DNA from: Dactylosporangium sp. AC04546 | GTDB taxonomy: Bacteria; Actinomycetota; Actinomycetes; Mycobacteriales; Micromonosporaceae | DNA: 64,000 nt | Assembly: GCF_022095675.1 (NCBI RefSeq) | Contig: NZ_JAHYSG010000053.1 | Coordinates: forward strand, 1 to 64,000 | Direction of reading: 5' to 3' | Shown: positions 1-64,000 of the stretch, in pieces | Layout: each line of letters starts with the position of its first letter | How positions within the stretch are numbered: position 1 is the stretch's first letter | Position numbers and translations under genes: made by a program | Notes under the pieces: generated by a model | Seen by the model: only the letters and a program-made list of their open reading frames with translations | Told to the model about the DNA's origin: nothing | Database searches by the model: none

Positions 1-239
1 TCGACATCGACGAACCGCAGGTACGACAGGGTCCGGTTCTGGTTGTCCAGGAACCGGCCCGCCGTCAACCGCACCTGCCCCAGCTCGAACGGGTATGCAC
101 CGACACCCATGTCAGCACGCACCGGTGGCAGCTCCGCGGCGGCGGAGGCGCCACCGAGCGCCGGGGCGGCGGCCCCGACGACGGCGGCCGCACCGGCGGC
201 CCGCAGCACACCGCGGCGGCTCAACGATGAAGACAGCAC
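1..239 (-). CDS. GH127-like beta-L-arabinofuranosidase, N-terminal part
   Basis: Only the first 79 or so codons are in the window; the gene runs off the left edge. The GTG start at 239 has an AGGAGGA ribosome site about five bases upstream. The N-terminus has a Tat-type signal (SRRGVL followed by an Ala-rich hydrophobic stretch). The mature start, with PFELGQVRL and RFLDNQNRTLSYLRF, is typical of the DUF1680/GH127 family, whose members release L-arabinofuranose from beta-linked oligosaccharides. A LacI-type operator lies 23 bp upstream, and the gene sits beside other arabinan-degrading enzymes. The catalytic region is not visible, so substrate specificity is inferred from family and context. 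Confidence 0.75.
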   Translation of the reverse strand, partial: MLSSSLSRRGVLRAAGAAAVVGAAAPALGGASAAAELPPVRADMGVGAYPFELGQVRLTAGRFLDNQNRTLSYLRFVDV

Positions 240-261
240 AGAGTCCTCCTGAGAGGCAGCG

Positions 262-275
262 TGTGAACGCTCACA
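262..275. promoter_or_regulatory. LacI-family operator 1
   Basis: TGTGAACGCTCACA is a near-perfect 14-bp dyad 23 bp upstream of the GH127 start. It matches three other sites (441, 13321, 13446) with consensus TGTKARCGNTMACA, the shape bound by LacI/GalR-type regulators. It probably represses the GH127 gene. No LacI-family gene is in the window. Confidence 0.65.
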
Positions 276-440
276 TCAACGATCGAGGATCGAGCAGGCG
301 AACGCTGCGATTGGGGTGTGCCACGAAGCTTCGATCACCACAGCGGGCAATGTCAATACGTGCGCGATGCCAACCCGAGCGGGGCACACGCTGCATTGAC
401 GGCCACCTGGCACCGATGCTTCAATGTCGTCGAGCGATCG

Positions 441-454
441 TGTGAGCGCTAACA
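441..454. promoter_or_regulatory. LacI-family operator 2
   Basis: TGTGAGCGCTAACA is a 14-bp dyad in the divergent region between the GH127 gene and the plus-strand LamG protein, 124 bp before the latter's ATG. It belongs to the same operator set as 262, 13321 and 13446. Sites 1 and 2 are about 180 bp apart, so looping is possible. Confidence 0.65.
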
Positions 455-577
455 CCCCTGCGCGACGATCGCGGACTCCGGCCGGCCTGACGGCCGCGGA
501 GACAGCAGTCTCGGACCGAGCCGCACCGCGCAACGGTGACGGCACACCGCTGCGCACTGGCGACAGGAGCCGTGAAC

Positions 578-1948
578 ATGTCAGCAGCATCCGACCCACG
601 ACGAGCACGGCGCGGCAGGGTGGCGCTGACGCTCGCCACTGCCGCCGCGCTGACGACCGGCGGAGCGGCCGGCGCCGGTGCCCCGGTGGCCGCGGCGACG
701 GCCGCGGACGGCGCGATCCTTCGGTACACCTTCGACGACCTCGTGACGGAAGGCGGGCAGGTGCCCGAAGAAGCCGTCGTCACCGACAGCGCCGGCGGGC
801 ACGACGGGTTCGTGTTCAGCAGCGGCGCGACCGTGGTGCCGGGGCCGTCCGGGCGTGCGGGCGACCTGGCGCTGTCACTGCCGGGCGGCGCCAGCACCTC
901 GGCCGCGCCGCACGTGATCATCCCGCCCGGCCTCGTGGCCGCCGACGCCACCGACATCACGCTGTCGGCCTGGCTCAACTGGAGCGGGGCGCCCACGTGC
1001 ACGTGGCCGTACGGGCTCGGCGCCGACGTCAACCGCTACGTGTTCGCCACGACCCGGTGCGGCGCCAACGCGTACGGCGCCGTCAAGAACGGCACGACCG
1101 AGATCCGGGCCGCGGCCGCGGCACCGGCGCCGACCGGCACCTGGGTCCACGTGGCGGTCGTCGTCGATGGCGGCACATCCATCACCACATATGTCAACGG
1201 CGTCCGGGTGGGATCGACGGCCACCACCCTCACCGCGGCCGCCGCGGCCGGGACGGCGACCTACTCCGGCTATCTGGGCAAGTCGTTCTACCCGGCCGAC
1301 GCGTACTGGTCCGGCGCGATCGACGACTTCCTCGTGCTCGGCACCGCGCTGCCGGACGCCGACGTGGCCGCCCTCGGCGCGCCGGTGTACGAACACCTGG
1401 CCGGCGTGGACGCGGCCGTCAGCCTCGGCGACACCAGCGCGGTCACCGCCGACCTGACACTGCCGTCAAGCGGCGCCAACGCTTCGGCGATCAGCTGGGC
1501 CAGCAGTGCCCCGGGCGTCGTCGCCACGACCGGCAAGGTCGTGCGGCCCGCCGCCGGCGCACCGGACGCGGTGGTCCAGCTGACCCCGACCGCCACCTTC
1601 GGCACCCGGTCCGTGGCGGGCGCCCCGATCACCGTCACCGTGAAGGCACTCCCCCAGCCGGTGCCGCTGGCCGTCACGGCCACGACCCGCTGCGTCGGCG
1701 CGACCGCGTACGTGGCCGTGCAGGCGACCAACGCCGCCGGCGCACCGGCGACGATCACCCTCACGACGCCGTACGGCGGCCGCACCGTCGCCGACGTGGC
1801 CCCCGGCAGGCAGGCCTACCAGTCGTTCAACACGCGCGCCGGGCAGGTCGTCGCCGGCACGGTGACGGTCACCGCGACGGCGACGATCGGCGGCACGCCG
1901 GTCACGAGCACCTACCAGGTGGCGTACGAGGGCCGGACCTGCCCCTGA
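578..1948 (+). CDS. Secreted LamG/Ig-like carbohydrate-binding protein
   Basis: A 456-residue secreted protein with no recognised catalytic domain. The ATG at 578 is preferred because AGGAG lies 8 bases upstream. A signal peptide (Arg-rich, then Ala/Leu-rich) comes first, followed by a LamG/concanavalin-like jelly roll at about residues 40-215 (WLNWSG, YVNGVRVG, IDDF motifs). Next is a degenerate Ig-like domain at about 230-325, then a C-terminal module with TPYGGRTV, VAPGRQAYQSFN and a terminal Cys. That module is shared with the GH43 and GH51 proteins downstream. It probably binds arabinan or an arabinose-rich polysaccharide, or helps display the enzymes. A LacI-type operator lies upstream. 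Confidence 0.7.
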   Translation: MSAASDPRRARRGRVALTLATAAALTTGGAAGAGAPVAAATAADGAILRYTFDDLVTEGGQVPEEAVVTDSAGGHDGFVFSSGATVVPGPSGRAGDLALSLPGGASTSAAPHVIIPPGLVAADATDITLSAWLNWSGAPTCTWPYGLGADVNRYVFATTRCGANAYGAVKNGTTEIRAAAAAPAPTGTWVHVAVVVDGGTSITTYVNGVRVGSTATTLTAAAAAGTATYSGYLGKSFYPADAYWSGAIDDFLVLGTALPDADVAALGAPVYEHLAGVDAAVSLGDTSAVTADLTLPSSGANASAISWASSAPGVVATTGKVVRPAAGAPDAVVQLTPTATFGTRSVAGAPITVTVKALPQPVPLAVTATTRCVGATAYVAVQATNAAGAPATITLTTPYGGRTVADVAPGRQAYQSFNTRAGQVVAGTVTVTATATIGGTPVTSTYQVAYEGRTCP

Positions 1949-1950
1949 GG

Positions 1951-2949
1951 TCAGCCGCCGGCGGAAGCGCGACCTTCAGCGCGGGCCTGGGCGAGCAGCC
2001 GCTCCAGGCCCGCGCGGCGCCGCCGGCGCCACGCGCGGACGGCGAACACGGCCAGCACGACCGCGAGCGCCAGCAGGAACTGGGGAATCGGCAGCGCCCA
2101 GCCGGTCACCGTCACCTCGGCCGGGGCCGCGACCGCGGCGCCGTCGGCGGCAGCGGAGACCGTCACCGTCGTGCTGATGCGGCCCAGCGGCCACCGCCCG
2201 GTGAGCCGGGTCGCGAACTCGCGGGTCCCGCCCGGGAACACCTCCCGGGCCCGGGCGCTGCTCGGGTCGGTCCAGGTGTGCTTGCCGAAGAGGTGGGCGG
2301 TGGTGACCCGCGTGTTGGCCGCGGCTCGCACGTTCCCGGGGTTGCTCACGGTGTACCGCACGTCGAGCGTCCCGGCGGCGAACGGGTTCCACGACCGGTG
2401 GTAGGTGGCGTGGACGTCGGCGACGGCGAGCCGCGCGTCGAGCGCGCCGGTGACCCGCAGGTTGATCCGCACCCCGACCCGGTTCTGGACGCGGACCTGG
2501 CCGGCCGCGGTGTCGAGGGAGGCGGTGACGCCCGCCGGGTGGTCACCGGGCGTCGCCCGCGCCGGCACGGCGATCACGACCGGGATGACGGCGGTGGCGC
2601 CGCCGGCCACGGTGACGTTGTCGGGCACGGTGATCCAGGAGCCGCCGTCGGTCGGGGCGACGTCGGCGGCGCGCATGTCGAACAGGCCGCTCTCGGTGAG
2701 GTAGCCGTCGTTGGCGTCGACGGTGAAGACGACCGGGCGGCCCGAGTGGTTGGTCACCGCCACGTGCTCGGTGACCTTCTCGCCGCCGCCGAGGGCGAGG
2801 TCGATGACCCGCCGCGAGTCCGGCCCGGCGGCGTTGGCCGGGACGACGGACCAGGTCACGTCGCCCTTCGCGGGCTCGGCGACGGCCGGGGCCGGTGCGG
2901 CGGCCAGCACGGCGACGACAACGACGAGCATGAGCGGGACCTTGTGCAT
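1951..2949 (-). CDS. DUF916-like (WxL-associated) membrane-anchored surface protein
   Basis: A secreted protein of about 332 residues: signal peptide, two Ig-like beta domains, one transmembrane helix near the C-terminus (ALPIPQFLLALAVVLAVFAV) and an Arg-rich cytoplasmic tail. The order, with features such as GGGEKVTEHVAVTNHSG and PGNVRAAANTRV, matches DUF916/WxL peptidoglycan-binding-type proteins. Those usually accompany small WxL-domain proteins, and the next gene upstream on this strand looks like one. The ATG at 2949 is chosen because GGGAG lies a few bases before it; longer starts would run into the 2957-2986 palindrome. It converges on the LamG gene, with stop codons almost touching. 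A role in surface anchoring of the polysaccharide-degrading proteins is inferred. Confidence 0.65.
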   Translation of the reverse strand: MHKVPLMLVVVVAVLAAAPAPAVAEPAKGDVTWSVVPANAAGPDSRRVIDLALGGGEKVTEHVAVTNHSGRPVVFTVDANDGYLTESGLFDMRAADVAPTDGGSWITVPDNVTVAGGATAVIPVVIAVPARATPGDHPAGVTASLDTAAGQVRVQNRVGVRINLRVTGALDARLAVADVHATYHRSWNPFAAGTLDVRYTVSNPGNVRAAANTRVTTAHLFGKHTWTDPSSARAREVFPGGTREFATRLTGRWPLGRISTTVTVSAAADGAAVAAPAEVTVTGWALPIPQFLLALAVVLAVFAVRAWRRRRRAGLERLLAQARAEGRASAGG

Positions 2950-2956
2950 CTGAGCT

Positions 2957-2986
2957 CCCTGATACATCAAGCTTGATGCATCAGGG
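2957..2986. promoter_or_regulatory. 30-bp near-perfect palindrome upstream of DUF916 gene
   Basis: CCCTGATACATCAAGCTTGATGCATCAGGG-type dyad with one mismatched base pair (halves CCCTGATRCATCAAG). A further copy of the half-site (GATGCATCAAGG) starts at 2989. It sits directly upstream of the DUF916-like gene, between it and the WxL-like gene, so it could be an operator or a transcript-end hairpin. It differs from the LacI-type sites. Confidence 0.55.
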
Positions 2987-3051
2987 ACGATGCATCAAGG
3001 CAGAACGAACGCCCCGGAGCGCGGCAGGCCGCGCCCCGGGGCAGTCAACAA

Positions 3052-3681
3052 TCAGGACTGGTCGAACAGGGACAGCGTCAGCGTCGAGTGGTACTCACCG
3101 GCGGGCACGTCGACCGGAGTGCGCAGCACCAGGTCGGCGTTGACCTCCCAGGAGCCGGTCTCGTCGGCCGCGTTCGCCGTCGACACCAGCAGCTCCTGGC
3201 CCTGCAGGCCGACGGCCGGCGCGCCGGTGCCGTCGGAGATGACGCTGGAGACCGGCTCGCCCGGCGACACGGCGCCGGTGGTCGAGCCGGTCAGCAGCCG
3301 CGGGCTCCAGCCGAGGTACTGCGGGCCGAACCCCGCCCCGCCACCGGCCGGCACGAACTGGCTGGCCTGGCCGACCACGGCCCAGAACGAGCCGGCCGGG
3401 ATCTCCTCCGGCTTGCGGGTGTCGGTGACCGTGATCTTCGGCGTGACGCCGGTGAACTGCCGGGCCGCCGCGTTCGAGCCGTTCTCGGTGAGGGTGACGC
3501 CGGTGTTGTCGGCGACGGTCATGGTGAGCTGGCCGGGCGTGGTGATCTCGTCGATGACGACCGAGATGTCGACGTCCGGGTCGCCGGGCGCGGCCAGGCC
3601 CGGTGCCGCGGCCGCGACGCCGCCGAGCGCGACGCCGAGGGCCGAGGCGGCCAGTAGGCGGGCGGTGGTCGAGGGGGTCAT
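3052..3681 (-). CDS. WxL-domain-like secreted protein
   Basis: A 209-residue secreted protein whose ATG at 3681 is preceded by AAGGAG. After an Ala-rich signal peptide the chain is a single beta-rich domain, with VTDTRKPEEIPAGSFWAVVG near the middle and YHSTLTLSLF at the end. These correspond loosely to the W-containing motif and closing beta-strand of WxL-type surface domains. Pairing with the DUF916-like gene just downstream is the usual arrangement of the WxL/DUF916 system, best known from Firmicutes. A structural or anchoring role at the envelope is likely. No catalytic motif is visible. Confidence 0.55.
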   Translation of the reverse strand: MTPSTTARLLAASALGVALGGVAAAAPGLAAPGDPDVDISVVIDEITTPGQLTMTVADNTGVTLTENGSNAAARQFTGVTPKITVTDTRKPEEIPAGSFWAVVGQASQFVPAGGGAGFGPQYLGWSPRLLTGSTTGAVSPGEPVSSVISDGTGAPAVGLQGQELLVSTANAADETGSWEVNADLVLRTPVDVPAGEYHSTLTLSLFDQS

Positions 3682-3704
3682 GCGCGTACTCCTTGTCGAT
3701 CGGT

Positions 3705-6380
3705 TCAGTTGCAGGTGATGGCTGGGTAGGGTGCCGGGTAGCTGCCGGACGCGGTGGTCACGGTGGCGGTGCCGGCCGGGAGCTGCCCGGTGCGGGCGTT
3801 GAACGACTGGTAGGCCTGCTTGCCGGGGGCCACGTCGGCGACGGTCTTCGACCCGTACGGCGTGGTGAGCGTGACCGTGACCGCGCTCGTGCCGGCGTTG
3901 ACGGCCGTCACCGCGACGTACGCGGTCGACCCGATGCACCGCGACTGCGCGCCCACCGTCAGCGGGACGCCGGTGACGGTGACGGTCGCCGTGGCCGTGA
4001 CGCCGGTGCCGATGACGTCGCCGGTGACGGTGACCGAGCCGGGCCGGGTCACGTCGGCCGGGCGCCAGGTGACGCGCCGCTGCTGCGCCGAGCCGTCGCT
4101 GAGGTGGACGGTGACGGCGGCGGGGAGGTCGGGCCGCACCCCGGCGGGGGTCGTCGCCGAGACGGCGTCGACCGACGCGGTCTGCACGCCGGCGAGGCGC
4201 TCCCACTCGTCGCCGCGCAGCGCGATGACCGCGCCGTGCTTGGTCTGCGCCGGCAGCTCGAACGTGCCGCCGAGGGCCGACCAGCCGGCCGCCATGTCGG
4301 TGCTGACGAGCGGCGCGTAGCCCTGGACCGCGCCGTAGCGGTCGACGTAGAGGTACCACTTGTCGGCGTAACTGTCCTTGAAGACCAGCGGGCCCTCGAC
4401 CGAGCCGTACTGCGCGCGGCCGATCCGCGTCTGGGTGATGGCGAAGTCGGTCGCGAAGACGCCCGAGCCGACCTCGCCGAACACCTCACGCCCGGCCGAG
4501 CTGTTGTCCTTGCTGAACCGGAACACCTTGCCACCGGCCCGGATCATCGTCGTGTCGATCGTCTCGCCGCCGTTGTCGATGAGCACCTGGGCCGGCGTGA
4601 ACGTGACGAAGTCCCGGGTCTTGGCGTAGAGGATCCGGCTGTAGGTGGCGCCGGTGTGCCCGGTGTCGGTCTCGGCGAACAGCGTCGAGGACCAGAAGAC
4701 GACGTACTCCCCCGTCGTGTCGTCGTAGATCACCTCGGGGGCCCAGGCCATGCCGGCCGTCGGGGGCGCGACCTGGACGAGCCGGGTGTCCGACCAGTGC
4801 ACGAGGTCGGTGGACTCCCAGACCAGCAGCGACCGGCTGCCGCGCCGGCTCCACTCGGTCCAGCCGGCGTTGTCGCCGCCGAAGACCCGCAGGTCGGTGG
4901 CGATGATCCAGAACTTGTCGCCCTCCGGGGACCGGACGAGGTACGGGTCGCGGACACCGGTCGTGCCGAGGCCGGAGGCGAGGATCGGCTCGCCGCCGTT
5001 GAGCCGGTACCAGCGGGTCGGGTCCTCGCCGCGGCTGAGCGAGAGGTAGATCTTCTCCTTGTACCCGTTGGCGTCCTCGACGAAGTGGACCATGAGGTAG
5101 CCGAACGGGTCCTGGACGGCGGGCAGCGCCGGGACGGTCGCGACGAGGTCGCGGCTCGCGGAGGCGTCGCCCTTGCGGCCGGTGACGGTCAGCGTGACGG
5201 TGGCCGGCGGGCTCCCGGCGGCGGGCCGGCTGACCTCGCCGCCCGTGCCGATGACGGCCGGGTTCGACGAGGACCAGGTGAGTCCGACGCCTTCCAGCGC
5301 GGCCGGCAGCCGGAGGTTGCCGCGCACGTCGCCGAGGTTCGGGATGCTCACCTGCGCGACGGCGTGCTGCGCGGCGGTGGCGTCGTCGAACGCCGGCACC
5401 ACGGTCACCGCGAACGCCCTGGTCCGCGTCAGCGCGCCCCGCGTGAGGGTGGCGGTGAGCGTCACCTGCGCCGGCGGCGAGCCGGCCGGCGGGCGGGTCA
5501 CCCTGCCGGCGTTCGACACGACCGCCGGGTCGCTCGATGCCCACGCGATCGCCGAACCTTGCGCGCCCGACGCGGGCAGCGCCAGGTCGCCGAGGACGCT
5601 GCCGGTGTCGCCGAGGGTGAGGGCGGCGAGGTCGGCCTCGACCGCCGCCGTCGACGTCGGGGCGGCGAGCGCCGCGACGTCCGCCGCGGCGAGGGCCCGG
5701 TCGTAGAGGCGGAAGTCGCGCACCTGGCCCTTGAGGCGCTTGTCGGCGGCGTACAGCGAGCGGCCGATCCAGTTGTCGGCCGTCACGCCGCCGCCGATCG
5801 TGCCCGGATCGACGGTCACGCCGGTGTTCTGGGCGACCTGGACGCCGTCCTCGAACAGGGTCGCCGTGGTGCCCGACAGCGTGTACGTGAGCGTCTTCCA
5901 GACCCCGCGGGTCAGGTTGCCGCTCCTGGCCACGGTCTGCTCGGTCCGCCAGTTGCCGGTGGTGATCGAGGACCGGTAGGCGTTGCCGGTCGTGAAGAGG
6001 TAGCCGGCCGGGTCGCCGGTGGTGGCGTTGCCGAGGCCGTAGATGAAGTACGGCGTCGCCTGGCCGGTGTCGACGAGCACGTCGATGCTGACGGTGACGT
6101 CGGTGAGGCCGGTGAGCAGGTTGTCGGGCAGGTCGACGTAGTCGTCGACGCCGTCGAGCCGGACGCCGTCGGCGGTGCGCCCGGCACCGCCGACGACGGT
6201 CGCGGCACCGAACGCCGACCCGGCGGCGGCGTTGGCCGCTCCGGTGCCGGTGGTCTCGGTCATGGGGTACCAGACGAGCAGCCCCGCGTCAGCGGGCTCG
6301 CCGACGGCGGCGGCCGGGGTGGCCGCCGCCACGACGCTCAGGACGAGCGCCGCGGCGGCCGCGATGTGGTGCGGTTTCAC
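3705..6380 (-). CDS. LamG-GH43-like extracellular arabinan-degrading enzyme
   Basis: 891 residues with a signal peptide. Order: LamG-like domain (about 35-225, with LDGVDDYVDLP), two degenerate Ig-like domains (about 240-400), a five-bladed GH43-like domain (about 424-725), another Ig-like domain, then the shared C-terminal module (about 805-891, TPYGSKTV and VAPGKQAYQSFN). The GH43-like part shows GVRDPYLVRSPEGDKFWIIATD, WAPEVIYDD and YGSVEGPLVF, consistent with the catalytic Asp/Glu positions of GH43-type arabinanases or arabinofuranosidases. It lies in a co-directional run of arabinan genes, with only 12 bases between it and the GH51 gene. Exact linkage specificity cannot be read from sequence. 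Confidence 0.78.
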   Translation of the reverse strand: MKPHHIAAAAALVLSVVAAATPAAAVGEPADAGLLVWYPMTETTGTGAANAAAGSAFGAATVVGGAGRTADGVRLDGVDDYVDLPDNLLTGLTDVTVSIDVLVDTGQATPYFIYGLGNATTGDPAGYLFTTGNAYRSSITTGNWRTEQTVARSGNLTRGVWKTLTYTLSGTTATLFEDGVQVAQNTGVTVDPGTIGGGVTADNWIGRSLYAADKRLKGQVRDFRLYDRALAAADVAALAAPTSTAAVEADLAALTLGDTGSVLGDLALPASGAQGSAIAWASSDPAVVSNAGRVTRPPAGSPPAQVTLTATLTRGALTRTRAFAVTVVPAFDDATAAQHAVAQVSIPNLGDVRGNLRLPAALEGVGLTWSSSNPAVIGTGGEVSRPAAGSPPATVTLTVTGRKGDASASRDLVATVPALPAVQDPFGYLMVHFVEDANGYKEKIYLSLSRGEDPTRWYRLNGGEPILASGLGTTGVRDPYLVRSPEGDKFWIIATDLRVFGGDNAGWTEWSRRGSRSLLVWESTDLVHWSDTRLVQVAPPTAGMAWAPEVIYDDTTGEYVVFWSSTLFAETDTGHTGATYSRILYAKTRDFVTFTPAQVLIDNGGETIDTTMIRAGGKVFRFSKDNSSAGREVFGEVGSGVFATDFAITQTRIGRAQYGSVEGPLVFKDSYADKWYLYVDRYGAVQGYAPLVSTDMAAGWSALGGTFELPAQTKHGAVIALRGDEWERLAGVQTASVDAVSATTPAGVRPDLPAAVTVHLSDGSAQQRRVTWRPADVTRPGSVTVTGDVIGTGVTATATVTVTGVPLTVGAQSRCIGSTAYVAVTAVNAGTSAVTVTLTTPYGSKTVADVAPGKQAYQSFNARTGQLPAGTATVTTASGSYPAPYPAITCN

Positions 6381-6392
6381 GTGGTTTCTCTC

Positions 6393-9300
6393 CTAGCCGC
6401 AGCTGATCGCGGCGTAGTCGGCGTGGTAGGTGACCGTCTGCCCGTCGCGCGTGCCGGTCACGGTGGCGCGGCCGGCGGGGAGGGAGGCGACCCGGGCGTT
6501 GAACGACTGGTACGCCTGCTTGCCGGGTGCGACGGACGGGAAGGTCTTGTTGCCGTACGGGGTGGTGAAGCCGACGGCGGTGGCGCCGGTGCCGGTGTTG
6601 ACCGCGGTGACCGCCAGGTAGGCGGTGCCGCCGAGGCATCTCGGGGCGGCGGTCACGGTGAGCTGGACCGGGTTGGTCGCCTGGTGCAGCCGGATGAAGG
6701 TGATCGAGTAGGCGGGGAAGTCGTAGGTGAAGTCGTTCGACGCCCCGGTCCACGACCGCTCGACGGGCACCACGGTGGTCGGCGCCGCCTTGGTGTTGGT
6801 CGCGGTGGGCGGGCCGGTCATCTCGGTGACGGTGGCCTGCGGGGAGATCTGCGTGCCGCCGGTGACCTGGACGCGGGTGCGCGCCGTCGTCGCCGACGGG
6901 TTGACCGCCTTGACCACGATGTCGCCGGTGTCCTCGTCGCGGGTGACGACCTGGTAGAGGACCTGCGGCGCCGGCTGGGTGTAGGTCAGCTGGAGCGCGC
7001 CGTCGAGGTACAGGCTGATCTTGGCGCCCTCGACGACGATCTTCACGTGGTATGTCTGGCCGGTCACGACCCCGGTGTCCGGACCCGCCGCGACCTCGCC
7101 CCGCGAGTTGCCGACGGCCCGCTCGAGGGCCTGGCGGGTGTTGTTCCAGCCGCCGAGGTTCCACCAGTAGTAGTCGCCGGCCGAACCGGCGCCGAAGCCG
7201 ATCAGGAAGCCCTCCGAGCCGGCGGTCTTGCGGGCGTCGAGCTCGAGCGTGTAGTCGGTCCAGTTCCGGGTGTACGCGTCGGGGATGATCGAGCGCGCGT
7301 CGGTGACGCTCGTCGACGACTGGACGTACTCGCCGTTCTGCACGGCCCAGTTGCCCGCCTGGGCCGACCAGGCCGGGGCGCCGGAGAAGTCGTCCTGGAA
7401 CAGCACCGCGCCGCCCGTGTTGGCGGTGACCTTCACGTTGTCGTACGCGGCGGCGGTGTTCCACGACGACAGGAACACGCCGCCGCGCACCACGTTGGCC
7501 GCCGCGGCGCCGGCCGTGACGGTGCTCGGCACGACCTGGTCGCCCTGGTTCACCGAGAACAGCTGCTGCGTGTAGTAGTTTGGCGAGCCCCACGACTGGC
7601 GGTTGTCGAACCAGATCGCGTCCGGCGACCACTGCACGTAGCTCTCGTTGGACAGCAGCGGCGCGTAGGAGGCCAGCTCCACCAGGTCGCCGTTGCGCTC
7701 CAGGCCGGTCATGTACGACGCCTCGGCGAGGGCGTTGGCGAACGTGTTGCCGCGCGAGGCGTACTCGCCGAGGAACACGTGCGGCCCGTTGCGGTCGTAG
7801 GAGTCGTAGCGGTGGTTGTTGGCCAGGAACCACGACGGGTCGAGGTAGTAGTGCTCGTCGACCATCTCGACGTTCTGCTGGCGGTTGTAGTTCCACAGGG
7901 TGTTGAACCGCGCGCCGCTGGCGGCCGGGCCGGAGTTGGAGATCACGGTCACGTCCGGGTAGGCGGCCTTGACCGCGTCGCGGAACTTGGGGAAGTTCGC
8001 CTCGAACGTGGTGGTGTTCTCCTCGTTGCCGAGCCCGATGTAGCGCAGGTGGAACGGCTCCGGGTGGCCGAGCGCCGCCCGCTTCGCGCCCCACTCGCTG
8101 GTGACCGGGCCGTTGGCGAACTCGATGAGGTCGACCGTGTCGTCCACCCAGCGCTGGATGCGGGCCGCGTCGGTCATCTCCGGGATCGTGCTGCCGCAGC
8201 CGTTCGCGCCGACCGACAGCACCGGCAGCGGGGTCGCGCCCATGTCCTCGGCGAACTTGAAGTACTCGAGGTAGCCGATGCCGTAGGACTGGTTGTAGCC
8301 CCAGAAGTTCCAGTTCGTCGGGCGCTGCTCGACGGCGCCGATCGTCTCCTTCCACTGGAACGTGCGGCGGCGGTCGGCGCCGTTGCTCTCCAGGTACGTG
8401 TTGAACGTGCCGACGTTGGTGACGCAGCCGCCCGGGAAGCGCAGGAACTTCGGCTTCAGCGCGGCGATCTTGTCGGCGAGGTCCTTGCGCAGCACCGAGC
8501 GGCCGTTGACCGGGCCGACCCAGGTGTCCTGCGGCATGAGCGAGACCATGTCGAGGGCGATCGTGCCGGCGGCGCCGGCCAGGACGGCGAGGCGGCCGGC
8601 GGCCGTGGTACCGGTGGCGGTGAGCGTGGCCGGGTAGGCCTTCCAGGTGTTCGAGCCGTCGACGTGGACGGTGCCGGTGGCGGACGCGCCGGTGCCGGCC
8701 GCGTCCTCGACCCGCACGGTGAGGTCCTGCGCGGTGGCCGAGCGGGCCCAGACCGACAGGTCGTAGCGGGCGCCCTGCTGGACGGCGAAGCCGGTGTTGT
8801 AGCCGGTGTTGCGCACCCCGGCGCCGGCGCCCGTCGTGGTCAGCGTCAGGTAGTAGCGGTTGCTGTCGTTGAGCCGGCCCGCGTCGGTGCCGACGGTGGG
8901 CGTGGCGGTCGCGCCGCCGCGGTTGACCGTCTCCCAGGCGGTGAGCCCGTTGAACGAGCTGTTGTCGGAGGTGTTGAACTCGAACGAGCGGTTGCGCACG
9001 AGCTCGGCGTAGAGGCCGCCGTCGGCGGCGTAGTTGATGTCCTCGTAGAAGATGCCGTAGAGGTCGTCGCTGATCTCGGTGCGCGCCGCGGCGGTGTCGA
9101 CGACCAGGTCGTGCTGCGCGACGGTGACCGTCGTGATCGTCAGCCTGGCCGCGGCCGCGCGGTCGCCGAGGACGAGGGCGCCATCGGTTGCCCGGCGTAC
9201 CGCGAACGCGCCGGCACCGTTGTGCAGGAAGACCTTGCCGCCGCCGGCGTCGGTGAGCCGCAGCTGCGTCGGCTCGGTGCCCGGGTCGGCCAGCACGAAG

Positions 9301-10211
9301 CGGCCCTCGCGGGCGACGACCGGCCGGTCGCCCGCCTTGAGCGTCACGGGCTTGACCGTGCCGGACGCGGTGCCGGCGGCGGTCGCGGTGAGCGTGACCG
9401 CGTTCGCCGGGCGGGTGGCGTCGAGGGCCAGGCCGCCGTCACGGTCCGCCAGGTACGGCGTGGTGAACGTGAACGGCTGCTGGGGTACCACATCCGCACC
9501 CTCGGCCGCATCGAGCGCGAAGTAGTCGAACGCCGCGTCGTGGGTCGTGCCGTCGCCCGCGGCGAGCGCGTAGACACCGATCTTGGTGATCGGGAACGTG
9601 ACCGTGACCGAGCCGGCGTCGGCCCACTGCTGCTGCGCGTCGTCCCAGTAGCTGGTGGCGACCGTGTTGCCGGTGCGCTGCATCCGCAGGGTCTCGGCCG
9701 ACGAGCCGGGCCGGTCGGTGAACTTGTTCGCGGTGAAGGCGGCAGCGGCCTCGATGTCGTTCTCGATCGCGCGGCCCGAGGGCGACAGGGTCCCGACGTA
9801 GGTCAGGCCGGAGCGGACGTAGTTGTCCATGTCCTGCCACGCGATGAGGCCCGCGCCCTGGAACGTCTTGGACACCGCGCCCGTGAAGTGGGTGATCGCG
9901 GTGAAGTCGCCGTTGGGCACGTCGACGAGGACGATGTTCTTGGCGCTGTTGACGGTGCGGTACGTGTCGCCGGTCTGCGAGGTCAGCCGCAGCTGCCCGC
10001 CGGTGACGGCGAGCGCCTCCGGCACGGCGTTGACGACGCCCCAGTCCGGGCCGAGGGCGGCGCCGTCGAACGTGTCGACCCACGCGCCCGCGGGCAGCGG
10101 CGGTTCGGCGGCGGCGGCCGGTGGCACCGCGACGGCCACGTTTGTCAGGAGCGTCGCCGTGGCAGCGATCGCCAGCGCCCGCAGGACGCGTACGGATCTA
10201 CGGTGTCTCAT
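6393..10211 (-). CDS. Multidomain GH51 alpha-L-arabinofuranosidase, secreted
   Basis: 1272 residues with a signal peptide, far longer than the roughly 500-residue intracellular GH51 enzymes. An N-terminal concanavalin-like domain (about 45-260, DTFDGAALGPDWGVVN) precedes the GH51 catalytic region. In that region LRFPGGCV, GLGNEEN (probable acid/base Glu730) and FLGEYAS (probable nucleophile Glu816) are visible. A second lectin-like domain follows (about 930-1110, LFQDDFSG, YYWWNLGGWNN). The chain ends in the shared C-terminal module (about 1175-1272, TPYGNKTF and VAPGKQAYQSFN). It should release arabinofuranosyl side chains outside the cell. It is preceded by a remnant of the same C-terminal module. 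Confidence 0.88.
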   Translation of the reverse strand: MRHRRSVRVLRALAIAATATLLTNVAVAVPPAAAAEPPLPAGAWVDTFDGAALGPDWGVVNAVPEALAVTGGQLRLTSQTGDTYRTVNSAKNIVLVDVPNGDFTAITHFTGAVSKTFQGAGLIAWQDMDNYVRSGLTYVGTLSPSGRAIENDIEAAAAFTANKFTDRPGSSAETLRMQRTGNTVATSYWDDAQQQWADAGSVTVTFPITKIGVYALAAGDGTTHDAAFDYFALDAAEGADVVPQQPFTFTTPYLADRDGGLALDATRPANAVTLTATAAGTASGTVKPVTLKAGDRPVVAREGRFVLADPGTEPTQLRLTDAGGGKVFLHNGAGAFAVRRATDGALVLGDRAAAARLTITTVTVAQHDLVVDTAAARTEISDDLYGIFYEDINYAADGGLYAELVRNRSFEFNTSDNSSFNGLTAWETVNRGGATATPTVGTDAGRLNDSNRYYLTLTTTGAGAGVRNTGYNTGFAVQQGARYDLSVWARSATAQDLTVRVEDAAGTGASATGTVHVDGSNTWKAYPATLTATGTTAAGRLAVLAGAAGTIALDMVSLMPQDTWVGPVNGRSVLRKDLADKIAALKPKFLRFPGGCVTNVGTFNTYLESNGADRRRTFQWKETIGAVEQRPTNWNFWGYNQSYGIGYLEYFKFAEDMGATPLPVLSVGANGCGSTIPEMTDAARIQRWVDDTVDLIEFANGPVTSEWGAKRAALGHPEPFHLRYIGLGNEENTTTFEANFPKFRDAVKAAYPDVTVISNSGPAASGARFNTLWNYNRQQNVEMVDEHYYLDPSWFLANNHRYDSYDRNGPHVFLGEYASRGNTFANALAEASYMTGLERNGDLVELASYAPLLSNESYVQWSPDAIWFDNRQSWGSPNYYTQQLFSVNQGDQVVPSTVTAGAAAANVVRGGVFLSSWNTAAAYDNVKVTANTGGAVLFQDDFSGAPAWSAQAGNWAVQNGEYVQSSTSVTDARSIIPDAYTRNWTDYTLELDARKTAGSEGFLIGFGAGSAGDYYWWNLGGWNNTRQALERAVGNSRGEVAAGPDTGVVTGQTYHVKIVVEGAKISLYLDGALQLTYTQPAPQVLYQVVTRDEDTGDIVVKAVNPSATTARTRVQVTGGTQISPQATVTEMTGPPTATNTKAAPTTVVPVERSWTGASNDFTYDFPAYSITFIRLHQATNPVQLTVTAAPRCLGGTAYLAVTAVNTGTGATAVGFTTPYGNKTFPSVAPGKQAYQSFNARVASLPAGRATVTGTRDGQTVTYHADYAAISCG

Positions 10212-10233
10212 CCTGTTCCAATCAGAGGGGTGT

Positions 10234-10411
10234 TCAGCCGCGGCTGATGGCGGTGTCGGTGGTCACGGTGTCGGTGCCGGCGTCGAGGTGCGCGGCGCGG
10301 GCGTCGAACGACTGGTAGGCCTGCTTCCCGGGGCCAGGTCGGTGACGGTCTTCGACCCATAGGCCTGCACGGCCACATAGGCGGTCGCGACGATGCGGCG
10401 ACGGCCAGCGG
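10234..10411 (-). pseudogene. Frameshifted remnant of the shared C-terminal module
   Basis: The minus strand encodes ATAYVAVQ joined directly to AYGSKTVTDLAPG. After a one-base deletion the next frame continues GKQAYQSFDARAAHLDAGTD to a stop at 10234. Compared with the intact modules in the neighbouring genes, about 18 residues between AYVAV and YGSKTV are missing, and the GGC of PGKQ has lost one base. Nothing recognisable of the parent enzyme remains upstream. This is probably debris from a lost fourth module-bearing protein. Confidence 0.8.
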
Positions 10412-10493
10412 CGGGGGCGGCTGGAACCGGCTCCTCGGGGTGTGTGCCGCCGGCGCACCGCCCCCACGCGGGGTGGTACGCCGGCACCGGGGG

Positions 10494-11912
10494 TCAGGTC
10501 GTGATGCGGAAGGTGGCGTCGGCGCGGCCCGTCGCGTCGGTGATCGGGTCGAGCCGGAGCTGGTAGTTGTAGTGGCGGATGTACCGGTCGGGGAAGTTGT
10601 ACGACTGGAACGACGTCCACGAGCTGCTCGCCAGCCCCGCCACCTGGCGGAACGTGGCGTCACCGGCGAAGGTGCCCGTCCCGTCGTTGGCCGCCAGGAC
10701 GAAGTCGTAGTTCACGTGGCGCAGGTAGTAGCCGGGGAAGTTCACCGACTCGAACGAGATGGTGCCGGAGGCACCGTTGATGCCCGGCACGAGCCGGAAC
10801 TGCGCGTCCTGGGCGGGGCTGACGTTCGGGTCGATGCGCACGTCGAAGTTGGTGTGCCGCACGTAGCGGTCCTGGAAGTTGTACGACTGGATCCGGTTGA
10901 CGGCGACGTTGCTGGGCCAGCGGGCCAGCACCCGGCTCTCCTCGGCGGCGGTCAGGTTGAGGATCGCGCCGTGGCGCTTCTTGGTGCCGCCAAGCGCGTA
11001 GGTGCTCGCGGCCGGGATCCGGTAGCTGCCCGGTGGTGTGGCGGGGTTGGTGGTCAGCACCGGGAGGTAGCCGCGGCCGGAGGCGTACTGGTCGAGGTAC
11101 AACGCATAGTCGCCGCCGGTGTTGAACTTCATCCACATCGGCCCCTCGACCTGCGAGCCGGTCAGGCCGATCCCGGACAGGTTGCCGAGGTTCGTCCACG
11201 TCCCGAGGATCGAGTTGCTGCCCTCGATGGTGATCTGGCCGTCGCCGGAGGCGCGCACGTAGCGGTAGCTGCCGGTCGGCACCTCGATGATCTGCGTGTC
11301 GATGATGCCCTGCGTGCCGGCGCGGTCGATGTACAGCTGCGGGGTGGTGATGCTGCGGAAGTTGGACGTCCGCGCGGAGTAGATGCGGTGCTTCAGGACC
11401 CCGTTCAGCGTGGCGTTCGTCGCCCAGTAGAGGACGTAGTCGTTCGTGGCCGGGTTCCAGATCGCCTCCGGGGCCCACGCGTTGCGGCCGTCGGGGATGG
11501 CGCCGGCGACGTTGAGCAGCCACGGCGCCGACCAGGTGACCAGGTCGGTGGACTCCCAGACGACGAGGTTGCGGCTGCCGTTGTTCTGGGCGGTGCTCCA
11601 GTCCTGGCCGCAGGAGATGCACAGGTCGGTGGCGATGATCCAGTACCGGTCGCCGGCCGGCGAGCGGACCAGGGACGGGTCGCGGACGCCCTTGGTGCCG
11701 ACGGTGGAGCGCAGCACCAGCCCGCCGTTGTTCAGGTCGGTCCAGTGCAGGCCGTCCTTGCTGTGGGCGAGGTAGATCTGCTGGGCCGTCGACGACTCGC
11801 CGACGAAGTGGGCGAGGAGGTAGCCGGTGAACGGGTCGAGCGCGGCCGCCCTGGTCGCGGTCGCCAGCAGGAGGAGGCAGACGGCGGCCACTGTCGCGAT
11901 GGCGCGCCTCAT
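10494..11912 (-). CDS. GH43-like arabinofuranosidase/arabinanase with AbfB (CBM42) domain
   Basis: 472 residues. The ATG at 11912 overlaps the stop of the preceding gene in an ATGA, implying translational coupling, and a hydrophobic signal peptide follows. A GH43-like beta-propeller covers about 25-310 (GVRDPSLVRSPAGDRYWIIATD, NAWAPEAIWNPATN, SQVEGPMWMKF). About residues 320-472 form an AbfB domain with three repeats of the type IQSYNFQDRYVRHTNF, ESVNFPGYYLRHVNY and FQSYNFPDRYIRHYNY, the arabinofuranose-binding beta-trefoil of CBM42. It is paralogous to the gene just upstream and probably acts on arabinan or arabinoxylan outside the cell. Confidence 0.85.
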   Translation of the reverse strand: MRRAIATVAAVCLLLLATATRAAALDPFTGYLLAHFVGESSTAQQIYLAHSKDGLHWTDLNNGGLVLRSTVGTKGVRDPSLVRSPAGDRYWIIATDLCISCGQDWSTAQNNGSRNLVVWESTDLVTWSAPWLLNVAGAIPDGRNAWAPEAIWNPATNDYVLYWATNATLNGVLKHRIYSARTSNFRSITTPQLYIDRAGTQGIIDTQIIEVPTGSYRYVRASGDGQITIEGSNSILGTWTNLGNLSGIGLTGSQVEGPMWMKFNTGGDYALYLDQYASGRGYLPVLTTNPATPPGSYRIPAASTYALGGTKKRHGAILNLTAAEESRVLARWPSNVAVNRIQSYNFQDRYVRHTNFDVRIDPNVSPAQDAQFRLVPGINGASGTISFESVNFPGYYLRHVNYDFVLAANDGTGTFAGDATFRQVAGLASSSWTSFQSYNFPDRYIRHYNYQLRLDPITDATGRADATFRITT

Positions 11913-13285
11913 GAGGTGACCTTGAACGTGGCGTCCTGGCGGTCGGTGGCGGTGCTGATCGGGTCGATGCGCAGCACGTAGTTCGAGTGGCGCAGGTGCC
12001 GGTCGGGGAAGTTGTACGACCGGAACGACGACCACGTCGAGTCGGCCAGGCCGGCGACCCGGTAGAAGGTGGCGTCGGCGCGGAACGCGGCGGTGTTGTC
12101 GTTCGCGTCGAGGCGGATCTCGTAGTTGTAGTGGCGCAGGTACCGCGTCGGGTAGTTCACCGACTGGAACGACACGCCGGCGCCGTCGGCCAGGCCGGCC
12201 ACCATGCGCCACAGCTGGTCCTGGTACGGGTCGAACGGGTAGGCGTCGATGCGGCCCACGTTGTTGGCGTGCCGCACGAAGCGGTCGGGGAAGTTCGACG
12301 ACTTGAGCCGCACCCAGGCCGGCAGGCCCCAGCGGGAGACCACGGCGTTGTACTCGGCCGAGGTGACGCCCACGATCGAGCCGTGCTTGGCGTTCAGCGG
12401 CGGGGTGTAGTCACGCTGGTTGAGCACGCTCCACGCGTTGCCGCCGACGTTGGTGCTCGACCACGCGTAGTAGTCGTTGTTGACCGGGCTGAACGAGTCG
12501 CCCCACAGCCACCAGCCGGTGCCGACGTTGTTGCGCACGAGCATCGGCGCCTCCATGGCGCTGCCCTGGCGCAGGCCGGAGGTGTACGTCGTGTAGCTGT
12601 TCGCGGCGCCGGTCGAGGAGCGGGCGCCGTACGTGAGGCCGTTGCCGAGGTTCTTGTAGTACAGGTAGAACGTGCTGCCGTCGACGACGATGTCGCCGTC
12701 GAGGACGTTGAAGCCGGGGCTGAAGTACACCTGGTTGGCGCTGACCGTGCGGAAGTCCGACGTGTAGTTGACCATGAAGACGTCGGCGCCGTTGTTCGCC
12801 GAGTACACGATCCCGTACTGGCCACGGGACGCGTCCCAGAACGCCGTCGGCGCCCAGGTGTGGGTGTTCAGGGTGTGCATGCGGATCCGGCGGTACCCCG
12901 TGAAGCTCGTCAGGTCGGTCGAGTCCCACACGTGCAGGTACTGGTTGTTCTGCCCGAAGTCGGTGCCGTTGAGGTCGGTGGCCAGGACGACGAACGTGCC
13001 GTCCTGCTTGCGCAGCACGAACGGGTCGCGCAGGCCGAGCGTGCCCGCGGTCGGGGTGACGACCGGGTTGTTCTGGTTCAGCGGCGACCAGTTCAGGCCG
13101 TCGGTGCTCACCGCGAGGTGCAGGCCGTAGTTGGCGCCGGTCATGCTCGGCGACTCGGTGAAGTAGGCGAAGACGTAGGCGCTGTTCGCGGCGGCGGCGG
13201 ACCCCGCGGTGGCGGCGACGCCGATCGTGGTGGCGGCGGCGGACAGACCGGTCAGCTGGACGAACGTTCGGCGGCTCAGGTGCAC
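11909..13285 (-). CDS. Tat-secreted GH43-like enzyme with AbfB (CBM42) domain
   Basis: 458 residues from a GTG at 13285 with AGAGGA upstream. A Tat signal (LSRRTFVQLTG) comes first, then a GH43-like propeller (GLRDPFVLRKQDGTFVVLATD, HTWAPTAFWDASRG, AMEAPMLVRN). A C-terminal AbfB beta-trefoil has three SSNFPDRFVRHANN / SVNYPTRYLRHYNY / SYNFPDRHLRHSNY repeats. It is the first gene of a coupled pair with 10494-11912 and lies 36 bp from a LacI-type operator at 13321. The partner uses a Sec-type signal and this protein a Tat signal, so two paralogues may leave the cell by different routes. Confidence 0.85.
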   Translation of the reverse strand: MHLSRRTFVQLTGLSAAATTIGVAATAGSAAAANSAYVFAYFTESPSMTGANYGLHLAVSTDGLNWSPLNQNNPVVTPTAGTLGLRDPFVLRKQDGTFVVLATDLNGTDFGQNNQYLHVWDSTDLTSFTGYRRIRMHTLNTHTWAPTAFWDASRGQYGIVYSANNGADVFMVNYTSDFRTVSANQVYFSPGFNVLDGDIVVDGSTFYLYYKNLGNGLTYGARSSTGAANSYTTYTSGLRQGSAMEAPMLVRNNVGTGWWLWGDSFSPVNNDYYAWSSTNVGGNAWSVLNQRDYTPPLNAKHGSIVGVTSAEYNAVVSRWGLPAWVRLKSSNFPDRFVRHANNVGRIDAYPFDPYQDQLWRMVAGLADGAGVSFQSVNYPTRYLRHYNYEIRLDANDNTAAFRADATFYRVAGLADSTWSSFRSYNFPDRHLRHSNYVLRIDPISTATDRQDATFKVTS

Positions 13286-13320
13286 GATGGCGGTCCTCTC
13301 TGCGGGCCTCGCCGGTCGGC

Positions 13321-13334
13321 TGTTAGCGTTAACA
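13321..13334. promoter_or_regulatory. LacI-family operator 3
   Basis: TGTTAGCGTTAACA is a nearly perfect dyad 36 bp before the GTG start of the Tat-secreted GH43 gene. It belongs to the same operator family as 262, 441 and 13446. Confidence 0.7.
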
Positions 13335-13445
13335 TTCTTGGGGTTTTGGACGGAACCGGCGGGAAGGGCTCGGCGCTGGGGTGTCAGCTTCTGCGGGGGT
13401 TCGGCTCATCGACGGCCGTATGGCGGACGGCTCGTTACGTGGGAG

Positions 13446-13459
13446 TGTTAGCGATAACA
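13446..13459. promoter_or_regulatory. LacI-family operator 4
   Basis: TGTTAGCGATAACA is a near-perfect dyad 63 bp before the preferred GTG start of the UvrA-like gene and 161 bp from the divergent GH43 start. Its distance of 125 bp from operator 3 would suit loop-type repression of the GH43 operon. Whether it also affects the UvrA-like gene is open. Confidence 0.65.
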
Positions 13460-13521
13460 CGGGTGGTGTCAAGCCTGGCGGACTGCCGGAAAGTGTCACA
13501 CCCGGCGGATATCGTGACCCG

Positions 13522-15795
<2,274 letters not shown>

Positions 15796-15869
15796 CGGGT
15801 TCGGTCAGCGTTTGATCGACTGCTCCTGAACTTGGCGTGAGCCGGCGGCCGGTGAGGGTTGTCGTCGCG

Positions 15870-15912
15870 CGGTATTCCTGCCGGGAATGTTTTATTCCTG
15901 ACAGGAATACCG
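15870..15912. repeat. Nested inverted repeats with ATTCCTG half-sites
   Basis: CGGTATTCCTG (15870-15880) is exactly mirrored by CAGGAATACCG (15902-15912). Inside lie two smaller dyads, ATTCCTGCCGGGAAT and ATTCCTGACAGGAAT. The element is AT-rich compared with its surroundings and sits 75 bp after the UvrA-like stop. It could be a transcript-end hairpin or a double operator for an unidentified dimeric regulator. No gene starts close by. Confidence 0.5.
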
Positions 15913-16081
15913 TGCGGAAGCCACCTGCCCTCCGCACCGCCGCTTGCCGGCCTTGCCCACCGGGTCCGCGGGCGCCTCCGGTGCCGTTGGACCTCCGGTC
16001 TCGCCTGCGCCGTCCGCCAGCCGGCCTGCCGTGGGACCTTCGGCGGTCGACCGCCCCGCTGGGCCGCACGGCAGCGGCGCC

Positions 16082-16275
16082 CGGCCAGTCCTAGACCGCC
16101 GGCCCGGCACCTGAGACCGGGCTGGGTGTGGTTGTGGATCGTCGGCGGATCGGGCCAGTCCTGAGCCGCCGGCCCGGCACCTAAGGTCGGGCCGGGTGTG
16201 GGTGTGGGTGTGGGTGTGGATCGTCGGCGGATCTGGCCGGTGCTGGGCCGCCGGCCCGGCGCCTGGGACCGGCCG
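16082..16275. repeat. Imperfect tandem repeat (about 70-80 bp units) with GGTGTG microsatellite
   Basis: Three degenerate units begin near 16082, 16151 and 16231. Each contains CCGCCGGCCCGGCRCCT followed by a GGGTGTGG run and (in the first two) GATCGTCGGCGGAT. In the second unit the GGTGTG hexamer is expanded about fourfold (16194-16219). The 15796-16303 gap holds only this repeat and the 15870 dyads; no gene was recognised in it. It borders the truncated MFS gene. Confidence 0.6.
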
Positions 16276-16303
16276 CGCGGAGGTCGGGCCGGGTTCGGGA
16301 TCG

Positions 16304-17008
16304 TCAGCGTGCCGGGCCGCCCGGGAACGGTGTCGCCGGGGGCTGGACAAGTGGCGGGCCGGGGCGTGACCCGCGGGCGACCAGCAGGGCGACGCCGCTC
16401 GCCGCGGCGGCGAGCAGTCCGAACAGCGCCACCGGCAACTCGGCCACGAACGCCGTCCGCCAGCTCAGCGCCCGCACCACCACGCCGCCCGCAACCGGTC
16501 CCAGCACCAGAGCGGCGCCGAGGGCGAGCAGGAGCACCAGCCGGGCCGGGGAGCGCCGCACGTCCGTCCGGTCCGTCGCGGCGCCCGGGCCCGAAGGGAT
16601 CGCGGGGGCAGTGGCCAGCTGCGTGGACAGGGCCAGGGCGGCGCCTGCCGCGGTGCCGGCGCCCAGGCCCGCGAGGACCCGGCCGGCCGCCATCACGGCC
16701 GCTCCCGGCGCGAACGCGCTCACGAGGGTGCCCACCAGCACGAGCACCAGGCCTGGCAGGGCGGTTGCCGTGGGGGCGCGGCGGCCCAGCAGGTGCCCGG
16801 GGGCGAACAGGGCAACGGCGGCCGCCGCGTACTGCACGGCCAGGATCGTGGTCAGCGCCGCCGAGGACAGGCCCAGGTCGCGCTGGATCGCTTCGGTCAA
16901 CGGGCCGACCGGGGCCGTCAGCACGCCGGCGGCGAGCACTGCGCCCACCCCCGGGCCGATCAGGGACCACGGCGGGCGGGGCGGTACGGAGTGTCCGGGT
17001 GGAGCCAT
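16304..17008 (-). CDS. Half-length MFS transporter (N-terminal six helices only)
   Basis: 234 residues with about six hydrophobic segments (VGAVLAAGVLTAPVG, TTILAVQYAAAAVALFAPGHLLGRRAP, GLVLVLVGTLVSAFAPG and others). This matches the first domain of a major-facilitator exporter, including the loop after helix 2 (GHLLGRRAP) and a helix-4-like GRVLAGLGAGTAAGAALAL. Full MFS proteins have about 400 residues and twelve helices. The reading frame stops soon after helix 6, next to the tandem repeat, so the gene is probably truncated by repeat-associated rearrangement and may not transport. A functional half-transporter cannot be excluded. Confidence 0.6.
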   Translation of the reverse strand: MAPPGHSVPPRPPWSLIGPGVGAVLAAGVLTAPVGPLTEAIQRDLGLSSAALTTILAVQYAAAAVALFAPGHLLGRRAPTATALPGLVLVLVGTLVSAFAPGAAVMAAGRVLAGLGAGTAAGAALALSTQLATAPAIPSGPGAATDRTDVRRSPARLVLLLALGAALVLGPVAGGVVVRALSWRTAFVAELPVALFGLLAAAASGVALLVARGSRPGPPLVQPPATPFPGGPAR

Positions 17009-17144
17009 CCGGCGATTATATGCACCAGCGACGATATCGACGCAATGTGGTACGAAGCCGGAATGTGGTCAGGGTGTGAATGTCGCGGGCGGGAAGCGTG
17101 CACGGCGGCGGCCGGGGCGGGTCGGCGCCGTAGCGTCGTGAGCT

Positions 17145-18296
17145 GTGCAGACTGTTGACGTCCTCGTGGTGGGTGCGGGCCTCGCCGGCCTGCACACGGC
17201 CCGGCTGCTCGCGGAGCGCGGGCTGGGCGTGCTCGTGGTCGATCGGCGGCGGTCGCTGGCCTCCGGGATTCGCACGACCGGGATCTTCGTGCGGCGGACG
17301 CTCGACGACTTCGACGTGCCCGGGCATCTGCTGGGGCCGGGGGTGCGGGACGTGGTGCTGTACCCGCCGTCGCGCCGGGCGCCGGTCCGGCTCACGAGCG
17401 ACCGGGACGAGTACCGGGTCGCCGACATGCCCGGGGTCTACGAGCACGCGCGCCGGGCCGCCGAACGCGCCGGGGCCCAGGTGCGGCTCGGGGTCCGCTA
17501 CGAGGGGCTGGTGCACGACGTCGCCGAGCTCGCCGGCGAAGCGCAGGAACCGGTCCGGGTCCGGTTCGTCGTCGGAGCGGACGGTGCGCGGTCGCGGGTC
17601 GCGCGGGATCTCGGGCTCGACGTCAACCGGAGGCTGCTCGTCGGGGCCGAGATCGTCGAGCCGATCGCGGCCGGCAGCGGCGTTCCCACGTTCCACTGCG
17701 TGCTCGATCCGAGGATCGCGCCCGGCTATCTGGGGTGGGTCATCGACGACGGCCGACATGCTCACATCGGCATCGCCGGATATCAGCGCGCGATGCGCGG
17801 CGGGCTCCGGCAGCTGCTCGACCGCTTCGCCGCCGACGCGCCGGGCCGCGCCCGGCCCACCGGTGCGGCGGAGCGGCGTGGCGGGCCGATTCCCGTCGGT
17901 GGGATCCTGCGCAGGCTTGCCTGCCCGCGCGGGCTGCTCGTCGGGGACGCCGCGGGCGCCGTATCGCCGCTCACCGCCGGTGGGCTCGATCCCTGCCTGC
18001 GGTTGTCCGAGCTGGCCGCGGACGTCGTCGTGCGGTACCTGCGCGACGGGGACGACACGGTCCTGCGCGCCTATGACGGGAGCGCGCTGCGCGAACGCTT
18101 CCGGGGGCGGCTCGCCCTGCGGCGGCTGTTCGCCGGGGTGCGCTCCCCCGCCGTCGCCGAGGCGGCCGTGGCTGCCCTGCGCACCGGAGCCGGGCGGGCG
18201 GCCGCGCGGCGTGTGCTGTTCGGGGACGGGTCGTTCCCCGACGTCAGGTTGCAGGCGCCGGGAACAGACACCCGCTACGCAGCTCCCGCGCCGTGA
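17145..18296 (+). CDS. FAD-dependent oxidoreductase, geranylgeranyl-reductase-like
   Basis: 383 residues from a GTG at 17145. An N-terminal FAD Rossmann motif VVGAGLAGLHTARLL, the middle GADGARSRVARDLG and the later GDAAGAVSPLTAGGLDPCLRLSELAA motif identify a group-2 flavoprotein of the geranylgeranyl reductase/halogenase-like superfamily. These enzymes reduce isoprenoid double bonds or hydroxylate aromatic compounds using NAD(P)H. No isoprenoid gene is adjacent, so the substrate is unknown. The gene is monocistronic. Confidence 0.7.
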   Translation: MQTVDVLVVGAGLAGLHTARLLAERGLGVLVVDRRRSLASGIRTTGIFVRRTLDDFDVPGHLLGPGVRDVVLYPPSRRAPVRLTSDRDEYRVADMPGVYEHARRAAERAGAQVRLGVRYEGLVHDVAELAGEAQEPVRVRFVVGADGARSRVARDLGLDVNRRLLVGAEIVEPIAAGSGVPTFHCVLDPRIAPGYLGWVIDDGRHAHIGIAGYQRAMRGGLRQLLDRFAADAPGRARPTGAAERRGGPIPVGGILRRLACPRGLLVGDAAGAVSPLTAGGLDPCLRLSELAADVVVRYLRDGDDTVLRAYDGSALRERFRGRLALRRLFAGVRSPAVAEAAVAALRTGAGRAAARRVLFGDGSFPDVRLQAPGTDTRYAAPAP

Positions 18297-18332
18297 CGTC
18301 CCGGGTGTGCCGTGCGTCGTCACGATGCCCCG

Positions 18333-18434
18333 TCAGGGAACCGCGACCAGTTGCTCGGCGATGCGCCGCAGGGCGCTGCTGAGGCGGTACTTCACCGTCC
18401 CCTCCGGAATGCCGAGCGCCACGCCGACCGCACC
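18333..18434 (-). pseudogene. Remnant of an ECF sigma factor (region 4 only)
   Basis: The minus strand encodes GVALGIPEGTVKYRLSSALRRIAEQL and a stop at 18333. This is the helix-turn-helix of sigma-70 region 4 in extracytoplasmic-function sigma factors (compare the usual LGIPEGTVKSRLHRALRRL). Upstream residues do not resemble region 2 and no start is evident, so the 5' part has been lost. Confidence 0.75.
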
Positions 18435-18583
18435 GGCTGATCGCCGCACCGGGGCCACTGGACGGGAATTGTGACGCGCGGCACAGCAACCGGACTGTGA
18501 TCGACAAGTGATCGTTCGGGACCCATCCCGCACGGCAGCCGTCAGTACGATCCTCGCGCCATCCCACGACTAGAAAGAACTCG

Positions 18584-19396
18584 ATGAAGCTCGCATGGGG
18601 ACGGACCGCGGCGACGATCGTCGCGGTCACGATGATGTTCGGTACGACCGCCTGCGCCGGCCTGACGGACAGCGGCGCCTCGCCCGTCGCCGCACCGACC
18701 ACCTCGAAGGCGCCGGAGCCGAAGCAGCTGCTGCTCGACTCGCTCGCGGAGTACGACAAGGGCGTCTACGGAGTGGAGTTCACCGGCCGGGACAACAAGG
18801 GCTCGGCCGCGATCGACGCCACCAAGAAGCAGGCGTACCTCAAGATGATCTCGACCGACCCGGACGCCGCGTTCACGATGGAGATCCTGCTCCTGGAGCC
18901 GGACGCCTACCTGAAGATGGACATGGGTGACCTGGCCAAGCAGGTGCCGGGCATGTCCCAGTTCAACGGCAAGACCTGGATGCACCTCGACAAGTCCAAG
19001 ATCACCGATGCCGACAGCCTGGGCATCAAGCAGGACGACTCGGACATGCTCGACCTCACGGCCATGCTGAAGAGCGCGGAGGCGGTCCAGACGACCGGCG
19101 ACGGCAAGTACACCGGCACCCTCGACCTGACCAAGGGCGAGGACACCCCGATGACCGACGAGGCCGTGGTCAGGGCCCTGGCCGACAAGGCCTCCGCCGT
19201 CCCGTTCACCGCGACCGTCGACGCCCAGGGCCGGTTCACCGACCTGACGATCGACGTGCCGGCCGCCGGCCAGACCAAGGCGCACAAGCTGACGCTCAAG
19301 GTCACGCAGTACGGCACCGTGAAGATCCCGGCCAAGCCGACCGGCAAGTCCGTCGTCGAGGCCCCGGCCAGCGCGTACGAGATGCTCAACGGCTGA
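18584..19396 (+). CDS. LppX/LprAFG-like lipoprotein
   Basis: 270 residues. A signal peptide ends in a lipobox-like GTTAC, with Cys at residue 23, so the mature protein should be lipid-anchored. A short Pro/Thr/Ser linker is followed by a beta-rich domain with repeated aromatic strands (YGVEFTGRDNKG, DAYLKMDMGDLAKQVPG, GKTWMHLDKSKI). This pattern occurs in actinobacterial LppX/LprG-type lipoproteins that bind lipids or act in envelope transport. A strong hairpin terminator follows at 19407, so it is probably its own transcription unit. Ligand unknown. Confidence 0.65.
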   Translation: MKLAWGRTAATIVAVTMMFGTTACAGLTDSGASPVAAPTTSKAPEPKQLLLDSLAEYDKGVYGVEFTGRDNKGSAAIDATKKQAYLKMISTDPDAAFTMEILLLEPDAYLKMDMGDLAKQVPGMSQFNGKTWMHLDKSKITDADSLGIKQDDSDMLDLTAMLKSAEAVQTTGDGKYTGTLDLTKGEDTPMTDEAVVRALADKASAVPFTATVDAQGRFTDLTIDVPAAGQTKAHKLTLKVTQYGTVKIPAKPTGKSVVEAPASAYEMLNG

Positions 19397-19406
19397 TCCA
19401 GCCGAG

Positions 19407-19436
19407 GCGGCCCGCCCTGTCAGAAGGGCGGGCCGC
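19407..19436 (+). terminator. Intrinsic terminator-like hairpin after the lipoprotein gene
   Basis: A perfect 12-bp stem (GCGGCCCGCCCT / AGGGCGGGCCGC) with a six-base loop lies 11 bp past the lipoprotein stop and 9 bp before the CHAT gene. There is no clear U-tract, as is common in high-GC actinobacteria. Confidence 0.7.
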
Positions 19437-19444
19437 TGCCTGAC

Positions 19445-22400
19445 ATGATGTCGGCCATGAATGGCAGCGCCCATTACCAACTGTCCCTCGACGTCCGCGT
19501 CGCGGAGAGCCGGGTGCGCAGCACCGTCACGCTCGACGGCGAGGTGCTGTGCGAGCGCGACGAGCCGCTGCCGTTCGGTCGTGACGAGGTCTGGACGCTG
19601 ATCGACCGGCCCGATGCCGCGGAGCGCCTGGGGCGGCTCGGGCAGCGGCTGTCGGCGGCGCTGTTCGACGCCGAGACGCTCGACCACCTCACCACGATCG
19701 TCACCGACGGAGCCCTCGTCGATGTCGTCGTCACCGGTGACGGGCCCGCCCACGAGCTGCCGTACGAGCTGATCCGGCTCACCGACCAGCGCGTCCTCGC
19801 CGCGGTCGAGGGAGTGCGGTTCACCCGCGCGGTCGCCGGCGTGGAGACCGCCGTGCAGCCGCCGGCGCCCGGGCCGCTGAAGATCCTGGTCGCGGTCGGC
19901 GCGCCCGAGCACACCGCGAACGTGGCGCTCGACGTCGAGGCCGAGATGCAGGCCATCATGAGCGTCGTCGACGGCCTGCGCCGGGTCGAGGTCACGATCC
20001 TCGAAGTGGCCGGGCCACAGGAGATCGCCGCGGCGCTGCGCCGCGACGCGTACCACGTGCTGCACCTGTCGGCCCACGGCTCGCCGCACGGCGTCGAGCT
20101 GGAGGACCGCGACGGCAACGCCGTGCAGGTCGGCGCCGAGGACCTGGTGCGGGTGCTGCGCCGCGGCGGCCGACCGCTCCCGCTCATCGTGCTGTCCAGC
20201 TGCGACGGCGCGGCCGACGCCTCCACCGGGCTGGCGGTGACACTGCTGCGGCACGGCGCGGAGCGGGTGATCGCGATGCAGACGTCGGTCAGCGACCGGT
20301 ACGCGACCGGCCTGCTCACCCGCGTCTACCGCGCCCTGGCCGAGCAGAACCTCCCGGTGGCGGCCGCCCTCGCCGACGCGCGCGCCGCGCTCTTCGACGA
20401 GCCGGGACGCCCCGAGTACGCGGTGGCGACGCTCTTCGCCGCCGGTGACGGTCCATTGTGGAATACAGACGCGGATCCGGTACCACTGGAGAACCCGACC
20501 GACGCGCCGAGCGGAACCGGCGTGCGGGAGCTGGCCTTGGGTGACCTCGTCGGCCGGCGGGCCCTGCTGCGCACCGTGCTGCGGACGCTGCGCGACGACC
20601 TGCCGCCCGCCGCGGGTTCGGCCCTCGTCAACGGCGTCGTCCTGACCGGCGTCGCCGGCATCGGCAAGACCGCCCTGGCCGGGCGCGCGCTGAACCGGCT
20701 GCGCGAGGACGACGACGACCCGTGGGAGATCGTCGTGCACACGGCGGACGACGTCCCCGCCTTGGCGGAGGAGCTGCGCAGCCGGCGGGTACTGCTGCTC
20801 TTCGACGACTTCGAACGGCACCTCACGGTCGGCGGCGAGGCGTTCCACGACCCCGGTTTCGCCGACGCCTTCGCGGCGCTGTGCAAGGCGGCCGAGCGCG
20901 GCAAAATCCTGGTGACCAGCCGGCACCCGCTGCCGTGCGACGTGCCGCTGCTGCGGGTCGAGGTGCCGCGGATGGGCGACGCGGAGCTGGGCCGGCTGCT
21001 GCTGCGTCTGCCTGCGCTGCGCGACCTCGACCCCGACGATCGGGCCACCGTCCTGGAGACGGTCGGCGGCCACCCGCGGCTCGTCGAGTTCGTCGACGCG
21101 CTGCTGCACGGCGAGGGCGGCCGGGCCCGCCTGCCCGAGGTCACCGAGCGGCTGCGCGCCCTCGCCCGGCGCGAGCGGATCGCCCTGGCCCGCTCGGCCG
21201 CCGACGCGCCCGCCGCCGCCGACGCCGCCCGGCAGGCGGTCACGCTCGCGGCTCGCGACATGCTCGTCGAGGAGCTGGTCGGCCTGCTCGACGAGGCCGA
21301 GCGCGAGACGCTGCTGCAGGCGGCCGTGGTGCGGATACCCCTGACCGCTACGGACCTCGCCCTAGCTCTGCAGTCCGACCCGGACGGCACGGCCGGCGCG
21401 GATCTCGCCGCCCACCTTGTCCGGCTGCGGAGCCTCACGCTCGCGGCGGCCCACGGCGACGGCGTGCTCGTCGAGCCGTGGGTCCGCGCGGCCCTTGCCG
21501 GGCTGCAGGGCGACCGGCTGGCCGACCGGCGCCGGCGGGCCGCGGCGATGTGCGCGCAGGTCTTCGACGCCGGACGGGCCGACTTCGGCACCCTCACCGA
21601 GGCCGTCCACCACCTGCGGGTCCTCGACGCGCTCGACGAGCTGGCCGCGTTCGCCGAGCGGGTGCTGCCGCGCCTCGACGGGGACGCGACCGTCGCCTTG
21701 TTCCTCGACCCGGTGACCTCGGCCCTGCCGGAGGACCACCCCGCCTTCGCCGGCCTGGCCGGGCGGGAGCGCGACGCGCTCGAGGCCCTCGGCCGCACCG
21801 CCGACGCCGCCGCGCTCGGCGACCTGGTCATCGCGTGCCATCGCGCCGCGGCAAGGGTTGCGCCGAGCACCGCCGCCGGGAAGGAGCCGAGCACGGCCAC
21901 CGCGGTCGAGCCGAGCACCGCCGCCGGGGAGGAGACGAGCACCGCCGCAGTCGAGCCGAGCGTGGCCGCTGCGGTTGAGTTGAGTGGGGCGCTCGACGTG
22001 CAGGGGCGGCTGTTGCGCCGGCTTGGGCGTACCGGCGACGCGCGTCGCTGCTACGCCGAGGCGCTCGACGTCGATGAGCGGCTCAGCGCGGGCGATCCCG
22101 CCGAAGGGCCGCTGCGCCGCAACGTCGGTCTGAGCCACGGGCGCCTTGCCCAGCTTGCCCTCGACTGCGGGGACCTCGACGACGCCCGCGCGTCGGGCGA
22201 GGCGGCGCTGGACATCCATCGGGCGCTCGCCGAGGCCTTCGCCGAGACGGCGGTGCTCCAGGTCGACCTGGCCAACGCCCTCGGCGTCCTGGCCGCGGTG
22301 CACCGCGCCCAGGGCGACCCGGCCACGGCGCGGGAACTGACCGAACAGGCGCTGGAGCTCTGGCGGCGCCTCACGGCCGCCGCCTCCGAGGAGGCCTCGT

Positions 22401-23107
22401 CACTGCAGGACGAGCTGGCCGGCTCGGTGGGCGCCCTGGCCGACCTGGTCCGCGCCGAGGGCACCGATCCCGCCCGCGCCCGGGAGCTCACGCTGGAGGC
22501 GGCGGGGATCATCGAGGGCCTGGCCGAGGCCGAGCCGGACAGCATCGCGCGCAAGCGGCAGCTGCTGAGCTCGTACTGGCGGCTGGCCGACATGGACGTC
22601 GAGGCCGGCGACCTCGCCTGCGCCGGCAACCACGTGGCGGCAGGGCTGTCCCTCGCCGAGCGCCTGGCCGGGGTCGACGAGGACAGCGTCGACGCCTGGC
22701 GCGACCTGGCCGAGGCGCTGCGCCGGACCGCCGGCCACGCGGCCGCGGGCGGGCACCCGGAGGAGGTACGGGGCAACCTCGAACGGGCGCTGGAGATCGC
22801 GGAGCGCCTGGTGCATCGCTTCCCCCGCGCCGCCGACCGGCACCGCGAGCTGGCCGCGGCCGCCGAGCGGCTGGGCGACTGGCTGCGCGAGACCGGCGAC
22901 CACGTCACGGCTCGCGTACTGTTCCGGCAGGCTGTCGCCGCGTCACGGCGGCGGGCCGCGCTCGATCCGCACGACGCCGGCGCTCCCCTGGCCGAGGCGG
23001 CCCTGCACGCGCGCGTCGCCGAGCTGGACCTGGCGGCCGGGCACGACGGCCGGGCCCGTCAGCGGGGCCGGCGCGCCGTCGCGGTCATTGCTCGCAGCGA
23101 AGGCTGA
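19445..23107 (+). CDS. CHAT protease - STAND/NB-ARC ATPase - TPR protein
   Basis: 1220 residues. An N-terminal CHAT (caspase-like peptidase) domain has its His in HVLHLSAHGS (His211) and its Cys in IVLSSCDGA (Cys253). Next comes a STAND/NB-ARC NTPase with Walker A GVAGIGKT (402-409), Walker B RVLLLFDDFE and the KILVTSRHPLP sensor. A long alpha-helical TPR region (about 830-1220) follows, with repeats such as ARRCYAEALDVDERL and ARELTEQALELWRRL. A low-complexity EPSTA-type insert (21860-21990) separates the ATPase and TPR parts. This architecture occurs in NLR-like bacterial conflict proteins, in which ligand binding to TPRs triggers oligomerisation and proteolysis. The substrate is unknown, and no gasdermin or other obvious target is adjacent. 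Confidence 0.85.
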   Translation: MMSAMNGSAHYQLSLDVRVAESRVRSTVTLDGEVLCERDEPLPFGRDEVWTLIDRPDAAERLGRLGQRLSAALFDAETLDHLTTIVTDGALVDVVVTGDGPAHELPYELIRLTDQRVLAAVEGVRFTRAVAGVETAVQPPAPGPLKILVAVGAPEHTANVALDVEAEMQAIMSVVDGLRRVEVTILEVAGPQEIAAALRRDAYHVLHLSAHGSPHGVELEDRDGNAVQVGAEDLVRVLRRGGRPLPLIVLSSCDGAADASTGLAVTLLRHGAERVIAMQTSVSDRYATGLLTRVYRALAEQNLPVAAALADARAALFDEPGRPEYAVATLFAAGDGPLWNTDADPVPLENPTDAPSGTGVRELALGDLVGRRALLRTVLRTLRDDLPPAAGSALVNGVVLTGVAGIGKTALAGRALNRLREDDDDPWEIVVHTADDVPALAEELRSRRVLLLFDDFERHLTVGGEAFHDPGFADAFAALCKAAERGKILVTSRHPLPCDVPLLRVEVPRMGDAELGRLLLRLPALRDLDPDDRATVLETVGGHPRLVEFVDALLHGEGGRARLPEVTERLRALARRERIALARSAADAPAAADAARQAVTLAARDMLVEELVGLLDEAERETLLQAAVVRIPLTATDLALALQSDPDGTAGADLAAHLVRLRSLTLAAAHGDGVLVEPWVRAALAGLQGDRLADRRRRAAAMCAQVFDAGRADFGTLTEAVHHLRVLDALDELAAFAERVLPRLDGDATVALFLDPVTSALPEDHPAFAGLAGRERDALEALGRTADAAALGDLVIACHRAAARVAPSTAAGKEPSTATAVEPSTAAGEETSTAAVEPSVAAAVELSGALDVQGRLLRRLGRTGDARRCYAEALDVDERLSAGDPAEGPLRRNVGLSHGRLAQLALDCGDLDDARASGEAALDIHRALAEAFAETAVLQVDLANALGVLAAVHRAQGDPATARELTEQALELWRRLTAAASEEASSLQDELAGSVGALADLVRAEGTDPARARELTLEAAGIIEGLAEAEPDSIARKRQLLSSYWRLADMDVEAGDLACAGNHVAAGLSLAERLAGVDEDSVDAWRDLAEALRRTAGHAAAGGHPEEVRGNLERALEIAERLVHRFPRAADRHRELAAAAERLGDWLRETGDHVTARVLFRQAVAASRRRAALDPHDAGAPLAEAALHARVAELDLAAGHDGRARQRGRRAVAVIARSEG

Positions 23108-23178
23108 ATACGCGGCGCAGCGACGGCTGAGCGCGCGGCTCAGCGAGGGGTGACTAAGCGGCGTGTCGAGGTCGGCGT

Positions 23179-23198
23179 CGCCGCTGCTCGCAGCGGCG
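23179..23198. terminator. Bidirectional terminator-like hairpin
   Basis: CGCCGCTG / CAGCGGCG is a perfect 8-bp stem with a CTCG loop, between the convergent CHAT gene and the T7SS-associated operon. The surrounding 23108-23216 gap carries no gene. Confidence 0.5.
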
Positions 23199-23216
23199 GG
23201 TGACCGCCCGGGCGGG

Positions 23217-23666
23217 CTACTCCTCGTGCTGGCGGATGACGCCGGTGGTGAGCTCGGCGCTGGCGATCATGCGGGTGATCTCGATGGGGGGCGAGCGGAA
23301 CTCGGTCGCCACGACCGCGAACGGGTCGGCGAACCCGGTGGCGGTCTCGATCACGTAGCGGAAGCCGCGCGGCGAGCGCGGCGCGTCGCGGATCGCCCAG
23401 CGGGCGCCGTGCCGCACGATCATGTACTCGGCGACGAACGCGCCGAGGTCCGTGTGCAGCGTGACCCAGTCGTCCTGCTGGAACTGGCTGAGGTTCAGCC
23501 CCGACACGTACCGCTGCAGATAGGGCACCAGGACGAACGGGTCGGCGGCGACCGCCTGGGCGGGAGCGTCGAGCCCGCGCACCAGGGCCTCGAAGTTCTG
23601 ATGAGACTCGCTCGCCCAGACCGGCAGATCCTCGCGGGCCTGAGCCGCGTTCTCGCTCATGAACAT
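23217..23666 (-). CDS. Putative immunity protein of the T7SS nuclease toxin
   Basis: 149 residues (ATG at 23666, or the in-frame ATG at 23660). An acidic, mixed alpha/beta single domain without signal peptide or transmembrane helix, including FQQDDWVTLHTDLGAFVAEYM and FRSPPIEITRMIASAEL. I do not recognise the family. It starts 8 bp after the nuclease toxin stop on the same strand and is the last gene of the WXG-containing operon, the usual place for a cytosolic immunity protein. Function is inferred from position only. Confidence 0.55.
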   Translation of the reverse strand: MFMSENAAQAREDLPVWASESHQNFEALVRGLDAPAQAVAADPFVLVPYLQRYVSGLNLSQFQQDDWVTLHTDLGAFVAEYMIVRHGARWAIRDAPRSPRGFRYVIETATGFADPFAVVATEFRSPPIEITRMIASAELTTGVIRQHEE

Positions 23667-23674
23667 CCCATCGC

Positions 23675-24334
23675 TTAGCTGTGGATATTGGCGATGATAC
23701 CAGCGCTGTCGAGGTATCTCAGCAGCTCAGGTGAGGGCGGGGCGCCCACGAACACCCAGCGCGGATCATAGGTCGGATCGGCGTTGCGCAGGGCGACGTC
23801 CTTGTTGATCTGCTCCTTGATCTTGTCGCTGAGCGGCACCTCCACCTTGACGGGGACATTCTGGCCGTCAACCTCGATCATCCGGTACGGCCCGTAGGTC
23901 TTGACCTCGACCGCGATCGTCTGCCCGTTGACGTGGACCGGGACGTCCACGTGGCGGCCGCCGGGCGTGGTGACCGGGAAGTCCGGGTCGTCGTTCATGT
24001 CCACCGGATAGTGCTGCGTTGGGTCGCCGCCCCACAGCTCGCGGACCCACTCCTCACCGCGCTGCCAGCGCTCCCGCACGTCCTTCGTGTTGACTACCTG
24101 GCTCCGCGTGCGCGTGGTGCTGCTGGGCGGCAGCGCGAGCGGCGGCCGGCCGGCCTGAGCGGCCTGCCCGGTCGTCTCCTGCGCCTGCGTGACGGTCTGC
24201 GCGTCGGCGGGCCGGACCCGCCTGGGCGAGTCGCCGCCGTCACCGCCGTGGGTGGTGTCGGCGCCGTCGCCGTCGGAGCCGTGCGGGTGCGTGCCCCCGC
24301 CGCCGGTCGTGGTCGGTCCGTGTGGTCTGCCCAT
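23675..24334 (-). CDS. Polymorphic toxin with restriction-endonuclease-like domain
   Basis: 219 residues. The first 85 or so are Gly/Thr/His/Pro-rich and disordered. The C-terminal part (about 90-219) carries RHVDVPVHVNG, TIAVEVKTYG and KEQINKDVALRNADPTY. The spaced D, E-V-K and Q-x(3)-D positions match a PD-(D/E)xK nuclease core, as in REase-type toxins of polymorphic toxin systems. The ending RWVFVGAPPSPELLRYLDSAGI supports this. It follows a WXG-like gene by a few bases and precedes a putative immunity gene. It may be exported through a type VII (ESX-like) system encoded elsewhere. ATG 24334 is preferred over GTG 24337. Confidence 0.7.
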   Translation of the reverse strand: MGRPHGPTTTGGGGTHPHGSDGDGADTTHGGDGGDSPRRVRPADAQTVTQAQETTGQAAQAGRPPLALPPSSTTRTRSQVVNTKDVRERWQRGEEWVRELWGGDPTQHYPVDMNDDPDFPVTTPGGRHVDVPVHVNGQTIAVEVKTYGPYRMIEVDGQNVPVKVEVPLSDKIKEQINKDVALRNADPTYDPRWVFVGAPPSPELLRYLDSAGIIANIHS

Positions 24335-24338
24335 CACC

Positions 24339-25040
24339 CTAGCCGTTCAGCAGCTTGGTCAGGTTGGTGAGGCTCATGATCAGCGCGGAGATGTAGGACA
24401 GGATGCGCCCGGCCCACTTGAGGACGGCGGCGACGATCTGTGCCGCGATCACCGGGATCGTGACGACGAAGATCGCCTCGACGGCCCACACGATGACGCG
24501 GGCCACCAGGTCGGCGATGAGGTCGCGGACGAGCTCGCGGGTGAACTGCACGAGCTCACCGGCGGCGTAGGTGGCCTCGGCCATGGCGACCGAGACGGCG
24601 CCGAGCCCGCTGAGCGCGTCGACGTTGTTGAGCATCAGCCCGTGGTACGCGTCGGAGGCCTCGCCGTGCCAGCTCGGCATGTCGGCGCCGAGCGCCCGCT
24701 GCAGGTCCTCGCCCATCTTGAACAGCGCGTCGGCCATGTTGTTCCAGGTCGCCCCGTGCGAGCGGACCACGTCGGGCATGCCGGTGAGCTGGTCGAGCAT
24801 CTCGCGCAGGGGGTCGAAGTACTCCATCGCCCAGCCGAGGCCGTTGGCCAGCAGCGCGCTGAACGGGTCCATCACGGTGGAGGCGACCTCGAGGCCGAGG
24901 CCGGCGCCGGCCAGCACGTCGTCGACCCAGCCCTTGCTGTGGATCGCGTCGACCAGGCCCTGGATGCTCTCGCCCATCGACGAGCCGGTCCACGCCCGGC
25001 GGGTCGACTCGACCGAAGCGATCAGGGAGCCCTCGGTCAT
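24339..25040 (-). CDS. WXG100-superfamily-like helical protein of T7SS cassette
   Basis: 233 residues. The ATG at 25040 overlaps the preceding stop in an ATGA. A helical region contains MPSWHGEASDAYHGLM, a W-x-G-like turn, around the middle, preceded by GATWNNMADALFKMGEDL. The C-terminal third holds two to three hydrophobic segments (VIVWAVEAIFVVTIPVIAAQIVAAV). Such proteins form helical hairpin partners or carriers for type VII secretion effectors. Position between the EspC-like protein and the nuclease toxin suggests it escorts the toxin or provides its export signal. Confidence 0.65.
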   Translation of the reverse strand: MTEGSLIASVESTRRAWTGSSMGESIQGLVDAIHSKGWVDDVLAGAGLGLEVASTVMDPFSALLANGLGWAMEYFDPLREMLDQLTGMPDVVRSHGATWNNMADALFKMGEDLQRALGADMPSWHGEASDAYHGLMLNNVDALSGLGAVSVAMAEATYAAGELVQFTRELVRDLIADLVARVIVWAVEAIFVVTIPVIAAQIVAAVLKWAGRILSYISALIMSLTNLTKLLNG

Positions 25041-25348
25041 GACGTGCCGTACTTGTTCATGATGTCGCCGTTGTCGCTCTCGACCGCGTCGTAGGCGTTG
25101 GCGGTCATGTCCAGGCCCTGCAGGACGAGCATGAGGTTCTCCTGCACGTACGCGATCAGCTCGTCCTGCTTCGCGTGCCGGCTCTCCAGGATGGCGGAGA
25201 TCCACCCGCACAGCAGCCCGTAGGCCTGGTCGTCCTGGCGGATGTGCGCGCTGGCGGTCTTGACCGCGTGGAACCGCGCGACCAGGTCCTCGATCTTGCT
25301 GGCGTGCGACCGGATCTCGGCCGTGTCGACCTTCATGCCGTCGGCCAT
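25037..25348 (-). CDS. EspC-like ESX secretion-associated protein
   Basis: 103 residues, the size and pattern of the T7SS EspC family: a predicted all-helical protein starting MKVDTAEIRSHASKIEDL, a central DQAYGLLCGW and a second helix ending QGLDMTANAYDAVESDNG. In ESX loci these small proteins are co-secreted with WXG partners. It is translationally coupled (ATGA) to the WXG-like gene and 4 bp downstream of the YbaB-like gene. No ESX core component (EccC, EccD) is in the window. Confidence 0.7.
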   Translation of the reverse strand: MADGMKVDTAEIRSHASKIEDLVARFHAVKTASAHIRQDDQAYGLLCGWISAILESRHAKQDELIAYVQENLMLVLQGLDMTANAYDAVESDNGDIMNKYGTS

Positions 25349-25352
25349 GCCG

Positions 25353-25772
25353 TCACCACCGGTCCTGCGGCCGGTCCGGGGTCTGCTCCGATGCCTGGCC
25401 CGGCTCGCTCAGCCGCTCCCCGACCCGCTCGGCGATCGCCCGCCCGGTCGGTGAGCCGGGCATGGTCTCCTCGATGACCTCTCGGGACCGCGCGGCCAGC
25501 CGCGCCTTGGCCTCCTGCATGGTGGTCATGATCGTGCGGGCGACGACGTCGGGCGCGACCCGCTGGATGCGCTGCCCGAGCCGCAGGTCGACCAGCGCCC
25601 CGCTGACGTCGACGGTCACCTCGCACAGCCCGTTGGGGTCGGCCGCGGTCATCCGCAGGTCCCGCAGCCGGTCACTCATCGCCTGGGTCTCGGCGGCCAT
25701 GCGGTCGATGCGGCCGCGCCACTCTGCGACCTGCTCCATCGCGCCGTCCGGATCCAGCAAGCCTCCGCTCAC
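25353..25772 (-). CDS. YbaB/EbfC-like protein of T7SS cassette
   Basis: About 139 residues from the GTG at 25772, which has a G-rich ribosome site. A helix (MEQVAEWRGRIDRMAAETQAM) is followed by a short beta-sheet with the YbaB-type pattern GLCEVTVDVSGALVDLRLG, then another helix. YbaB/EbfC proteins are small DNA-binding dimers. A variant regularly heads actinobacterial WXG/toxin operons, where its role is unclear. Upstream alternative starts exist. Confidence 0.65.
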   Translation of the reverse strand: MSGGLLDPDGAMEQVAEWRGRIDRMAAETQAMSDRLRDLRMTAADPNGLCEVTVDVSGALVDLRLGQRIQRVAPDVVARTIMTTMQEAKARLAARSREVIEETMPGSPTGRAIAERVGERLSEPGQASEQTPDRPQDRW

Positions 25773-25886
25773 GACCCCCCCGTCCCCCGGCCTCGAGCCC
25801 CGGTCTGACTGGGTACGGTACCGCAGCACCTCACCCCCGGGTGACCTACGAAGACCGTCGATCCACCGGGTACCGCGTGCCCTCCG

Positions 25887-26279
25887 TCACAGGGACTTCA
25901 GGCCCGCGTCGGTCGGGGTGAAGCCGCCCGCATGGAGGTAGAAGTCGCGCAGGTGGGGCTCGAAGTCGACGTGCAGCCAGTCGCAGCCGGCCGCCCGGGC
26001 TCCCTCGGCCGCCAGCTCGACGAGCCGGGCGCCGATCCCCCGGCGGCGGGCCTCCGGGGCGACCATCGTGTCGAGGATGAACGCGTGGGCGCCGCCGTCC
26101 CAGGCCACGACGACGAAGCCCACGAGGTCGCCGTCCTCGCGGGCGCAGACCCAGCCGAGGGCGTGCCGGTCGAGCCTGGCGCGCCAGTCGCTGCGGCCGT
26201 CCCCGTCGAACGACCGGGCATGCAGCGCGGCGACCTCGGGGTCGCCGAAGTCGCCGCGCCATTCGTAGGTGAGGGTCAT
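25887..26279 (-). CDS. GNAT-family N-acetyltransferase
   Basis: 130 residues. The ATG at 26279 overlaps the stop of the DUF998 gene (ATGA). Acetyl-CoA-binding motif A is clear: AFILDTMVAPEARRRGIGARLVELAAEGAR, with the R-R-G-I-G turn. It is followed by GCDWLHVDFEPHLRDFYLHAGGF, a typical GNAT beta5-alpha4 segment. Substrate unknown. It is co-translated with the membrane protein upstream. Confidence 0.8.
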   Translation of the reverse strand: MTLTYEWRGDFGDPEVAALHARSFDGDGRSDWRARLDRHALGWVCAREDGDLVGFVVVAWDGGAHAFILDTMVAPEARRRGIGARLVELAAEGARAAGCDWLHVDFEPHLRDFYLHAGGFTPTDAGLKSL

Positions 26280-26890
26280 CGCAGCATCTTGGCGTACAGC
26301 GTGGTCGTCCACGCCGTCACGAGCGCCTGGGAAAGCAGCAGGAGGCGGAAGTCGCCGGCGGCGAAGGAGGCCACGTCGGCGGCGATCACCGCGACCGGCG
26401 TCGCGATCGTCCAGGCGAGCCAGCCGCGTTCACCCTGGCGCGCGAAGCGGCGGGCGAACACCACGAACGCGGCCAGGCCGGCGAGCCCGGCGACGCCCGG
26501 CCCCATCGAGTGGACCGTGCCGTGCCAGGTGACGGTGTCGGCGGTGCCGACCGGATAGCCGTTGATGGGGTCGGTCTGGAAGAGCCCCGCCACCAGCAGG
26601 CCGGCACCGCCGGCCCCGACGAGGACCGCCCCCCAGGTGCCGGCGCCGGCGCGGCGGAGGCCGACGGCGCCGGCCAGGCTGAGCAGCCCGCAGACGAAGA
26701 AGTTGGCGACCTGCACCCAGCCCTGGTCGCCGAGGACCAGCGAGCTGAGCGGGTGCCGGGCGGGGTCGAAGCCGTCGTGACTGTACGCCTGGATCAGCAC
26801 GACGACGAGGAACAGCGGGCCGGCGACGGCTCCGGCGATCAGCAACGGCCGTGTGGCAACGACCGTCCGGACGTTCACAGCGGTGGTCAT
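26276..26890 (-). CDS. DUF998-family membrane protein
   Basis: About 204 residues from the ATG at 26890, with six predicted transmembrane helices. DUF998 features include HPLSSLVLGDQGWVQVANFFVCGLL and LFQTDPINGYPVG, and the later WHGTVHSMGPG. Function of the family is unknown. A palindrome (GTGACCA-TT-TGGTCAC) lies 14 bp upstream of the start, so the gene is probably controlled by a TetR/PadR-like regulator located elsewhere. It is coupled to a GNAT gene. Confidence 0.75.
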   Translation of the reverse strand: MTTAVNVRTVVATRPLLIAGAVAGPLFLVVVLIQAYSHDGFDPARHPLSSLVLGDQGWVQVANFFVCGLLSLAGAVGLRRAGAGTWGAVLVGAGGAGLLVAGLFQTDPINGYPVGTADTVTWHGTVHSMGPGVAGLAGLAAFVVFARRFARQGERGWLAWTIATPVAVIAADVASFAAGDFRLLLLSQALVTAWTTTLYAKMLR

Positions 26891-26903
26891 GCATTCAAAA
26901 TAG

Positions 26904-26919
26904 GTGACCATTTGGTCAC
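26904..26919. promoter_or_regulatory. Operator-like dyad upstream of DUF998 gene
   Basis: GTGACCATTTGGTCAC is a perfect 16-bp dyad (7-bp arms, 2-bp centre) in an AT-richer stretch directly before the DUF998 start. It overlaps where a promoter must lie. It resembles TetR/PadR-type operators; no such regulator gene is adjacent. Confidence 0.6.
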
Positions 26920-26970
26920 ATGTCAACGCGGACTTGACCTCAACATTGGTTCAGGTTTTAGGCTCAGGGC

Positions 26971-27459
26971 GTGACGATCATTGCCGGGGCCGAGCTCGCG
27001 GAGCTCTTCCGGGGCGCGTTCCGGGCCTACCCCACCGGCGTGGCGGTCATCACCGCCCGCGGGCCGGCCGGGCCGGTCGGGCTGACCGCGTCGAGCGTCG
27101 CGTCGGTGTCGGTCGCGCCGCCCGCGCTGTCGTTCTCGGTGATGGACTCACCCTCGGCGCTCGTCATCGCGGCCGCGCCGAGCCTCGTGGTCAACCTGCT
27201 CGGCGCCGGGCACGCGGCGCTCGCCGCGGACTTCGCGCGGGCCGGCGGGCCCCGGTTCACCGCCGATCAGGGCTGGGAGACGCTGCCGACCGGGGAGCCG
27301 GTGCTCGCCGGCGCCGCCGCGGCCCTGCGGTGCGAGCCGCTGCACCGGGTGCCGGTCGGCGCCTCGACGCTCGTCGTCGCCCAGGTCACCGAGGTGTGGC
27401 CGGGCCCGCCGGGGCCGGCGCTGATCCACCACGAGCGGCGGTTCACCGCCACGACCTGA
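26971..27459 (+). CDS. Flavin reductase-like FMN-binding protein
   Basis: 162 residues from a GTG. The N-terminal AYPTGVAVITARGPAGPVGLTASSVASVSVAPPALSFSV motif set is diagnostic of the flavin reductase/HpaC-like FMN-binding split barrel. These enzymes give reduced FMN or FAD to two-component monooxygenases or reduce flavin directly. Its stop nearly touches the convergent dehydrogenase gene. No monooxygenase partner is adjacent, so the client enzyme is unknown. Confidence 0.8.
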   Translation: MTIIAGAELAELFRGAFRAYPTGVAVITARGPAGPVGLTASSVASVSVAPPALSFSVMDSPSALVIAAAPSLVVNLLGAGHAALAADFARAGGPRFTADQGWETLPTGEPVLAGAAAALRCEPLHRVPVGASTLVVAQVTEVWPGPPGPALIHHERRFTATT

Positions 27460-27460
27460 G

Positions 27461-28219
27461 TCAGCCCGCCAGGTCCTTGAGCCAGTCGCGGCTGGCCCGG
27501 GTGACCCGGCCGGGGACGCCCAGGCTGTCGAGGAGCTCGGCCGCCGCCTCCATCTCGTGGGTGCGGCGCACGGCGTGGACGCGGGAGCCGGTCACCAGGC
27601 GCTCCAGGGTCGCCGCGTCGGCGCGGACCAGCTCCTCGGCGATGTTGCCGGCCAGCCAGTCCTCCAGGCCGGCGGCGCGGCCCGCGGCCAGGGCCTCGAC
27701 CACCGCGGCCGCCAGGCCCTTGTAGAACACGCTGCGCAGCAGCTTGCGGGTTGCGGCCACGCCGACCGGGCCGGGCAGCACGTCGACCGTGGCGCCGAAC
27801 GTGCGCACCGCCGCGGCGAACGGTTCGGCGCCGGGGCCGCTCGCGGTCATCGCCGTGTACAGCCCGCGCGGCGGGACCGGGGCCATCAGCGCCACGTCGG
27901 CCACCACGGCCCGGTCGCCGGCGGCGGCGTGCACCGCCTCCTTCACGGCCGGGGCGGCGGTGTTCAGGTCGGCCCACACCGTGCCCGGCGCGCAGCCGGG
28001 CAGCCCCTGCGCCAGGGCGTCGAGCGCGTCGGCGGCGCTGTTCACGCTCAGGACCAGGCTCGCGTCGCGGCAGGCCTCGGCCGCGTCGGCGGCGTCGTGC
28101 ACCCCGCCGGACGCGGTGACGCGCGGGTCGTAGCCGCGGACGGTCGCGCCGGCCTCGACCAGGTCGCGGGCGATGCGGCCGCCGGCCTCACCCAGGCCGA
28201 GCACGGCGACCGTGCTCAT
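27461..28219 (-). CDS. NAD(P)-dependent beta-hydroxyacid dehydrogenase-like protein
   Basis: 252 residues. The ATG at 28219 overlaps the GntR stop (ATGA). The Rossmann motif VAVLGLGEAGGRIARDLVEAGATVRGYDP is at the N-terminus. PAVKEAVHAAAGDRAVVADVALMAPVPPRG is where the family keeps its substrate loop, and VAATRKLLRSVFYKGLAAAVVEAL includes the catalytic Lys region. It matches the 3-hydroxyisobutyrate/6-phosphogluconate dehydrogenase superfamily, in the DUF1932-type branch. It is co-transcribed with and probably controlled by the GntR regulator. Substrate not deducible. Confidence 0.8.
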   Translation of the reverse strand: MSTVAVLGLGEAGGRIARDLVEAGATVRGYDPRVTASGGVHDAADAAEACRDASLVLSVNSAADALDALAQGLPGCAPGTVWADLNTAAPAVKEAVHAAAGDRAVVADVALMAPVPPRGLYTAMTASGPGAEPFAAAVRTFGATVDVLPGPVGVAATRKLLRSVFYKGLAAAVVEALAAGRAAGLEDWLAGNIAEELVRADAATLERLVTGSRVHAVRRTHEMEAAAELLDSLGVPGRVTRASRDWLKDLAG

Positions 28220-28896
28220 CGCAGCCCCGGCGTGTCGATGCCGCGCAGCGCCTCGATGACGCTCGCGATGTGGTCGCGCATCGCGGACTCGGCCGCCTTG
28301 GGGTCGCGCTCGCGGATGGCCTCGATGATGCGCTCGTGCTGGGGCAGCGACACCAGCGGGCGGCCGGGGTGCAGCGACAGCATGAACTGGTGCCGGACCA
28401 GCTGGCCGCGCAGCGTCTCGATGATGCCGTCCGCGGTGCGGTGCCCGGCGATCGTGCGGATGAGGGCGTGCAGGCGTTGGTTGAGGTCGCTGTACCGCCG
28501 GAACTCCCCCGCGGCCACGGCGCGCCGCATCAGCAGGCCGATCTCGTCGAGCTCGCTCGCCTGCTCGTCGGTCACCAGGATCGCGGCCTTCGCGGCGACG
28601 AGCCCCTCCAGGACCATGCGGACCTCGGTGATCTCGACGGCCTCGTCGAGCGACACCTTGCGGACCTGGGCGCCCTTGTTGCGCTGCACCTCGACCAGGC
28701 CGTCGGCGGCGAGCTCCTGCAGGGCGGTGCGGATGTTGAACCGGCTGACCCCGAAGCGCTCGCACAGCTGGGCCTCGACGAGGCGCTCACCGGGCAGGTA
28801 CTCCCCGCCGAGGATCGCGGCGCGCAACAACTCACGCGCCTCCGCGGCCGAGGCACCCGACGCGCGCCGGCGCGATGGTGCGGACGGTTCGGGCAT
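28216..28896 (-). CDS. GntR-family (FCD subfamily) transcriptional regulator
   Basis: 226 residues. An N-terminal winged helix (LLRAAILGGEYLPGERLVEAQLCERFGVSRFNIRTALQELAADGLVE) precedes an all-helical FCD ligand-binding domain with DLNQRLHALI, AGHRTADGI and HERIIEAIRERDPKAAESAMRDHI. The metal-coordinating His and Asp positions are conserved. A matching dyad (GATTGTCAACAATC) lies upstream at 28952, so it probably autoregulates. It forms a coupled operon with the downstream dehydrogenase, which its ligand may feed. Confidence 0.88.
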   Translation of the reverse strand: MPEPSAPSRRRASGASAAEARELLRAAILGGEYLPGERLVEAQLCERFGVSRFNIRTALQELAADGLVEVQRNKGAQVRKVSLDEAVEITEVRMVLEGLVAAKAAILVTDEQASELDEIGLLMRRAVAAGEFRRYSDLNQRLHALIRTIAGHRTADGIIETLRGQLVRHQFMLSLHPGRPLVSLPQHERIIEAIRERDPKAAESAMRDHIASVIEALRGIDTPGLR

Positions 28897-28951
28897 GCGT
28901 TCTCCGAGACTGGTGGTGCGGTCCGCGGCCAGTCTCGCAGTGTTCTGACAC

Positions 28952-28965
28952 GATTGTCAACAATC
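28952..28965. promoter_or_regulatory. GntR/FCD-type operator
   Basis: GATTGTCAACAATC (6-bp arms, 2-bp centre) matches the TTGTNNACAA form common for FCD-type GntR regulators. It lies 55 bp before the GntR start and 21 bp after the KstD-like stop. Confidence 0.6.
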
Positions 28966-28985
28966 CGGCTGACCGGGGAGCCGGG

Positions 28986-30614
28986 TCACGCGGGTGCCGT
29001 GAGGCGGCTGGCCGCGCGGCCGGCGCGGTAGCCGAAGACCACGGCTGGGGCGATCGTCGAGCCCGGGCCCGGGTACGTGCGGCCCATGACCGATGCGGTG
29101 GTGTTGCCGGCGGCGTACAGACCCTCGATGGCCGTGCCGCCGGCGCGCAGCACCCGGGCGTCGGCGTCCGTCAGCAGGCCGCCCTTCGTGCCGAGGTCGC
29201 CCGGGACCAGCTGGACCGCCGTGAACGGGCCCTTCTCCAGCGGGCCCAGGTTCGGGTTCGGCTTGACGCGCGGGTCGCCGTAGTAGTTGTCGTAGACGGT
29301 GCGGCCGCGACCGAAGTCCTCGTCCACCCCGCGACGGGCGAAGCCGTTGAACCGGGCCACCGTGGCGCGCAGGCGGTCCGGGGCGATGCCGAGCGCGGGG
29401 GCGAGCTCGTCGAGGGTCTTCGCGGTGTGGACGATGCCGGCGGCGCGCAGCTTCTTGGTGCCCTGGAGGAAGGCGTTGAAGAGGTACCGGCGGCGGTGCC
29501 GGGCGTCCACGATGAGCCAGCTGGGGACGGCGCCGTGCGACAGCATCGCGTGGCCGACGTCGATGTAGCTGGCGGACTCGTTGAGGTACCGCTGGCCGTC
29601 GCCGTCGACGATGATCCCGAAGGGCATCGAGCGTTCCGACAGCACGAACTGGGCGCCGTGGTCGGCGGTCGGCACCGACAGGCCCCACCAGGCGTCGTCC
29701 ATGAGCTCCAGCCGGGCGCCGGCCGCCTCCGCGATACCGATCACCTCGCCCAGGTCGCCCGCGGCGGCGGACGTGTAGCCGGGGATCCCGTGGTACTTCT
29801 GGCGCCACTCGGTGTTGCGGGCGAACCCACCGGCGGCCAGGATCACGCCCCCGGTCGCCCGCACCCGCAGGTCACCCACGACCGCGCCGGTGACCGCCCC
29901 CGCCTCGTCGAGGACCAGCGAGCGCAGCGGGGTCTCCAGGAGCAGCTCGACCCGCTGGTGGATGAGGATCGCCATCAGGTTCGCGGTGAGCGCGCCGCCG
30001 ATGCCGAACAGCCGCTTGCCGGTGACCAGCCCGCCGAGCGTGCGGAACACGAACCGGGCGCCGCGCACGAAGCCCGACGGGGTCGACCAGGCGCGCGACA
30101 GCAGCCACACGTCGTCGGTCTTCAGCGGCGCCGGGATGCTCTCGCGGCCGCGGAACGTGGCGAAGCGGTCGCCGAGCTTGCGGGTGTCGAACGGCTCGGC
30201 CTCGATGCCGCGGCCGGTCATGCCGCCGGGCCGGTCGGGGTAGTAGTCGGGGTAGTCCTTGGCCGCCGTCCAGCGGACGCCGAGGCGCTCCAGGAAGCGG
30301 TACACCTCGGGGACCGTCTCGACGAACGCGCGCCGGCGCTCGGGTGAGCTGGCCGGGCCGGCCTCGCCGATGGCGGCCGCCATGTAGGTGAGCGCCTTGT
30401 CGACCGAGTCGTCGAGGCCCAGCTTCGCCATGAGCGGGTTGGTCGGCATCCACAGGCCGCCGCCGCTCAGCGCGGTCGTGCCGCCCCACTTGTCCGTGCT
30501 CTCGACCAGCAGCACGGTCCGGCCGGCGTCGGCGGCGGTGATCGCCGCGGTCATCCCGGCCGCGCCGGTGCCGACCACCAGCACGTCGACCTCGCGGTCC
30601 CAGCGTTCGTCCAC
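28986..30614 (-). CDS. FAD-binding 3-ketosteroid-delta1-dehydrogenase-like protein
   Basis: 542 residues. FAD motif VLVVGTGAAGMTAAITAADAG at the N-terminus, then ESTDKWGGTTALSGGGLWMP and the C-terminal GLYAAGNTTASVMGRTYPGPGSTIAPAVVFGYRAGR. These are the signatures of the fumarate-reductase-like group that includes KstD and 3-ketosteroid dehydrogenases. KstD introduces a C1-C2 double bond in steroid ring A. A Tyr-rich substrate region (YPDYYPDRPGG) is present, but no steroid catabolic cluster is near, so the true substrate may differ. It is divergent from a TetR gene across two operators and is probably that regulator's target. Confidence 0.8.
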   Translation of the reverse strand: MDERWDREVDVLVVGTGAAGMTAAITAADAGRTVLLVESTDKWGGTTALSGGGLWMPTNPLMAKLGLDDSVDKALTYMAAAIGEAGPASSPERRRAFVETVPEVYRFLERLGVRWTAAKDYPDYYPDRPGGMTGRGIEAEPFDTRKLGDRFATFRGRESIPAPLKTDDVWLLSRAWSTPSGFVRGARFVFRTLGGLVTGKRLFGIGGALTANLMAILIHQRVELLLETPLRSLVLDEAGAVTGAVVGDLRVRATGGVILAAGGFARNTEWRQKYHGIPGYTSAAAGDLGEVIGIAEAAGARLELMDDAWWGLSVPTADHGAQFVLSERSMPFGIIVDGDGQRYLNESASYIDVGHAMLSHGAVPSWLIVDARHRRRYLFNAFLQGTKKLRAAGIVHTAKTLDELAPALGIAPDRLRATVARFNGFARRGVDEDFGRGRTVYDNYYGDPRVKPNPNLGPLEKGPFTAVQLVPGDLGTKGGLLTDADARVLRAGGTAIEGLYAAGNTTASVMGRTYPGPGSTIAPAVVFGYRAGRAASRLTAPA

Positions 30615-30629
30615 CGCACACCTCCAGTG

Positions 30630-30670
30630 CCTAGCCGATCGGCTAGGCAGGTAAGCTAGCCGATCGGCTA
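30630..30670. promoter_or_regulatory. Tandem TetR operators between divergent genes
   Basis: Two copies of the perfect dyad TAGCCGATCGGCTA (30632-30645 and 30657-30670), the first extended to CCTAGCCGATCGGCTAGG (30630-30647). Their centres are 25 bp apart. They fill the space between the KstD-like gene and the TetR gene, which should bind them and control both directions. Confidence 0.8.
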
Positions 30671-30696
30671 CCTAGAGGCAAGGGCAAGATGAACGC

Positions 30697-31272
30697 ATGA
30701 GCGCACGGGAACGGCTTCTCACCGCCGCCCTCGACCTGTTCGCCGAGTTCGGGGTCAGCGGGACGTCGCTGCAGATGATCGCCGACCGGCTGGGCGTGAC
30801 GAAGGCGGCCGTCTACCACCAGTTCCCGACCAAGGAGGAGATCGTCCTCGCGGTCATCGGCCCGGCCCTCGACGCGCTCGCGAACATCGCCGACGCGGCC
30901 CAGGCCCGGCGCACCCCGGCGGCGCGGCGCGACATCGCGCTGCGCGGGGTCGTCGACCTGGTCGTGGAGCACCGCCGGGTGGCCGCCGTCATGCGCTTCG
31001 ACCCGGTCGTGCAGCAGATCGTCACCGACCACCCGGCGATGGTCTCGATGCTGCGGATCCGCGAGCTGATCACCGGGCCCGACCCGGACACCGCGACCAG
31101 CGTCGCCGCCTCCATGATCAGCGGCGGGCTCATCGTCGCCGGCATCGACGCGGCCCTCGACGACCTCGACGACGACACGCTGCGCGAGCAGCTGCTCGAC
31201 GCGGCCAACCGGCTGCTCAGCGCAGGCCGGCGAGGGGCGCGGCCCCGGACCTTCACCGCAGGTGCGTCGTGA
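30697..31272 (+). CDS. TetR-family transcriptional regulator
   Basis: 191 residues. The N-terminal helix-turn-helix reads RERLLTAALDLFAEFGVSGTSLQMIADRLGVTKAAVYHQFPTKEEIVLAVI, a textbook TetR DNA-binding domain. The remaining helices form the ligand-binding dimer domain. It is divergent from the KstD-like dehydrogenase with twin palindromic operators between them. The 3' end overlaps the convergent dienelactone-hydrolase-like gene by 20 bp. Confidence 0.9.
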   Translation: MSARERLLTAALDLFAEFGVSGTSLQMIADRLGVTKAAVYHQFPTKEEIVLAVIGPALDALANIADAAQARRTPAARRDIALRGVVDLVVEHRRVAAVMRFDPVVQQIVTDHPAMVSMLRIRELITGPDPDTATSVAASMISGGLIVAGIDAALDDLDDDTLREQLLDAANRLLSAGRRGARPRTFTAGAS

Positions 31273-32128
31273 ACCAGCCGATCAGCTTCTCGTAGGCCTG
31301 GGCGGCGGCCTGCGGGGCGTAGCGCTGGCCGGTGTCGTTGAAGAACGCGTGGTCGGCGTCCGGGTACGTGACGATCTCGTGCGTCAGGCCGGCCTGCTCC
31401 AGCGCCTGGGTGGCGGCGTCGCGGCTGGCGTTGACCCGGGCGTCCTTCTCGGCGTAGATGCCCAGGACCGCGGCGCCCTTCGAGCCGGACAGGTCGCCAC
31501 CGCCGGGGAACGGGCCGTAGAACGGCGCGGCGGCGCCGAGGCGCGGCTCGCCGGCCGCGAGGAGCTGCCAGGTCATGCCGCCGCCGAAGCAGAATCCCAT
31601 CGCCGCCACCTGCCGGCCCGGTGCCCTGCGCAGCAGCTCGTCGACGGCGGCCCGGAGGTCGGCGACGAATCGTCCGGGCGCGGCCGCGTTGAGGGCGGCC
31701 GTGGCCTTGGCCGGGTCGGTGAACGTCGCCGCGCCGCCCTCCTCGGACAGCAGGTCGATGGCGAGGGCGGAGAAGCCGCTGGCGGCGAGGCGGCCGGCGA
31801 CCGAGCGGATGTGGTCGGTGAGGCCGCGGTTCTCGTGGATGACGAGGACCGAGCCCTTCGGGTCGGCGGCCGCGGCCCAGGCGCCCTGCAGCGTGCCGCG
31901 CGGACCGGTGAAGGTGATCGCCTCGGTGGGCAGGCCGGTGGGAACGTCTCCCGACGGTGCCGGGGCCGCCGGCTTGCCGTTGGACTCGCACGCCGCCAGC
32001 ATCGGGACCGCCACCGCCGCCCCGACGCCGAGCAGGGCGAGCCGGCGCAGTGCCTCACGGCGTTCGATGAGCCCGTCGGCGTAGTCGACGACGACCTCGG
32101 ACGTCAGGTACCCGCTGATGTCGGCCAT
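31253..32128 (-). CDS. Dienelactone hydrolase-family alpha/beta hydrolase
   Basis: 291 residues. The nucleophile elbow GFCFGGGMTW gives the catalytic Cys typical of dienelactone hydrolases. The Asp and His of the triad are probably in GIYAEKDARVNA and YPDADHAFFNDTG. The N-terminus has a short cytosolic-looking segment (VVDYADGLIERREALRRLALLGVGAAVAVPMLAAC) that reads as a Tat/lipoprotein-type signal, so the enzyme may be exported or membrane-tethered. It converges with and overlaps TetR. Substrate unknown. Confidence 0.82.
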   Translation of the reverse strand: MADISGYLTSEVVVDYADGLIERREALRRLALLGVGAAVAVPMLAACESNGKPAAPAPSGDVPTGLPTEAITFTGPRGTLQGAWAAAADPKGSVLVIHENRGLTDHIRSVAGRLAASGFSALAIDLLSEEGGAATFTDPAKATAALNAAAPGRFVADLRAAVDELLRRAPGRQVAAMGFCFGGGMTWQLLAAGEPRLGAAAPFYGPFPGGGDLSGSKGAAVLGIYAEKDARVNASRDAATQALEQAGLTHEIVTYPDADHAFFNDTGQRYAPQAAAQAYEKLIGWFTTHLR

Positions 32129-32160
32129 ACCTCAACGTAACCCGCAGCGGGCATTTCGGT

Positions 32161-33144
32161 TCAGAACGCCCCAGGTTCATCCAGCAGCGCGAGGACGGCC
32201 GCCACGATCCGGTTCCGTTCGACCGGGTCGTCCCGCATCGCCGCGAGGGACCGGTCGTCGGCCGGGCCGGCCGCGGTACCGCCGAAGATCGTGCCGATCA
32301 CGTCCACGACGACGGCGTGGGCGCCCTCGCCGCGGCCGATCCGCAGCCGGATCGCCTCGAACGCCTGGTGGGCCAGCACCCGCAGCTGCGCGTCGTCCTG
32401 CTCGTCGCGATCGACAAACGTGAACGCCGCGTGCTCGGCCGGGTGGCCCCGGTCATCCTCCAGCTGCCAGGCGACGGGCGTCTGCTTGTACCCGAGCGGC
32501 CCCTCGACGTACGCCTCGAACCACGCCGGACGCGTGCGCATCGCCGCCAGCACCGTCGCGAGGTCGCCGCGGATGCCCCCGCCGTCCCGGTCGTCGCGGA
32601 ACTCGGCCCGCGCGATCCGCCACGCCTCGGTCGGCCACAGCTCGATGCCGGCCGTCACCGGGCTGCCCGCCCAGCTCAAGATCTTCAGGGCCAGCTCGCA
32701 CAGCCAGCGGTCGCAGGCCAGCTCCTCGCCGAGCCAGCGCGGCAGCCGTGGCCGCTGCAGGGCGCCGACCGCCCCACGCCGGCGCCGGTACCCGTCGACC
32801 GTGGCCTGGCCGACCCGGCTGGCGATCCACGCCTCCAGGTCGCGGATCGGCAGCGTGGCCCGCCGCTCGACGTCGAAGACGACCGCCTCCATGTCGTCCT
32901 CGAAGCGGTCCATGCAGTCGTCGGTGAGGTGCCGTACCGAGGTCGCGCACGCGTGGTGGCCCCGGCGCAGCTCCATCCGCCGCGTCACGCGGGTGAACAC
33001 GACCGGCATCGCGATCGTGTAGACCGCGCCGATCAGCCGCCGCCGCTGCACGCCCGTGTGCGCGGCGATCGTGCCGCTGAGCCGGCCGTGCCGACTGAGC
33101 TCCCGGACCTCTGCGATCGCTGCCTCGTCACCGCGCGGCGGCAT
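32161..33144 (-). CDS. Hypothetical protein with weak sigma-region-2-like segment
   Basis: 327 residues from the ATG at 33144, preceded by AAAGGGG. I do not recognise the family. There is no signal peptide or transmembrane helix, and the protein is rich in Arg, Trp and Asp. Residues about 70-130 (DRFEDDMEAVVFDVE, then DLEAWIASRVGQATVDGYRRRRG) loosely recall sigma-70 region 2, with an acidic helix, a W and a terminal DxxRRR. The rest does not match a sigma factor and no region 4 helix-turn-helix is obvious. The sigma link is a weak inference. Confidence 0.5.
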   Translation of the reverse strand: MPPRGDEAAIAEVRELSRHGRLSGTIAAHTGVQRRRLIGAVYTIAMPVVFTRVTRRMELRRGHHACATSVRHLTDDCMDRFEDDMEAVVFDVERRATLPIRDLEAWIASRVGQATVDGYRRRRGAVGALQRPRLPRWLGEELACDRWLCELALKILSWAGSPVTAGIELWPTEAWRIARAEFRDDRDGGGIRGDLATVLAAMRTRPAWFEAYVEGPLGYKQTPVAWQLEDDRGHPAEHAAFTFVDRDEQDDAQLRVLAHQAFEAIRLRIGRGEGAHAVVVDVIGTIFGGTAAGPADDRSLAAMRDDPVERNRIVAAVLALLDEPGAF

Positions 33145-33343
33145 CACGGTCCCCTTTCCGTAACGGCATGCGGACTGCGCGTACGCCATCTTGGATGGAA
33201 GCAGAACCGGACGGCACAGCACAACGGGGCCGTTCTCGCCGCCACCCGGGCAGGGTCGGCCACCCGACCGGCCGGTGCGGTGGTCCCCCGGGCGACGGTC
33301 CGTCAGTATTGGGCTGTACCACAGACGCGCCGGAGGTCCAACC

Positions 33344-33538
33344 ATGCCGTTACCCGAGCCGCCCGCCGAGCCCTCCGCGGACGACCAGGTCGTCAACCTG
33401 CTCCACGACGCGTTGCGGGGCGCCCGGCAGGCGGCCCTCGACGAGGGGCGTGACCCGGAGGAGATCACCGCCGACATCACCGAGAAGGTCGAACGGCTGC
33501 GCCGGCTCAACGCCTCCGGCTGGCCGTCACAGAGCTAA
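33344..33538 (+). CDS. Small conserved-looking hypothetical protein
   Basis: 64 residues from an ATG with GGAGG 8 bp upstream. Highly charged and predicted mostly helical: a Pro-rich start, then DDQVVNLLHDALRGARQAALDEGRD and ITADITEKVERLRRLN. Its last bases overlap the stop of the convergent acetyltransferase. No recognised family and no transmembrane segment. The good ribosome site and codon bias support a real gene. Confidence 0.6.
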   Translation: MPLPEPPAEPSADDQVVNLLHDALRGARQAALDEGRDPEEITADITEKVERLRRLNASGWPSQS

Positions 33539-34077
33539 GGCCTGTCGGTCGCCAGGATCGACCAGATCTGCGTGTCGTGCCGGACGCCCTTGTAGAGGTA
33601 CGACTCCCGCATGACCCCGTCGAGGCGCATGCCGAGCCGCCGGGCGACGTTCGAGCTGGCCGTGTTGTCGGTGCGGCAGTGCCACTCGACCCGGTGCAGG
33701 CCACGGACCCGGAAGGCCCAGTCGATCAGCACCCGGACCGCGGCGGTGACCAGCCCGCGGCCCTGCCCCGCCGGCTCCAGCCACACCCCCACCTCGGCCA
33801 CGCCGCCCTCGGCGTCGAACGAGACGAACATCGTGCCGCCGACCAGCTTCCCGTCGAGCCAGATCCCGAAGATCCGGCCCGCGTCCCGCGCCTGGAGGTC
33901 GGCGTAGCGCTGGAGGGTCTGCCGGGTCGTCACCAGGTCGGTGCTCCGCCCGGCCCACGGGATCCACGGGTCGACGACCTCGCGGGCCCGATCCATGTGC
34001 GCCAAGAACTCCTCGGCCTGCCACGGCTCCAGGGGCCGCAGCTCGGCGGCACCGTCGGCGAGCGGAACGCTGAACAT
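33535..34077 (-). CDS. RimJ/RimL-type GNAT acetyltransferase
   Basis: 180 residues. RimJ/RimL layout: ELRPLEPWQAEEFLAHMDRARE at the start, IFGIWLDGKLVGGTMF, then AEVGVWLEPAGQGRGLVTAAVRVLIDWAF with the Q-G-R-G acetyl-CoA loop, and VEWHCRTDNTASSNVARRLGM. It probably acetylates an N-terminus or an amino-group substrate in the cytosol. It is divergent from the GH3 gene and convergent with the small ORF. Confidence 0.85.
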   Translation of the reverse strand: MFSVPLADGAAELRPLEPWQAEEFLAHMDRAREVVDPWIPWAGRSTDLVTTRQTLQRYADLQARDAGRIFGIWLDGKLVGGTMFVSFDAEGGVAEVGVWLEPAGQGRGLVTAAVRVLIDWAFRVRGLHRVEWHCRTDNTASSNVARRLGMRLDGVMRESYLYKGVRHDTQIWSILATDRP

Positions 34078-34126
34078 CCCGCCAACCTACGTTGACAACA
34101 TCCGTCGATGGATGGAGGGTGGATCC

Positions 34127-35824
34127 ATGCGCTTCCGGCGATTTGTGGCGTTTTCCGCGGCCCTGGTCACCGTCCTGGCGGGCTGGCCCGCGCCGGCCTC
34201 GGCCGACCCGGTGCCGAACATGACGCTCGAGGAGAAGGTCGGGCAGCTGTTCGTGACCTACGTCTACGGCGCGAGTGCCAGCAGTACCGAGGCCGCCGAC
34301 GTCGCGGCGAACCAGGCCGCGTTCGGCGTGAGCACCGGCGCGGAGGCCGTCGCCCGCTACCACCTCGGCGGCGTGATCTACTTCAGCTGGAGCCGCAACC
34401 TGGGCACGCCGGCCCAGATCGCCGAGCTGTCCAACGGCTTGCAGGGTGCCGCTTCGGTACCGCTGCTGATCAGCACCGACCAGGAGGGCGGGGTCGTCAA
34501 CCGGATCGGTGCCCCGCTCGCGGTCTCCCCCGGCAACATGGCGGTCGGCGCCACCTTCGACCCGCTCACGGCGACGAGGGTCGCCCGGGTCAGCGGCACC
34601 GAGCTGCGCGCGCTCGGCATCAACATGGTCGACGCCCCGGTCGTCGACGTGAACACCAACCCGCGCAACACGGCCGACGGCCCGCGGGCGTTCGGCGACC
34701 GCACCGCCCACGTCGCGCTGTTCGGCGCGGCCGCCGCCGCCGGCTACCGGCTGGCCGGGATCGGCGCCCAGGCCAAGCACTTCCCCGGCCTCGGCGACAC
34801 GACGGTGAACACCGACAACGGCGTCGCCGTCACCAACGAGTCCCGCGCCGAGATCCTGGCCACCCACGTCCCGCCGTTCCAGGCCGCCATCGCCGCGGGC
34901 GTGCCGAGCATCATGACGGCCCACATCGTGGCGCCGTCGCTCGACCCGTCCGGCCGCCCGGCCAGCCTGTCGAAGCCGATCGTCACCGGCCTGCTGCGCG
35001 ACCGCCTGCACTTCGACGGCGTGGTCATCACCGACGCCCTGGACGCGGCCGCCCTGGCCGGCCTGACCACCGAGCAGATCGTGCTCCAGGCCCTCGACGC
35101 GGGCGTCGACCAGCTCCTCATGCCCCGCAACCTGCCGGCCGCCTACCAGGCCGTGCTCGACGCGGTCCGCAACGGCACCCTGTCCGAGGCCCGGATCGAC
35201 CGCTCGGTCCGCCGCATCCTGCGGATGAAGCGCGACCTGGACCTGTGGCAGCATCGGTACGTCCCGGCGCCCGTGGTCGGCACGCCCTCCGCACTCTCGA
35301 CGATGGCGGACGCCGCGGCCGGCTCGATCACGGCCCTGCGCACCGGCGCCCCGCTCCCCCTGCGCTCCGGCACGGTCCTGGTCACCGGCTGGGGCGTTTC
35401 GACGACGCAGACCCTCACGACGGCCCTGACGGCCCGCGGCCTGGCGGCGACCCGCCTCTACACGGGCTCCCCGTCGGACGCGCTGATCGCCCAGGCGGTG
35501 GCCGCCGCCTCGACGGCCGACGCGACGGTGGTGACGACGTACAACGCCTGGTCGGACCCGACCCAGCAGCGCCTGGTGGCGGCCCTGCTGGCCACGGGCC
35601 GGCCAGTGGTGGTGGCGTCGGTCGGCGGCCCGTACGACATCGCCTACTTCCCGGCGGCCCCGGTCTACCTGGCGGCCTACGGCTACCAGCCCCCGTCGCT
35701 GAACGCACTGGCCGACGTCCTCACGGGCGCGGCCCCGGCAAAGGGCCGCCTCCCGGTGACGATCCGCACCCAGGACGGCGCCACGGTCCTCTTCCCGTTC
35801 GGCAGTTCCGTCCACAGTGGATGA
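34127..35824 (+). CDS. Secreted GH3-family beta-N-acetylhexosaminidase-like enzyme
   Basis: 565 residues from the ATG at 34127 with GGAGGG upstream. A signal peptide ends in PAPASADP. The GH3 barrel has MTLEEKVGQLFVTYVYG, ISTDQEGGVVNRIG, AKHFPGLGDTTVNTD and the nucleophile region GVVITDALDAAALAG. A second alpha/beta domain (about 380-565) follows, as in two-domain GH3 enzymes. NagZ-like enzymes normally have a His in the loop after KHFPG(H)GD; here the stretch is GLGDTTVNTDNG without that His. Acid/base chemistry may therefore differ. Cell-wall or chitin sugar release is the likely role. Confidence 0.8.
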   Translation: MRFRRFVAFSAALVTVLAGWPAPASADPVPNMTLEEKVGQLFVTYVYGASASSTEAADVAANQAAFGVSTGAEAVARYHLGGVIYFSWSRNLGTPAQIAELSNGLQGAASVPLLISTDQEGGVVNRIGAPLAVSPGNMAVGATFDPLTATRVARVSGTELRALGINMVDAPVVDVNTNPRNTADGPRAFGDRTAHVALFGAAAAAGYRLAGIGAQAKHFPGLGDTTVNTDNGVAVTNESRAEILATHVPPFQAAIAAGVPSIMTAHIVAPSLDPSGRPASLSKPIVTGLLRDRLHFDGVVITDALDAAALAGLTTEQIVLQALDAGVDQLLMPRNLPAAYQAVLDAVRNGTLSEARIDRSVRRILRMKRDLDLWQHRYVPAPVVGTPSALSTMADAAAGSITALRTGAPLPLRSGTVLVTGWGVSTTQTLTTALTARGLAATRLYTGSPSDALIAQAVAAASTADATVVTTYNAWSDPTQQRLVAALLATGRPVVVASVGGPYDIAYFPAAPVYLAAYGYQPPSLNALADVLTGAAPAKGRLPVTIRTQDGATVLFPFGSSVHSG

Positions 35825-35838
35825 CAGCGGTTCACAAG

Positions 35839-35912
35839 GGTGATCACCGGGAGTCGAACCCGAACCTCCAGAGCCACAATCTGGCGTGCACAACCCGTAC
35901 ACCATGAACACC
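35839..35912 (-). tRNA. tRNA-His(GTG), array member 12 (last in transcription order)
   Basis: Anticodon arm CCAGA-TTGTGGC-TCTGG, D-stem GTGT/GCAC and a TTCGACT T-loop. The acceptor GTGTTCA pairs with TGATCAC apart from one T-T mismatch. The extra G at -1 opposite C73, the His-tRNA identity pair, is present. CCA is not encoded. Confidence 0.85.
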
Positions 35913-35977
35913 ACGGTCGGCTCCACCGGCATCGCGGGTGATCGCGAAGACTTGTGACCATCGACCACCTCGATCGC

Positions 35978-36013
35978 GAAGAGTTCTGGCACCGTAGGCG
36001 ACCAGAACTCTTC
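35978..36013. repeat. Hairpin in the spacer of the tRNA array
   Basis: GAAGAGTTCTGG (35978-35989) and its exact complement CCAGAACTCTTC (36002-36013) form a 12-bp stem with a 12-base loop. It lies in the only long spacer (35913-36083) of the array. An outer pair, CGATCGCGAAG at 35971 and CTTCGCGATCG at 36073, brackets it. No tRNA fold or gene was found in this spacer. It could be a processing or attenuation structure. Confidence 0.55.
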
Positions 36014-36083
36014 GGGATCATGAGCGCGGACCTGGTGGCGCAGCGGCCAGACCGGCCGCCGGTGCAACAATGCTTCGCGATCG

Positions 36084-36154
36084 TGCGCCGCGCCAGGATC
36101 GAACTGGCGTCCCCGGTTTAAGAGACCGGTGCTAACCCACTCAGCTAGCGGCGC
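36084..36154 (-). tRNA. tRNA-Lys(CTT)
   Basis: Acceptor GCGCCGC/GCGGCGC with A73. Anticodon arm CCGGT-CTCTTAA-ACCGG with T33, and T-arm GCCAG-TTCGATC-CTGGC. A clean cloverleaf; reads AAG. Confidence 0.9.
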
Positions 36155-36168
36155 ATGGATGTTGCTCG

Positions 36169-36244
36169 TCGGGCTGGCCGGATTCGAACCGGCGGCCTCC
36201 GCCTCCCGAAGACGGCGCGCTGAACCAAGCTGCGCTACAACCCG
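36169..36244 (-). tRNA. tRNA-Pro(CGG)
   Basis: Acceptor CGGGTTG/CAGCCCG with C1-G72 and A73, the expected Pro identity. Anticodon loop TTCGGGA, T-loop TTCGAAT. Reads CCG. Confidence 0.9.
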
Positions 36245-36250
36245 AATGCG

Positions 36251-36323
36251 TACCCCTGGCGAGAGTCGAACTCGCATACCCACAGTTTCGTAAACTGCTG
36301 CTCATCCGTTGAGCTACAGGGGC
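36251..36323 (-). tRNA. tRNA-Arg(ACG)
   Basis: D-arm GCTC/GAGC, anticodon loop TTACGAA, T-arm GCGAG-TTCGACT-CTCGC, A73. The first acceptor pair is G-T. Reads CGN with A34 (inosine in most bacteria). Confidence 0.9.
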
Positions 36324-36334
36324 GTTGTGCTGCG

Positions 36335-36407
36335 TACCCGACCAGGGATTCGAACCCTGAACCTCCGCGATCTGAGCGCGGCGCCTCTTCCGTTGGGCCA
36401 GACGGGC
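36335..36407 (-). tRNA. tRNA with CAG (Leu) anticodon but class I architecture
   Basis: Perfect anticodon arm CCGCG-CTCAGAT-CGCGG with T33 and anticodon CAG, and T-arm CAGGG-TTCGAAT-CCCTG. The variable loop is only five bases (AGGTT), whereas bacterial leucine tRNAs are class II with a long variable arm. The acceptor has a G-T first pair and one T-T mismatch. Charging identity is uncertain. Confidence 0.75.
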
Positions 36408-36412
36408 TTGGA

Positions 36413-36481
36413 TGGACAACCTCGGTATCGAACCGAGCGGGCGCTGTTTGCAAGACAGCACTGCGCACCTGCGCGTCGCCC
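36413..36481 (-). tRNA. tRNA-Ala(TGC) with shortened D-arm
   Basis: Anticodon arm GCTGT-CTTGCAA-ACAGC, T-arm CTCGG-TTCGATA-CCGAG, A73. The acceptor GGGCGAC/GTTGTCC contains the G3-T70 wobble that defines Ala tRNAs. Only about 13 bases lie between positions 9 and 27, so the D-arm is unusually short. Confidence 0.8.
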
Positions 36482-36485
36482 ACAG

Positions 36486-36557
36486 AGCCGGCGGGGAGGC
36501 TTGAACTCCCTCCTCGCGATTACGAGTCGCGTGCACCACCTGTCGTGCTGCACCGGC
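36486..36557 (-). tRNA. tRNA-Thr(CGT)
   Basis: Acceptor GCCGGTG/CGCCGGC, D-stem GCAC/GTGC, anticodon arm CGCGA-CTCGTAA-TCGCG, T-arm GGGAG-TTCAAGC-CTCCC. Reads ACG. Confidence 0.88.
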
Positions 36558-36571
36558 GTGGTTTCCTGACG

Positions 36572-36646
36572 AGCCGAGACCGAGATTCGAACTCGGGACC
36601 TTCCGCGTACCGGGCGGACGCTCTGACCTGACTGAGCTACATCGGC
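36572..36646 (-). tRNA. tRNA-Thr(GGT) with C33
   Basis: D-arm GCTC/GAGC, anticodon arm TCCGC-CCGGTAC-GCGGA and T-arm CCGAG-TTCGAAT-CTCGG. Anticodon GGT is preceded by C instead of the almost universal T33. The acceptor GCCGATG/TCTCGGC has a T-C mismatch. Confidence 0.8.
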
Positions 36647-36653
36647 AATCCTG

Positions 36654-36724
36654 CTGGGAGCGGAGGACTCGAACCTCCACGGCCGGAACCAAAGTCCGGT
36701 GGCCTGCCGTTAGCCGAGCTCCCA
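36654..36724 (-). tRNA. tRNA-Gln(TTG)
   Basis: Acceptor TGGGAGC/GCTCCCA with the weak T1-A72 first pair typical of Gln and G73. Anticodon loop CTTTGGT, T-arm GGAGG-TTCGAGT-CCTCC. Reads CAA. Confidence 0.9.
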
Positions 36725-36739
36725 ATCTCGGCACAACCG

Positions 36740-36813
36740 TGCCCCGCGCCCGGATCGAACGGGCAACCTCCGGTGCTTCACGCCGGTGCTTCTGCCTTCT
36801 GAGCTTGCCGGGC
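36740..36813 (-). tRNA. tRNA-Phe(GAA)
   Basis: Anticodon loop GTGAAGC with T33, T-arm GCCCG-TTCGATC-CGGGC, A73. The acceptor GCCCGGC/GCGGGGC has one G-G mismatch, and pair 31-39 is C-A. Confidence 0.82.
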
Positions 36814-36824
36814 AAGGAACAACG

Positions 36825-36896
36825 TGGAGTCGCGGGGAATTGAACCCCGGCCTTCGGTCTGCCGAGCCGATGCTCTACCAACTGAGCTACAACCCC
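36825..36896 (-). tRNA. tRNA-Ala(GGC) with C33
   Basis: Acceptor GGGGTTG/CGACTCC includes G3-T70, the Ala identity pair, with A73. D-arm GCTC/GAGC, T-arm CGGGG-TTCAATT-CCCCG. The anticodon loop TCGGCAG places GGC after C33, with a C-A pair at 31-39. A 7-bp hairpin (36901-36921, TCCCGCG/CGCGGGA) separates it from the next tRNA. Confidence 0.8.
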
Positions 36897-36929
36897 ATGG
36901 TCCCGCGCCTGCGACGCGGGATGACACAG

Positions 36930-37002
36930 TCGGGAACCGGGGAGTCGAACCCCGCACTTCCTGGTCCCAGGCCAGGTCCGGTCACCGAGCCGGTCGTTCC
37001 CG
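36930..37002 (-). tRNA. tRNA-Pro(TGG) with C33, first tRNA of the array
   Basis: A very clean cloverleaf: acceptor CGGGAAC/GTTCCCG with C1-G72 and A73, D-stem CCGG/CCGG, anticodon arm CCTGG-CCTGGGA-CCAGG, T-arm CGGGG-TTCGACT-CCCCG. The base before the anticodon TGG is C33 rather than T33. Confidence 0.85.
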
Positions 37003-37097
37003 ATACAACCGCTGCATCCACTGTGGACTTGTCAACGAACGGAGGCGTGCTTGTCTGCGGGACCGGCGCATCGCCGTCCCTGTGCGGAAAAAGAAGA

Positions 37098-37127
37098 ACC
37101 GCCCGGTCCCTGTCGGGAGCGGGCGGT
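37098..37127 (-). terminator. Rho-independent terminator after the 38-codon ORF
   Basis: Stem ACCGCCCG/CGGGCGGT with a 14-base inner region. On the minus strand it is followed by TTCTTCTTTTTCC, a real U-rich tail that is rare in this GC-rich window. It lies 19 bp past the small ORF and about 95 bp before the first tRNA. Confidence 0.75.
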
Positions 37128-37146
37128 CGAAGGATGCGCGTGACGC

Positions 37147-37263
37147 TTATCCTCGACGCCGTCCCAGGGCGAGATGCTTCGGTCGGAAGGCCGCGGCGGC
37201 CGTGGGCAGCGCGGCACCGAACGCCGGCAGCTGCCGGGGTTGGGTGGCGGTCCACGTCGTCAT
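37147..37263 (-). CDS. 38-residue basic peptide of unknown function
   Basis: ATG at 37263 with AAGGAG seven bases upstream; stop TAA at 37147. The product starts MTTWTATQPRQLPAFG and ends in a basic tail, RPKHLALGRRRG. It has a good sigma-HrdB-like promoter (37307-37335) and a U-tailed terminator (37098-37127), so it is a complete miniature gene just upstream of the tRNA array. It could be a small regulatory peptide, a leader, or the visible part of a small RNA gene. No family recognised. Confidence 0.55.
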   Translation of the reverse strand: MTTWTATQPRQLPAFGAALPTAAAAFRPKHLALGRRRG

Positions 37264-37306
37264 CGGTCTGCTCCTTCGAAGCTTGGGCTCTCGCTGTACA
37301 TCAACC

Positions 37307-37335
37307 AAGGTACGCGCCGGATCCAAAGCAGGCAA
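37307..37335 (-). promoter_or_regulatory. Housekeeping-type promoter for the 38-codon ORF
   Basis: On the minus strand, TTGCCT (37335-37330) and TACCTT (37312-37307) are separated by exactly 17 bp. This is a good match to an actinobacterial principal-sigma promoter, about 45 bp before the ATG at 37263. The remaining 37336-37541 interval shows no gene. Confidence 0.6.
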
Positions 37336-37541
37336 CGCTTTTTCGTGCCACCGACCGATTCCTGACCGGCGGCGGGCTGCGTGTTCGCTGAACTCGATGA
37401 CCTGCCGCGTAGGGCTCATGCGAACAGCCGCACCAGCCGGGGGCAGCGCCGACTGACCTCGGGCTCTTCCCCCACACGGCGTCAGTCGAGGTCGGCACGC
37501 CCGCAGCGTAGACCGCGACTGATCGGGCCGGGCGGCGTGAC

Positions 37542-38600
37542 ATGCTTGGGGGCATGCGACGGTGGTGGATCGTCAGCGGGGTCGTGGTCGTCGTGCTTGC
37601 CGGGGTCGGGGCCGTTGCCTGGTGGCGGGGGTGGTTCGCCGACCCCACCGTTGAGGATGCCCCGACCGTAGCGGCTGACGTCGAGGTCGTCGCCCGCCAT
37701 CTTGAAGCGCCGTGGGGGCTTGCGTTTCTGGCCGACGGGTCGGCGCTCGTCACCGAGCGCGACAGTGCCCGCATCCTCAAGGTCACCGCGAGCGGGGCGG
37801 TGACCGAGGTGCAGAAGATCGCCGAGGCCCGGCCGCGCGGTGAGGGCGGGCTGCTCGGCATCGCGGTGCGTGACGACTGGGTGTACGTCTACTACACCGC
37901 CGAGGACGACAACCGGGTCGCCCGGATGCGCCTGGGCGAGCCACCGCAGCCCATTCTCACCGGCATCCCGAAGGCCGGCAACCACAACGGCGGGCGGATC
38001 GCGTTCGGGCCCGACGGGATGCTGTACATCGGGACGGGCGACGCCGCCCAGTCCAGCCGCTCGCAGGACCGGGCCAACCTCGGCGGCAAGATCCTGCGGG
38101 TCACGCCCGAGGGGCGGCCCGCGCCGGGCAGCCCGTTCGGCGACAGTCCGGTGTGGACACTCGGCCACCGTAACGTGCAGGGACTGGCCTGGGACGCCGA
38201 CGGGCGGATGTTCGCGACCGAGTTCGGGCAGAACCGCTACGACGAGCTCAACCGGATCGAGCCGGGCCGCAACTACGGCTGGCCCGAGGTCGAGGGTAAG
38301 GGCGGCGACAGCCGGTACGCCGACCCTGTCGCCACGTTCGCCACCGACGACGCGTCGCCGAGCGGCCTGGCCATCGCCGGCGGCCGGGCCTACGTGGCGT
38401 GCCTGCGCGGCCAGAAGGTGTACCGCCTGGGCCTCGACGGCGGCGACCCGCAGGCCCTGCTGGCCGGCCGGTACGGGCGGATCCGGCACGTCGCGGCCGC
38501 CCCCGACGGCTCGCTGTGGGTGCTGACGTCGAACCGCGACGGCCGGGGCCAGCCGGAGGACGACGACGACCGCATCCTCCGGCTCCGGCCACCGGCTTAG
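37542..38600 (+). CDS. PQQ-dependent sugar dehydrogenase-like, membrane-anchored
   Basis: 352 residues, or 348 from the second ATG at 37554, which has GGGGG just before it. One N-terminal transmembrane anchor (WWIVSGVVVVVLAGVGAVAWW) is followed by a six-bladed propeller of the GDSL/soluble glucose dehydrogenase (Hhip-like) family: LEAPWGLAFLADGSALVTERD, GEGGLLGIAV, GNHNGGRIAFGPDGMLYIGTGD, LGHRNVQGLAWD and EPGRNYGWP. The catalytic-type His (GNHNGG) and Arg positions are present. It oxidises sugars at the outer face using PQQ in characterised relatives; real substrate unknown. Confidence 0.8.
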   Translation: MLGGMRRWWIVSGVVVVVLAGVGAVAWWRGWFADPTVEDAPTVAADVEVVARHLEAPWGLAFLADGSALVTERDSARILKVTASGAVTEVQKIAEARPRGEGGLLGIAVRDDWVYVYYTAEDDNRVARMRLGEPPQPILTGIPKAGNHNGGRIAFGPDGMLYIGTGDAAQSSRSQDRANLGGKILRVTPEGRPAPGSPFGDSPVWTLGHRNVQGLAWDADGRMFATEFGQNRYDELNRIEPGRNYGWPEVEGKGGDSRYADPVATFATDDASPSGLAIAGGRAYVACLRGQKVYRLGLDGGDPQALLAGRYGRIRHVAAAPDGSLWVLTSNRDGRGQPEDDDDRILRLRPPA

Positions 38601-38601
38601 G

Positions 38602-38728
38602 CCGGCAGCGGCAGGTGCCGGGTCGGTGGTGGGCTCACCGTCGGCGGTGGCAGCATCGCCCTTGGGCAGCGGCTGGCCGTTGTTGCGGTACTGCGCGATC
38701 CGGCCGACGGCGATCCCGGCGTGGCCAA
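38602..38728 (-). pseudogene. Remnant of an Ldh_2 (malate/lactate dehydrogenase-like) gene
   Basis: The minus strand reads VGRIAQYRNNGQPLPKGDAATADGEPTTDPAPAAAG in one frame. It matches the conserved internal segment of the Ldh_2 family (compare ...G.PIP.GWALDADG.PTTDP.AALAG). Nothing else of the roughly 340-residue enzyme remains between the sugar dehydrogenase and ABC transporter genes, so this is a decayed fragment. Confidence 0.65.
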
Positions 38729-38751
38729 GTCGCCGCCGACCAGATGGGAGC

Positions 38752-40485
38752 CTAGGCGCCTCGGGTCTTCCAGGCCTCCCAGAGGCGGGCGTAGGCGCCG
38801 CCCGCGGCGACCAGCTCGGCATGGTTGCCCTCCTCCACCACCTTGCCGCCGTCGAGCACCACGATCCGGTCCGCCGCCGCGGCCTGCGTGAGCCGGTGCG
38901 CGACGACGAGCGTCGTGCGGCCCTCCGTCGCGGCCAACGCGGAGCGCTCCAGGTCCCGCGCGCCCAGGCTGCCGGCCTCGGCGGTCGCCTCGTCGAGGAT
39001 CGCGATCGGCGGGTCGGCCAGCACCACCCGGGCCAGGGCGAGCTGCTGGGCCTGCGCGGCCGTCAACGCGTGGCCGCCCTCCCCCACCACGGTCGCCAGC
39101 CCGTCCGGCAGCGCCCGCGCCCAGTCGAGCGCGCCGACCGTCGCCAGGGCCGCCTCCGCCTCCGCGTCGGTCGCCTCCGGCCGGGCCAGCCGCAGGTCCT
39201 CGACCAGCGGCCCGGCGAACACGTGCGTCTCCTGGGTGACGATCGCCGTGCAAGCCCGCAGGCCGTCGGGGTCGCGGGCCACGCCGCCGACGCTCACCGT
39301 GCCCGCGCGGGGCCGCAGCAGGCCGGCGGCCAGCGCGGCGAGGGTCGTCTTGCCGGCGCCGGTCGACCCGACCAGCGCCACGCGTGTGCCCGGCCCGACC
39401 CGGACCGTCACGCCGTGCAGCACGTCGTCGCCGTCGTCGTAACCGAACCGCACACCGTCGAGGACCAGTTCCGGTGCATCCGGTGCGATGGTCACGCCCT
39501 CGCCGGTCTCCTGCGGGATCGTCACCACACCCACCAGCCGGGCCAGCGCCGCGCCGCCCGCCTGGATCTCGGCGAAACTGAACAGCAGCCCGCCGATCGG
39601 GTTGAACAGCCGGTGGAACAGCACCGCGGCCGCCGCTGTCTGCCCCACCGTGACCTGGCCGGCCCGCACCAGGAACCAGCCCACGACCACGATCGAGGCC
39701 ACGCCCACGAACTCGGCCCGGTTGACCCGGGCGACCAGCCGCGTGAACAGCCGGAACACACCCACGGCGAGGTCCCGGGCGCGGGCCGACGCCGCGTCGA
39801 TGCCGCGCAGGTGGCGCTCCTCCAGGCGGTACGCGTGCACCGTCGGCCGCCCGAGCATGCTCTCCACCAGCAGGCGCGAACGGTCGGCGATCGCCTCCCG
39901 CTCGGCCGCGTACACCGGGGCCGAGCGCGGCAGGTACCAGCGCAGGCCGAGCGCGTACATCGGCAGGGCCACCGCGCCGGCCAGGCCCAGGCGCCAGTCG
40001 ATGCCGGTCATCGCGGCCAGGCTCAGCACTGCCAGCAGTACCGATGAGATCATCGTCGGCAGGATCTCGGACACGACCCGGCCGACCGCCGCGACGTCCG
40101 GACCGACCCGCGACAGCAGGTCGCCGCGGCCCGCGCGGTCCAGGGTCGCGGCCGGCAGCCGCAGCGCCCGCTCCACCGTCGCCTCCCGCAGCGCGGCCAG
40201 GATGTGGCCGCCGGCCCGGGCCACCAGGTACGCCGCGAGACCGGTCGTCGCCCCCGCCACCAGCGCGGCGACGCCGATCACGGCCCCGATCCCGGCGATC
40301 GTCCCGGCCGGCGCGCCGGCGCGGACCCGGTCGACGAGCTCGCCGAGCGCGCTCACCGGCACGACCGACGCGGCCGCGCCCAGCAGGCCGACCCCGACGG
40401 TCAGGCCGACCTCGAGCCGGCGCCGGCCCAGCTCGCGGCGCAGCCAGCGCCAGGCCTCGCGCCCGGTCGCGACGGGAAGCGTCAT
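38752..40485 (-). CDS. ABC transporter permease-ATPase, subunit with intact Walker motifs
   Basis: 577 residues: six transmembrane helices in about the first 310, then a nucleotide-binding domain. Walker A GSTGAGKTTLA, Walker B IAILDEATAEAG with the catalytic Glu and an H-loop LVVAHRLTQ are intact. The signature is LTAAQ instead of LSGGQ. Its partner at 40547-42226 has the opposite pattern. The ATG at 40485 overlaps the stop of a 22-codon micro-ORF (ATGA). The pair follows an IdeR-like iron box and resembles heterodimeric siderophore transporters of the IrtAB type; direction of transport is uncertain. Confidence 0.85.
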   Translation of the reverse strand: MTLPVATGREAWRWLRRELGRRRLEVGLTVGVGLLGAAASVVPVSALGELVDRVRAGAPAGTIAGIGAVIGVAALVAGATTGLAAYLVARAGGHILAALREATVERALRLPAATLDRAGRGDLLSRVGPDVAAVGRVVSEILPTMISSVLLAVLSLAAMTGIDWRLGLAGAVALPMYALGLRWYLPRSAPVYAAEREAIADRSRLLVESMLGRPTVHAYRLEERHLRGIDAASARARDLAVGVFRLFTRLVARVNRAEFVGVASIVVVGWFLVRAGQVTVGQTAAAAVLFHRLFNPIGGLLFSFAEIQAGGAALARLVGVVTIPQETGEGVTIAPDAPELVLDGVRFGYDDGDDVLHGVTVRVGPGTRVALVGSTGAGKTTLAALAAGLLRPRAGTVSVGGVARDPDGLRACTAIVTQETHVFAGPLVEDLRLARPEATDAEAEAALATVGALDWARALPDGLATVVGEGGHALTAAQAQQLALARVVLADPPIAILDEATAEAGSLGARDLERSALAATEGRTTLVVAHRLTQAAAADRIVVLDGGKVVEEGNHAELVAAGGAYARLWEAWKTRGA

Positions 40486-40568
40486 CGCAGCACCGCCGCG
40501 CGGCTGACGTCGGCAAGCGTCATCGCGTGGGTGACTTCGGGACGCGTCATCGCAGCACCGCCGCGCGG
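40479..40568. repeat. 25-bp direct repeat from tandem duplication at an ABC gene junction
   Basis: The same 25 bases occur at 40479-40503 and 40544-40568, 65 bp apart, with a shorter copy of the GCGTCATCGCG part near 40518. Each carries the last codons of the upstream ABC gene plus the ATG of the downstream one. The duplication creates the micro-ORF listed separately. Confidence 0.85.
40482..40550 (-). CDS. 22-codon micro-ORF coupling two ABC transporter genes
   Basis: The product MTRPEVTHAMTLADVSRAAVLR starts in an ATGA overlap with the upstream ABC gene stop and ends in an ATGA overlap with the downstream ABC gene start. Its C-terminus (SRAAVLR) copies the end of the upstream protein (YRAAVLR), and MTLADV echoes the downstream start MTLPVAT. 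It therefore arose by an in-frame tandem duplication of the junction. It preserves ribosome hand-over between the genes; the peptide itself may have no function. Confidence 0.6.
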   Translation of the reverse strand: MTRPEVTHAMTLADVSRAAVLR

Positions 40569-42226
40569 TACGTGGCGTCGGCCGCGCCCAGCGTCTCGTG
40601 CGTGCCCTCGGCCGTCGCCTGCCCCGCGTCGACGACCACGACCCGGTCGGCGACGGCCAGCAGCGCCGGGCTGCTCGTCACGACCAGCGTCGTCAGCCCG
40701 CTGCGCAGCGCCCGCACCCCGCGGGCGATCGACTGCTCGGTGACCGCGTCCACCGCCGTCGTCGGGTCGTGCAGCACCAGCACCGGCGGCCGGGCCAGCA
40801 GCGCCCGCGCGAGCGCCAGCCGCTGCCGCTGCCCGCCCGACAGCCCCGCCCCCCGCTCATCGACCGCATGGTGCGCCGCGACCACCTCGTCGGCCGCGGC
40901 CGCCCGGACCGCGGCGTCCAGCCCGTCGTCGTCCGCGGCACTGCCCGGGTCGAGGTTCTCCGCGACGGTACCGGCGAACAGGTCGGTGTTGTGCGGCTCC
41001 ACGAGCAGCGTCGCGCGGGCGTGGGCCAGGTCGAGGTCGTGCAGCGGGACGCCGCCGAGGCGCACCTGGCCGTCGTACTCCCCCGGCGCCGCCCGTCCGG
41101 CGAGCACCTGCATGAGGGCGTCGGCGTCCCCCGGCCGGTACACGGCGACGCCCACGAACTCCCCGTGCTTGATCGTGAGGTGGAGGCCGTCGAGCGACCC
41201 GTGCCGCAGCGCGTCGATCTCCAGGTTCAGCGGTCTGCTGGTTCGCGTCGCTCCCGCCGGGAGCACAGGCTCGGCACCGAGCACCAGCGCGACCCGCTCG
41301 GCCGACCCGCGGGCCTCGGCCACCCAGCTCGGGATGATGGCGAGCAGTCCGAGCGGCTCCATCAGAAACTGGGCGAGCCCGATCACCGCGATCAGCTCCC
41401 CGACCGTGATCCGCCCGGTCAGCGCGAACCACCCGGCGAGCACCGCGACCCCGCAGGCGAGCAGCCCGCTGGCCGCGGTGGACGCGGCGAGGTAGCTCCC
41501 CTGGGTCCGCGCGGCCCGCAGTGAGGCGTGCATCGACGCCTGGCTGACGCTCCGGTACCGCCGCGCCGCGGCACGCTCCGCCCCGACACCTTTGAGGGGC
41601 CGGATCCCGGCGACGAGGTCGGTCGCCAGCGCCGCGGCCCGCCCGGCCAGCTCCTGCTGCGCCTCGACCCGCCGCGTGATCCGCGGCGCCGCGAACTGCA
41701 GCCCGGCCAGCACCACGGGCGTCCCGACGAGCACGGCAACCCCGAGCCGCCAGTCGACGGCGATGAGCACGACCCCGCTCACGATCGTGGCGGTGAGGGC
41801 CCCGGCGATCCGCGGCACGTAGTCGAGCAGGTACGAGACGTTGTCCGCATCGGTCGAGGCGACGGTGAGCAGCTCGCCGGCCCGCAGCTCGGTCCGGATC
41901 CCGCGCGGATGCAGAATCTTGGCGGCGAGCTCGTCGCGGAGCACGTACGCCTCGTCGGCGATGGCCTGCATGAGCTGCCGGGCCCCGCAGCGGTAGCACA
42001 TGGTGAGCGCGGTGAAGAGCACCCCGAGCGCCGCGACCCATCCCACGAGCGCGAGGCCGTCACCGGGCGCGACGGCGCGGTCGATCCCGACCCCGATGAG
42101 GATGGGGACGGTGGCCTCGCAGAGCTGATGCCCACAGATGAGCAGCGTCCCGAGCCCGAGCCGCCGCCGGTTCCGCCGGAGCGCGGTCCGCAGAGTCCCC
42201 GGCCCGGTAGGCGTGCCGCTCGGCAT
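40547..42226 (-). CDS. ABC transporter permease-ATPase, degenerate Walker subunit
   Basis: 559 residues from the ATG at 42226, chosen for AGGAGGA upstream; longer starts would lie next to the iron box. Six transmembrane helices are followed by a nucleotide-binding domain. In it, Walker A is replaced by VAVYRPGDADALM (no GKS/T) and Walker B/Glu is LVLHDPTTAVD (His and Asp in place of Asp and Glu). The signature LSGGQRQR is perfect. It can therefore supply the signature, but not the catalytic residues, to the composite site with its partner. The IdeR/DmdR-like box at 42304 suggests iron starvation induces the pair. Confidence 0.85.
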   Translation of the reverse strand: MPSGTPTGPGTLRTALRRNRRRLGLGTLLICGHQLCEATVPILIGVGIDRAVAPGDGLALVGWVAALGVLFTALTMCYRCGARQLMQAIADEAYVLRDELAAKILHPRGIRTELRAGELLTVASTDADNVSYLLDYVPRIAGALTATIVSGVVLIAVDWRLGVAVLVGTPVVLAGLQFAAPRITRRVEAQQELAGRAAALATDLVAGIRPLKGVGAERAAARRYRSVSQASMHASLRAARTQGSYLAASTAASGLLACGVAVLAGWFALTGRITVGELIAVIGLAQFLMEPLGLLAIIPSWVAEARGSAERVALVLGAEPVLPAGATRTSRPLNLEIDALRHGSLDGLHLTIKHGEFVGVAVYRPGDADALMQVLAGRAAPGEYDGQVRLGGVPLHDLDLAHARATLLVEPHNTDLFAGTVAENLDPGSAADDDGLDAAVRAAAADEVVAAHHAVDERGAGLSGGQRQRLALARALLARPPVLVLHDPTTAVDAVTEQSIARGVRALRSGLTTLVVTSSPALLAVADRVVVVDAGQATAEGTHETLGAADATYRAAVLR

Positions 42227-42303
42227 CGCGACGTCCTCCTCGCCTGTCACCGGCACAAGCCGCGCGCCGTGCTCCGCCCGGGCTTCACTCATCCGGGCCA
42301 AAG

Positions 42304-42322
42304 TCAGGGAAGACTAACCTAA
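42304..42322 (-). promoter_or_regulatory. IdeR/DmdR-like iron box
   Basis: On the minus strand TTAGGTTAGTCTTCCCTGA, 15 of 19 matches to the actinobacterial iron-box consensus TTAGGTTAGGCTCACCTAA. It lies 78 bp before the preferred start of the ABC transporter pair. Ferric-iron-loaded DmdR/IdeR would repress from here. Confidence 0.7.
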
Positions 42323-42436
42323 CTTCACCGCTGCCGGGAGAGGCCGCCTGAGACAGCGATCAACACCACGCTCGCCGAGCCCGCCGCGTGGCCCGCCACA
42401 CCCGCTCAAGCTTCCTAGGAACCTAGTTTGCAAGCC

Positions 42437-42961
42437 TCAGTCGGGGAGTTGGTGCAGGAGGAAGATGCCGCCCAGCGCCGGGCGGTCGCCGCGCTCGTGA
42501 TCGGTCGCCACATATTCGTCGAGGATCGCCAGGATTCTGCGGTCCAGCTCGGCGATCTCGTCGGCGGACAGGTGGAGGGTGAAGCGCTCGTACAGGCGGA
42601 CCGACGCCGGGCCCGCCTCGCGGAGCTCCTCCGTGAAGGCCGCCACCGGCGCGTACGCCGTGTCGGGGTCGGCGTCCACCAGCGGGCCGTCGAGCCACCA
42701 CGTCATGCCGGTCGAACGGTACGGCTTCTCGAGCGCGCCGCTCTCCCCCGCCCGCACGGGCGCCGCCTCGAGCAGGCCGGCCGCCGCGAGCATCTTGACG
42801 TGATAGAGGACCGTGCCCGGGTCACGGTCCAGGCGGTCGGCGAGCTGCTTGTTCGTCAGCTCGTGGTCCTGGCAGAGCCGCAGGATCCGCAGCCGCAGGG
42901 GATGACCCAGCGCCTTGGCCTCCTGGGCGGTCGCCGGACGGCGTCGAGGTGCTTCGCTCAC
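42437..42961 (-). CDS. ArsR-type winged-helix regulator
   Basis: 174 residues. The HTH is near the N-terminus: EAKALGHPLRLRILRLCQDHELTNKQLADRLDRDPGTVLYHVKMLAAAGLL, the ArsR/HTH_20 pattern. The longer C-terminal part includes EKPYRSTGMTWWLDG and a helix DEIAELDRRILAILDEY. No metal-binding Cys pair is present, so it probably senses a small molecule. It is divergent from an MFS exporter across an inverted repeat (TGGAAAAT...ATTTTCCA) that it probably binds. Confidence 0.85.
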   Translation of the reverse strand: MSEAPRRRPATAQEAKALGHPLRLRILRLCQDHELTNKQLADRLDRDPGTVLYHVKMLAAAGLLEAAPVRAGESGALEKPYRSTGMTWWLDGPLVDADPDTAYAPVAAFTEELREAGPASVRLYERFTLHLSADEIAELDRRILAILDEYVATDHERGDRPALGGIFLLHQLPD

Positions 42962-42981
42962 GCCTCATCGTACGGTACTAG

Positions 42982-43014
42982 TGGAAAATCTTCCCATCGA
43001 TGGAGTATTTTCCA
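42982..43014. promoter_or_regulatory. Inverted repeat between ArsR and MFS genes
   Basis: TGGAAAAT (42982-42989) and ATTTTCCA (43007-43014) are exact complements separated by 17 bases. They sit between the divergent starts (42961 and 43020) and are AT-rich against the GC-rich background. This is the likely operator and promoter region for both genes. Confidence 0.65.
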
Positions 43015-43019
43015 TCAGT

Positions 43020-44321
43020 ATGACGCGCGCGTATCGGCTCGTGTGGAGTGCCGCCGCCCTCTCCGGGCTGGCCGACGGAGTGCTCAAGGTGGCGTTGCCG
43101 CTGGTCGCGGTCGGGGTCACCCGGTCGCCCGCCCTCGTGGCGGGGCTCGCCTTCGCGGTCACGCTGCCGTGGCTGCTGTTCGCGCTGCCGGCCGGCGCGT
43201 TCGTCGACCGGGTCGACCGGCGCCGCGCGATGGCAGGCGCCAACACCCTGCGCGCGGTCCTCCTGGGCGCGCTCGTCGCCGGCCTGCTCGCCGGCGTCGC
43301 GACGATCTGGCTGCTGTACCTCGTCGCCTTCTGCGTCGGCATCGCCGAGACCGTCCACGACACGGCGGCGCAGTCGATCGTCCCGCAGGTCGTCGCGCGC
43401 GACCGGCTGCCGGTGGCGAACGCCCGGCTGTACGCGGCCGAGCTCACCGCGAACCAGTTCGCCGGCCCGCCGCTCGCCGGCGCGCTGGTCGTGGCGGGCG
43501 CGGCGGCGCCGTTCGTGGGCGCGACCGGGCTGTGGCTGGCCGCGGCCGCCGCCCTGCTGCCGATGCGCGGCTCGTTCCGGGTCGCGCGCCCGCCGGACGC
43601 GGCCGGCGCCGGGATCCGGGCGGAGATCGTGGAGGGCGTCCGCTGGCTGTGGCGGCAGCGCCTCCTGCGGACGTTCGCGGCGATGGTCGGCGTCTCGAAC
43701 TTCGCGTCCAACGCCGCCTTCGCGGTGCTCGTCGTGTACGCCGTCGGGCCGGGCTCGGCGATGGGCCTGTCCGCCCCGGAGTACGGCTGGCTCCTGACGG
43801 CCCTCGCGGTCGGCAGCCTGCTCGGCTCGCTGCTCTCCGGCCCGGTCGTCCGCGCGCTGGGCCGGGCCCGTGGGCTCGCCGTGGCCCTGACGACCGCGGC
43901 CGCGCTGGTCGGCGTCCCGGCCCTGACGACGAACCCGTTCACCATCAGCGCGTCGTTCGTGGTCGGCGGCGCCGGCATCGTGATCGCGAACGTCGTCATG
44001 GTGTCGCTGCGCCAGTCCATCACCCCGGACCACCTGCTCGGCCGGGTCAACAGCTGCTACCGCCTGGTCGCCTGGGGCACGATGCCCCTGGGCGCGGCGA
44101 CGGGCGGCCTGCTCGCCGAGGCCTTCGGCGTGCGCCCGGTGTTCGCGATCATGGGCGTGCTCGTGCTGACGACCCTGCTCGGCCTGCGCACCGCCACGAA
44201 CGCCGCGATGGAGGCCGCCGAAGCCGCCGCGGACGTCGTGGTACCGGCGCAGCCGACGGCAGCAACCCCGGCCGGCGAGGACGCCGAAGGGCGCCCGTCC
44301 GGTGCCCGCCCCGGGACGTGA
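43020..44321 (+). CDS. MFS exporter
   Basis: 433 residues from the ATG at 43020, with about twelve transmembrane helices. The layout is that of the MFS_3/enterobactin-exporter-like group: GLADGVLKVALPLVAVGVTRSPALVAGLAFAVTLPWLLFALPAGAFVDRVDRRRAM, AQSIVPQVVARDRLPVANARLYAAE and SITPDHLLGRVNSCYRLVAWG. A polar tail follows the last helix. It is divergent from the ArsR gene, so substrate-inducible drug or metabolite export is likely. Confidence 0.85.
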   Translation: MTRAYRLVWSAAALSGLADGVLKVALPLVAVGVTRSPALVAGLAFAVTLPWLLFALPAGAFVDRVDRRRAMAGANTLRAVLLGALVAGLLAGVATIWLLYLVAFCVGIAETVHDTAAQSIVPQVVARDRLPVANARLYAAELTANQFAGPPLAGALVVAGAAAPFVGATGLWLAAAAALLPMRGSFRVARPPDAAGAGIRAEIVEGVRWLWRQRLLRTFAAMVGVSNFASNAAFAVLVVYAVGPGSAMGLSAPEYGWLLTALAVGSLLGSLLSGPVVRALGRARGLAVALTTAAALVGVPALTTNPFTISASFVVGGAGIVIANVVMVSLRQSITPDHLLGRVNSCYRLVAWGTMPLGAATGGLLAEAFGVRPVFAIMGVLVLTTLLGLRTATNAAMEAAEAAADVVVPAQPTAATPAGEDAEGRPSGARPGT

Positions 44322-44354
44322 GCCCGACCGTGCCTCGCAGGCCGGGCCGCTACA

Positions 44355-44609
44355 GTGGCGCGAGTGATCGCGACGATGGTGGTGGCCGGCGTCCTGGCCG
44401 TGCTCTACGTGATGCTCATCGCCCGGCAGCTGCGCGCGGCGCGGGCCGAGGGCGGGGTCTCCGACCGCAGCCACCGGCTCGCCGACATCGAGTGCGAGGC
44501 CGTGTACCGCCGGCTGACCGGAACCCTCGACCGCGCCGAGTACCGCGACACGATGGCAGCCGTCGCCGCGCACGACGGCATCGAACGGCCCGTGTTCGTG
44601 CCAGAGTGA
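44355..44609 (+). CDS. Small single-helix membrane protein with SHOCT-like tail
   Basis: 84 residues from GTG. One N-terminal transmembrane helix (ATMVVAGVLAVLYVMLIARQL), then a charged helical tail with CEAVYRRLTGTLDRAEYRDTMAAVAAHDG. The tail resembles the short SHOCT-type motif (L...G.ls.~EY...). Function unknown. Its stop is four bases from a possible GTG start of the VOC gene. Confidence 0.6.
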   Translation: MARVIATMVVAGVLAVLYVMLIARQLRAARAEGGVSDRSHRLADIECEAVYRRLTGTLDRAEYRDTMAAVAAHDGIERPVFVPE

Positions 44610-44614
44610 CGTCC

Positions 44615-44983
44615 ATGGACGATTTCCGGCTCGGCCCGATCGGCCAGATCTCCCGGCAGGTGACCGACGTGCAGGAGGCCGTGCGGTGGTACCGCGACGT
44701 GCTCGGCCTGCCGCACCTGTACACCTTCGGCGACCTGGCGTTCTTCGACTGCGACGGCACCCGCCTGTTCCTCACGACCGGCTCGGCTGCCGAGTCGATC
44801 CTGTACTTCCGCGTCCCCGACGTCCACGCCGCCCACGCCACCCTCTCCGGCCGCGGCGTCACGTTCGAGGGCGAGCCCCACATGATCCACCGTCACGAGG
44901 ACGGCACGGAGGAGTGGATGGCCTTCTTCCGCGACCCCGACGGCGGCCTGCTCGCCGTCATGTCCACCCGCTCACCGACGTAG
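44615..44983 (+). CDS. VOC (glyoxalase/bleomycin-resistance) family protein
   Basis: 122 residues from ATG 44615 (a GTG at 44606 would overlap the previous stop). One VOC repeat pair: IGQISRQVTDVQEAVRWYRDVLGLPHLYTF, then FFDCDGTRLFL and a second half with FRVPDVHAAHATLSGRGVTFEGEP and EEWMAFFRDPDGGLLAVMS. Potential metal ligands include the final Asp/Glu and His in HMIHRHEDG. It could be a dioxygenase-like, lyase or sequestering protein; substrate unknown. Confidence 0.8.
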   Translation: MDDFRLGPIGQISRQVTDVQEAVRWYRDVLGLPHLYTFGDLAFFDCDGTRLFLTTGSAAESILYFRVPDVHAAHATLSGRGVTFEGEPHMIHRHEDGTEEWMAFFRDPDGGLLAVMSTRSPT

Positions 44984-44999
44984 GACCAGAGCCGATCCC

Positions 45000-45032
45000 G
45001 CGCGGCCGGCCGCCGCCGACGGCCGGCCGCGC
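45000..45032. terminator. Bidirectional terminator between VOC and SWIM genes
   Basis: GCGCGGCCGGCCG (45000-45012) and its exact complement (45020-45032) form a 13-bp perfect stem with a seven-base loop, 17 bp after the VOC stop and 7 bp before the convergent SWIM stop. Confidence 0.75.
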
Positions 45033-45039
45033 CCGGTCG

Positions 45040-47211
45040 TCAGTGCCCGGCGGCCTCCAGCTCCGGGCGCTCGGGTAACCAGGTCGCCTCGGCGTACGCG
45101 CGCTCGGCCGCGTCCGCGTACACCGCCGTGGCCAGCCAGGCCTGCGCGAACGCCGCCCCGTCGTCGTCGGACAGCCGCCCGAACGGGTCCCGCGTGCGGT
45201 TGCCGGCCGCCAGCGCGAGCCCGTCGAGCAGTTCCGCGCCCGTGTCGAGCCGGGCCCGCCGCAGCCGGTCGGCGTCGGTCGGGCCGCGCCCGCGGCTGAG
45301 CCCGACCACCATCCGGCCGCCGGACACCGTCCGCTCGACCTGCACCCGCAGCACCTGTAGCGCCGGGTCACCGACCGACGGCCGCCACACGCCACCGTCC
45401 CCCTCACCGAGCACGGCCAGCGCCGCCTCAACGTCGACGGCCGCCCCCGCCGGACCACCGTCCGCCGCGGGATCGTCCGCCGCTCCCGCCGGGCCACCGT
45501 CGGCCGCAGGATCGATCGCCGTACCAGGCAGGCCGCCGTCCGCCGCAGGAGCATCCGCCGCTCCCGCCGGGCCACCCTCCGCCGCAGGATCGATCGCCGA
45601 CGGCGATCGAGCGCCCGTACCGGGATCGAGCGGCTCCGGTGCGTCGGCGGTCGCCGCCGGACCGGCCGGCGTCCCGCCGTCGTCCGCCGCTCCGTCGTGC
45701 AGGTCCTCCCCCTCGCCTGACGTGGCGAGCGGGATGTGGCTGCGGTGCAGGCGGTCGAAGGCCAGGTCGGCGTGGCCCTGGTGCGGGGCCGGCAGCAGCC
45801 AGGTCGTGCCGGCGGGCGGGGCGATCGCCAGGGGGTACACCGTGCCGGGGCGTCCCGGGTCCGGCCGGCCCACCAGCAGCAGCTCCAGGCCCGGGCGGGC
45901 GGCGAGCAGCCGCAGGTTGTCCCGGTACGCCAGCGACGGATGGTCCGACGCCACCCGCAGCGTCAGGCGGGTGCCGTCGGTGGCCGTGGCCCGGACCGCG
46001 TCGGCGTCGGGGCCGTCGAGGCGGACCGACAGGAACAGCAGGTCGGCGCCGGCCGGGCGGTCGGTCACCGGCTGGGCCAGGGCCGCGAACGCCCGGTGCA
46101 CCTGCTCGGCCGCCGGCTGCGCCCACAGGCCGGCGAGCGGCGCCTCGTGCCAGGACACCCCGCTCGCCGTCACGGCCCGCACGGACTTGCCGGCGCCGAG
46201 CTGGCGGCTCGCCGACGCGGTGGCCCCGGAGACGACCAGGCCGGCGCGGGTCAGGCCGCGGTGGCTCAGCGCCGTCTCGCCGAGCTTGACGGTCGCGTTC
46301 CCGGCCGTCGCCGCCCGCCGCGCCGTGCCGGGATACAGGTCGGCGATCATCCACAGCCCGCCGTCGCGGTCGGCGACATAGGTGACCACACCCGCATACC
46401 CGGTGCCGGCCACCACCGCCGTCGTGCACAGGCCGTAGAGGCGCAGGCTGCCCTGCAGCTCGTACGTGCGCCGGGCGCTGCCCAGCAGCCCCGCCCCCGG
46501 GGACACCCGGAGCCGGTGCGTCACCTCCAGCAGCTCACGCATCGCGTCGGTGAGGTCGCCCAGCCGGTACTGCGCCTCGCCCGTCCGAGCGGCCTGCAAC
46601 AGCGTGGCGACGGTGCGGGCGGCGGCCGCCGGCCGGTACACCTTGCAGGCTTGCGCGTCGTGCGCCGCCCGCAGCAGCGCCGTGCGCGCGACCGCCCCCG
46701 AGCCGGTGACCCCGGCCGCCAGCACCGCGACGGCCGCCCGCCACAGATGCGCGACGGCCGCCGTCTGCTGGGTCGTCAGCGCCGCGTCTTCAGCCGGAAC
46801 GGCAGCGACCGGCGCCCCGGACCCGGGAGCGCCGTCCACCGACCCGGACCCACTCGCTTCGCCGTCGCCGGCCGGGAGCGGAGCGACCGCCGCCTCGTCC
46901 GCGTCGGCGCCGGCGATGCCGGCGTCGACCGGGGCCAGGGTCAGCACGCCGGCCCGGTGCAGGCAGTTCGGCGCGAGCAGGCAGGTGCAGGTGACCGCGT
47001 CGGCGGTCCGGACCACGCCGCCCTCGGTGACGAGGGTGACCGTGGTCGCGTCGTCGATCGCCACGCAGTACCGCGGACCGTCCACCGTCACCGGCCGGTC
47101 CGCCAGCTTGGCCGCGGCGTCGTCGAGCTTCTTGCGCAGCCGGGCCGGCAGCCCGTCGACCGCGGCCACGAGCACCGGCGCCGCGATCGGCGGCAGGGAC
47201 GAGGCGCTCAC
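45040..47211 (-). CDS. SWIM zinc-finger protein (YehQ-like)
   Basis: 723 residues from a GTG at 47211 that overlaps the upstream stop (GTGA). An N-terminal SWIM motif CTCLLAPNCLH (C-x-C-x(5)-C-x-H) around residue 75 binds zinc and probably DNA or protein. A long helical region and beta-rich middle follow. A low-complexity stretch near residues 535-595 carries DPAADGGPAGAAD-type repeats (45440-45605). It is the last gene of the overlapping DUF4132/MoxR/DUF5682-VWA operon and corresponds to E. coli YehQ by context and domain. No enzymatic motif. Confidence 0.75.
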   Translation of the reverse strand: MSASSLPPIAAPVLVAAVDGLPARLRKKLDDAAAKLADRPVTVDGPRYCVAIDDATTVTLVTEGGVVRTADAVTCTCLLAPNCLHRAGVLTLAPVDAGIAGADADEAAVAPLPAGDGEASGSGSVDGAPGSGAPVAAVPAEDAALTTQQTAAVAHLWRAAVAVLAAGVTGSGAVARTALLRAAHDAQACKVYRPAAAARTVATLLQAARTGEAQYRLGDLTDAMRELLEVTHRLRVSPGAGLLGSARRTYELQGSLRLYGLCTTAVVAGTGYAGVVTYVADRDGGLWMIADLYPGTARRAATAGNATVKLGETALSHRGLTRAGLVVSGATASASRQLGAGKSVRAVTASGVSWHEAPLAGLWAQPAAEQVHRAFAALAQPVTDRPAGADLLFLSVRLDGPDADAVRATATDGTRLTLRVASDHPSLAYRDNLRLLAARPGLELLLVGRPDPGRPGTVYPLAIAPPAGTTWLLPAPHQGHADLAFDRLHRSHIPLATSGEGEDLHDGAADDGGTPAGPAATADAPEPLDPGTGARSPSAIDPAAEGGPAGAADAPAADGGLPGTAIDPAADGGPAGAADDPAADGGPAGAAVDVEAALAVLGEGDGGVWRPSVGDPALQVLRVQVERTVSGGRMVVGLSRGRGPTDADRLRRARLDTGAELLDGLALAAGNRTRDPFGRLSDDDGAAFAQAWLATAVYADAAERAYAEATWLPERPELEAAGH

Positions 47212-50200
47212 GGGCGCACCTTCTCTCCGACCCAGCGGGCCAGCTCCAGCGGGCTGAGTGCGGCGACCGGCATCCCGGCCGCGACGAGCTGCGAGGCGAC
47301 CGACACCGAGTACCGCGGCCGCCCGGCATCGTCGAGGCTCGCGCAGCCGAGCACCGTCACGCCCGATTCGACCAGCGAGCGCGTCTCGGCAAGGAGCCCG
47401 CCGAGCGGATACCCCTCCTCGAAGTCGCTGACGACGACCACCATCGTCCGCGACGGCACCGTCACCAGCGACCGCGCGTGGCGCAGCCCGGCCGCGATGT
47501 GGGTGCCGCCGCCGACCCTGACCTCCAGCAGGAGGCTGAGCGGGTCGCCGACCCGGTCGGTGAGGTCGACGACCTCGGTCGAGAACGCGATGAAGTGCGT
47601 GCTCAGCGCCGGCACGCCGGCCAGGATCGACCCGGTCAGCGCCGACCAGATCACCGACTCCTCCATCGAGCCGGACACGTCGACGACGAGGACCAGGCGC
47701 CAGTCGACGCCTCGCCGGGCCCGCGTGCGGAACACCGGCCGCTCCGGGATGATCGTCACCCGCCCGTCGGCGTCGCGCCGCGTGGTGGCGAGGTTGGCCC
47801 GCAGCGTGCGCGCCAGGTCGAGCGGCCCGCCGGGCCGCGCCGTCGGTCGCGGCGTGGTGACCCCGGCGAGCGCCGGGCGCAACCGGGTGGCCAGCTGCCG
47901 GGTCAGCTCGTCGACGATGCGCGCGACGAGCGGCCGCAGCCGGGCCACGGTCGACTCGGGCATCGCGCCGACCAGGGACAACACGGTCTGCAACAGCTCC
48001 ACCGAGGGCGAGACGGCCTGCGGGTCGAGCAGCAGCGCGGCGTCGCGCCGGCCGCCCTCGACCGCGCGGGCCAGGACCTCCTCGCGGATGCCGGGCCCGA
48101 ACAGCGCGGTGAGCTCCTCGGCCCACTCCCGCACACCCGGGAATGGGGCCTCGCGCCCGGCCCGGGCGGCCGCGTCGGCGCGGGAGCCCTCGCCGGTCCC
48201 GGCCCCGTACAACTCGTCGAGCGCCGTCGCATACCGCCCGGCCGACCCCGCGAGCCGCTCCGGCTGCCGCCCCAGGAGCAACCGCCATCTGTCCACAGTG
48301 GACAAGGTGGAGGAGGACCCGGCGGAGACGGTGGAGGAAGCGGACTCAGGTGGAGCGGCCTCGGTGGATGGAGATGTGGAACCGGACGCGGAAGCCTCAA
48401 GAGGCGCGGAGGAATCGGCCGGCGCGGAAGAACCGGCCGGCGCGGACGCGGCCGTTACGGACGGAGCGGCAGGCACGGACGGCGCGGCAGGCAATGCCAG
48501 AGCGGCCACCGCGGCGGAACCAGCCCGATCCGCGAGCAGGCGAGTCAACAGCAGCCCGGGATCCAGCGCCTGCGGATCCCGGGACAACTCGTCGGTCCCC
48601 AGCCGGGCCTCCACCACCGCGAGCAGCCGGTCGCGCCCCGCCGGGCTGACGACCTGGAAGCCGCCGCGCAGCGCCGGCAGCCGGGACAGGAAGGCCGCGT
48701 CGGGCAGGCCGGCCACCCGGTCCAGGAGCCCGTCGAGGACGCCGTGGCCCGACTGCAGCAGCGGCTCGGCCGCCGCCAGCAGGCCGCGCAGGTGGCCCAA
48801 CAGGCGGCGCCGGCTCTCGTCCGCCACCGCCTGGTCGACCCACGACGCGACCCGCGCGCCCAGGTCGGCGGCCGACGACAGGCCCAGGAGGACCTGGACG
48901 GCGCCCGCCCCGGCGGCCATCGCGGGCGTGCCGGTCAGCGCCAGCCGGGTCAGGGCATCGGCGAGCCGCAGGCCGGCCCCGGCCGCGTCGACGCGCTGGG
49001 CCAGCGCGACGAGCGCCTGGACGTCGGCGACCGCGTCGGAGCCGGCCAGGCCGTCGACCTGGCGGACCGCGGCGGCCTCCAGCGCGGCGACGACCGCGCC
49101 GAGGTCGCCGAGGGACGACGGGTCGGTCAGGCCCGGCACGTGGCCGTGGCGCAGCCGGTCGGCCAGGGCCAGGGCCGTCATCAGCTCGCCGAGCGTCGCG
49201 CTCGCCGGGATCTCGGCCTCGAACTCGGCCAGCCGCTCGCGGGCCAGGTCGGACAGGCCGCACTCGGCGGCGGCCTGCAGGCCCGCGATGATCTGCGCGG
49301 CGGTCGGGCCGTCGGCGGCCCGCTCGGCGCGGCGCTGCTCGCGCAGCGCGCCCTCGGCGGCCTGGGCCAGGGTGACGCCGCGCAGGCCGGCGACGTCGAG
49401 CATCGCCTCGGTGCCGGGCACCCACTGGATGCTCCAGCGGGAGGTGAGCGCGTCGGCGCCGCCGGTGCCCTCGACGGCGGTGCGCTCGCCGTAGGGGACG
49501 TGACAGGCGGCGAGGCGGCGCAGGGCCACCTCGCGGCGCCGGTCGAGGTCGGAGCGCAGCGGGTCGAGCCGCACGTCGCGGGACGACTCGCCGGGACCGG
49601 GCAGACGCAGGCCGGCGACGAGCGACTCGACCGACGGCCGCAGCCCGGACCGCGGGGCGCCGGGCGCGAGCGCGCCGCGGACCTCGCCGACGAGCACGTG
49701 CTCCATCGCCGCGGCGACGGCGCGGCCGCGGCCGAGCACCTCGCCGTGCGCGAGGACGCTCTGCAGCGCCTCGACCAGCTCGCCCCGGCCCGGGGCGGGC
49801 AGCCCGCGCAGCCGCGCGAGATCGGCGGCGAGCCGGAACACCTCGCGGGCCTCGGCCGGGCCGGCCGGGTGGCCGGCGGCGCGGATGCGGGCGCAGACCT
49901 CGACGACCGAGGCGAGCGCGGCCGACTCGACCGCCTCGGGGAGCCCTCCGGCCGTGACGACCGCCTGCTGCCAGCGCGGGTCGCGGATGCCGGCGGGGTA
50001 GCCGGAGCGGGCGTCGAGGAGGCCGAAACTGTACGGCACGAGGGAGGTGACGACCTCCTCCCCCGACGGCTCGCCGTCGCCGGACGGGTCGCCGGACAGC
50101 AGCGCGGCCGCGTGGAACGAGCCGACCACGGCCGCGGCCCGCCGGCCGCCGGTCGCGGCCAGGCAGCGCCGCATCCACGCCTCGCGGTGCAGGTCGAGCG

Positions 50201-50765
50201 CCGACACCCCGGCGCCGCCGGCGGCGTCCTCCCGCATCGCCCAGCCGACGAGCAGCGCGGCCCGGCGCACCGACTCGGCGTCGGAGCCGGGCGCCCGCGC
50301 CTCGACCATGCGGTCCCACATGTCCTCGTCGGACCGGCCGGACGCCGCCCGCCGCAGCGAGTCGGCATACGGGAACGCGGCCTCCGACGGCACCTGCTCC
50401 CGCGACTGCCAGCGGCGGTCGGCGAGCGGCAGGTCGCAGGGGATCACCTCGACCCCGTTGCGGGCCGCCCAGCGGACCGCGACCAGCTCCGGCGAGAAGT
50501 CGGCGAACGGGTAGAACGCCGGGCCGCCACCAGGCCCGACCACGCCGGCGAGCGCCACCGGCGCCCGGGTGGCCTCGTCGGCCAGCCAGGGCAGCCAGTG
50601 GGCGAACTCGGCGGGCAGCTCCAGCAGCAGCACCTCCGGGCCGAACTTCGACAGCAGCTCGTCGACGACGACGGACAGCGCCGGCGAGTGGTGGCGCACG
50701 CCGATGAGATACGGCGCGGTCGAGCCGGCCAGCCCGGCGAGGGCGGTGTCAGGACTGGAGGACAT
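47208..50765 (-). CDS. DUF5682-VWA fusion protein (YehM + YehP-like)
   Basis: 1185 residues. The N-terminus (APYLIGVRHHSPALSVVVDELLSKFGPEVLLLELP) marks DUF5682, whose body extends to about residue 760. A Ser/Ala/Pro-rich linker (about 775-830) follows. A C-terminal von Willebrand A domain has complete MIDAS: DVSGSMEES (Asp1029), GGGTHI and VVVSDFEEG. In E. coli the two parts are separate genes, yehM and yehP; here they are joined. VWA proteins act as substrate adaptors for MoxR ATPases, and the MoxR gene directly precedes this one (17-bp overlap). Confidence 0.82.
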   Translation of the reverse strand: MSSSPDTALAGLAGSTAPYLIGVRHHSPALSVVVDELLSKFGPEVLLLELPAEFAHWLPWLADEATRAPVALAGVVGPGGGPAFYPFADFSPELVAVRWAARNGVEVIPCDLPLADRRWQSREQVPSEAAFPYADSLRRAASGRSDEDMWDRMVEARAPGSDAESVRRAALLVGWAMREDAAGGAGVSALDLHREAWMRRCLAATGGRRAAAVVGSFHAAALLSGDPSGDGEPSGEEVVTSLVPYSFGLLDARSGYPAGIRDPRWQQAVVTAGGLPEAVESAALASVVEVCARIRAAGHPAGPAEAREVFRLAADLARLRGLPAPGRGELVEALQSVLAHGEVLGRGRAVAAAMEHVLVGEVRGALAPGAPRSGLRPSVESLVAGLRLPGPGESSRDVRLDPLRSDLDRRREVALRRLAACHVPYGERTAVEGTGGADALTSRWSIQWVPGTEAMLDVAGLRGVTLAQAAEGALREQRRAERAADGPTAAQIIAGLQAAAECGLSDLARERLAEFEAEIPASATLGELMTALALADRLRHGHVPGLTDPSSLGDLGAVVAALEAAAVRQVDGLAGSDAVADVQALVALAQRVDAAGAGLRLADALTRLALTGTPAMAAGAGAVQVLLGLSSAADLGARVASWVDQAVADESRRRLLGHLRGLLAAAEPLLQSGHGVLDGLLDRVAGLPDAAFLSRLPALRGGFQVVSPAGRDRLLAVVEARLGTDELSRDPQALDPGLLLTRLLADRAGSAAVAALALPAAPSVPAAPSVTAASAPAGSSAPADSSAPLEASASGSTSPSTEAAPPESASSTVSAGSSSTLSTVDRWRLLLGRQPERLAGSAGRYATALDELYGAGTGEGSRADAAARAGREAPFPGVREWAEELTALFGPGIREEVLARAVEGGRRDAALLLDPQAVSPSVELLQTVLSLVGAMPESTVARLRPLVARIVDELTRQLATRLRPALAGVTTPRPTARPGGPLDLARTLRANLATTRRDADGRVTIIPERPVFRTRARRGVDWRLVLVVDVSGSMEESVIWSALTGSILAGVPALSTHFIAFSTEVVDLTDRVGDPLSLLLEVRVGGGTHIAAGLRHARSLVTVPSRTMVVVVSDFEEGYPLGGLLAETRSLVESGVTVLGCASLDDAGRPRYSVSVASQLVAAGMPVAALSPLELARWVGEKVRP

Positions 50766-51906
50766 CGCGCAGTTCCCACAGCTGGCGCCAGAGCCGGGCG
50801 CCCTCCTCGGCGCGGCGGCGGACGGCGCCGTCCCAGTAGCCGAGGAGCTTCGCGCCGTCGGTCGGGTCGTCCTTGCACACCACGCCCTGCAGGTGGGCCG
50901 GGACGAGCGACAGCACGTCGCGGTCGCCCGGGAAGTAGGCGGCGGCGAGGCCGAGCGACGTGGCCACCGCGACCGCCTCGGCGGTGCTCATGACGGTGGA
51001 CGGGCGCTCGACCTCCCAGCCCTCGACGGACCGGCCGGCCCGCAGGTCGCGGAACGCGGTGACGAGCACCTCGAGCACGGCGTCGTCGACCGCGAACGCG
51101 GTCTGGACCCGGTCGAGGGCGGCCCGGGCCTGGCGGGCCACGAGCGCGGTCTCGGCGGCCAGGTCGGGGATCGGGCCGACGGTCTCGAAGTTGAACCGCC
51201 GCTTGAGCGCGGCGGACATCTCCGACACCCCGCGGTCACGGAGGTTGGCGGTGGCGATGAGCGTGAAGCCCGGCGCCGCGTGGATCGTGGCGCCGGGGGT
51301 GCCGGCCAGCTCGGGCACGGCGATGCGCCGGTCCGACAGGATCGACACCATGGCGTCCTGCACCTCGGGCAGGCAGCGGGTGATCTCCTCGATCCGCGCG
51401 ACAGCACCCGTGCGCATCGCGGTCAGCACCGGGGAGGGCACCAGCGCCTCCGGGCTCGGGCCGGAGGCCAGCAGCAGGGCGTAGTTCCACCCGTAGCGCA
51501 GCTGGTCCTCCGTGGTGCCCGCGGTGCCCTGAACGACCAGCTCGCTGGTGCCGCAGACGGCCGCCGACAGCAGCTCGGACAGCATCGACTTGGCCGTGCC
51601 GGGCTCGCCGACGAGCAGCAGCCCGCGCTCGCCGGCCAGGGTCACCACGCAGCGCTCGACGAGCGACCGGTCACCGACGAACTTGCGCGGGATCGTGAGC
51701 TTGACCGGCACGCCCTCGGGCCGCACGCCCTTGGGCAGGGTCAGCTCACGGTCGTCGCTGCCGGCGATGAAGGTCACCACGGCGCGCGGCGTGAGGCGCC
51801 AGCCGGGCGGCCGGGGGCCGTCGTCGTAGGCCGCCAGGAACTCGAGCTCGGTCGCGTGCGCGAACTCGGCGGGGTCGATCTGCCGGGTCAGGGTGGAGGC
51901 CGTCAT
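50749..51906 (-). CDS. MoxR-type AAA ATPase (YehL-like)
   Basis: 385 residues from ATG 51906, which overlaps the DUF4132 stop (ATGA). AAA motifs: Walker A LLLVGEPGTAKSMLSELL, a Walker-B-like AVARIEEITRCLPEVQDAMVSILSDRRI, sensor 1 FTLIATANLRDRGVSEMSAALKRRFNFE (Asn and Arg finger). This is the MoxR branch, which pairs with VWA proteins to remodel or metal-load targets. Counterpart of E. coli YehL. The C-terminal part includes SLVPAHLQGVVCKDDPTDGAKLLGYWDG. Confidence 0.85.
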   Translation of the reverse strand: MTASTLTRQIDPAEFAHATELEFLAAYDDGPRPPGWRLTPRAVVTFIAGSDDRELTLPKGVRPEGVPVKLTIPRKFVGDRSLVERCVVTLAGERGLLLVGEPGTAKSMLSELLSAAVCGTSELVVQGTAGTTEDQLRYGWNYALLLASGPSPEALVPSPVLTAMRTGAVARIEEITRCLPEVQDAMVSILSDRRIAVPELAGTPGATIHAAPGFTLIATANLRDRGVSEMSAALKRRFNFETVGPIPDLAAETALVARQARAALDRVQTAFAVDDAVLEVLVTAFRDLRAGRSVEGWEVERPSTVMSTAEAVAVATSLGLAAAYFPGDRDVLSLVPAHLQGVVCKDDPTDGAKLLGYWDGAVRRRAEEGARLWRQLWELRDVLQS

Positions 51907-54900
51907 CGGCGTCCCTTCGTGTTCGTGGTGAGTTCTTCGAATCGGGGAAGGTCGCCGGCGGTGATCCGGCCCCAGGCGAGCTCGAACAGCCGCGGCGCGG
52001 GCGCGACCGGCACGACGACGCCGAGGCCGCCGATGTCCTCGCCGTCGCCGATGAGCAGCGGCAGCTTCCACCGCTCCAGCGGCACGTGCGGCGTGCCGAG
52101 GGCGAGCCATCCGCCGGGCAGGAACAGCGACCGGCCGGCGCGGGGCCGCTTGGCCTCGACGACGAGGTCGGTGCCGGCCAGCTCGGCCCGGGCCTTCTTG
52201 AGCCGGGCCGGCTTCCAGCCCGTCCAGGTGGCGACGTTGCGGTCGGTCGGGTCGGGCAGGGCCAGCAGCTGGAGGTAGACCGTGGCGGCGTCGGCGCTCA
52301 GGCCGTGCCGCTCGGCGACCGTGGCGACCAGCTCGGGCACCGAGCGGGACGGGTCGTGCGCGTCCTCGACCGGCTCGGCGCCGATCCAGTCGGCGAGCTG
52401 GCCGGCGAGCACCGCGCGGGCCGCGACGATCTGCTGGCTCTCGCCCGTGAACGCGATCAGCGCCCCGAGGAACGGGTCGTCGACCCCGGCGACGCGGGCC
52501 GGGCGGAGGTGGATCGCGTTCCAGTAGCCGCCCTGCGTCATGAAGAACAGGCCGGTGTCGATGGCCTTCTCGTCGCGGGTGACCGGGGTGCCGAGGCCGG
52601 CGACGAACTTCTCGAACGCCTCGGTGTCGTTGTGCCCGACGACGAACGTGGTCTCCGGGTCGCGCAGCCGCTGCCCGGCCAGCTCCAGCACGCGGGGCAG
52701 CGCGACGCGGATCGGGTCGGCGACCGGCAGCCGCCGCACCAGCCACGGCACGCTGCGCACGACCGAGATGACGACGTCGTCGACGTCGACGCCGTCGACG
52801 TTGCCCTGCAGCCAGCGGCAGGTCTCCGCGTTGGCCACGCCGTGCAGGAACTCGGAGGCGGGCAGGCCGGCGACCGAGCCGGAGCGGTGCAGCTCCAGGA
52901 TGAGCCCGTCGTCGACCGGGGTGCGGACGCCGACGCGCTCGGTGCGCCAGGCGGCCATCCGGTCCAGCGCCGGCCCGGTGGTCCACAGCGCCGACGGGTC
53001 CTCGGGCAGCAGCACCGCGTGGACGCCGGCGGACGGGGACAGCGTGCTGTCGCGGCGGATCCGCTCGATCGCCAGCTCGACGGTCGCGGGGGTGACGGAC
53101 GGGTCGAGCTCCCACCCCTCGGGCCGCTGCTCCCACCCGTCCTTGTCGCGGGGGCCGGTGAGCAGCACGGTGGCCTCGGCGAGGCTGATCCCGGCCGCGA
53201 CGGACGTGGCCCTGACGAGCTCGGGCCGGTAGGGCAGCGGGCCGTTGGCGCGGGCGGCCGCGACGAACGCGGTCACCTGCTCGGCACCGATGCCGTGGGT
53301 GTGCATGACCCGGTGCTCGGCGCTGATCGTGTGCCCGGGGATCGGCCCGGACCGGCCGCTGGTCGCGAGCTCCAGCACGACCGCGTCGCCGTCCTCCTTG
53401 TCGACCCGGGTCGCGACCAGCCGCCGCCCGTCACCGAGGTCGACGACCTCGCCGGCGGTCAGGACCGGCGCCTGGGTGTCGGACCGCAGCATCATGCGCC
53501 GGAACCGGGCGCCCGCGACGATCAGGCCGGAGTCGGCGATGATCTCCAGCAGGTCGAGGATGGCGGTGCGGTGCTCGGCCGGGGTGAGCGGCGAGACGGC
53601 CCGCACAAGGACGGCCGGCAGCGCCCCGATGGTGTCGAACCAGTCGACGTCGGCCCGGGCGAGCACGTCCTTGATCGGCCGGTCGGGCTCGCGGCCGGTG
53701 AGGGCCGCGCCGGTGAGCCGGAACAGCCGGACCGCCTCGTGCCCGTGGTCGTAGCAGCCGGGGATGAGCCCGCTGAGTGCCGCGTTGAGCAGCGTGTCCG
53801 ACGGCTTGTCGGCGTCGGGGTCGGTCACCGCGGCGACCGACCGGGCGGCGATCTCGGCGGTCGCGGTGGTGAGCCGGTGCAGCCGCCGCGCGGAGCGGGC
53901 GGCGTGCCGGACCACCCCGGCGACGCCGGCGAGCAGCGCCGGGTGGGCCAGCCCGGGCAGGGCGTCGGCCACCAGCTTCCGGACCGCCTCGGCGTCGAGG
54001 TCGGCGTCGGGCTCGGCCCCGCTCTGGGCGAGGGCGGCGGCGAGCAGCTCGCCGGCCGTGGCGTCGGTGAGCCCGCGCAGCGCCGCGGAGCCGGCCTCGT
54101 CGCGCGGCCGCAGGTAGTGCCAGTAGGGCGGCGGCGGCACCAACGGGGTGCCCTCGGCGAACGGGCCGCTCTCCCCTTCGAGACGGACGTGCGCGAAGCG
54201 CAGCCCGTCGGCGGTGGTGAGCACGACGGCGTTGTTGCGATACGCCTCCTGGCGGAGCATGCCGTACACGGTGTCGGCGCCGGGGAAGCGGATCGCGCCG
54301 ATCAGCTGGCCGGCGGTGCCCCCGCCGGGCTGGCCCGGCTCGGTGAACGTGCGCCCGTCGGCGCCCTCGCCGAGCTGGGCGCCGCCCGGGCCGCGGCGCA
54401 GCCGCCAGCCGATGAGCCCGTCGCGCTGGCCGAGCGGGCTGCCGACGATCTCAGGGCCGCCGGTGCGCAGGCGGCAGGCGAGGGGCTCCAGCTCGAAGCC
54501 CGCGACGCCGCCCGCCTCGAAGAACGCCGGCATCGACGCGCGGCCGAGATCGCCGGTCGCGGGGTCGAACTCGCGCCACCGCCAGGTGTAGTCGTTCTGG
54601 TGATACATGAGCACCCAGTAGTGCAGGCCGTCGGTCGCGACGGTGCCGCGGTCGACCGCGGCGCGGTCGCCCGGGTGCAGCGGCCGCCAGCCGCCGGTGC
54701 GGCCGCCGCCGGGCAGCGCCATCGAGCCCTGGCCGTCGCCGGAGAACGCGTCCTCCGGGGCCTCGAACACGTCGTCCGGGGCACCGGTCCAGTAGCCGGC
54801 GCGCTTGTCGTCGGCGTCCCAGGTGACGAGGAGCTGACCGTCGACATACCGCAGCGTCTGCCGCCACCGCCACTGCCGGTGCGCGGGCGGGATGCGCAGC

Positions 54901-56678
54901 AGGTGCTCCAGCTCGACGCCGTCGGCGCCGGCGACGACCACCTGCTCGCCGGAGCGCAGCATCAGCTGCGGCCACTGGGCCTGCAGCTCGGGACGGTCAC
55001 CACCCGGCGACACCAGGCGCGCGACCGCGTCCTCCAGGGCGGGCCAGCCGTACTCGTCGAAGACGCCGGCCCGCAGCGAGGCGCCGAGGATCGGGCCGAG
55101 GTCGTGCTCGGTGATGCGCCGGATCGCCTCCGGGTTGACCGCGAGGCCCTCCGGGCAGGCGACCAACGCGAGCCGGGCCAGCTCGGGAGCGAGCGACGTC
55201 AGCCCCTCGCGCACGATGCGCCCGGCGAGCCGGTCGAGCCAGCCGTGCAGCGCGGACCGCAGGCCGGGCACCGCGACGACGGTCGCGACCCGCTCCGGCG
55301 ACACGCTGACGTTGTCGCCCCAGCCGGTGCGCAGGAAGCCCTCCACCGCTTCGCCGAGGCGGCCCAGCAGCGGCTCGAACCGCCCCACGTGGGCCAGGTC
55401 GCGACGGCCCTCGGCCTCGTCCTTGACCCAGCTGTCGACCGGGCAGTGCACGTCCTCGGCGAACTCGGCGAGCGGCACCTCCAGCTCCAGACACAGGTCG
55501 ACGACGTCGAGGTCGACCGCCTGGCGGGTGCTGCCCAGGTCGACCGGGACGCCATCGACGCGCAGCCGCTCCGCCATGCGCTCGACGAGCCGCAGCTGGG
55601 CCGGGAGCCGCTTGCGCCGCCAGTCGGCCCGGTGCTTGTCGAGCCGGGACAGCCAGCCGGCCGGGCCGTCGGACGGCTCGGCTCCGGCCGGGACCGAGCC
55701 GGCCGGGCCGGTGAGCGAGTCGCTCGCCCCCGACTCGTCGAGGATGTCGAGCCACACGTCGCCAGGGCACTCGCGCGGGAAGATGCCGAGCAGCTGCCCG
55801 CGGACCTGCGGGTCGCGGCGGGCCAGGCGGATGAGCGCAGGACGGTACGCCGTCCAGAAGCCGCCGGGAGCGCGCAGGATCGACGGCGCCTCCAGCAGCT
55901 CGGCGATCAGGCGCTCCTCGTCCTCCTCGCCGACCTTGGCCGCCTTCGCCAGGCGGCGCAGGTCGACATGCATCTGCGCATAGGGCGGCATGCCGCCGAG
56001 GGTGCGCTCGACGCACAGGCGGCGGAACCGCTCGTAGGCCACGGTCGGCGCGCTGCGCCCGGCGAGGTCGCGGGCGTGGGCCGACAGCGCCTTCGCGGTG
56101 AGCGCGCCGGCGAGGGCGAACTCGAGGAAGACGGTGTGCTGGCGCTCCTCGTCGATGGTGAGCGCGAAGAGGCGCTCGGCCTCGCGGGCCTTGCCGAACA
56201 TGGTGGCCGCGTAGGTGGTGCTGTCGGCGACGAGGAACGCACGGGCGGCCTCCTCGTAGAACGTCGGCAGGAAGTGCGGCACGGAGCGGGCCAGCCGCTC
56301 GCCGAGCTCGTTGAAGCCGTCGCGGGCCGGGCCGATGCGCGACTTCGCCACGCGCGAGAGCCGCTCGATGTCCTTCACCAGCGCGAGGGCGTGGTGGCCA
56401 TTGGCCGGGTCGTGGACGAGCGCCCAGGCCGGGAAGCCGAGCGCCTGCTGCCGCACGACGCCGACCTCGGCGACCTCCTCGGGCGCGGCGAAGCCGAGGA
56501 ACTCCATCGTCAGGTCCTCGGCCGGGCCGAGCGTGCGCGGCACCAGCCGCACCACCGACCGCTCGCCGAGCACCGGGTGCCGGTAGGTCCGGGTGGTCAG
56601 CGTGTCGACCGTGTCGGCCACCGCCTCCGCCCCGGGCAGCAGCACCGCTCCCGCATCCAGCAACGCCTCGTTGTTCAT
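51903..56678 (-). CDS. Giant DUF4132 protein (MolR/YehI-like)
   Basis: 1591 residues from ATG 56678, chosen for GAGGAGGAGG upstream and the ATGA overlap with the previous gene. Mostly helical and repeat-like, with no signal peptide or membrane helix. The C-terminal half holds the DUF4132 region, followed by a short compact domain ending in AWGRITAGDLPRFEELTTNTKG. E. coli MolR/YehI belongs to this family, and its early link to molybdate regulation is not well supported. The operon position before a MoxR/VWA pair suggests it is the scaffold or client of that machine. Confidence 0.75.
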   Translation of the reverse strand: MNNEALLDAGAVLLPGAEAVADTVDTLTTRTYRHPVLGERSVVRLVPRTLGPAEDLTMEFLGFAAPEEVAEVGVVRQQALGFPAWALVHDPANGHHALALVKDIERLSRVAKSRIGPARDGFNELGERLARSVPHFLPTFYEEAARAFLVADSTTYAATMFGKAREAERLFALTIDEERQHTVFLEFALAGALTAKALSAHARDLAGRSAPTVAYERFRRLCVERTLGGMPPYAQMHVDLRRLAKAAKVGEEDEERLIAELLEAPSILRAPGGFWTAYRPALIRLARRDPQVRGQLLGIFPRECPGDVWLDILDESGASDSLTGPAGSVPAGAEPSDGPAGWLSRLDKHRADWRRKRLPAQLRLVERMAERLRVDGVPVDLGSTRQAVDLDVVDLCLELEVPLAEFAEDVHCPVDSWVKDEAEGRRDLAHVGRFEPLLGRLGEAVEGFLRTGWGDNVSVSPERVATVVAVPGLRSALHGWLDRLAGRIVREGLTSLAPELARLALVACPEGLAVNPEAIRRITEHDLGPILGASLRAGVFDEYGWPALEDAVARLVSPGGDRPELQAQWPQLMLRSGEQVVVAGADGVELEHLLRIPPAHRQWRWRQTLRYVDGQLLVTWDADDKRAGYWTGAPDDVFEAPEDAFSGDGQGSMALPGGGRTGGWRPLHPGDRAAVDRGTVATDGLHYWVLMYHQNDYTWRWREFDPATGDLGRASMPAFFEAGGVAGFELEPLACRLRTGGPEIVGSPLGQRDGLIGWRLRRGPGGAQLGEGADGRTFTEPGQPGGGTAGQLIGAIRFPGADTVYGMLRQEAYRNNAVVLTTADGLRFAHVRLEGESGPFAEGTPLVPPPPYWHYLRPRDEAGSAALRGLTDATAGELLAAALAQSGAEPDADLDAEAVRKLVADALPGLAHPALLAGVAGVVRHAARSARRLHRLTTATAEIAARSVAAVTDPDADKPSDTLLNAALSGLIPGCYDHGHEAVRLFRLTGAALTGREPDRPIKDVLARADVDWFDTIGALPAVLVRAVSPLTPAEHRTAILDLLEIIADSGLIVAGARFRRMMLRSDTQAPVLTAGEVVDLGDGRRLVATRVDKEDGDAVVLELATSGRSGPIPGHTISAEHRVMHTHGIGAEQVTAFVAAARANGPLPYRPELVRATSVAAGISLAEATVLLTGPRDKDGWEQRPEGWELDPSVTPATVELAIERIRRDSTLSPSAGVHAVLLPEDPSALWTTGPALDRMAAWRTERVGVRTPVDDGLILELHRSGSVAGLPASEFLHGVANAETCRWLQGNVDGVDVDDVVISVVRSVPWLVRRLPVADPIRVALPRVLELAGQRLRDPETTFVVGHNDTEAFEKFVAGLGTPVTRDEKAIDTGLFFMTQGGYWNAIHLRPARVAGVDDPFLGALIAFTGESQQIVAARAVLAGQLADWIGAEPVEDAHDPSRSVPELVATVAERHGLSADAATVYLQLLALPDPTDRNVATWTGWKPARLKKARAELAGTDLVVEAKRPRAGRSLFLPGGWLALGTPHVPLERWKLPLLIGDGEDIGGLGVVVPVAPAPRLFELAWGRITAGDLPRFEELTTNTKGRR

Positions 56679-57553
56679 GCCGCCTCCTCCTCGCCGCTCT
56701 CCTCGACCACCCGGCCGGCGTAGAGCGCCGCCGCCATGCGCATGCCCTCGGACCACGCCACCGGCCCCACCTCGGCGAGCGGGATGCCCGCGCCGTCGCC
56801 CCTCACGAACACCAGGTCACCGGTCTCCGCCTCGGACCAGGGGTCGTCGGCCCCGACCCAGCTGCGGGCCTCGACGACCTGCCCGTCCTCGAACACGCGG
56901 CAGACCGCATAGCCGCCCTTCGCCGGATAGCCCAGCGAGGCGGCCCGGCCCAGCAGGTGCCGCAGCTCGGCGAAGCGGCCCCCGGCATAGTCGCGGACCG
57001 CCCGCGCGGAGGCGTCCAGCACCGCCGGGCGCACCCACGTCTGGCGGAACAGCTGGTCGACGGACTGGTTGACGCCGAGGTCGGCGGCGAACTCGCGCAG
57101 GTCGTCGAGGTCGGGCAGGCGCACCGGGTGCGGGACCGCGACCCGCTCGGCCGGCAGCCGCACGGTCTCGCCGTCGAGGTTGACGATGCCGATCCCGTCG
57201 GGGCCGGCGTCGCGCAGGAAGCCGACCTCGTCGGGGTCCCAGCCGCCGTCGTCGTCGAGGACCGCGACGACCAGGTCGGTCAGCGCCGCCCGCCACGTCT
57301 CGTCGGCCCAGACCCGGGCCAGGACCGCGGCCGGCACCGGCAGCGACCGGACCATCCACAGGTCGACCTGCTCGCGGACCTGGGCCTCGTGGCGGCCCAG
57401 CCACTCGACGAGCTGCCGCAGCCCGGCCACCGCCGGGTCGTCGCGCAGCGCCGGTGGCACCGACTTGAGCACCTTGCCCTTCGCGTTGCGGCAGGCTATC
57501 TGCCCGGACACCAGGGTGACCTCGTAGCCACCACTCGCCGCCAACCACGTCAT
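56675..57553 (-). CDS. Small DUF4132-like protein heading the operon
   Basis: 292 residues. It begins MTWLAASGGYEVTLVSGQIACRNAKGKVLKSVP, a beta-rich segment seen in DUF4132 proteins. The later RVAVPHPVRLPDLDDLREFAADLGVNQSVDQLFRQTWVRP resembles the C-terminal DUF4132 core. It is the first gene of a five-gene series with 4-bp or longer overlaps at every junction, implying a fixed stoichiometry. A dyad (57584-57598) lies upstream. Possibly a paralogous partner of the giant DUF4132 protein. Confidence 0.7.
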   Translation of the reverse strand: MTWLAASGGYEVTLVSGQIACRNAKGKVLKSVPPALRDDPAVAGLRQLVEWLGRHEAQVREQVDLWMVRSLPVPAAVLARVWADETWRAALTDLVVAVLDDDGGWDPDEVGFLRDAGPDGIGIVNLDGETVRLPAERVAVPHPVRLPDLDDLREFAADLGVNQSVDQLFRQTWVRPAVLDASARAVRDYAGGRFAELRHLLGRAASLGYPAKGGYAVCRVFEDGQVVEARSWVGADDPWSEAETGDLVFVRGDGAGIPLAEVGPVAWSEGMRMAAALYAGRVVEESGEEEAA

Positions 57554-57583
57554 GCGATCACTGCCTCACCGATCTCAGGGGGG

Positions 57584-57598
57584 ATCAATCGGATTGAT
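57584..57598. promoter_or_regulatory. Dyad in the divergent promoter region of the yeh-like operon
   Basis: ATCAATC-G-GATTGAT is a perfect 7-1-7 inverted repeat 31 bp before the operon's first start, in the 132-bp gap to DUF2277. The rest of this gap is AT-rich with a run of T at 57654 but no other clear signal. Confidence 0.55.
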
Positions 57599-57685
57599 GC
57601 GAAAAGAGAGGAACAGCATCAGGTACCCCGGGAGACTAGTCACCGGGTGCGACAGTTTTTCAAAACACCTGGCAAGGTGGATGGC

Positions 57686-57961
57686 ATGTGCCGGAACATC
57701 CGCGTGCTCAACAACTTCGAGCCGCCCGCCACCGAGGACGAGATCGACGCCGCCGCGCTGCAGTACGTGCGGAAGGTCGCGGGCATGACCAGGCCGTCCG
57801 CGGCCAACCAGGAGGCCTTCGACGCCGCTGTCGCCGCCGTCGCCGAGGCGACCCGCGTGCTGCTCGACGCTCTGGTCACCAACAGCCCACCGCGCGACCG
57901 CGAGGTCGAGGCGGCCAAGGCCAAGGCCCGCGCCGCGGAGCGCTACGGCACCGGCCGCTGA
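57686..57961 (+). CDS. DUF2277 protein
   Basis: 91 residues, ATG with AAGGTGG upstream. The sequence MCRNIRVLNNFEPPATEDEIDAAALQYVRKVAGM and RPSAANQEAFDAAVAAVAEAT, ending NSPPRDREVEAAKAKARAAERYG, is an almost full-length match to the DUF2277 family as I know it. This is a small widespread bacterial family of unknown role with a conserved N-terminal Cys-Arg-Asn. Monocistronic. Confidence 0.9.
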   Translation: MCRNIRVLNNFEPPATEDEIDAAALQYVRKVAGMTRPSAANQEAFDAAVAAVAEATRVLLDALVTNSPPRDREVEAAKAKARAAERYGTGR

Positions 57962-58032
57962 CGGCGATGCCGCTGCTGGAGCGGGACTCCGCGCCCGGCT
58001 AGCCGGCCGAGTGCGCGGCGCAGGCCAGGGCC

Positions 58033-58155
58033 GGCGAGGGCGAGACCGGTGTCGGGAAGCCGACACCGGTCGAGGTGTTCGCCGAACGGCTGCCCGACGC
58101 GCACTGGGCGTGGGGGAGACGCGACGGGCTGTACACGCCGCGGCCCTCCAGCGCA
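58033..58155 (+). pseudogene. Remnant of a LuxR-type AAA ATPase regulator
   Basis: The plus strand reads GEGETGVGKPTPVEVFAERLPDAHWAWGRRDGLYTPRP, matching the Walker A region of large ATP-dependent LuxR/AfsR-like regulators (compare GEAGIGKTTLVEAFA...WGRCDGLFTPRP). The Thr after the Walker Lys is changed to Pro and both ends are missing. It overlaps no other gene and ends just before the convergent binding-protein gene. Confidence 0.65.
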
Positions 58156-58171
58156 GCCAGAAAAGCTGCGG

Positions 58172-59521
58172 TCAGGAGCCGGCCAGGCCGTTCTCCGTGC
58201 CGACCTTGCGCGCGGCCAGGGCGCGCACGATCGTCGCGGTCTCCTCGTAGCCGATGATGAGCACGGCGTCGGGCTTCGCCTCCCGCACGGAGGCCGCGAT
58301 GCCGCCGAAGTCCTCGGCGCTCGCCGGGTAGCTCAACAGCTCGACGTCGTTCTCGGTCATCCCGGCCGCGACGAGGTCGGCCTGCACGTTGTGCTGCAGG
58401 CCCATCCCGTACGCGTCCTCGCGCGCCACGACGACCACCCGCTTCGGGCCGTCGCGCATGATGACGTCGGCGAGGGCCCGCGCCTGCAGCGTGTCCGGCG
58501 GCGCGGTGCGGAAGAACAGGCCGTTGTCGGGCACCGCGCTCAGCTCGTCCGACGTCGACGACGGCGAGATGAGGATGCGCCCGGCGGCGGCGATCTTCGG
58601 GATGACCGCCTTGGTCACGCTCGACGAGGACGCGCCGATGATGACCTGCACGCCGAGGCCGACGAGCCGGTCGACGGTGGCCGCGGCGACGGCCGCGTCG
58701 GTGCCGTCGTCGCCGTCGACCCACTCGACGGGCTCGCCGAGCACGCCACCGGCGGCGTTGAGGTCGGCGACCGCGAGCTTGGCGCCGGCGAAGCGCGGGC
58801 CGCTGCGGTACGCGAGACGCCCCGTGTGCGGCATGAGCGCGCCGACCTTCAGCGCACGCTTCCGGGTCGAGCTGGACGCAGGGGGCGGCGCGGCCGCGGT
58901 GCTCGCCGACCGCTCGTCCCCGGCGCCGACGTACTCGGTCAGGTTGTCGTTGATGGTGGCGTCGCGGCCGAAGTGCAGCGTGCCGTAGGAGGCCGACGAC
59001 GGCTCGCCCTGGTCGGTGAGGCCGCTGCGGCTCAGCGAGACGCCGCGATAGGCGAAGTCGCGGCCGGCCTTGGCCATGGGCAGGCAGGTGGCCGCGCTGT
59101 CGCACTCGGCGCCGCCGGTCGTGGCGGGGACGATGTGCTTGGCGAGGGCGGGTGCGTCGACGGTACGGGCGGACTCGGCGGCCAGCCCGGCGATCATCAC
59201 CGCGTCGTAGGCCTCGGCGGCGTAGCCGAAGTCGGCGAGCGACGGGTCGACCGCGCGCAGCCGGGTCTTGAAGGTCTCGGGCAGCTTGAGCAGCGGGGCG
59301 GTGCCGGTCATGCCGGACAGCAGCGCGGGGTTCCCGTCGAGCTTGTCACGCAGCGAGTTGGTCATGTTGGCGTCGGAGCCGTAGAGCCGGACATGCACCG
59401 GGGTGTCCGGCTCCTGCCCCGCTCCTTCGCGCTTCGTGCCGCAGCCGGCGAGGGTCACCGCCACCACAAGGACGGCGGCGGTCGACCGCGCCCTGTGTGC
59501 CTGCGTCGCACTGATTGTCAC
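58172..59521 (-). CDS. Circularly permuted Leu/Ile/Val-type substrate-binding lipoprotein
   Basis: 449 residues from a GTG at 59521 with GGAGGA upstream. The lipobox TLAGC (Cys27) anchors it outside the membrane. Residues 42-198 (VHVRLYGSDANM, SLADFGYAAEAYDAV, GGAECDSAATC, SASYGTLHFG) correspond to the C-terminal part of canonical Peripla_BP_6 proteins. After a low-complexity linker (199-222), residues 224-449 (LKVGALMPHTGRLA, AVADLNAAGGVLGEPVE, FFRTAPPDTLQ, IGYEETATIV) correspond to their N-terminal part. The two halves are thus in reversed order. No permease genes are adjacent, so the ligand is unknown; an orphan sensor or scavenging role is possible. Confidence 0.8.
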   Translation of the reverse strand: MTISATQAHRARSTAAVLVVAVTLAGCGTKREGAGQEPDTPVHVRLYGSDANMTNSLRDKLDGNPALLSGMTGTAPLLKLPETFKTRLRAVDPSLADFGYAAEAYDAVMIAGLAAESARTVDAPALAKHIVPATTGGAECDSAATCLPMAKAGRDFAYRGVSLSRSGLTDQGEPSSASYGTLHFGRDATINDNLTEYVGAGDERSASTAAAPPPASSSTRKRALKVGALMPHTGRLAYRSGPRFAGAKLAVADLNAAGGVLGEPVEWVDGDDGTDAAVAAATVDRLVGLGVQVIIGASSSSVTKAVIPKIAAAGRILISPSSTSDELSAVPDNGLFFRTAPPDTLQARALADVIMRDGPKRVVVVAREDAYGMGLQHNVQADLVAAGMTENDVELLSYPASAEDFGGIAASVREAKPDAVLIIGYEETATIVRALAARKVGTENGLAGS

Positions 59522-59666
59522 TGGTCCTCCGGATCCCGAGAGACGGCCGCGAGGACTCTAGGTGCCACGGATGCACGCGAACCAGGCAAGCAAGACGACC
59601 TTGAGGAAACCTTGCCGTAACGGTTGCGGGTGGTACGCTCGTGGCAACAAAAAATCTTGGAAGGAC

Positions 59667-59702
59667 ATGCCGATGTTGGGCGAGGACGACATCTCCGGGT
59701 GA
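59667..59702 (+). CDS. 11-codon leader peptide upstream of ABC-F gene
   Basis: MPMLGEDDISG with GGAAGGAC just before the ATG; the stop lies inside the hairpin at 59693-59711. Leader peptides of this kind control several antibiotic-resistance ABC-F genes by ribosome stalling. Start codon and ribosome site are good, but the peptide is too short to prove by sequence alone. Confidence 0.5.
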   Translation: MPMLGEDDISG

Positions 59703-59711
59703 CACCCGGAG
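59693..59711 (+). promoter_or_regulatory. Attenuator-like hairpin over the leader stop codon
   Basis: CTCCGGGT-GAC-ACCCGGAG forms an 8-bp stem with a 3-base loop that contains most of the leader TGA, 42 bp before the ABC-F start. A ribosome stalled on the leader would stop it forming. Tentative promoter elements TTGCCG and TACGCT occur near 59610-59635. Confidence 0.5.
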
Positions 59712-59753
59712 CTTCGACGTCCCCTTTCCGCTCAACTCTTCCTGGATCGGTTC

Positions 59754-61364
59754 ATGTCCAAGGCTTCCATCGTCGCCACCAGTCTGTCCTTCTCCTGGGC
59801 CGACGCGACCCCCGTCTTCGACGACCTCACCTTCGCCGTCGGCCCCGGCCGCACCGGCCTCGTCGCGCCCAACGGCGCCGGCAAGAGCACGCTGCTGCGG
59901 CTCGTCGCCGGTGACCTGACGCCGACGGGCGGGACGGTCGGCGTGGACGGCGTCCTGGGGTACCTCCCGCAGCACCTCCCCCTCGCCGCCGGCCTCACCG
60001 TCGCCGACGCGCTCGAGATCGCTCCCGTCGTCCGCGCGCTGGCGGCCATCGAGTCCGGCGACGCCGCCGAGGAGCACTTCGCCGTGGTCGGCAGCGACTG
60101 GGACGTCGAGGAGCGGGCCCGGGCCCAGCTCGACCGGCTCGGCCTCGGCGACGTCACGCTCGATCGCCCCCTGGAGACGCTCAGCGGCGGCCAGGTCGTG
60201 TCCCTGGGCCTCGCCGCGCAGCTGCTCAAGCAGCCCGACGTGCTGCTGCTCGACGAGCCGACGAACAATCTCGACCGGGTCGCCCGCGCGCGCCTGCTCG
60301 ACGCGCTCGCCGAGTTCCGCGGGGCCCTGCTCGTCGTCAGCCACGACCGCGAACTGCTCGACCGGGTCGACCGGATCGCCGAGCTGACGAGCGGCGAGCT
60401 GCGCCTGTTCGGCGGGAACTTCACGCTGTATCACGAGGCCAAGCGCGCCTCCCGTGACGTGGCCGAGCAGCGGCTGCGCACCGCGGAGCAGGACCTCAAG
60501 CGGGAGAAGCGCGAGCTGCAGCAGGCCCGCGAACGGGCGGCCCGCCGCGCGTCGGCCGGCGCCCGGGCCGGCCAGGACATCCCGCGCATCATCGCCGGCG
60601 GCCTCAAGCGGCGCGCGCAGGAGTCCGCGGGCCGGGCCGACGACCTGCACGCGCAGCGCGTCGACGCCGCCCGCGCCCGGGTCGACGAGGCCGGCCGCGC
60701 GCTCCGTGAGGACGACACCCTCGCCCTGTCGCTGCCGGGCACGGTGGTACCGCAGGGCCGCACCGTCGTCACGGCCTCCGGCGTGCGCGTCCGCGACCTT
60801 TTCGTTGGTGCCGGCCTGACGATCCGGGGCCCGGAGCGCATCGCCCTCACCGGCCCGAACGGCGCCGGCAAGTCGACCCTGCTGCGCGTGCTGGCCGACC
60901 TGCAGACCCCGGACGCGGGCGAGGTGACGCGCGCCGACGGCCGCGTGGCGTACCTCTCCCAGCGCCTGGACCTGCTCGACCCGGCCGTGTCCACGGCCGA
61001 GCACCTGCGCGCGGCGGCCCCCGGCCGCCCCCGCACGGAGCAGATGCACCTGCTGGCGAGGTTCCTGTTCAAGCCGGACCGCGCGGCCCAGCCGGTGAGC
61101 ACGCTGTCAGGCGGCGAACGCCTCCGCGCGACGCTGCTGTGCGTCCTGTGCGCCGACCCGGCCCCGCACCTGCTGCTGCTCGACGAGCCGACGAACAATC
61201 TCGACCTGACGAGCGTCGAGCAGCTGACGGCGGCCCTGACGGCCTACCGGGGCGCGTTCGTGGTGGTGAGCCACGACGACCGCTTCCTGCAGGACATCGC
61301 GGTCGACCGCTGGCTCACGTTGTCGAACGGCACCGTCCGCGAGACCTCCCCACCACTTCCGTAG
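59754..61364 (+). CDS. ABC-F family ribosome-associated ATPase
   Basis: 536 residues, two ABC domains and no membrane domain. Walker A APNGAGKST and GPNGAGKST, signatures LSGGQ and LSGGERL, Walker B LLLLDEPTNNLD in both. The inter-domain linker (about 230-330) is Arg/Lys-rich, as in the ribosome-facing P-site tRNA interaction motif. ABC-F proteins either rescue ribosomes from antibiotics or act as translation factors. A leader peptide and hairpin upstream favour an inducible antibiotic-resistance type. Confidence 0.88.
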   Translation: MSKASIVATSLSFSWADATPVFDDLTFAVGPGRTGLVAPNGAGKSTLLRLVAGDLTPTGGTVGVDGVLGYLPQHLPLAAGLTVADALEIAPVVRALAAIESGDAAEEHFAVVGSDWDVEERARAQLDRLGLGDVTLDRPLETLSGGQVVSLGLAAQLLKQPDVLLLDEPTNNLDRVARARLLDALAEFRGALLVVSHDRELLDRVDRIAELTSGELRLFGGNFTLYHEAKRASRDVAEQRLRTAEQDLKREKRELQQARERAARRASAGARAGQDIPRIIAGGLKRRAQESAGRADDLHAQRVDAARARVDEAGRALREDDTLALSLPGTVVPQGRTVVTASGVRVRDLFVGAGLTIRGPERIALTGPNGAGKSTLLRVLADLQTPDAGEVTRADGRVAYLSQRLDLLDPAVSTAEHLRAAAPGRPRTEQMHLLARFLFKPDRAAQPVSTLSGGERLRATLLCVLCADPAPHLLLLDEPTNNLDLTSVEQLTAALTAYRGAFVVVSHDDRFLQDIAVDRWLTLSNGTVRETSPPLP

Positions 61365-61387
61365 CCCGCCTCGCCCCCGAAACGGCC

Positions 61388-61461
61388 CGCGATCTTGGAG
61401 TTGTGGTCCCGAATTTGTCGCTTATATCGGACATTTCCGGGACCACAACTCCAAGATCGCG
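61388..61461. repeat. 24-bp perfect inverted repeat (large palindrome) between convergent genes
   Basis: 61388-61411 is exactly mirrored by 61438-61461. The arms begin CGCGATCTTGGAGTTGTGG, and the 26-base centre is AT-rich (starts AATTTGTCGCTTATATC) and itself partly symmetric. It lies 23 bp after the ABC-F stop and 28 bp before the MurD-like stop, so it can end transcription both ways. Its length exceeds usual terminators and suggests a dispersed palindromic element. Confidence 0.8.
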
Positions 61462-61489
61462 AAGGGGCTGGGGCGGGGGTGGGCGGGGG

Positions 61490-62836
61490 TCAGGCGGGGG
61501 CCGTTGCGGTGATCGCGGCCTCGAACGCCCGCGCGCGGGCCTCGTAGTTGTCGTAGCGGCCGTAGCTCGGGGCCGCAGGAGAGAGCAGGACCACGCCGCC
61601 CGGGGGGACGATCGTGCGGGAGCGGCGGACCGCGTCCGGGAGGTCGTCGGCCAGGACGCGGGTCACGCCCGGGAGCTCGCCGACCACGTCCAGGATGTGC
61701 TCGCCGCTGTCCGGGACGCCGATCAACGTCAGCGGCACGCCGCGGGACGACAGGTAGTCGCGCAGCGGGGTGTAGTCGATGCCGCGGTCCTGGCCGCCGA
61801 CGATGACGGCCAGGGGGCGGCCCGCGTAGGCCTCGATCGCATGGATCGCGGTCTGCGGGGCCGTCGACAGGGAGTCGTTCACGAACTCCACGCCCGACGG
61901 GTCGGAGATCGGGGTCAGGCGGTGCGGCAGGGGCTGGAACGAGCGCAGGCCCGCCTCCAGCAACAAACGCTCCCCCACCACGTCGACGCCCCAGGCCTGC
62001 AGCGCGCCCAGGGCCACGCACAGGTTGCCGTCGTTGTGGGTGCCGCGCAGCGGGAAGGCCTCGCGCGGGAACAGGTCCGTCGTCCCGAGCAGGACACGGC
62101 CGTCGCGCACGTGGAAGCCGGCCGGGACGGCGGCCGGGTGCAGCGGCAGGCCGGGGCGGGCGGCCAGCTCGGCGGCGAGGACCGGGTCGGTCGCGTTGTA
62201 GACGACCGCCGACGGGCCGTGCGCGACGATGTTGAGCTTGTGGGCGTAGTACTGGGCCGGGAGGCCGTCGCGGGTCCAGTCCAGGTGCTCCTCGAACAGC
62301 GACGTCAGCGCCACCACACGGGGGGAGTCGTCGAGGTCGGCCGACTGGTACATCGACAGCTCCAGCACGTACAGCGGCGCGTCCGGCAGGTCGAAGGCCG
62401 CAATGCCGATGTTGCCGCCGATGACCGCCGGGCGGCCCGAGGCCACCAGCAGATGGTGGATGAGTGCCGTCGTGGTGCTCTTGCCCTTGCTGCCGGTGAC
62501 GCCGATGGTCCGCTCGGCCCGGTCGGCCATCCACAGGCTGGTGCCGCCGGTGATCCGCACGCCGCGCTCGCGCAGCCGCTGGACCCACGGGTGCGACTCG
62601 CCGATGACGGGTGAGCGCACCACGATCTCGACGTCGTCGAGCGCCTGCCAGGCGGCGTCGCCCTCGACCAGCGGCGCCAGGGTGGCGTCCCAGGGCGTGC
62701 CCAGGAACGTCGCCTTGTCCTGGACGACGACAAGACTCGCGGGCCCGGCCGGCGCGATCGCGGCGACGGCCGCCTTCCCCTCGCGGCCGGTGCCCCAGAC
62801 CGCCACCCGGCGGCCCCGCAGTTCGGACAGGTGCAT
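61490..62836 (-). CDS. MurD-family ligase, probably MurD2 type
   Basis: 448 residues. An N-terminal Rossmann-like start (RRVAVWGTGREGKAAVAAI) is followed by the Mur-ligase ATP loop IGVTGSKGKSTTTALIHHLL, then GGNIG, the substrate region YYAHKLNIVAHGPSAVVYN and the C-terminal domain FVNDSLSTAPQTAIHAIEAY. MurD adds D-Glu to UDP-MurNAc-Ala; the WGTGREG-type start resembles MurD2, which uses L-Glu and needs the MurL epimerase, as known in some actinobacteria and Xanthomonas. It is 9 bp downstream of sdhB. Confidence 0.75.
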   Translation of the reverse strand: MHLSELRGRRVAVWGTGREGKAAVAAIAPAGPASLVVVQDKATFLGTPWDATLAPLVEGDAAWQALDDVEIVVRSPVIGESHPWVQRLRERGVRITGGTSLWMADRAERTIGVTGSKGKSTTTALIHHLLVASGRPAVIGGNIGIAAFDLPDAPLYVLELSMYQSADLDDSPRVVALTSLFEEHLDWTRDGLPAQYYAHKLNIVAHGPSAVVYNATDPVLAAELAARPGLPLHPAAVPAGFHVRDGRVLLGTTDLFPREAFPLRGTHNDGNLCVALGALQAWGVDVVGERLLLEAGLRSFQPLPHRLTPISDPSGVEFVNDSLSTAPQTAIHAIEAYAGRPLAVIVGGQDRGIDYTPLRDYLSSRGVPLTLIGVPDSGEHILDVVGELPGVTRVLADDLPDAVRRSRTIVPPGGVVLLSPAAPSYGRYDNYEARARAFEAAITATAPA

Positions 62837-62845
62837 GGCGGTACC

Positions 62846-63595
62846 CTATCGGCCCCGCCCGGTCACCGACTTCCGGTAGTCGCTGTTCAAGCGTCCGATG
62901 AGCGTCAGCGGGATGCCCTTGGGGCAGACCGTCGTGCACTCCCCCGCGTTCGTGCAGCCGCCGAAGCCCGCGTCGTCGTGGGCGGCGACCATCCCGACCA
63001 CCCGGGTGTCGCGCTCCGGCTGGCCCTGCGGCAGCAGGCCGAGGTGGGCGACCTTGGCCGCGGTGAACAGCATCGCCGAGCCGTTCGGGCAGGCGGCCAC
63101 GCAGGCGCCGCAGCCGATGCAGGTGGCCGCCTCGAACGCGGCGTCGGCGTCGGCCTTCGGCACCGGGGACGCGTGGGCGTCGGGCGCGGCGCCCGTCGGC
63201 GCGGTGATGTACCCGCCGGCCTGGATGATCCGGTCGAAGGCGGAGCGGTCGACGACGAGGTCGCGCACGACCGGGAACGCGGCCGACCGCCAGGGCTCGA
63301 CGTCGATCGTGTCGCCGTCCTTGAACTCGCGCATGTGCAGCTGGCAGGTCGTCGTCAGACGAGCGGGGCCGTGGGCCGAGCCGTTGATCATCATGCCGCA
63401 CATGCCGCAGATGCCCTCGCGGCAGTCATGGTCGAACGCGATCGGCTCGTCACCCTCCAGGATGAGCCGCTCGTTGAGGACGTCGAGCATCTCCAGGAAC
63501 GAGGCGTCCGGCGAGATGCCCTCCACCCGGTAGGCGACCATCCGGCCGCGGTCGGAGGGTCCCGCCTGGCGCCACACGCGCAGGGTGATGTCCAT
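62846..63595 (-). CDS. sdhB: Succinate dehydrogenase/fumarate reductase iron-sulfur subunit
   Basis: 249 residues. The N-terminal ferredoxin domain has [10 protein letters not shown] and a later Cys (TTTCQLHM) for the [2Fe-2S] centre. The C-terminal domain has [12 protein letters not shown] and [12 protein letters not shown] for [4Fe-4S] and [3Fe-4S]. It transfers electrons from SdhA flavin to quinone at the membrane. The ATG at 63595 abuts the sdhA stop, so the two are co-translated. Confidence 0.95.
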
Positions 63596-64000
63596 CTACT
63601 TGTAGCTCCGCTGAGTCGGGTGGACGTACTCGAAGTCGAGCGCTTCCTTGTGCAGGACGGGCGGCTCGCCGGTACCGGCGAACTCCCAGGCGGCCACGTA
63701 GGAGAACTCGTCGTCGTGGCGCAGCGCCTCGCCGTCGGGGGTCTGGCTCTCGGCCCGGAAGTGCCCGCCGCAGGACTCGGCGCGGTGCAGGGCGTCGACG
63801 CACATGAGCTCGGCCAGCTCGAAGAAGTCGGCGACCCGGCCGGCCCGCTCGAGGTTCTGGTTGAGCTGCTCGCCGGTGCCGGGGACCTTGACGCGGGTCC
63901 AGAACTCCTCACGGAGGGAGCGGATCAGGCTGACCGCCTTGGTGAGGCCCTCCTCGGTGCGCTCCATCCCGCAGTACTCCCACATGATGTGGCCGAGCTC
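63596..64000 (-). CDS. sdhA: Succinate dehydrogenase flavoprotein subunit, C-terminal part
   Basis: Only the last 134 or so codons are in the window. ELGHIMWEYCGMERTEEGLTKAVSLI, DALHRAESCGGHFRAESQTPDGEALRHDDEF and the ending DFEYVHPTQRSYK are characteristic of SdhA/FrdA C-terminal domains of the actinobacterial type. SdhA oxidises succinate at a covalently bound FAD. It is directly upstream of sdhB. Confidence 0.92.
   Translation of the reverse strand, partial: ELGHIMWEYCGMERTEEGLTKAVSLIRSLREEFWTRVKVPGTGEQLNQNLERAGRVADFFELAELMCVDALHRAESCGGHFRAESQTPDGEALRHDDEFSYVAAWEFAGTGEPPVLHKEALDFEYVHPTQRSYK

Follow-up and report, generated by a model that had tools for sequence, protein, structure and literature searches.

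A natural circular permutation in a LivJ/HAAT-type substrate-binding lipoprotein of Dactylosporangium and its apparent recurrence within one protein family

Results

The stretch of DNA analysed here, hereafter the window, comprises 64,000 nucleotides of Dactylosporangium sp. AC04546 (contig NZ_JAHYSG010000053.1, C53) and carries a gene for a substrate-binding lipoprotein of 449 aa (58172..59521, reverse strand, GTG start, stop included), recognised by its Pfam match and its relatives. All features of this gene given below lie on the same (-) strand. The protein begins with a predicted signal peptide (residues 1-27, 59441..59521), modelled with low pLDDT and ending in the lipobox LAGC with the presumably lipidated Cys27, a call made from the sequence with a regular expression. 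A putative membrane tether (residues 28-41, 59399..59440) leads into a part that corresponds to the C-terminal portion of conventional relatives (residues 42-203, 58913..59398, assigned by its swapped match to the paralog C90, see below). An 18-residue linker between the two original termini (residues 204-221, 58859..58912) joins it to the old N-terminal part, now C-terminal (residues 222-438, 58208..58858, matching Peripla_BP_6 and C90), and a new C-terminal tail closes the chain (residues 439-449, 58175..58207). Tether, linker and tail were delimited from the sequence and the structural model, the linker also from a comparison across the family. The cut that created the new ends separates the helix following IIGYEETATIVRALAARKVG from the strand VHVRLYG and, by the lobe limits of LivJ, would fall in the C lobe. 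A first-pass annotation had read this gene as a circularly permuted binding protein with a new lipobox, two cysteines, a linker between the old termini and a break after IVRALAARKVG, and each of these features was recovered here, the cysteines as residues 140 and 146. A lipobox-like motif with an upstream start codon was found by script in 91 of 92 permuted open reading frames of a redundant set. Scanning of positions 57900-59800 for promoters and terminators returned none. Elsewhere in the window, a 1617-aa open reading frame (51903-56756, (-)) has a 1545-aa open frame on its opposite strand (52086-56723), probably a shadow frame of high-GC DNA.

The order of the two parts was examined with domain profiles in the native and in the rotated sequence. 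In the native window protein, Peripla_BP_6 aligned with residues 224-438 only, the match stopping at profile position 213 (2-213 of 343, E 8.9e-37, 128 bits), while after rotation a single stretch extended over positions 2-306 of 343 with 136.8 bits, and the ANF_receptor profile likewise gave a single stretch (6-330 of 353) whose score rose from 73.1 to 81.7 bits. Coverage of both lobes by Peripla_BP_6 was reached only after rotation; the conventional order of parts is absent from the protein, and a collinear placement of the whole chain, which would speak against permutation, was not obtained. When the halves were taken separately, as the first-pass annotation had proposed, the expectation of a Peripla_BP_6 match held for residues 224-438 and failed for residues 42-204, which alone matched no Pfam family at E 0.01. 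Residues 42-203, used in a single-sequence phmmer search against the PDB, retrieved no LivJ-type chain (the best match, at E 0.011, was an unrelated surface protein), and an NCBIfam search gave matches only far below the cut-offs. The old C-terminal half is therefore recognised through conventional-order members of the family, a profile of 17 of which is collinear with LivJ-type structures (for example, profile positions 63-361 on 4gnr). The same genome encodes such a member, C90, a 444-residue open frame that both halves of the window protein match in swapped order: residues 45-184 align with residues 292-427 of C90 (35% identity, E 1e-18), and residues 224-435 with its residues 73-283 (43% identity, E 9e-48). 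A paralog with the same order as the window protein, C26, is encoded on another contig (450 aa, 53% identity).

The permuted chain is predicted to fold with confidence (AlphaFold2, pLDDT 90.9, pTM 0.88). Residues 1-33 form its sole run of at least three residues below pLDDT 50, and the linker block 211-220 has a mean pLDDT of 82. The best 15 PDB matches of this model in Foldseek were bacterial binding proteins of HAAT type, and ectodomains of class C GPCRs ranked lower in the list. The alignments of these 15 covered 208-242 columns and gave a TM-score by target of 0.37-0.57; matches of this length would be expected if a sequential aligner followed mainly one part of a permuted chain. The model of a group B protein, cut at another site (see below), reached pLDDT 86.5 and pTM 0.84 with similar Foldseek matches. 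The swapped match to C90, the rotated Pfam test, the confident predicted fold, the same-order paralog and the many same-order relatives that a search for such proteins brought up support the permutation first proposed from the sequence, and we conclude that the window protein is a natural circular permutant of a LivJ/HAAT-type substrate-binding protein, belonging to the HAAT type by homology and departing from the order of parts that defines it.

The window genome shows 11.54% contamination and is divided into 348 contigs, so that an assembly artefact or a fused pseudogene had to be considered as the source of the unusual order. The likelihood of such an origin is negligible: orthologs of the window protein, permuted as well, occur in five of the six other Dactylosporangium genomes searched (93%, 78%, 71%, 72% and 71% identity), two of the five being single-contig assemblies; the paralog C26 of the same order lies on a separate contig; and 89 distinct permuted sequences were collected. 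Assembly fusion, which the first-pass annotation had named as one finding that would overturn its reading, was ruled out by these orthologs and relatives. The sixth Dactylosporangium genome gave a 53% match only.

An alignment of 28 permuted proteins contained 53 invariant columns, among them Cys27, Asp50, Cys140 and Cys146. Half-domain profiles built from 28 permuted proteins and applied to the open reading frames of the collected loci sorted these into 99 permuted and 79 conventional ones (redundant), and the final set of 162 distinct homologous rows comprised 89 permuted and 73 conventional sequences. In an even sample of the class, 151 of 394 genomes had a match at E 1e-40, with a full-length permuted gene in at least 11 among the matches listed; in a sample of the phylum, a match was found in 61 of 396 genomes and a full-length permuted gene in eight. 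The permuted gene is present in 26 of 37 Micromonosporaceae genomes, including that of the window. Plasmids yielded two records with partial matches, neither spanning 80% of the query. Two permuted genes appear interrupted, one in a metagenome-assembled genome with an apparent mid-gene frameshift (L093:7800-9182) and one in Micromonospora sp. ATA32 that extends over two frames through decay or sequencing error (L097:2605-3986).

The permuted proteins were arranged in groups, named after the phylogenetic tree had been seen: group A, composed of Micromonosporaceae (M) and of Geodermatophilaceae with G051 (G); group B, with Acidimicrobiia-type records and families f81 and f122; group C, with families f39 and f49 and the metagenome-assembled genome RI_321; group D, with Marmoricola, one genome of family f41, one Nonomuraea and one Streptomyces record; and group E, with two genomes of family f68. 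In groups A, C and D the cut falls between the helix ending in GIGP, or its counterpart, and the strand of VYGTDGN type, and in groups B and E it is displaced by some 25 residues, to a point behind NALGENF or its counterpart, further along the chain.

Many conventional genes of the family occupy the SBP position in the order gltD-pyk-pdtaR-SBP-livFGMH-polA. Outside Micromonosporaceae, livH, livM and ABC genes adjoin 31 of the 34 permuted genes examined, the other three being situated at contig ends. Thus, 12 of 13 permuted genes of Geodermatophilaceae adjoin livFGMH, the thirteenth (L079) lying at a contig end; the permuted gene stands beside liv genes in all six Acidimicrobiia-type loci and in L090 (with one ABC gene detected), L098 and L100; L096, at a contig end, shows ABC genes only; and ten of 11 further loci are beside liv genes, while L212, on a short contig, has LivH and one more distant ABC gene. 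ABC_tran, BCA_ABC_TP_C, BPD_transp_2 and ANTAR domains were confirmed by Pfam in L071. In most loci of G, C and D, pdtaR or polA is also in view, which corresponds to the slot of the conventional gene; neither was detected in the loci of groups B and E, and the same applies to the conventional loci L126 (Acidimicrobiia) and L127. Given this position beside livH, livM and ABC genes, the permuted protein of lineages outside Micromonosporaceae very probably acts as the binding component of the neighbouring liv transporter.

Some loci showed further peculiarities. Several LivH permeases carry an N-terminal CarboxypepD_reg-like stretch before BPD_transp_2 (L018:2406-3806, L106:12159-13601, L100:12779-14209 and L071:12373-13899), above the cut-off in L071 and just under it in the other three, which might act as an extramembrane docking element; the LivH of L089 gave a weak bMG3 match only. 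The permuted binding proteins of Streptomyces sp. GESEQ-4 (L098) and Nonomuraea sp. SYSU D8015 (L096) are very similar, which suggests transfer between lineages, and the former ends a liv operon running in one direction, the usual layout being opposed.

Adjacent liv genes were not detected for the permuted gene at any Micromonosporaceae locus examined, and none of the 79 BPD_transp_2 matches in the window genome is located on the contigs of the window gene (C53) or of C26, in line with the earlier remark that no permease is nearby. A livM of this liv family (E 1e-60) was found in 13 of the 37 Micromonosporaceae genomes, ten of which also have the permuted gene, and the same 13 genomes contain a two-part conventional match; the permuted gene occurs without a livM of this family in 16 of the 26 genomes bearing it. 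The C26 copy adjoins a 4HBT thioesterase gene related to genes placed between livH and polA at liv loci, and the Micromonosporaceae orphan may therefore be a relic of an old liv locus. The window copy, flanked by a DUF2277 gene and by a gene for an ATPase with two ABC domains, looks like an extra genus-level duplicate or paralog of this orphan. At locus L001, a 4HBT thioesterase gene (4286-4801, (-)) stands next to a gene for a small protein with no Pfam match (3780-4169, (-)), and a search of 31 Micromonosporaceae loci located the latter close to the permuted gene in 27.

The number of origins was assessed on trees of rotated sequences. In the 60-row tree, with 30 permuted rows (a single one for group E), the order of parts changes five times, all changes being forced by starred branches, and one permuted clade was recovered in 0% of 200 bootstrap trees. 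An earlier 52-row tree had four order changes, and a tree including seven distant outgroup rows, on very long branches, had six, five of them forced. In the AU test, the grouping of all permuted rows as one clade was rejected (p 1e-9), as were C with D (0.0009), G with B (0.005), B, E, C and D together, and A with B (0.003 in the 52-row set; 0.0345 as M, G and B). Groups B and E as one clade remained above rejection (p 0.073), and a tree constrained to unite M and G scored slightly above the unconstrained one, in which this clade had been missed (p 0.524); the thioesterase adjacent to the C26 copy, found beside polA in many liv loci, also favours one origin for M and G. The test thus rejects a single origin of the permutation and, with B plus E and M plus G each allowed as a single clade, we conservatively count about four origins at two cut sites, possibly five or six.

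Since a count of changes on a tree is blind to gain versus loss, the same trees could be read as a single ancestral permutation after which the conventional order was regained several times, and the root placed by the distant outgroups falls next to a permuted group, on the long Micromonosporaceae branch. It follows from this placement that the conventional order as ancestral state rests on the other HAAT proteins: structurally characterised LivJ-type proteins have the conventional order, and the members of the family with that order are collinear with them. Moreover, every reversion would need to restore the original ends, the two cut sites (A, C and D versus B and E) would require a shift or a second event in any case, and the type of linker follows the nearest conventional relatives, for which reasons we regard reversion as improbable and retain several independent permutations.

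The linkers constitute an independent mark, their type tracking the nearest conventional relatives. A PLxIG-type linker is present in 12 of 14 G rows, 44 of 53 M rows and 18 of 19 conventional rows of Nocardiaceae/Pseudonocardiaceae type, and an xDGxL-type linker in 9/10 B, 4/6 C, 4/4 D and 2/2 E rows and in 45 of 54 other conventional rows. The window protein, with RALKVG, is one of the nine M exceptions to PLxIG.

Trees of the old N-terminal and old C-terminal halves, built on short alignments and with many weak forks, each contained five order changes, three of them forced, and agreed with each other in part. The old-C tree unites M with G, next to conventional rows of Nocardiaceae/Pseudonocardiaceae type, whereas in the old-N tree M stands apart and G is nearer to the remaining rows; B and C are placed differently in detail. 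Such differences might be expected if the halves had been fused from two different binding-protein genes, but both halves of the window protein match the same C90 protein and both half trees place D beside the conventional L152, and we attribute to a chimeric origin only a small likelihood compared with the permutation of one gene.

The presumed binding site was compared with the leucine-binding protein 1usg. Ser300 (58622..58624), Thr323 (58553..58555) and Tyr371 (58409..58411) align with Ser79, Thr102 and Tyr150 of 1usg, which we take to be the residues holding the amino-acid head group, and Asp50 (59372..59374) is presumably the counterpart of Glu226, the amino-group-binding acid of that protein. 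Across the 162 rows, Asp50, Thr323 and the two cysteines of the presumed disulfide, Cys140 (59102..59104) and Cys146 (59084..59086), are invariant, and Ser300 and Tyr371 are conserved in 161 rows each. Judged against 1usg, the edge of the pocket varies little outside M but has changed in M: position 239 is Leu in 108 of 109 rows outside M and in three of 53 within M, and position 321 is Ser, Cys or Thr in 52 of 53 M rows, Ala prevailing elsewhere. These alignments suggest that the ligand is an amino acid or closely derived from one, with a side-chain specificity changed in M, where the ligand of the orphan may differ along with the pocket edge.

The changed pocket edge, together with the lack of an adjacent permease and the absence of the family's livM (E 1e-60) from 16 of the 26 Micromonosporaceae genomes bearing the gene, might also be explained if the orphan were a drifting relic that had lost ligand binding. 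This is unlikely, as the four head-group positions and both cysteines are identical in all 53 M rows and the gene has been kept in 26 of the 37 genomes sampled, and we favour a binding protein with altered specificity.

As to the route, the permutation would have proceeded by in-place duplication and fusion of tandem binding-protein genes followed by trimming. Tandem copies supply the starting point for the duplication mechanism of permutation set out in PMC3320104, and two or three tandem conventional genes lie between pdtaR and the liv genes in the Nonomuraea loci L114, L123 and L125. No open reading frame of the collected loci contained two copies of either half, as a fused intermediate would, and in 12 loci, where tblastn matches reaching past the stop codon of the permuted gene prompted inspection by eye in three frames, no gene remnant was seen behind it; for this reason the duplication route is put forward as an inference.

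Discussion

We consider it highly likely that the window gene encodes a membrane-tethered, amino-acid-binding protein of the Venus-flytrap fold and of the LivJ/HAAT kind, the gene of which has been circularly permuted, with the recurrent origins and the orphan state of the Micromonosporaceae copies forming part of the same explanation. The protein would be exported and lipidated at Cys27, and the order of its parts would set the membrane anchor ahead of the C-lobe, in contrast with conventional relatives, in which it is on the N-lobe. Ser300, Thr323, Tyr371 and Asp50 would hold the head group of an alpha-amino acid and the protein would close around its ligand. In Geodermatophilaceae, Acidimicrobiia and others the permuted protein would feed the adjacent LivHMGF transporter, and in Micromonosporaceae the gene would have been orphaned and its side-chain pocket altered; its product would most likely serve another HAAT permease in trans as a binding protein, or else act as a sensor or scavenger.

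The displacement of the anchor to the other lobe may be the selective reason for the new order. We tentatively propose, with somewhat less than even confidence, that the family was permuted some four to six times at two cut sites and that the permuted form came repeatedly to replace the conventional one as the binding protein of the neighbouring liv transporter, because an anchor on the C-lobe is advantageous for tethered binding proteins.

Natural circular permutation is usually regarded as a rare event, and its apparent repetition in so conserved a component of a transporter is unexpected. Here, beyond what the first-pass annotation had noticed at one gene, the permutation appears recurrent, with several apparent origins and two cut sites, and related permuted genes adjoin a liv transporter. 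The two arrangements coexist in this family: different lineages have one or the other next to the same set of transporter genes, and a single genome can even contain both. They provide natural matched pairs for the study of why permutation happens, of how the position of the anchor relates to transport and of how function is kept in permuted folds. Profile-based annotation spans only half of such proteins, and the family may provide ready-made permuted amino-acid binders for the construction of sensors.

Among the matches listed in a search of openly accessible journal papers, neither a natural permuted HAAT/LivJ protein nor a case of repeated permutation among binding proteins was found. The nearest precedent found is TpMglB-2 (Tp0684), which PMC4990184 describes as a lipid-tethered type I substrate-binding lipoprotein of Treponema that binds glucose and carries a natural circular permutation, for which a Type Ic or Cluster Bc was proposed, with homologs of the same topology in treponemes and Gram-positive bacteria; its authors suggested that this topology may be an adaptation to tethering. 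According to that paper, the first three strands of its N-lobe have moved to the C end with the order of the C-lobe unaffected, and its last 100 residues are 13% identical to the first 100 of EcMglB. On this description, the window protein resembles TpMglB-2 in being a natural permutant, of what is predicted to be the same fold class, with a predicted lipid tether, and differs from it in several respects: it is cut after position 213 of the Peripla_BP_6 profile, far behind the first three strands; its parts keep 35-43% identity to a conventional paralog of the same genome; its family match is to Peripla_BP_6, of branched-chain amino acid type; and the permutation recurs within one family, which belongs to a different subfamily.

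With LivJ and LivK (1usg, 4gnr, 3ipc; HAAT, Peripla_BP_6) the window protein shares the family of its old N-terminal part, the aligned Ser, Thr and Tyr and the predicted fold class, but those proteins have the conventional order, while the window protein is permuted and lacks an adjacent permease. The closest family is formed by the conventional actinobacterial binding proteins encoded beside livFGMH (C90 and those of Rhodococcus, Gordonia and Nonomuraea; 43% and 35% identity per half), which differ in the order of the halves and in bearing the anchor on the other lobe. The NeIle sensor (9jti, 8z0g) also contains an altered chain of a LIV-binding protein, but it is a laboratory-made construct and not a natural gene. 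What is new here is a LivJ-type family that has been permuted repeatedly in nature.
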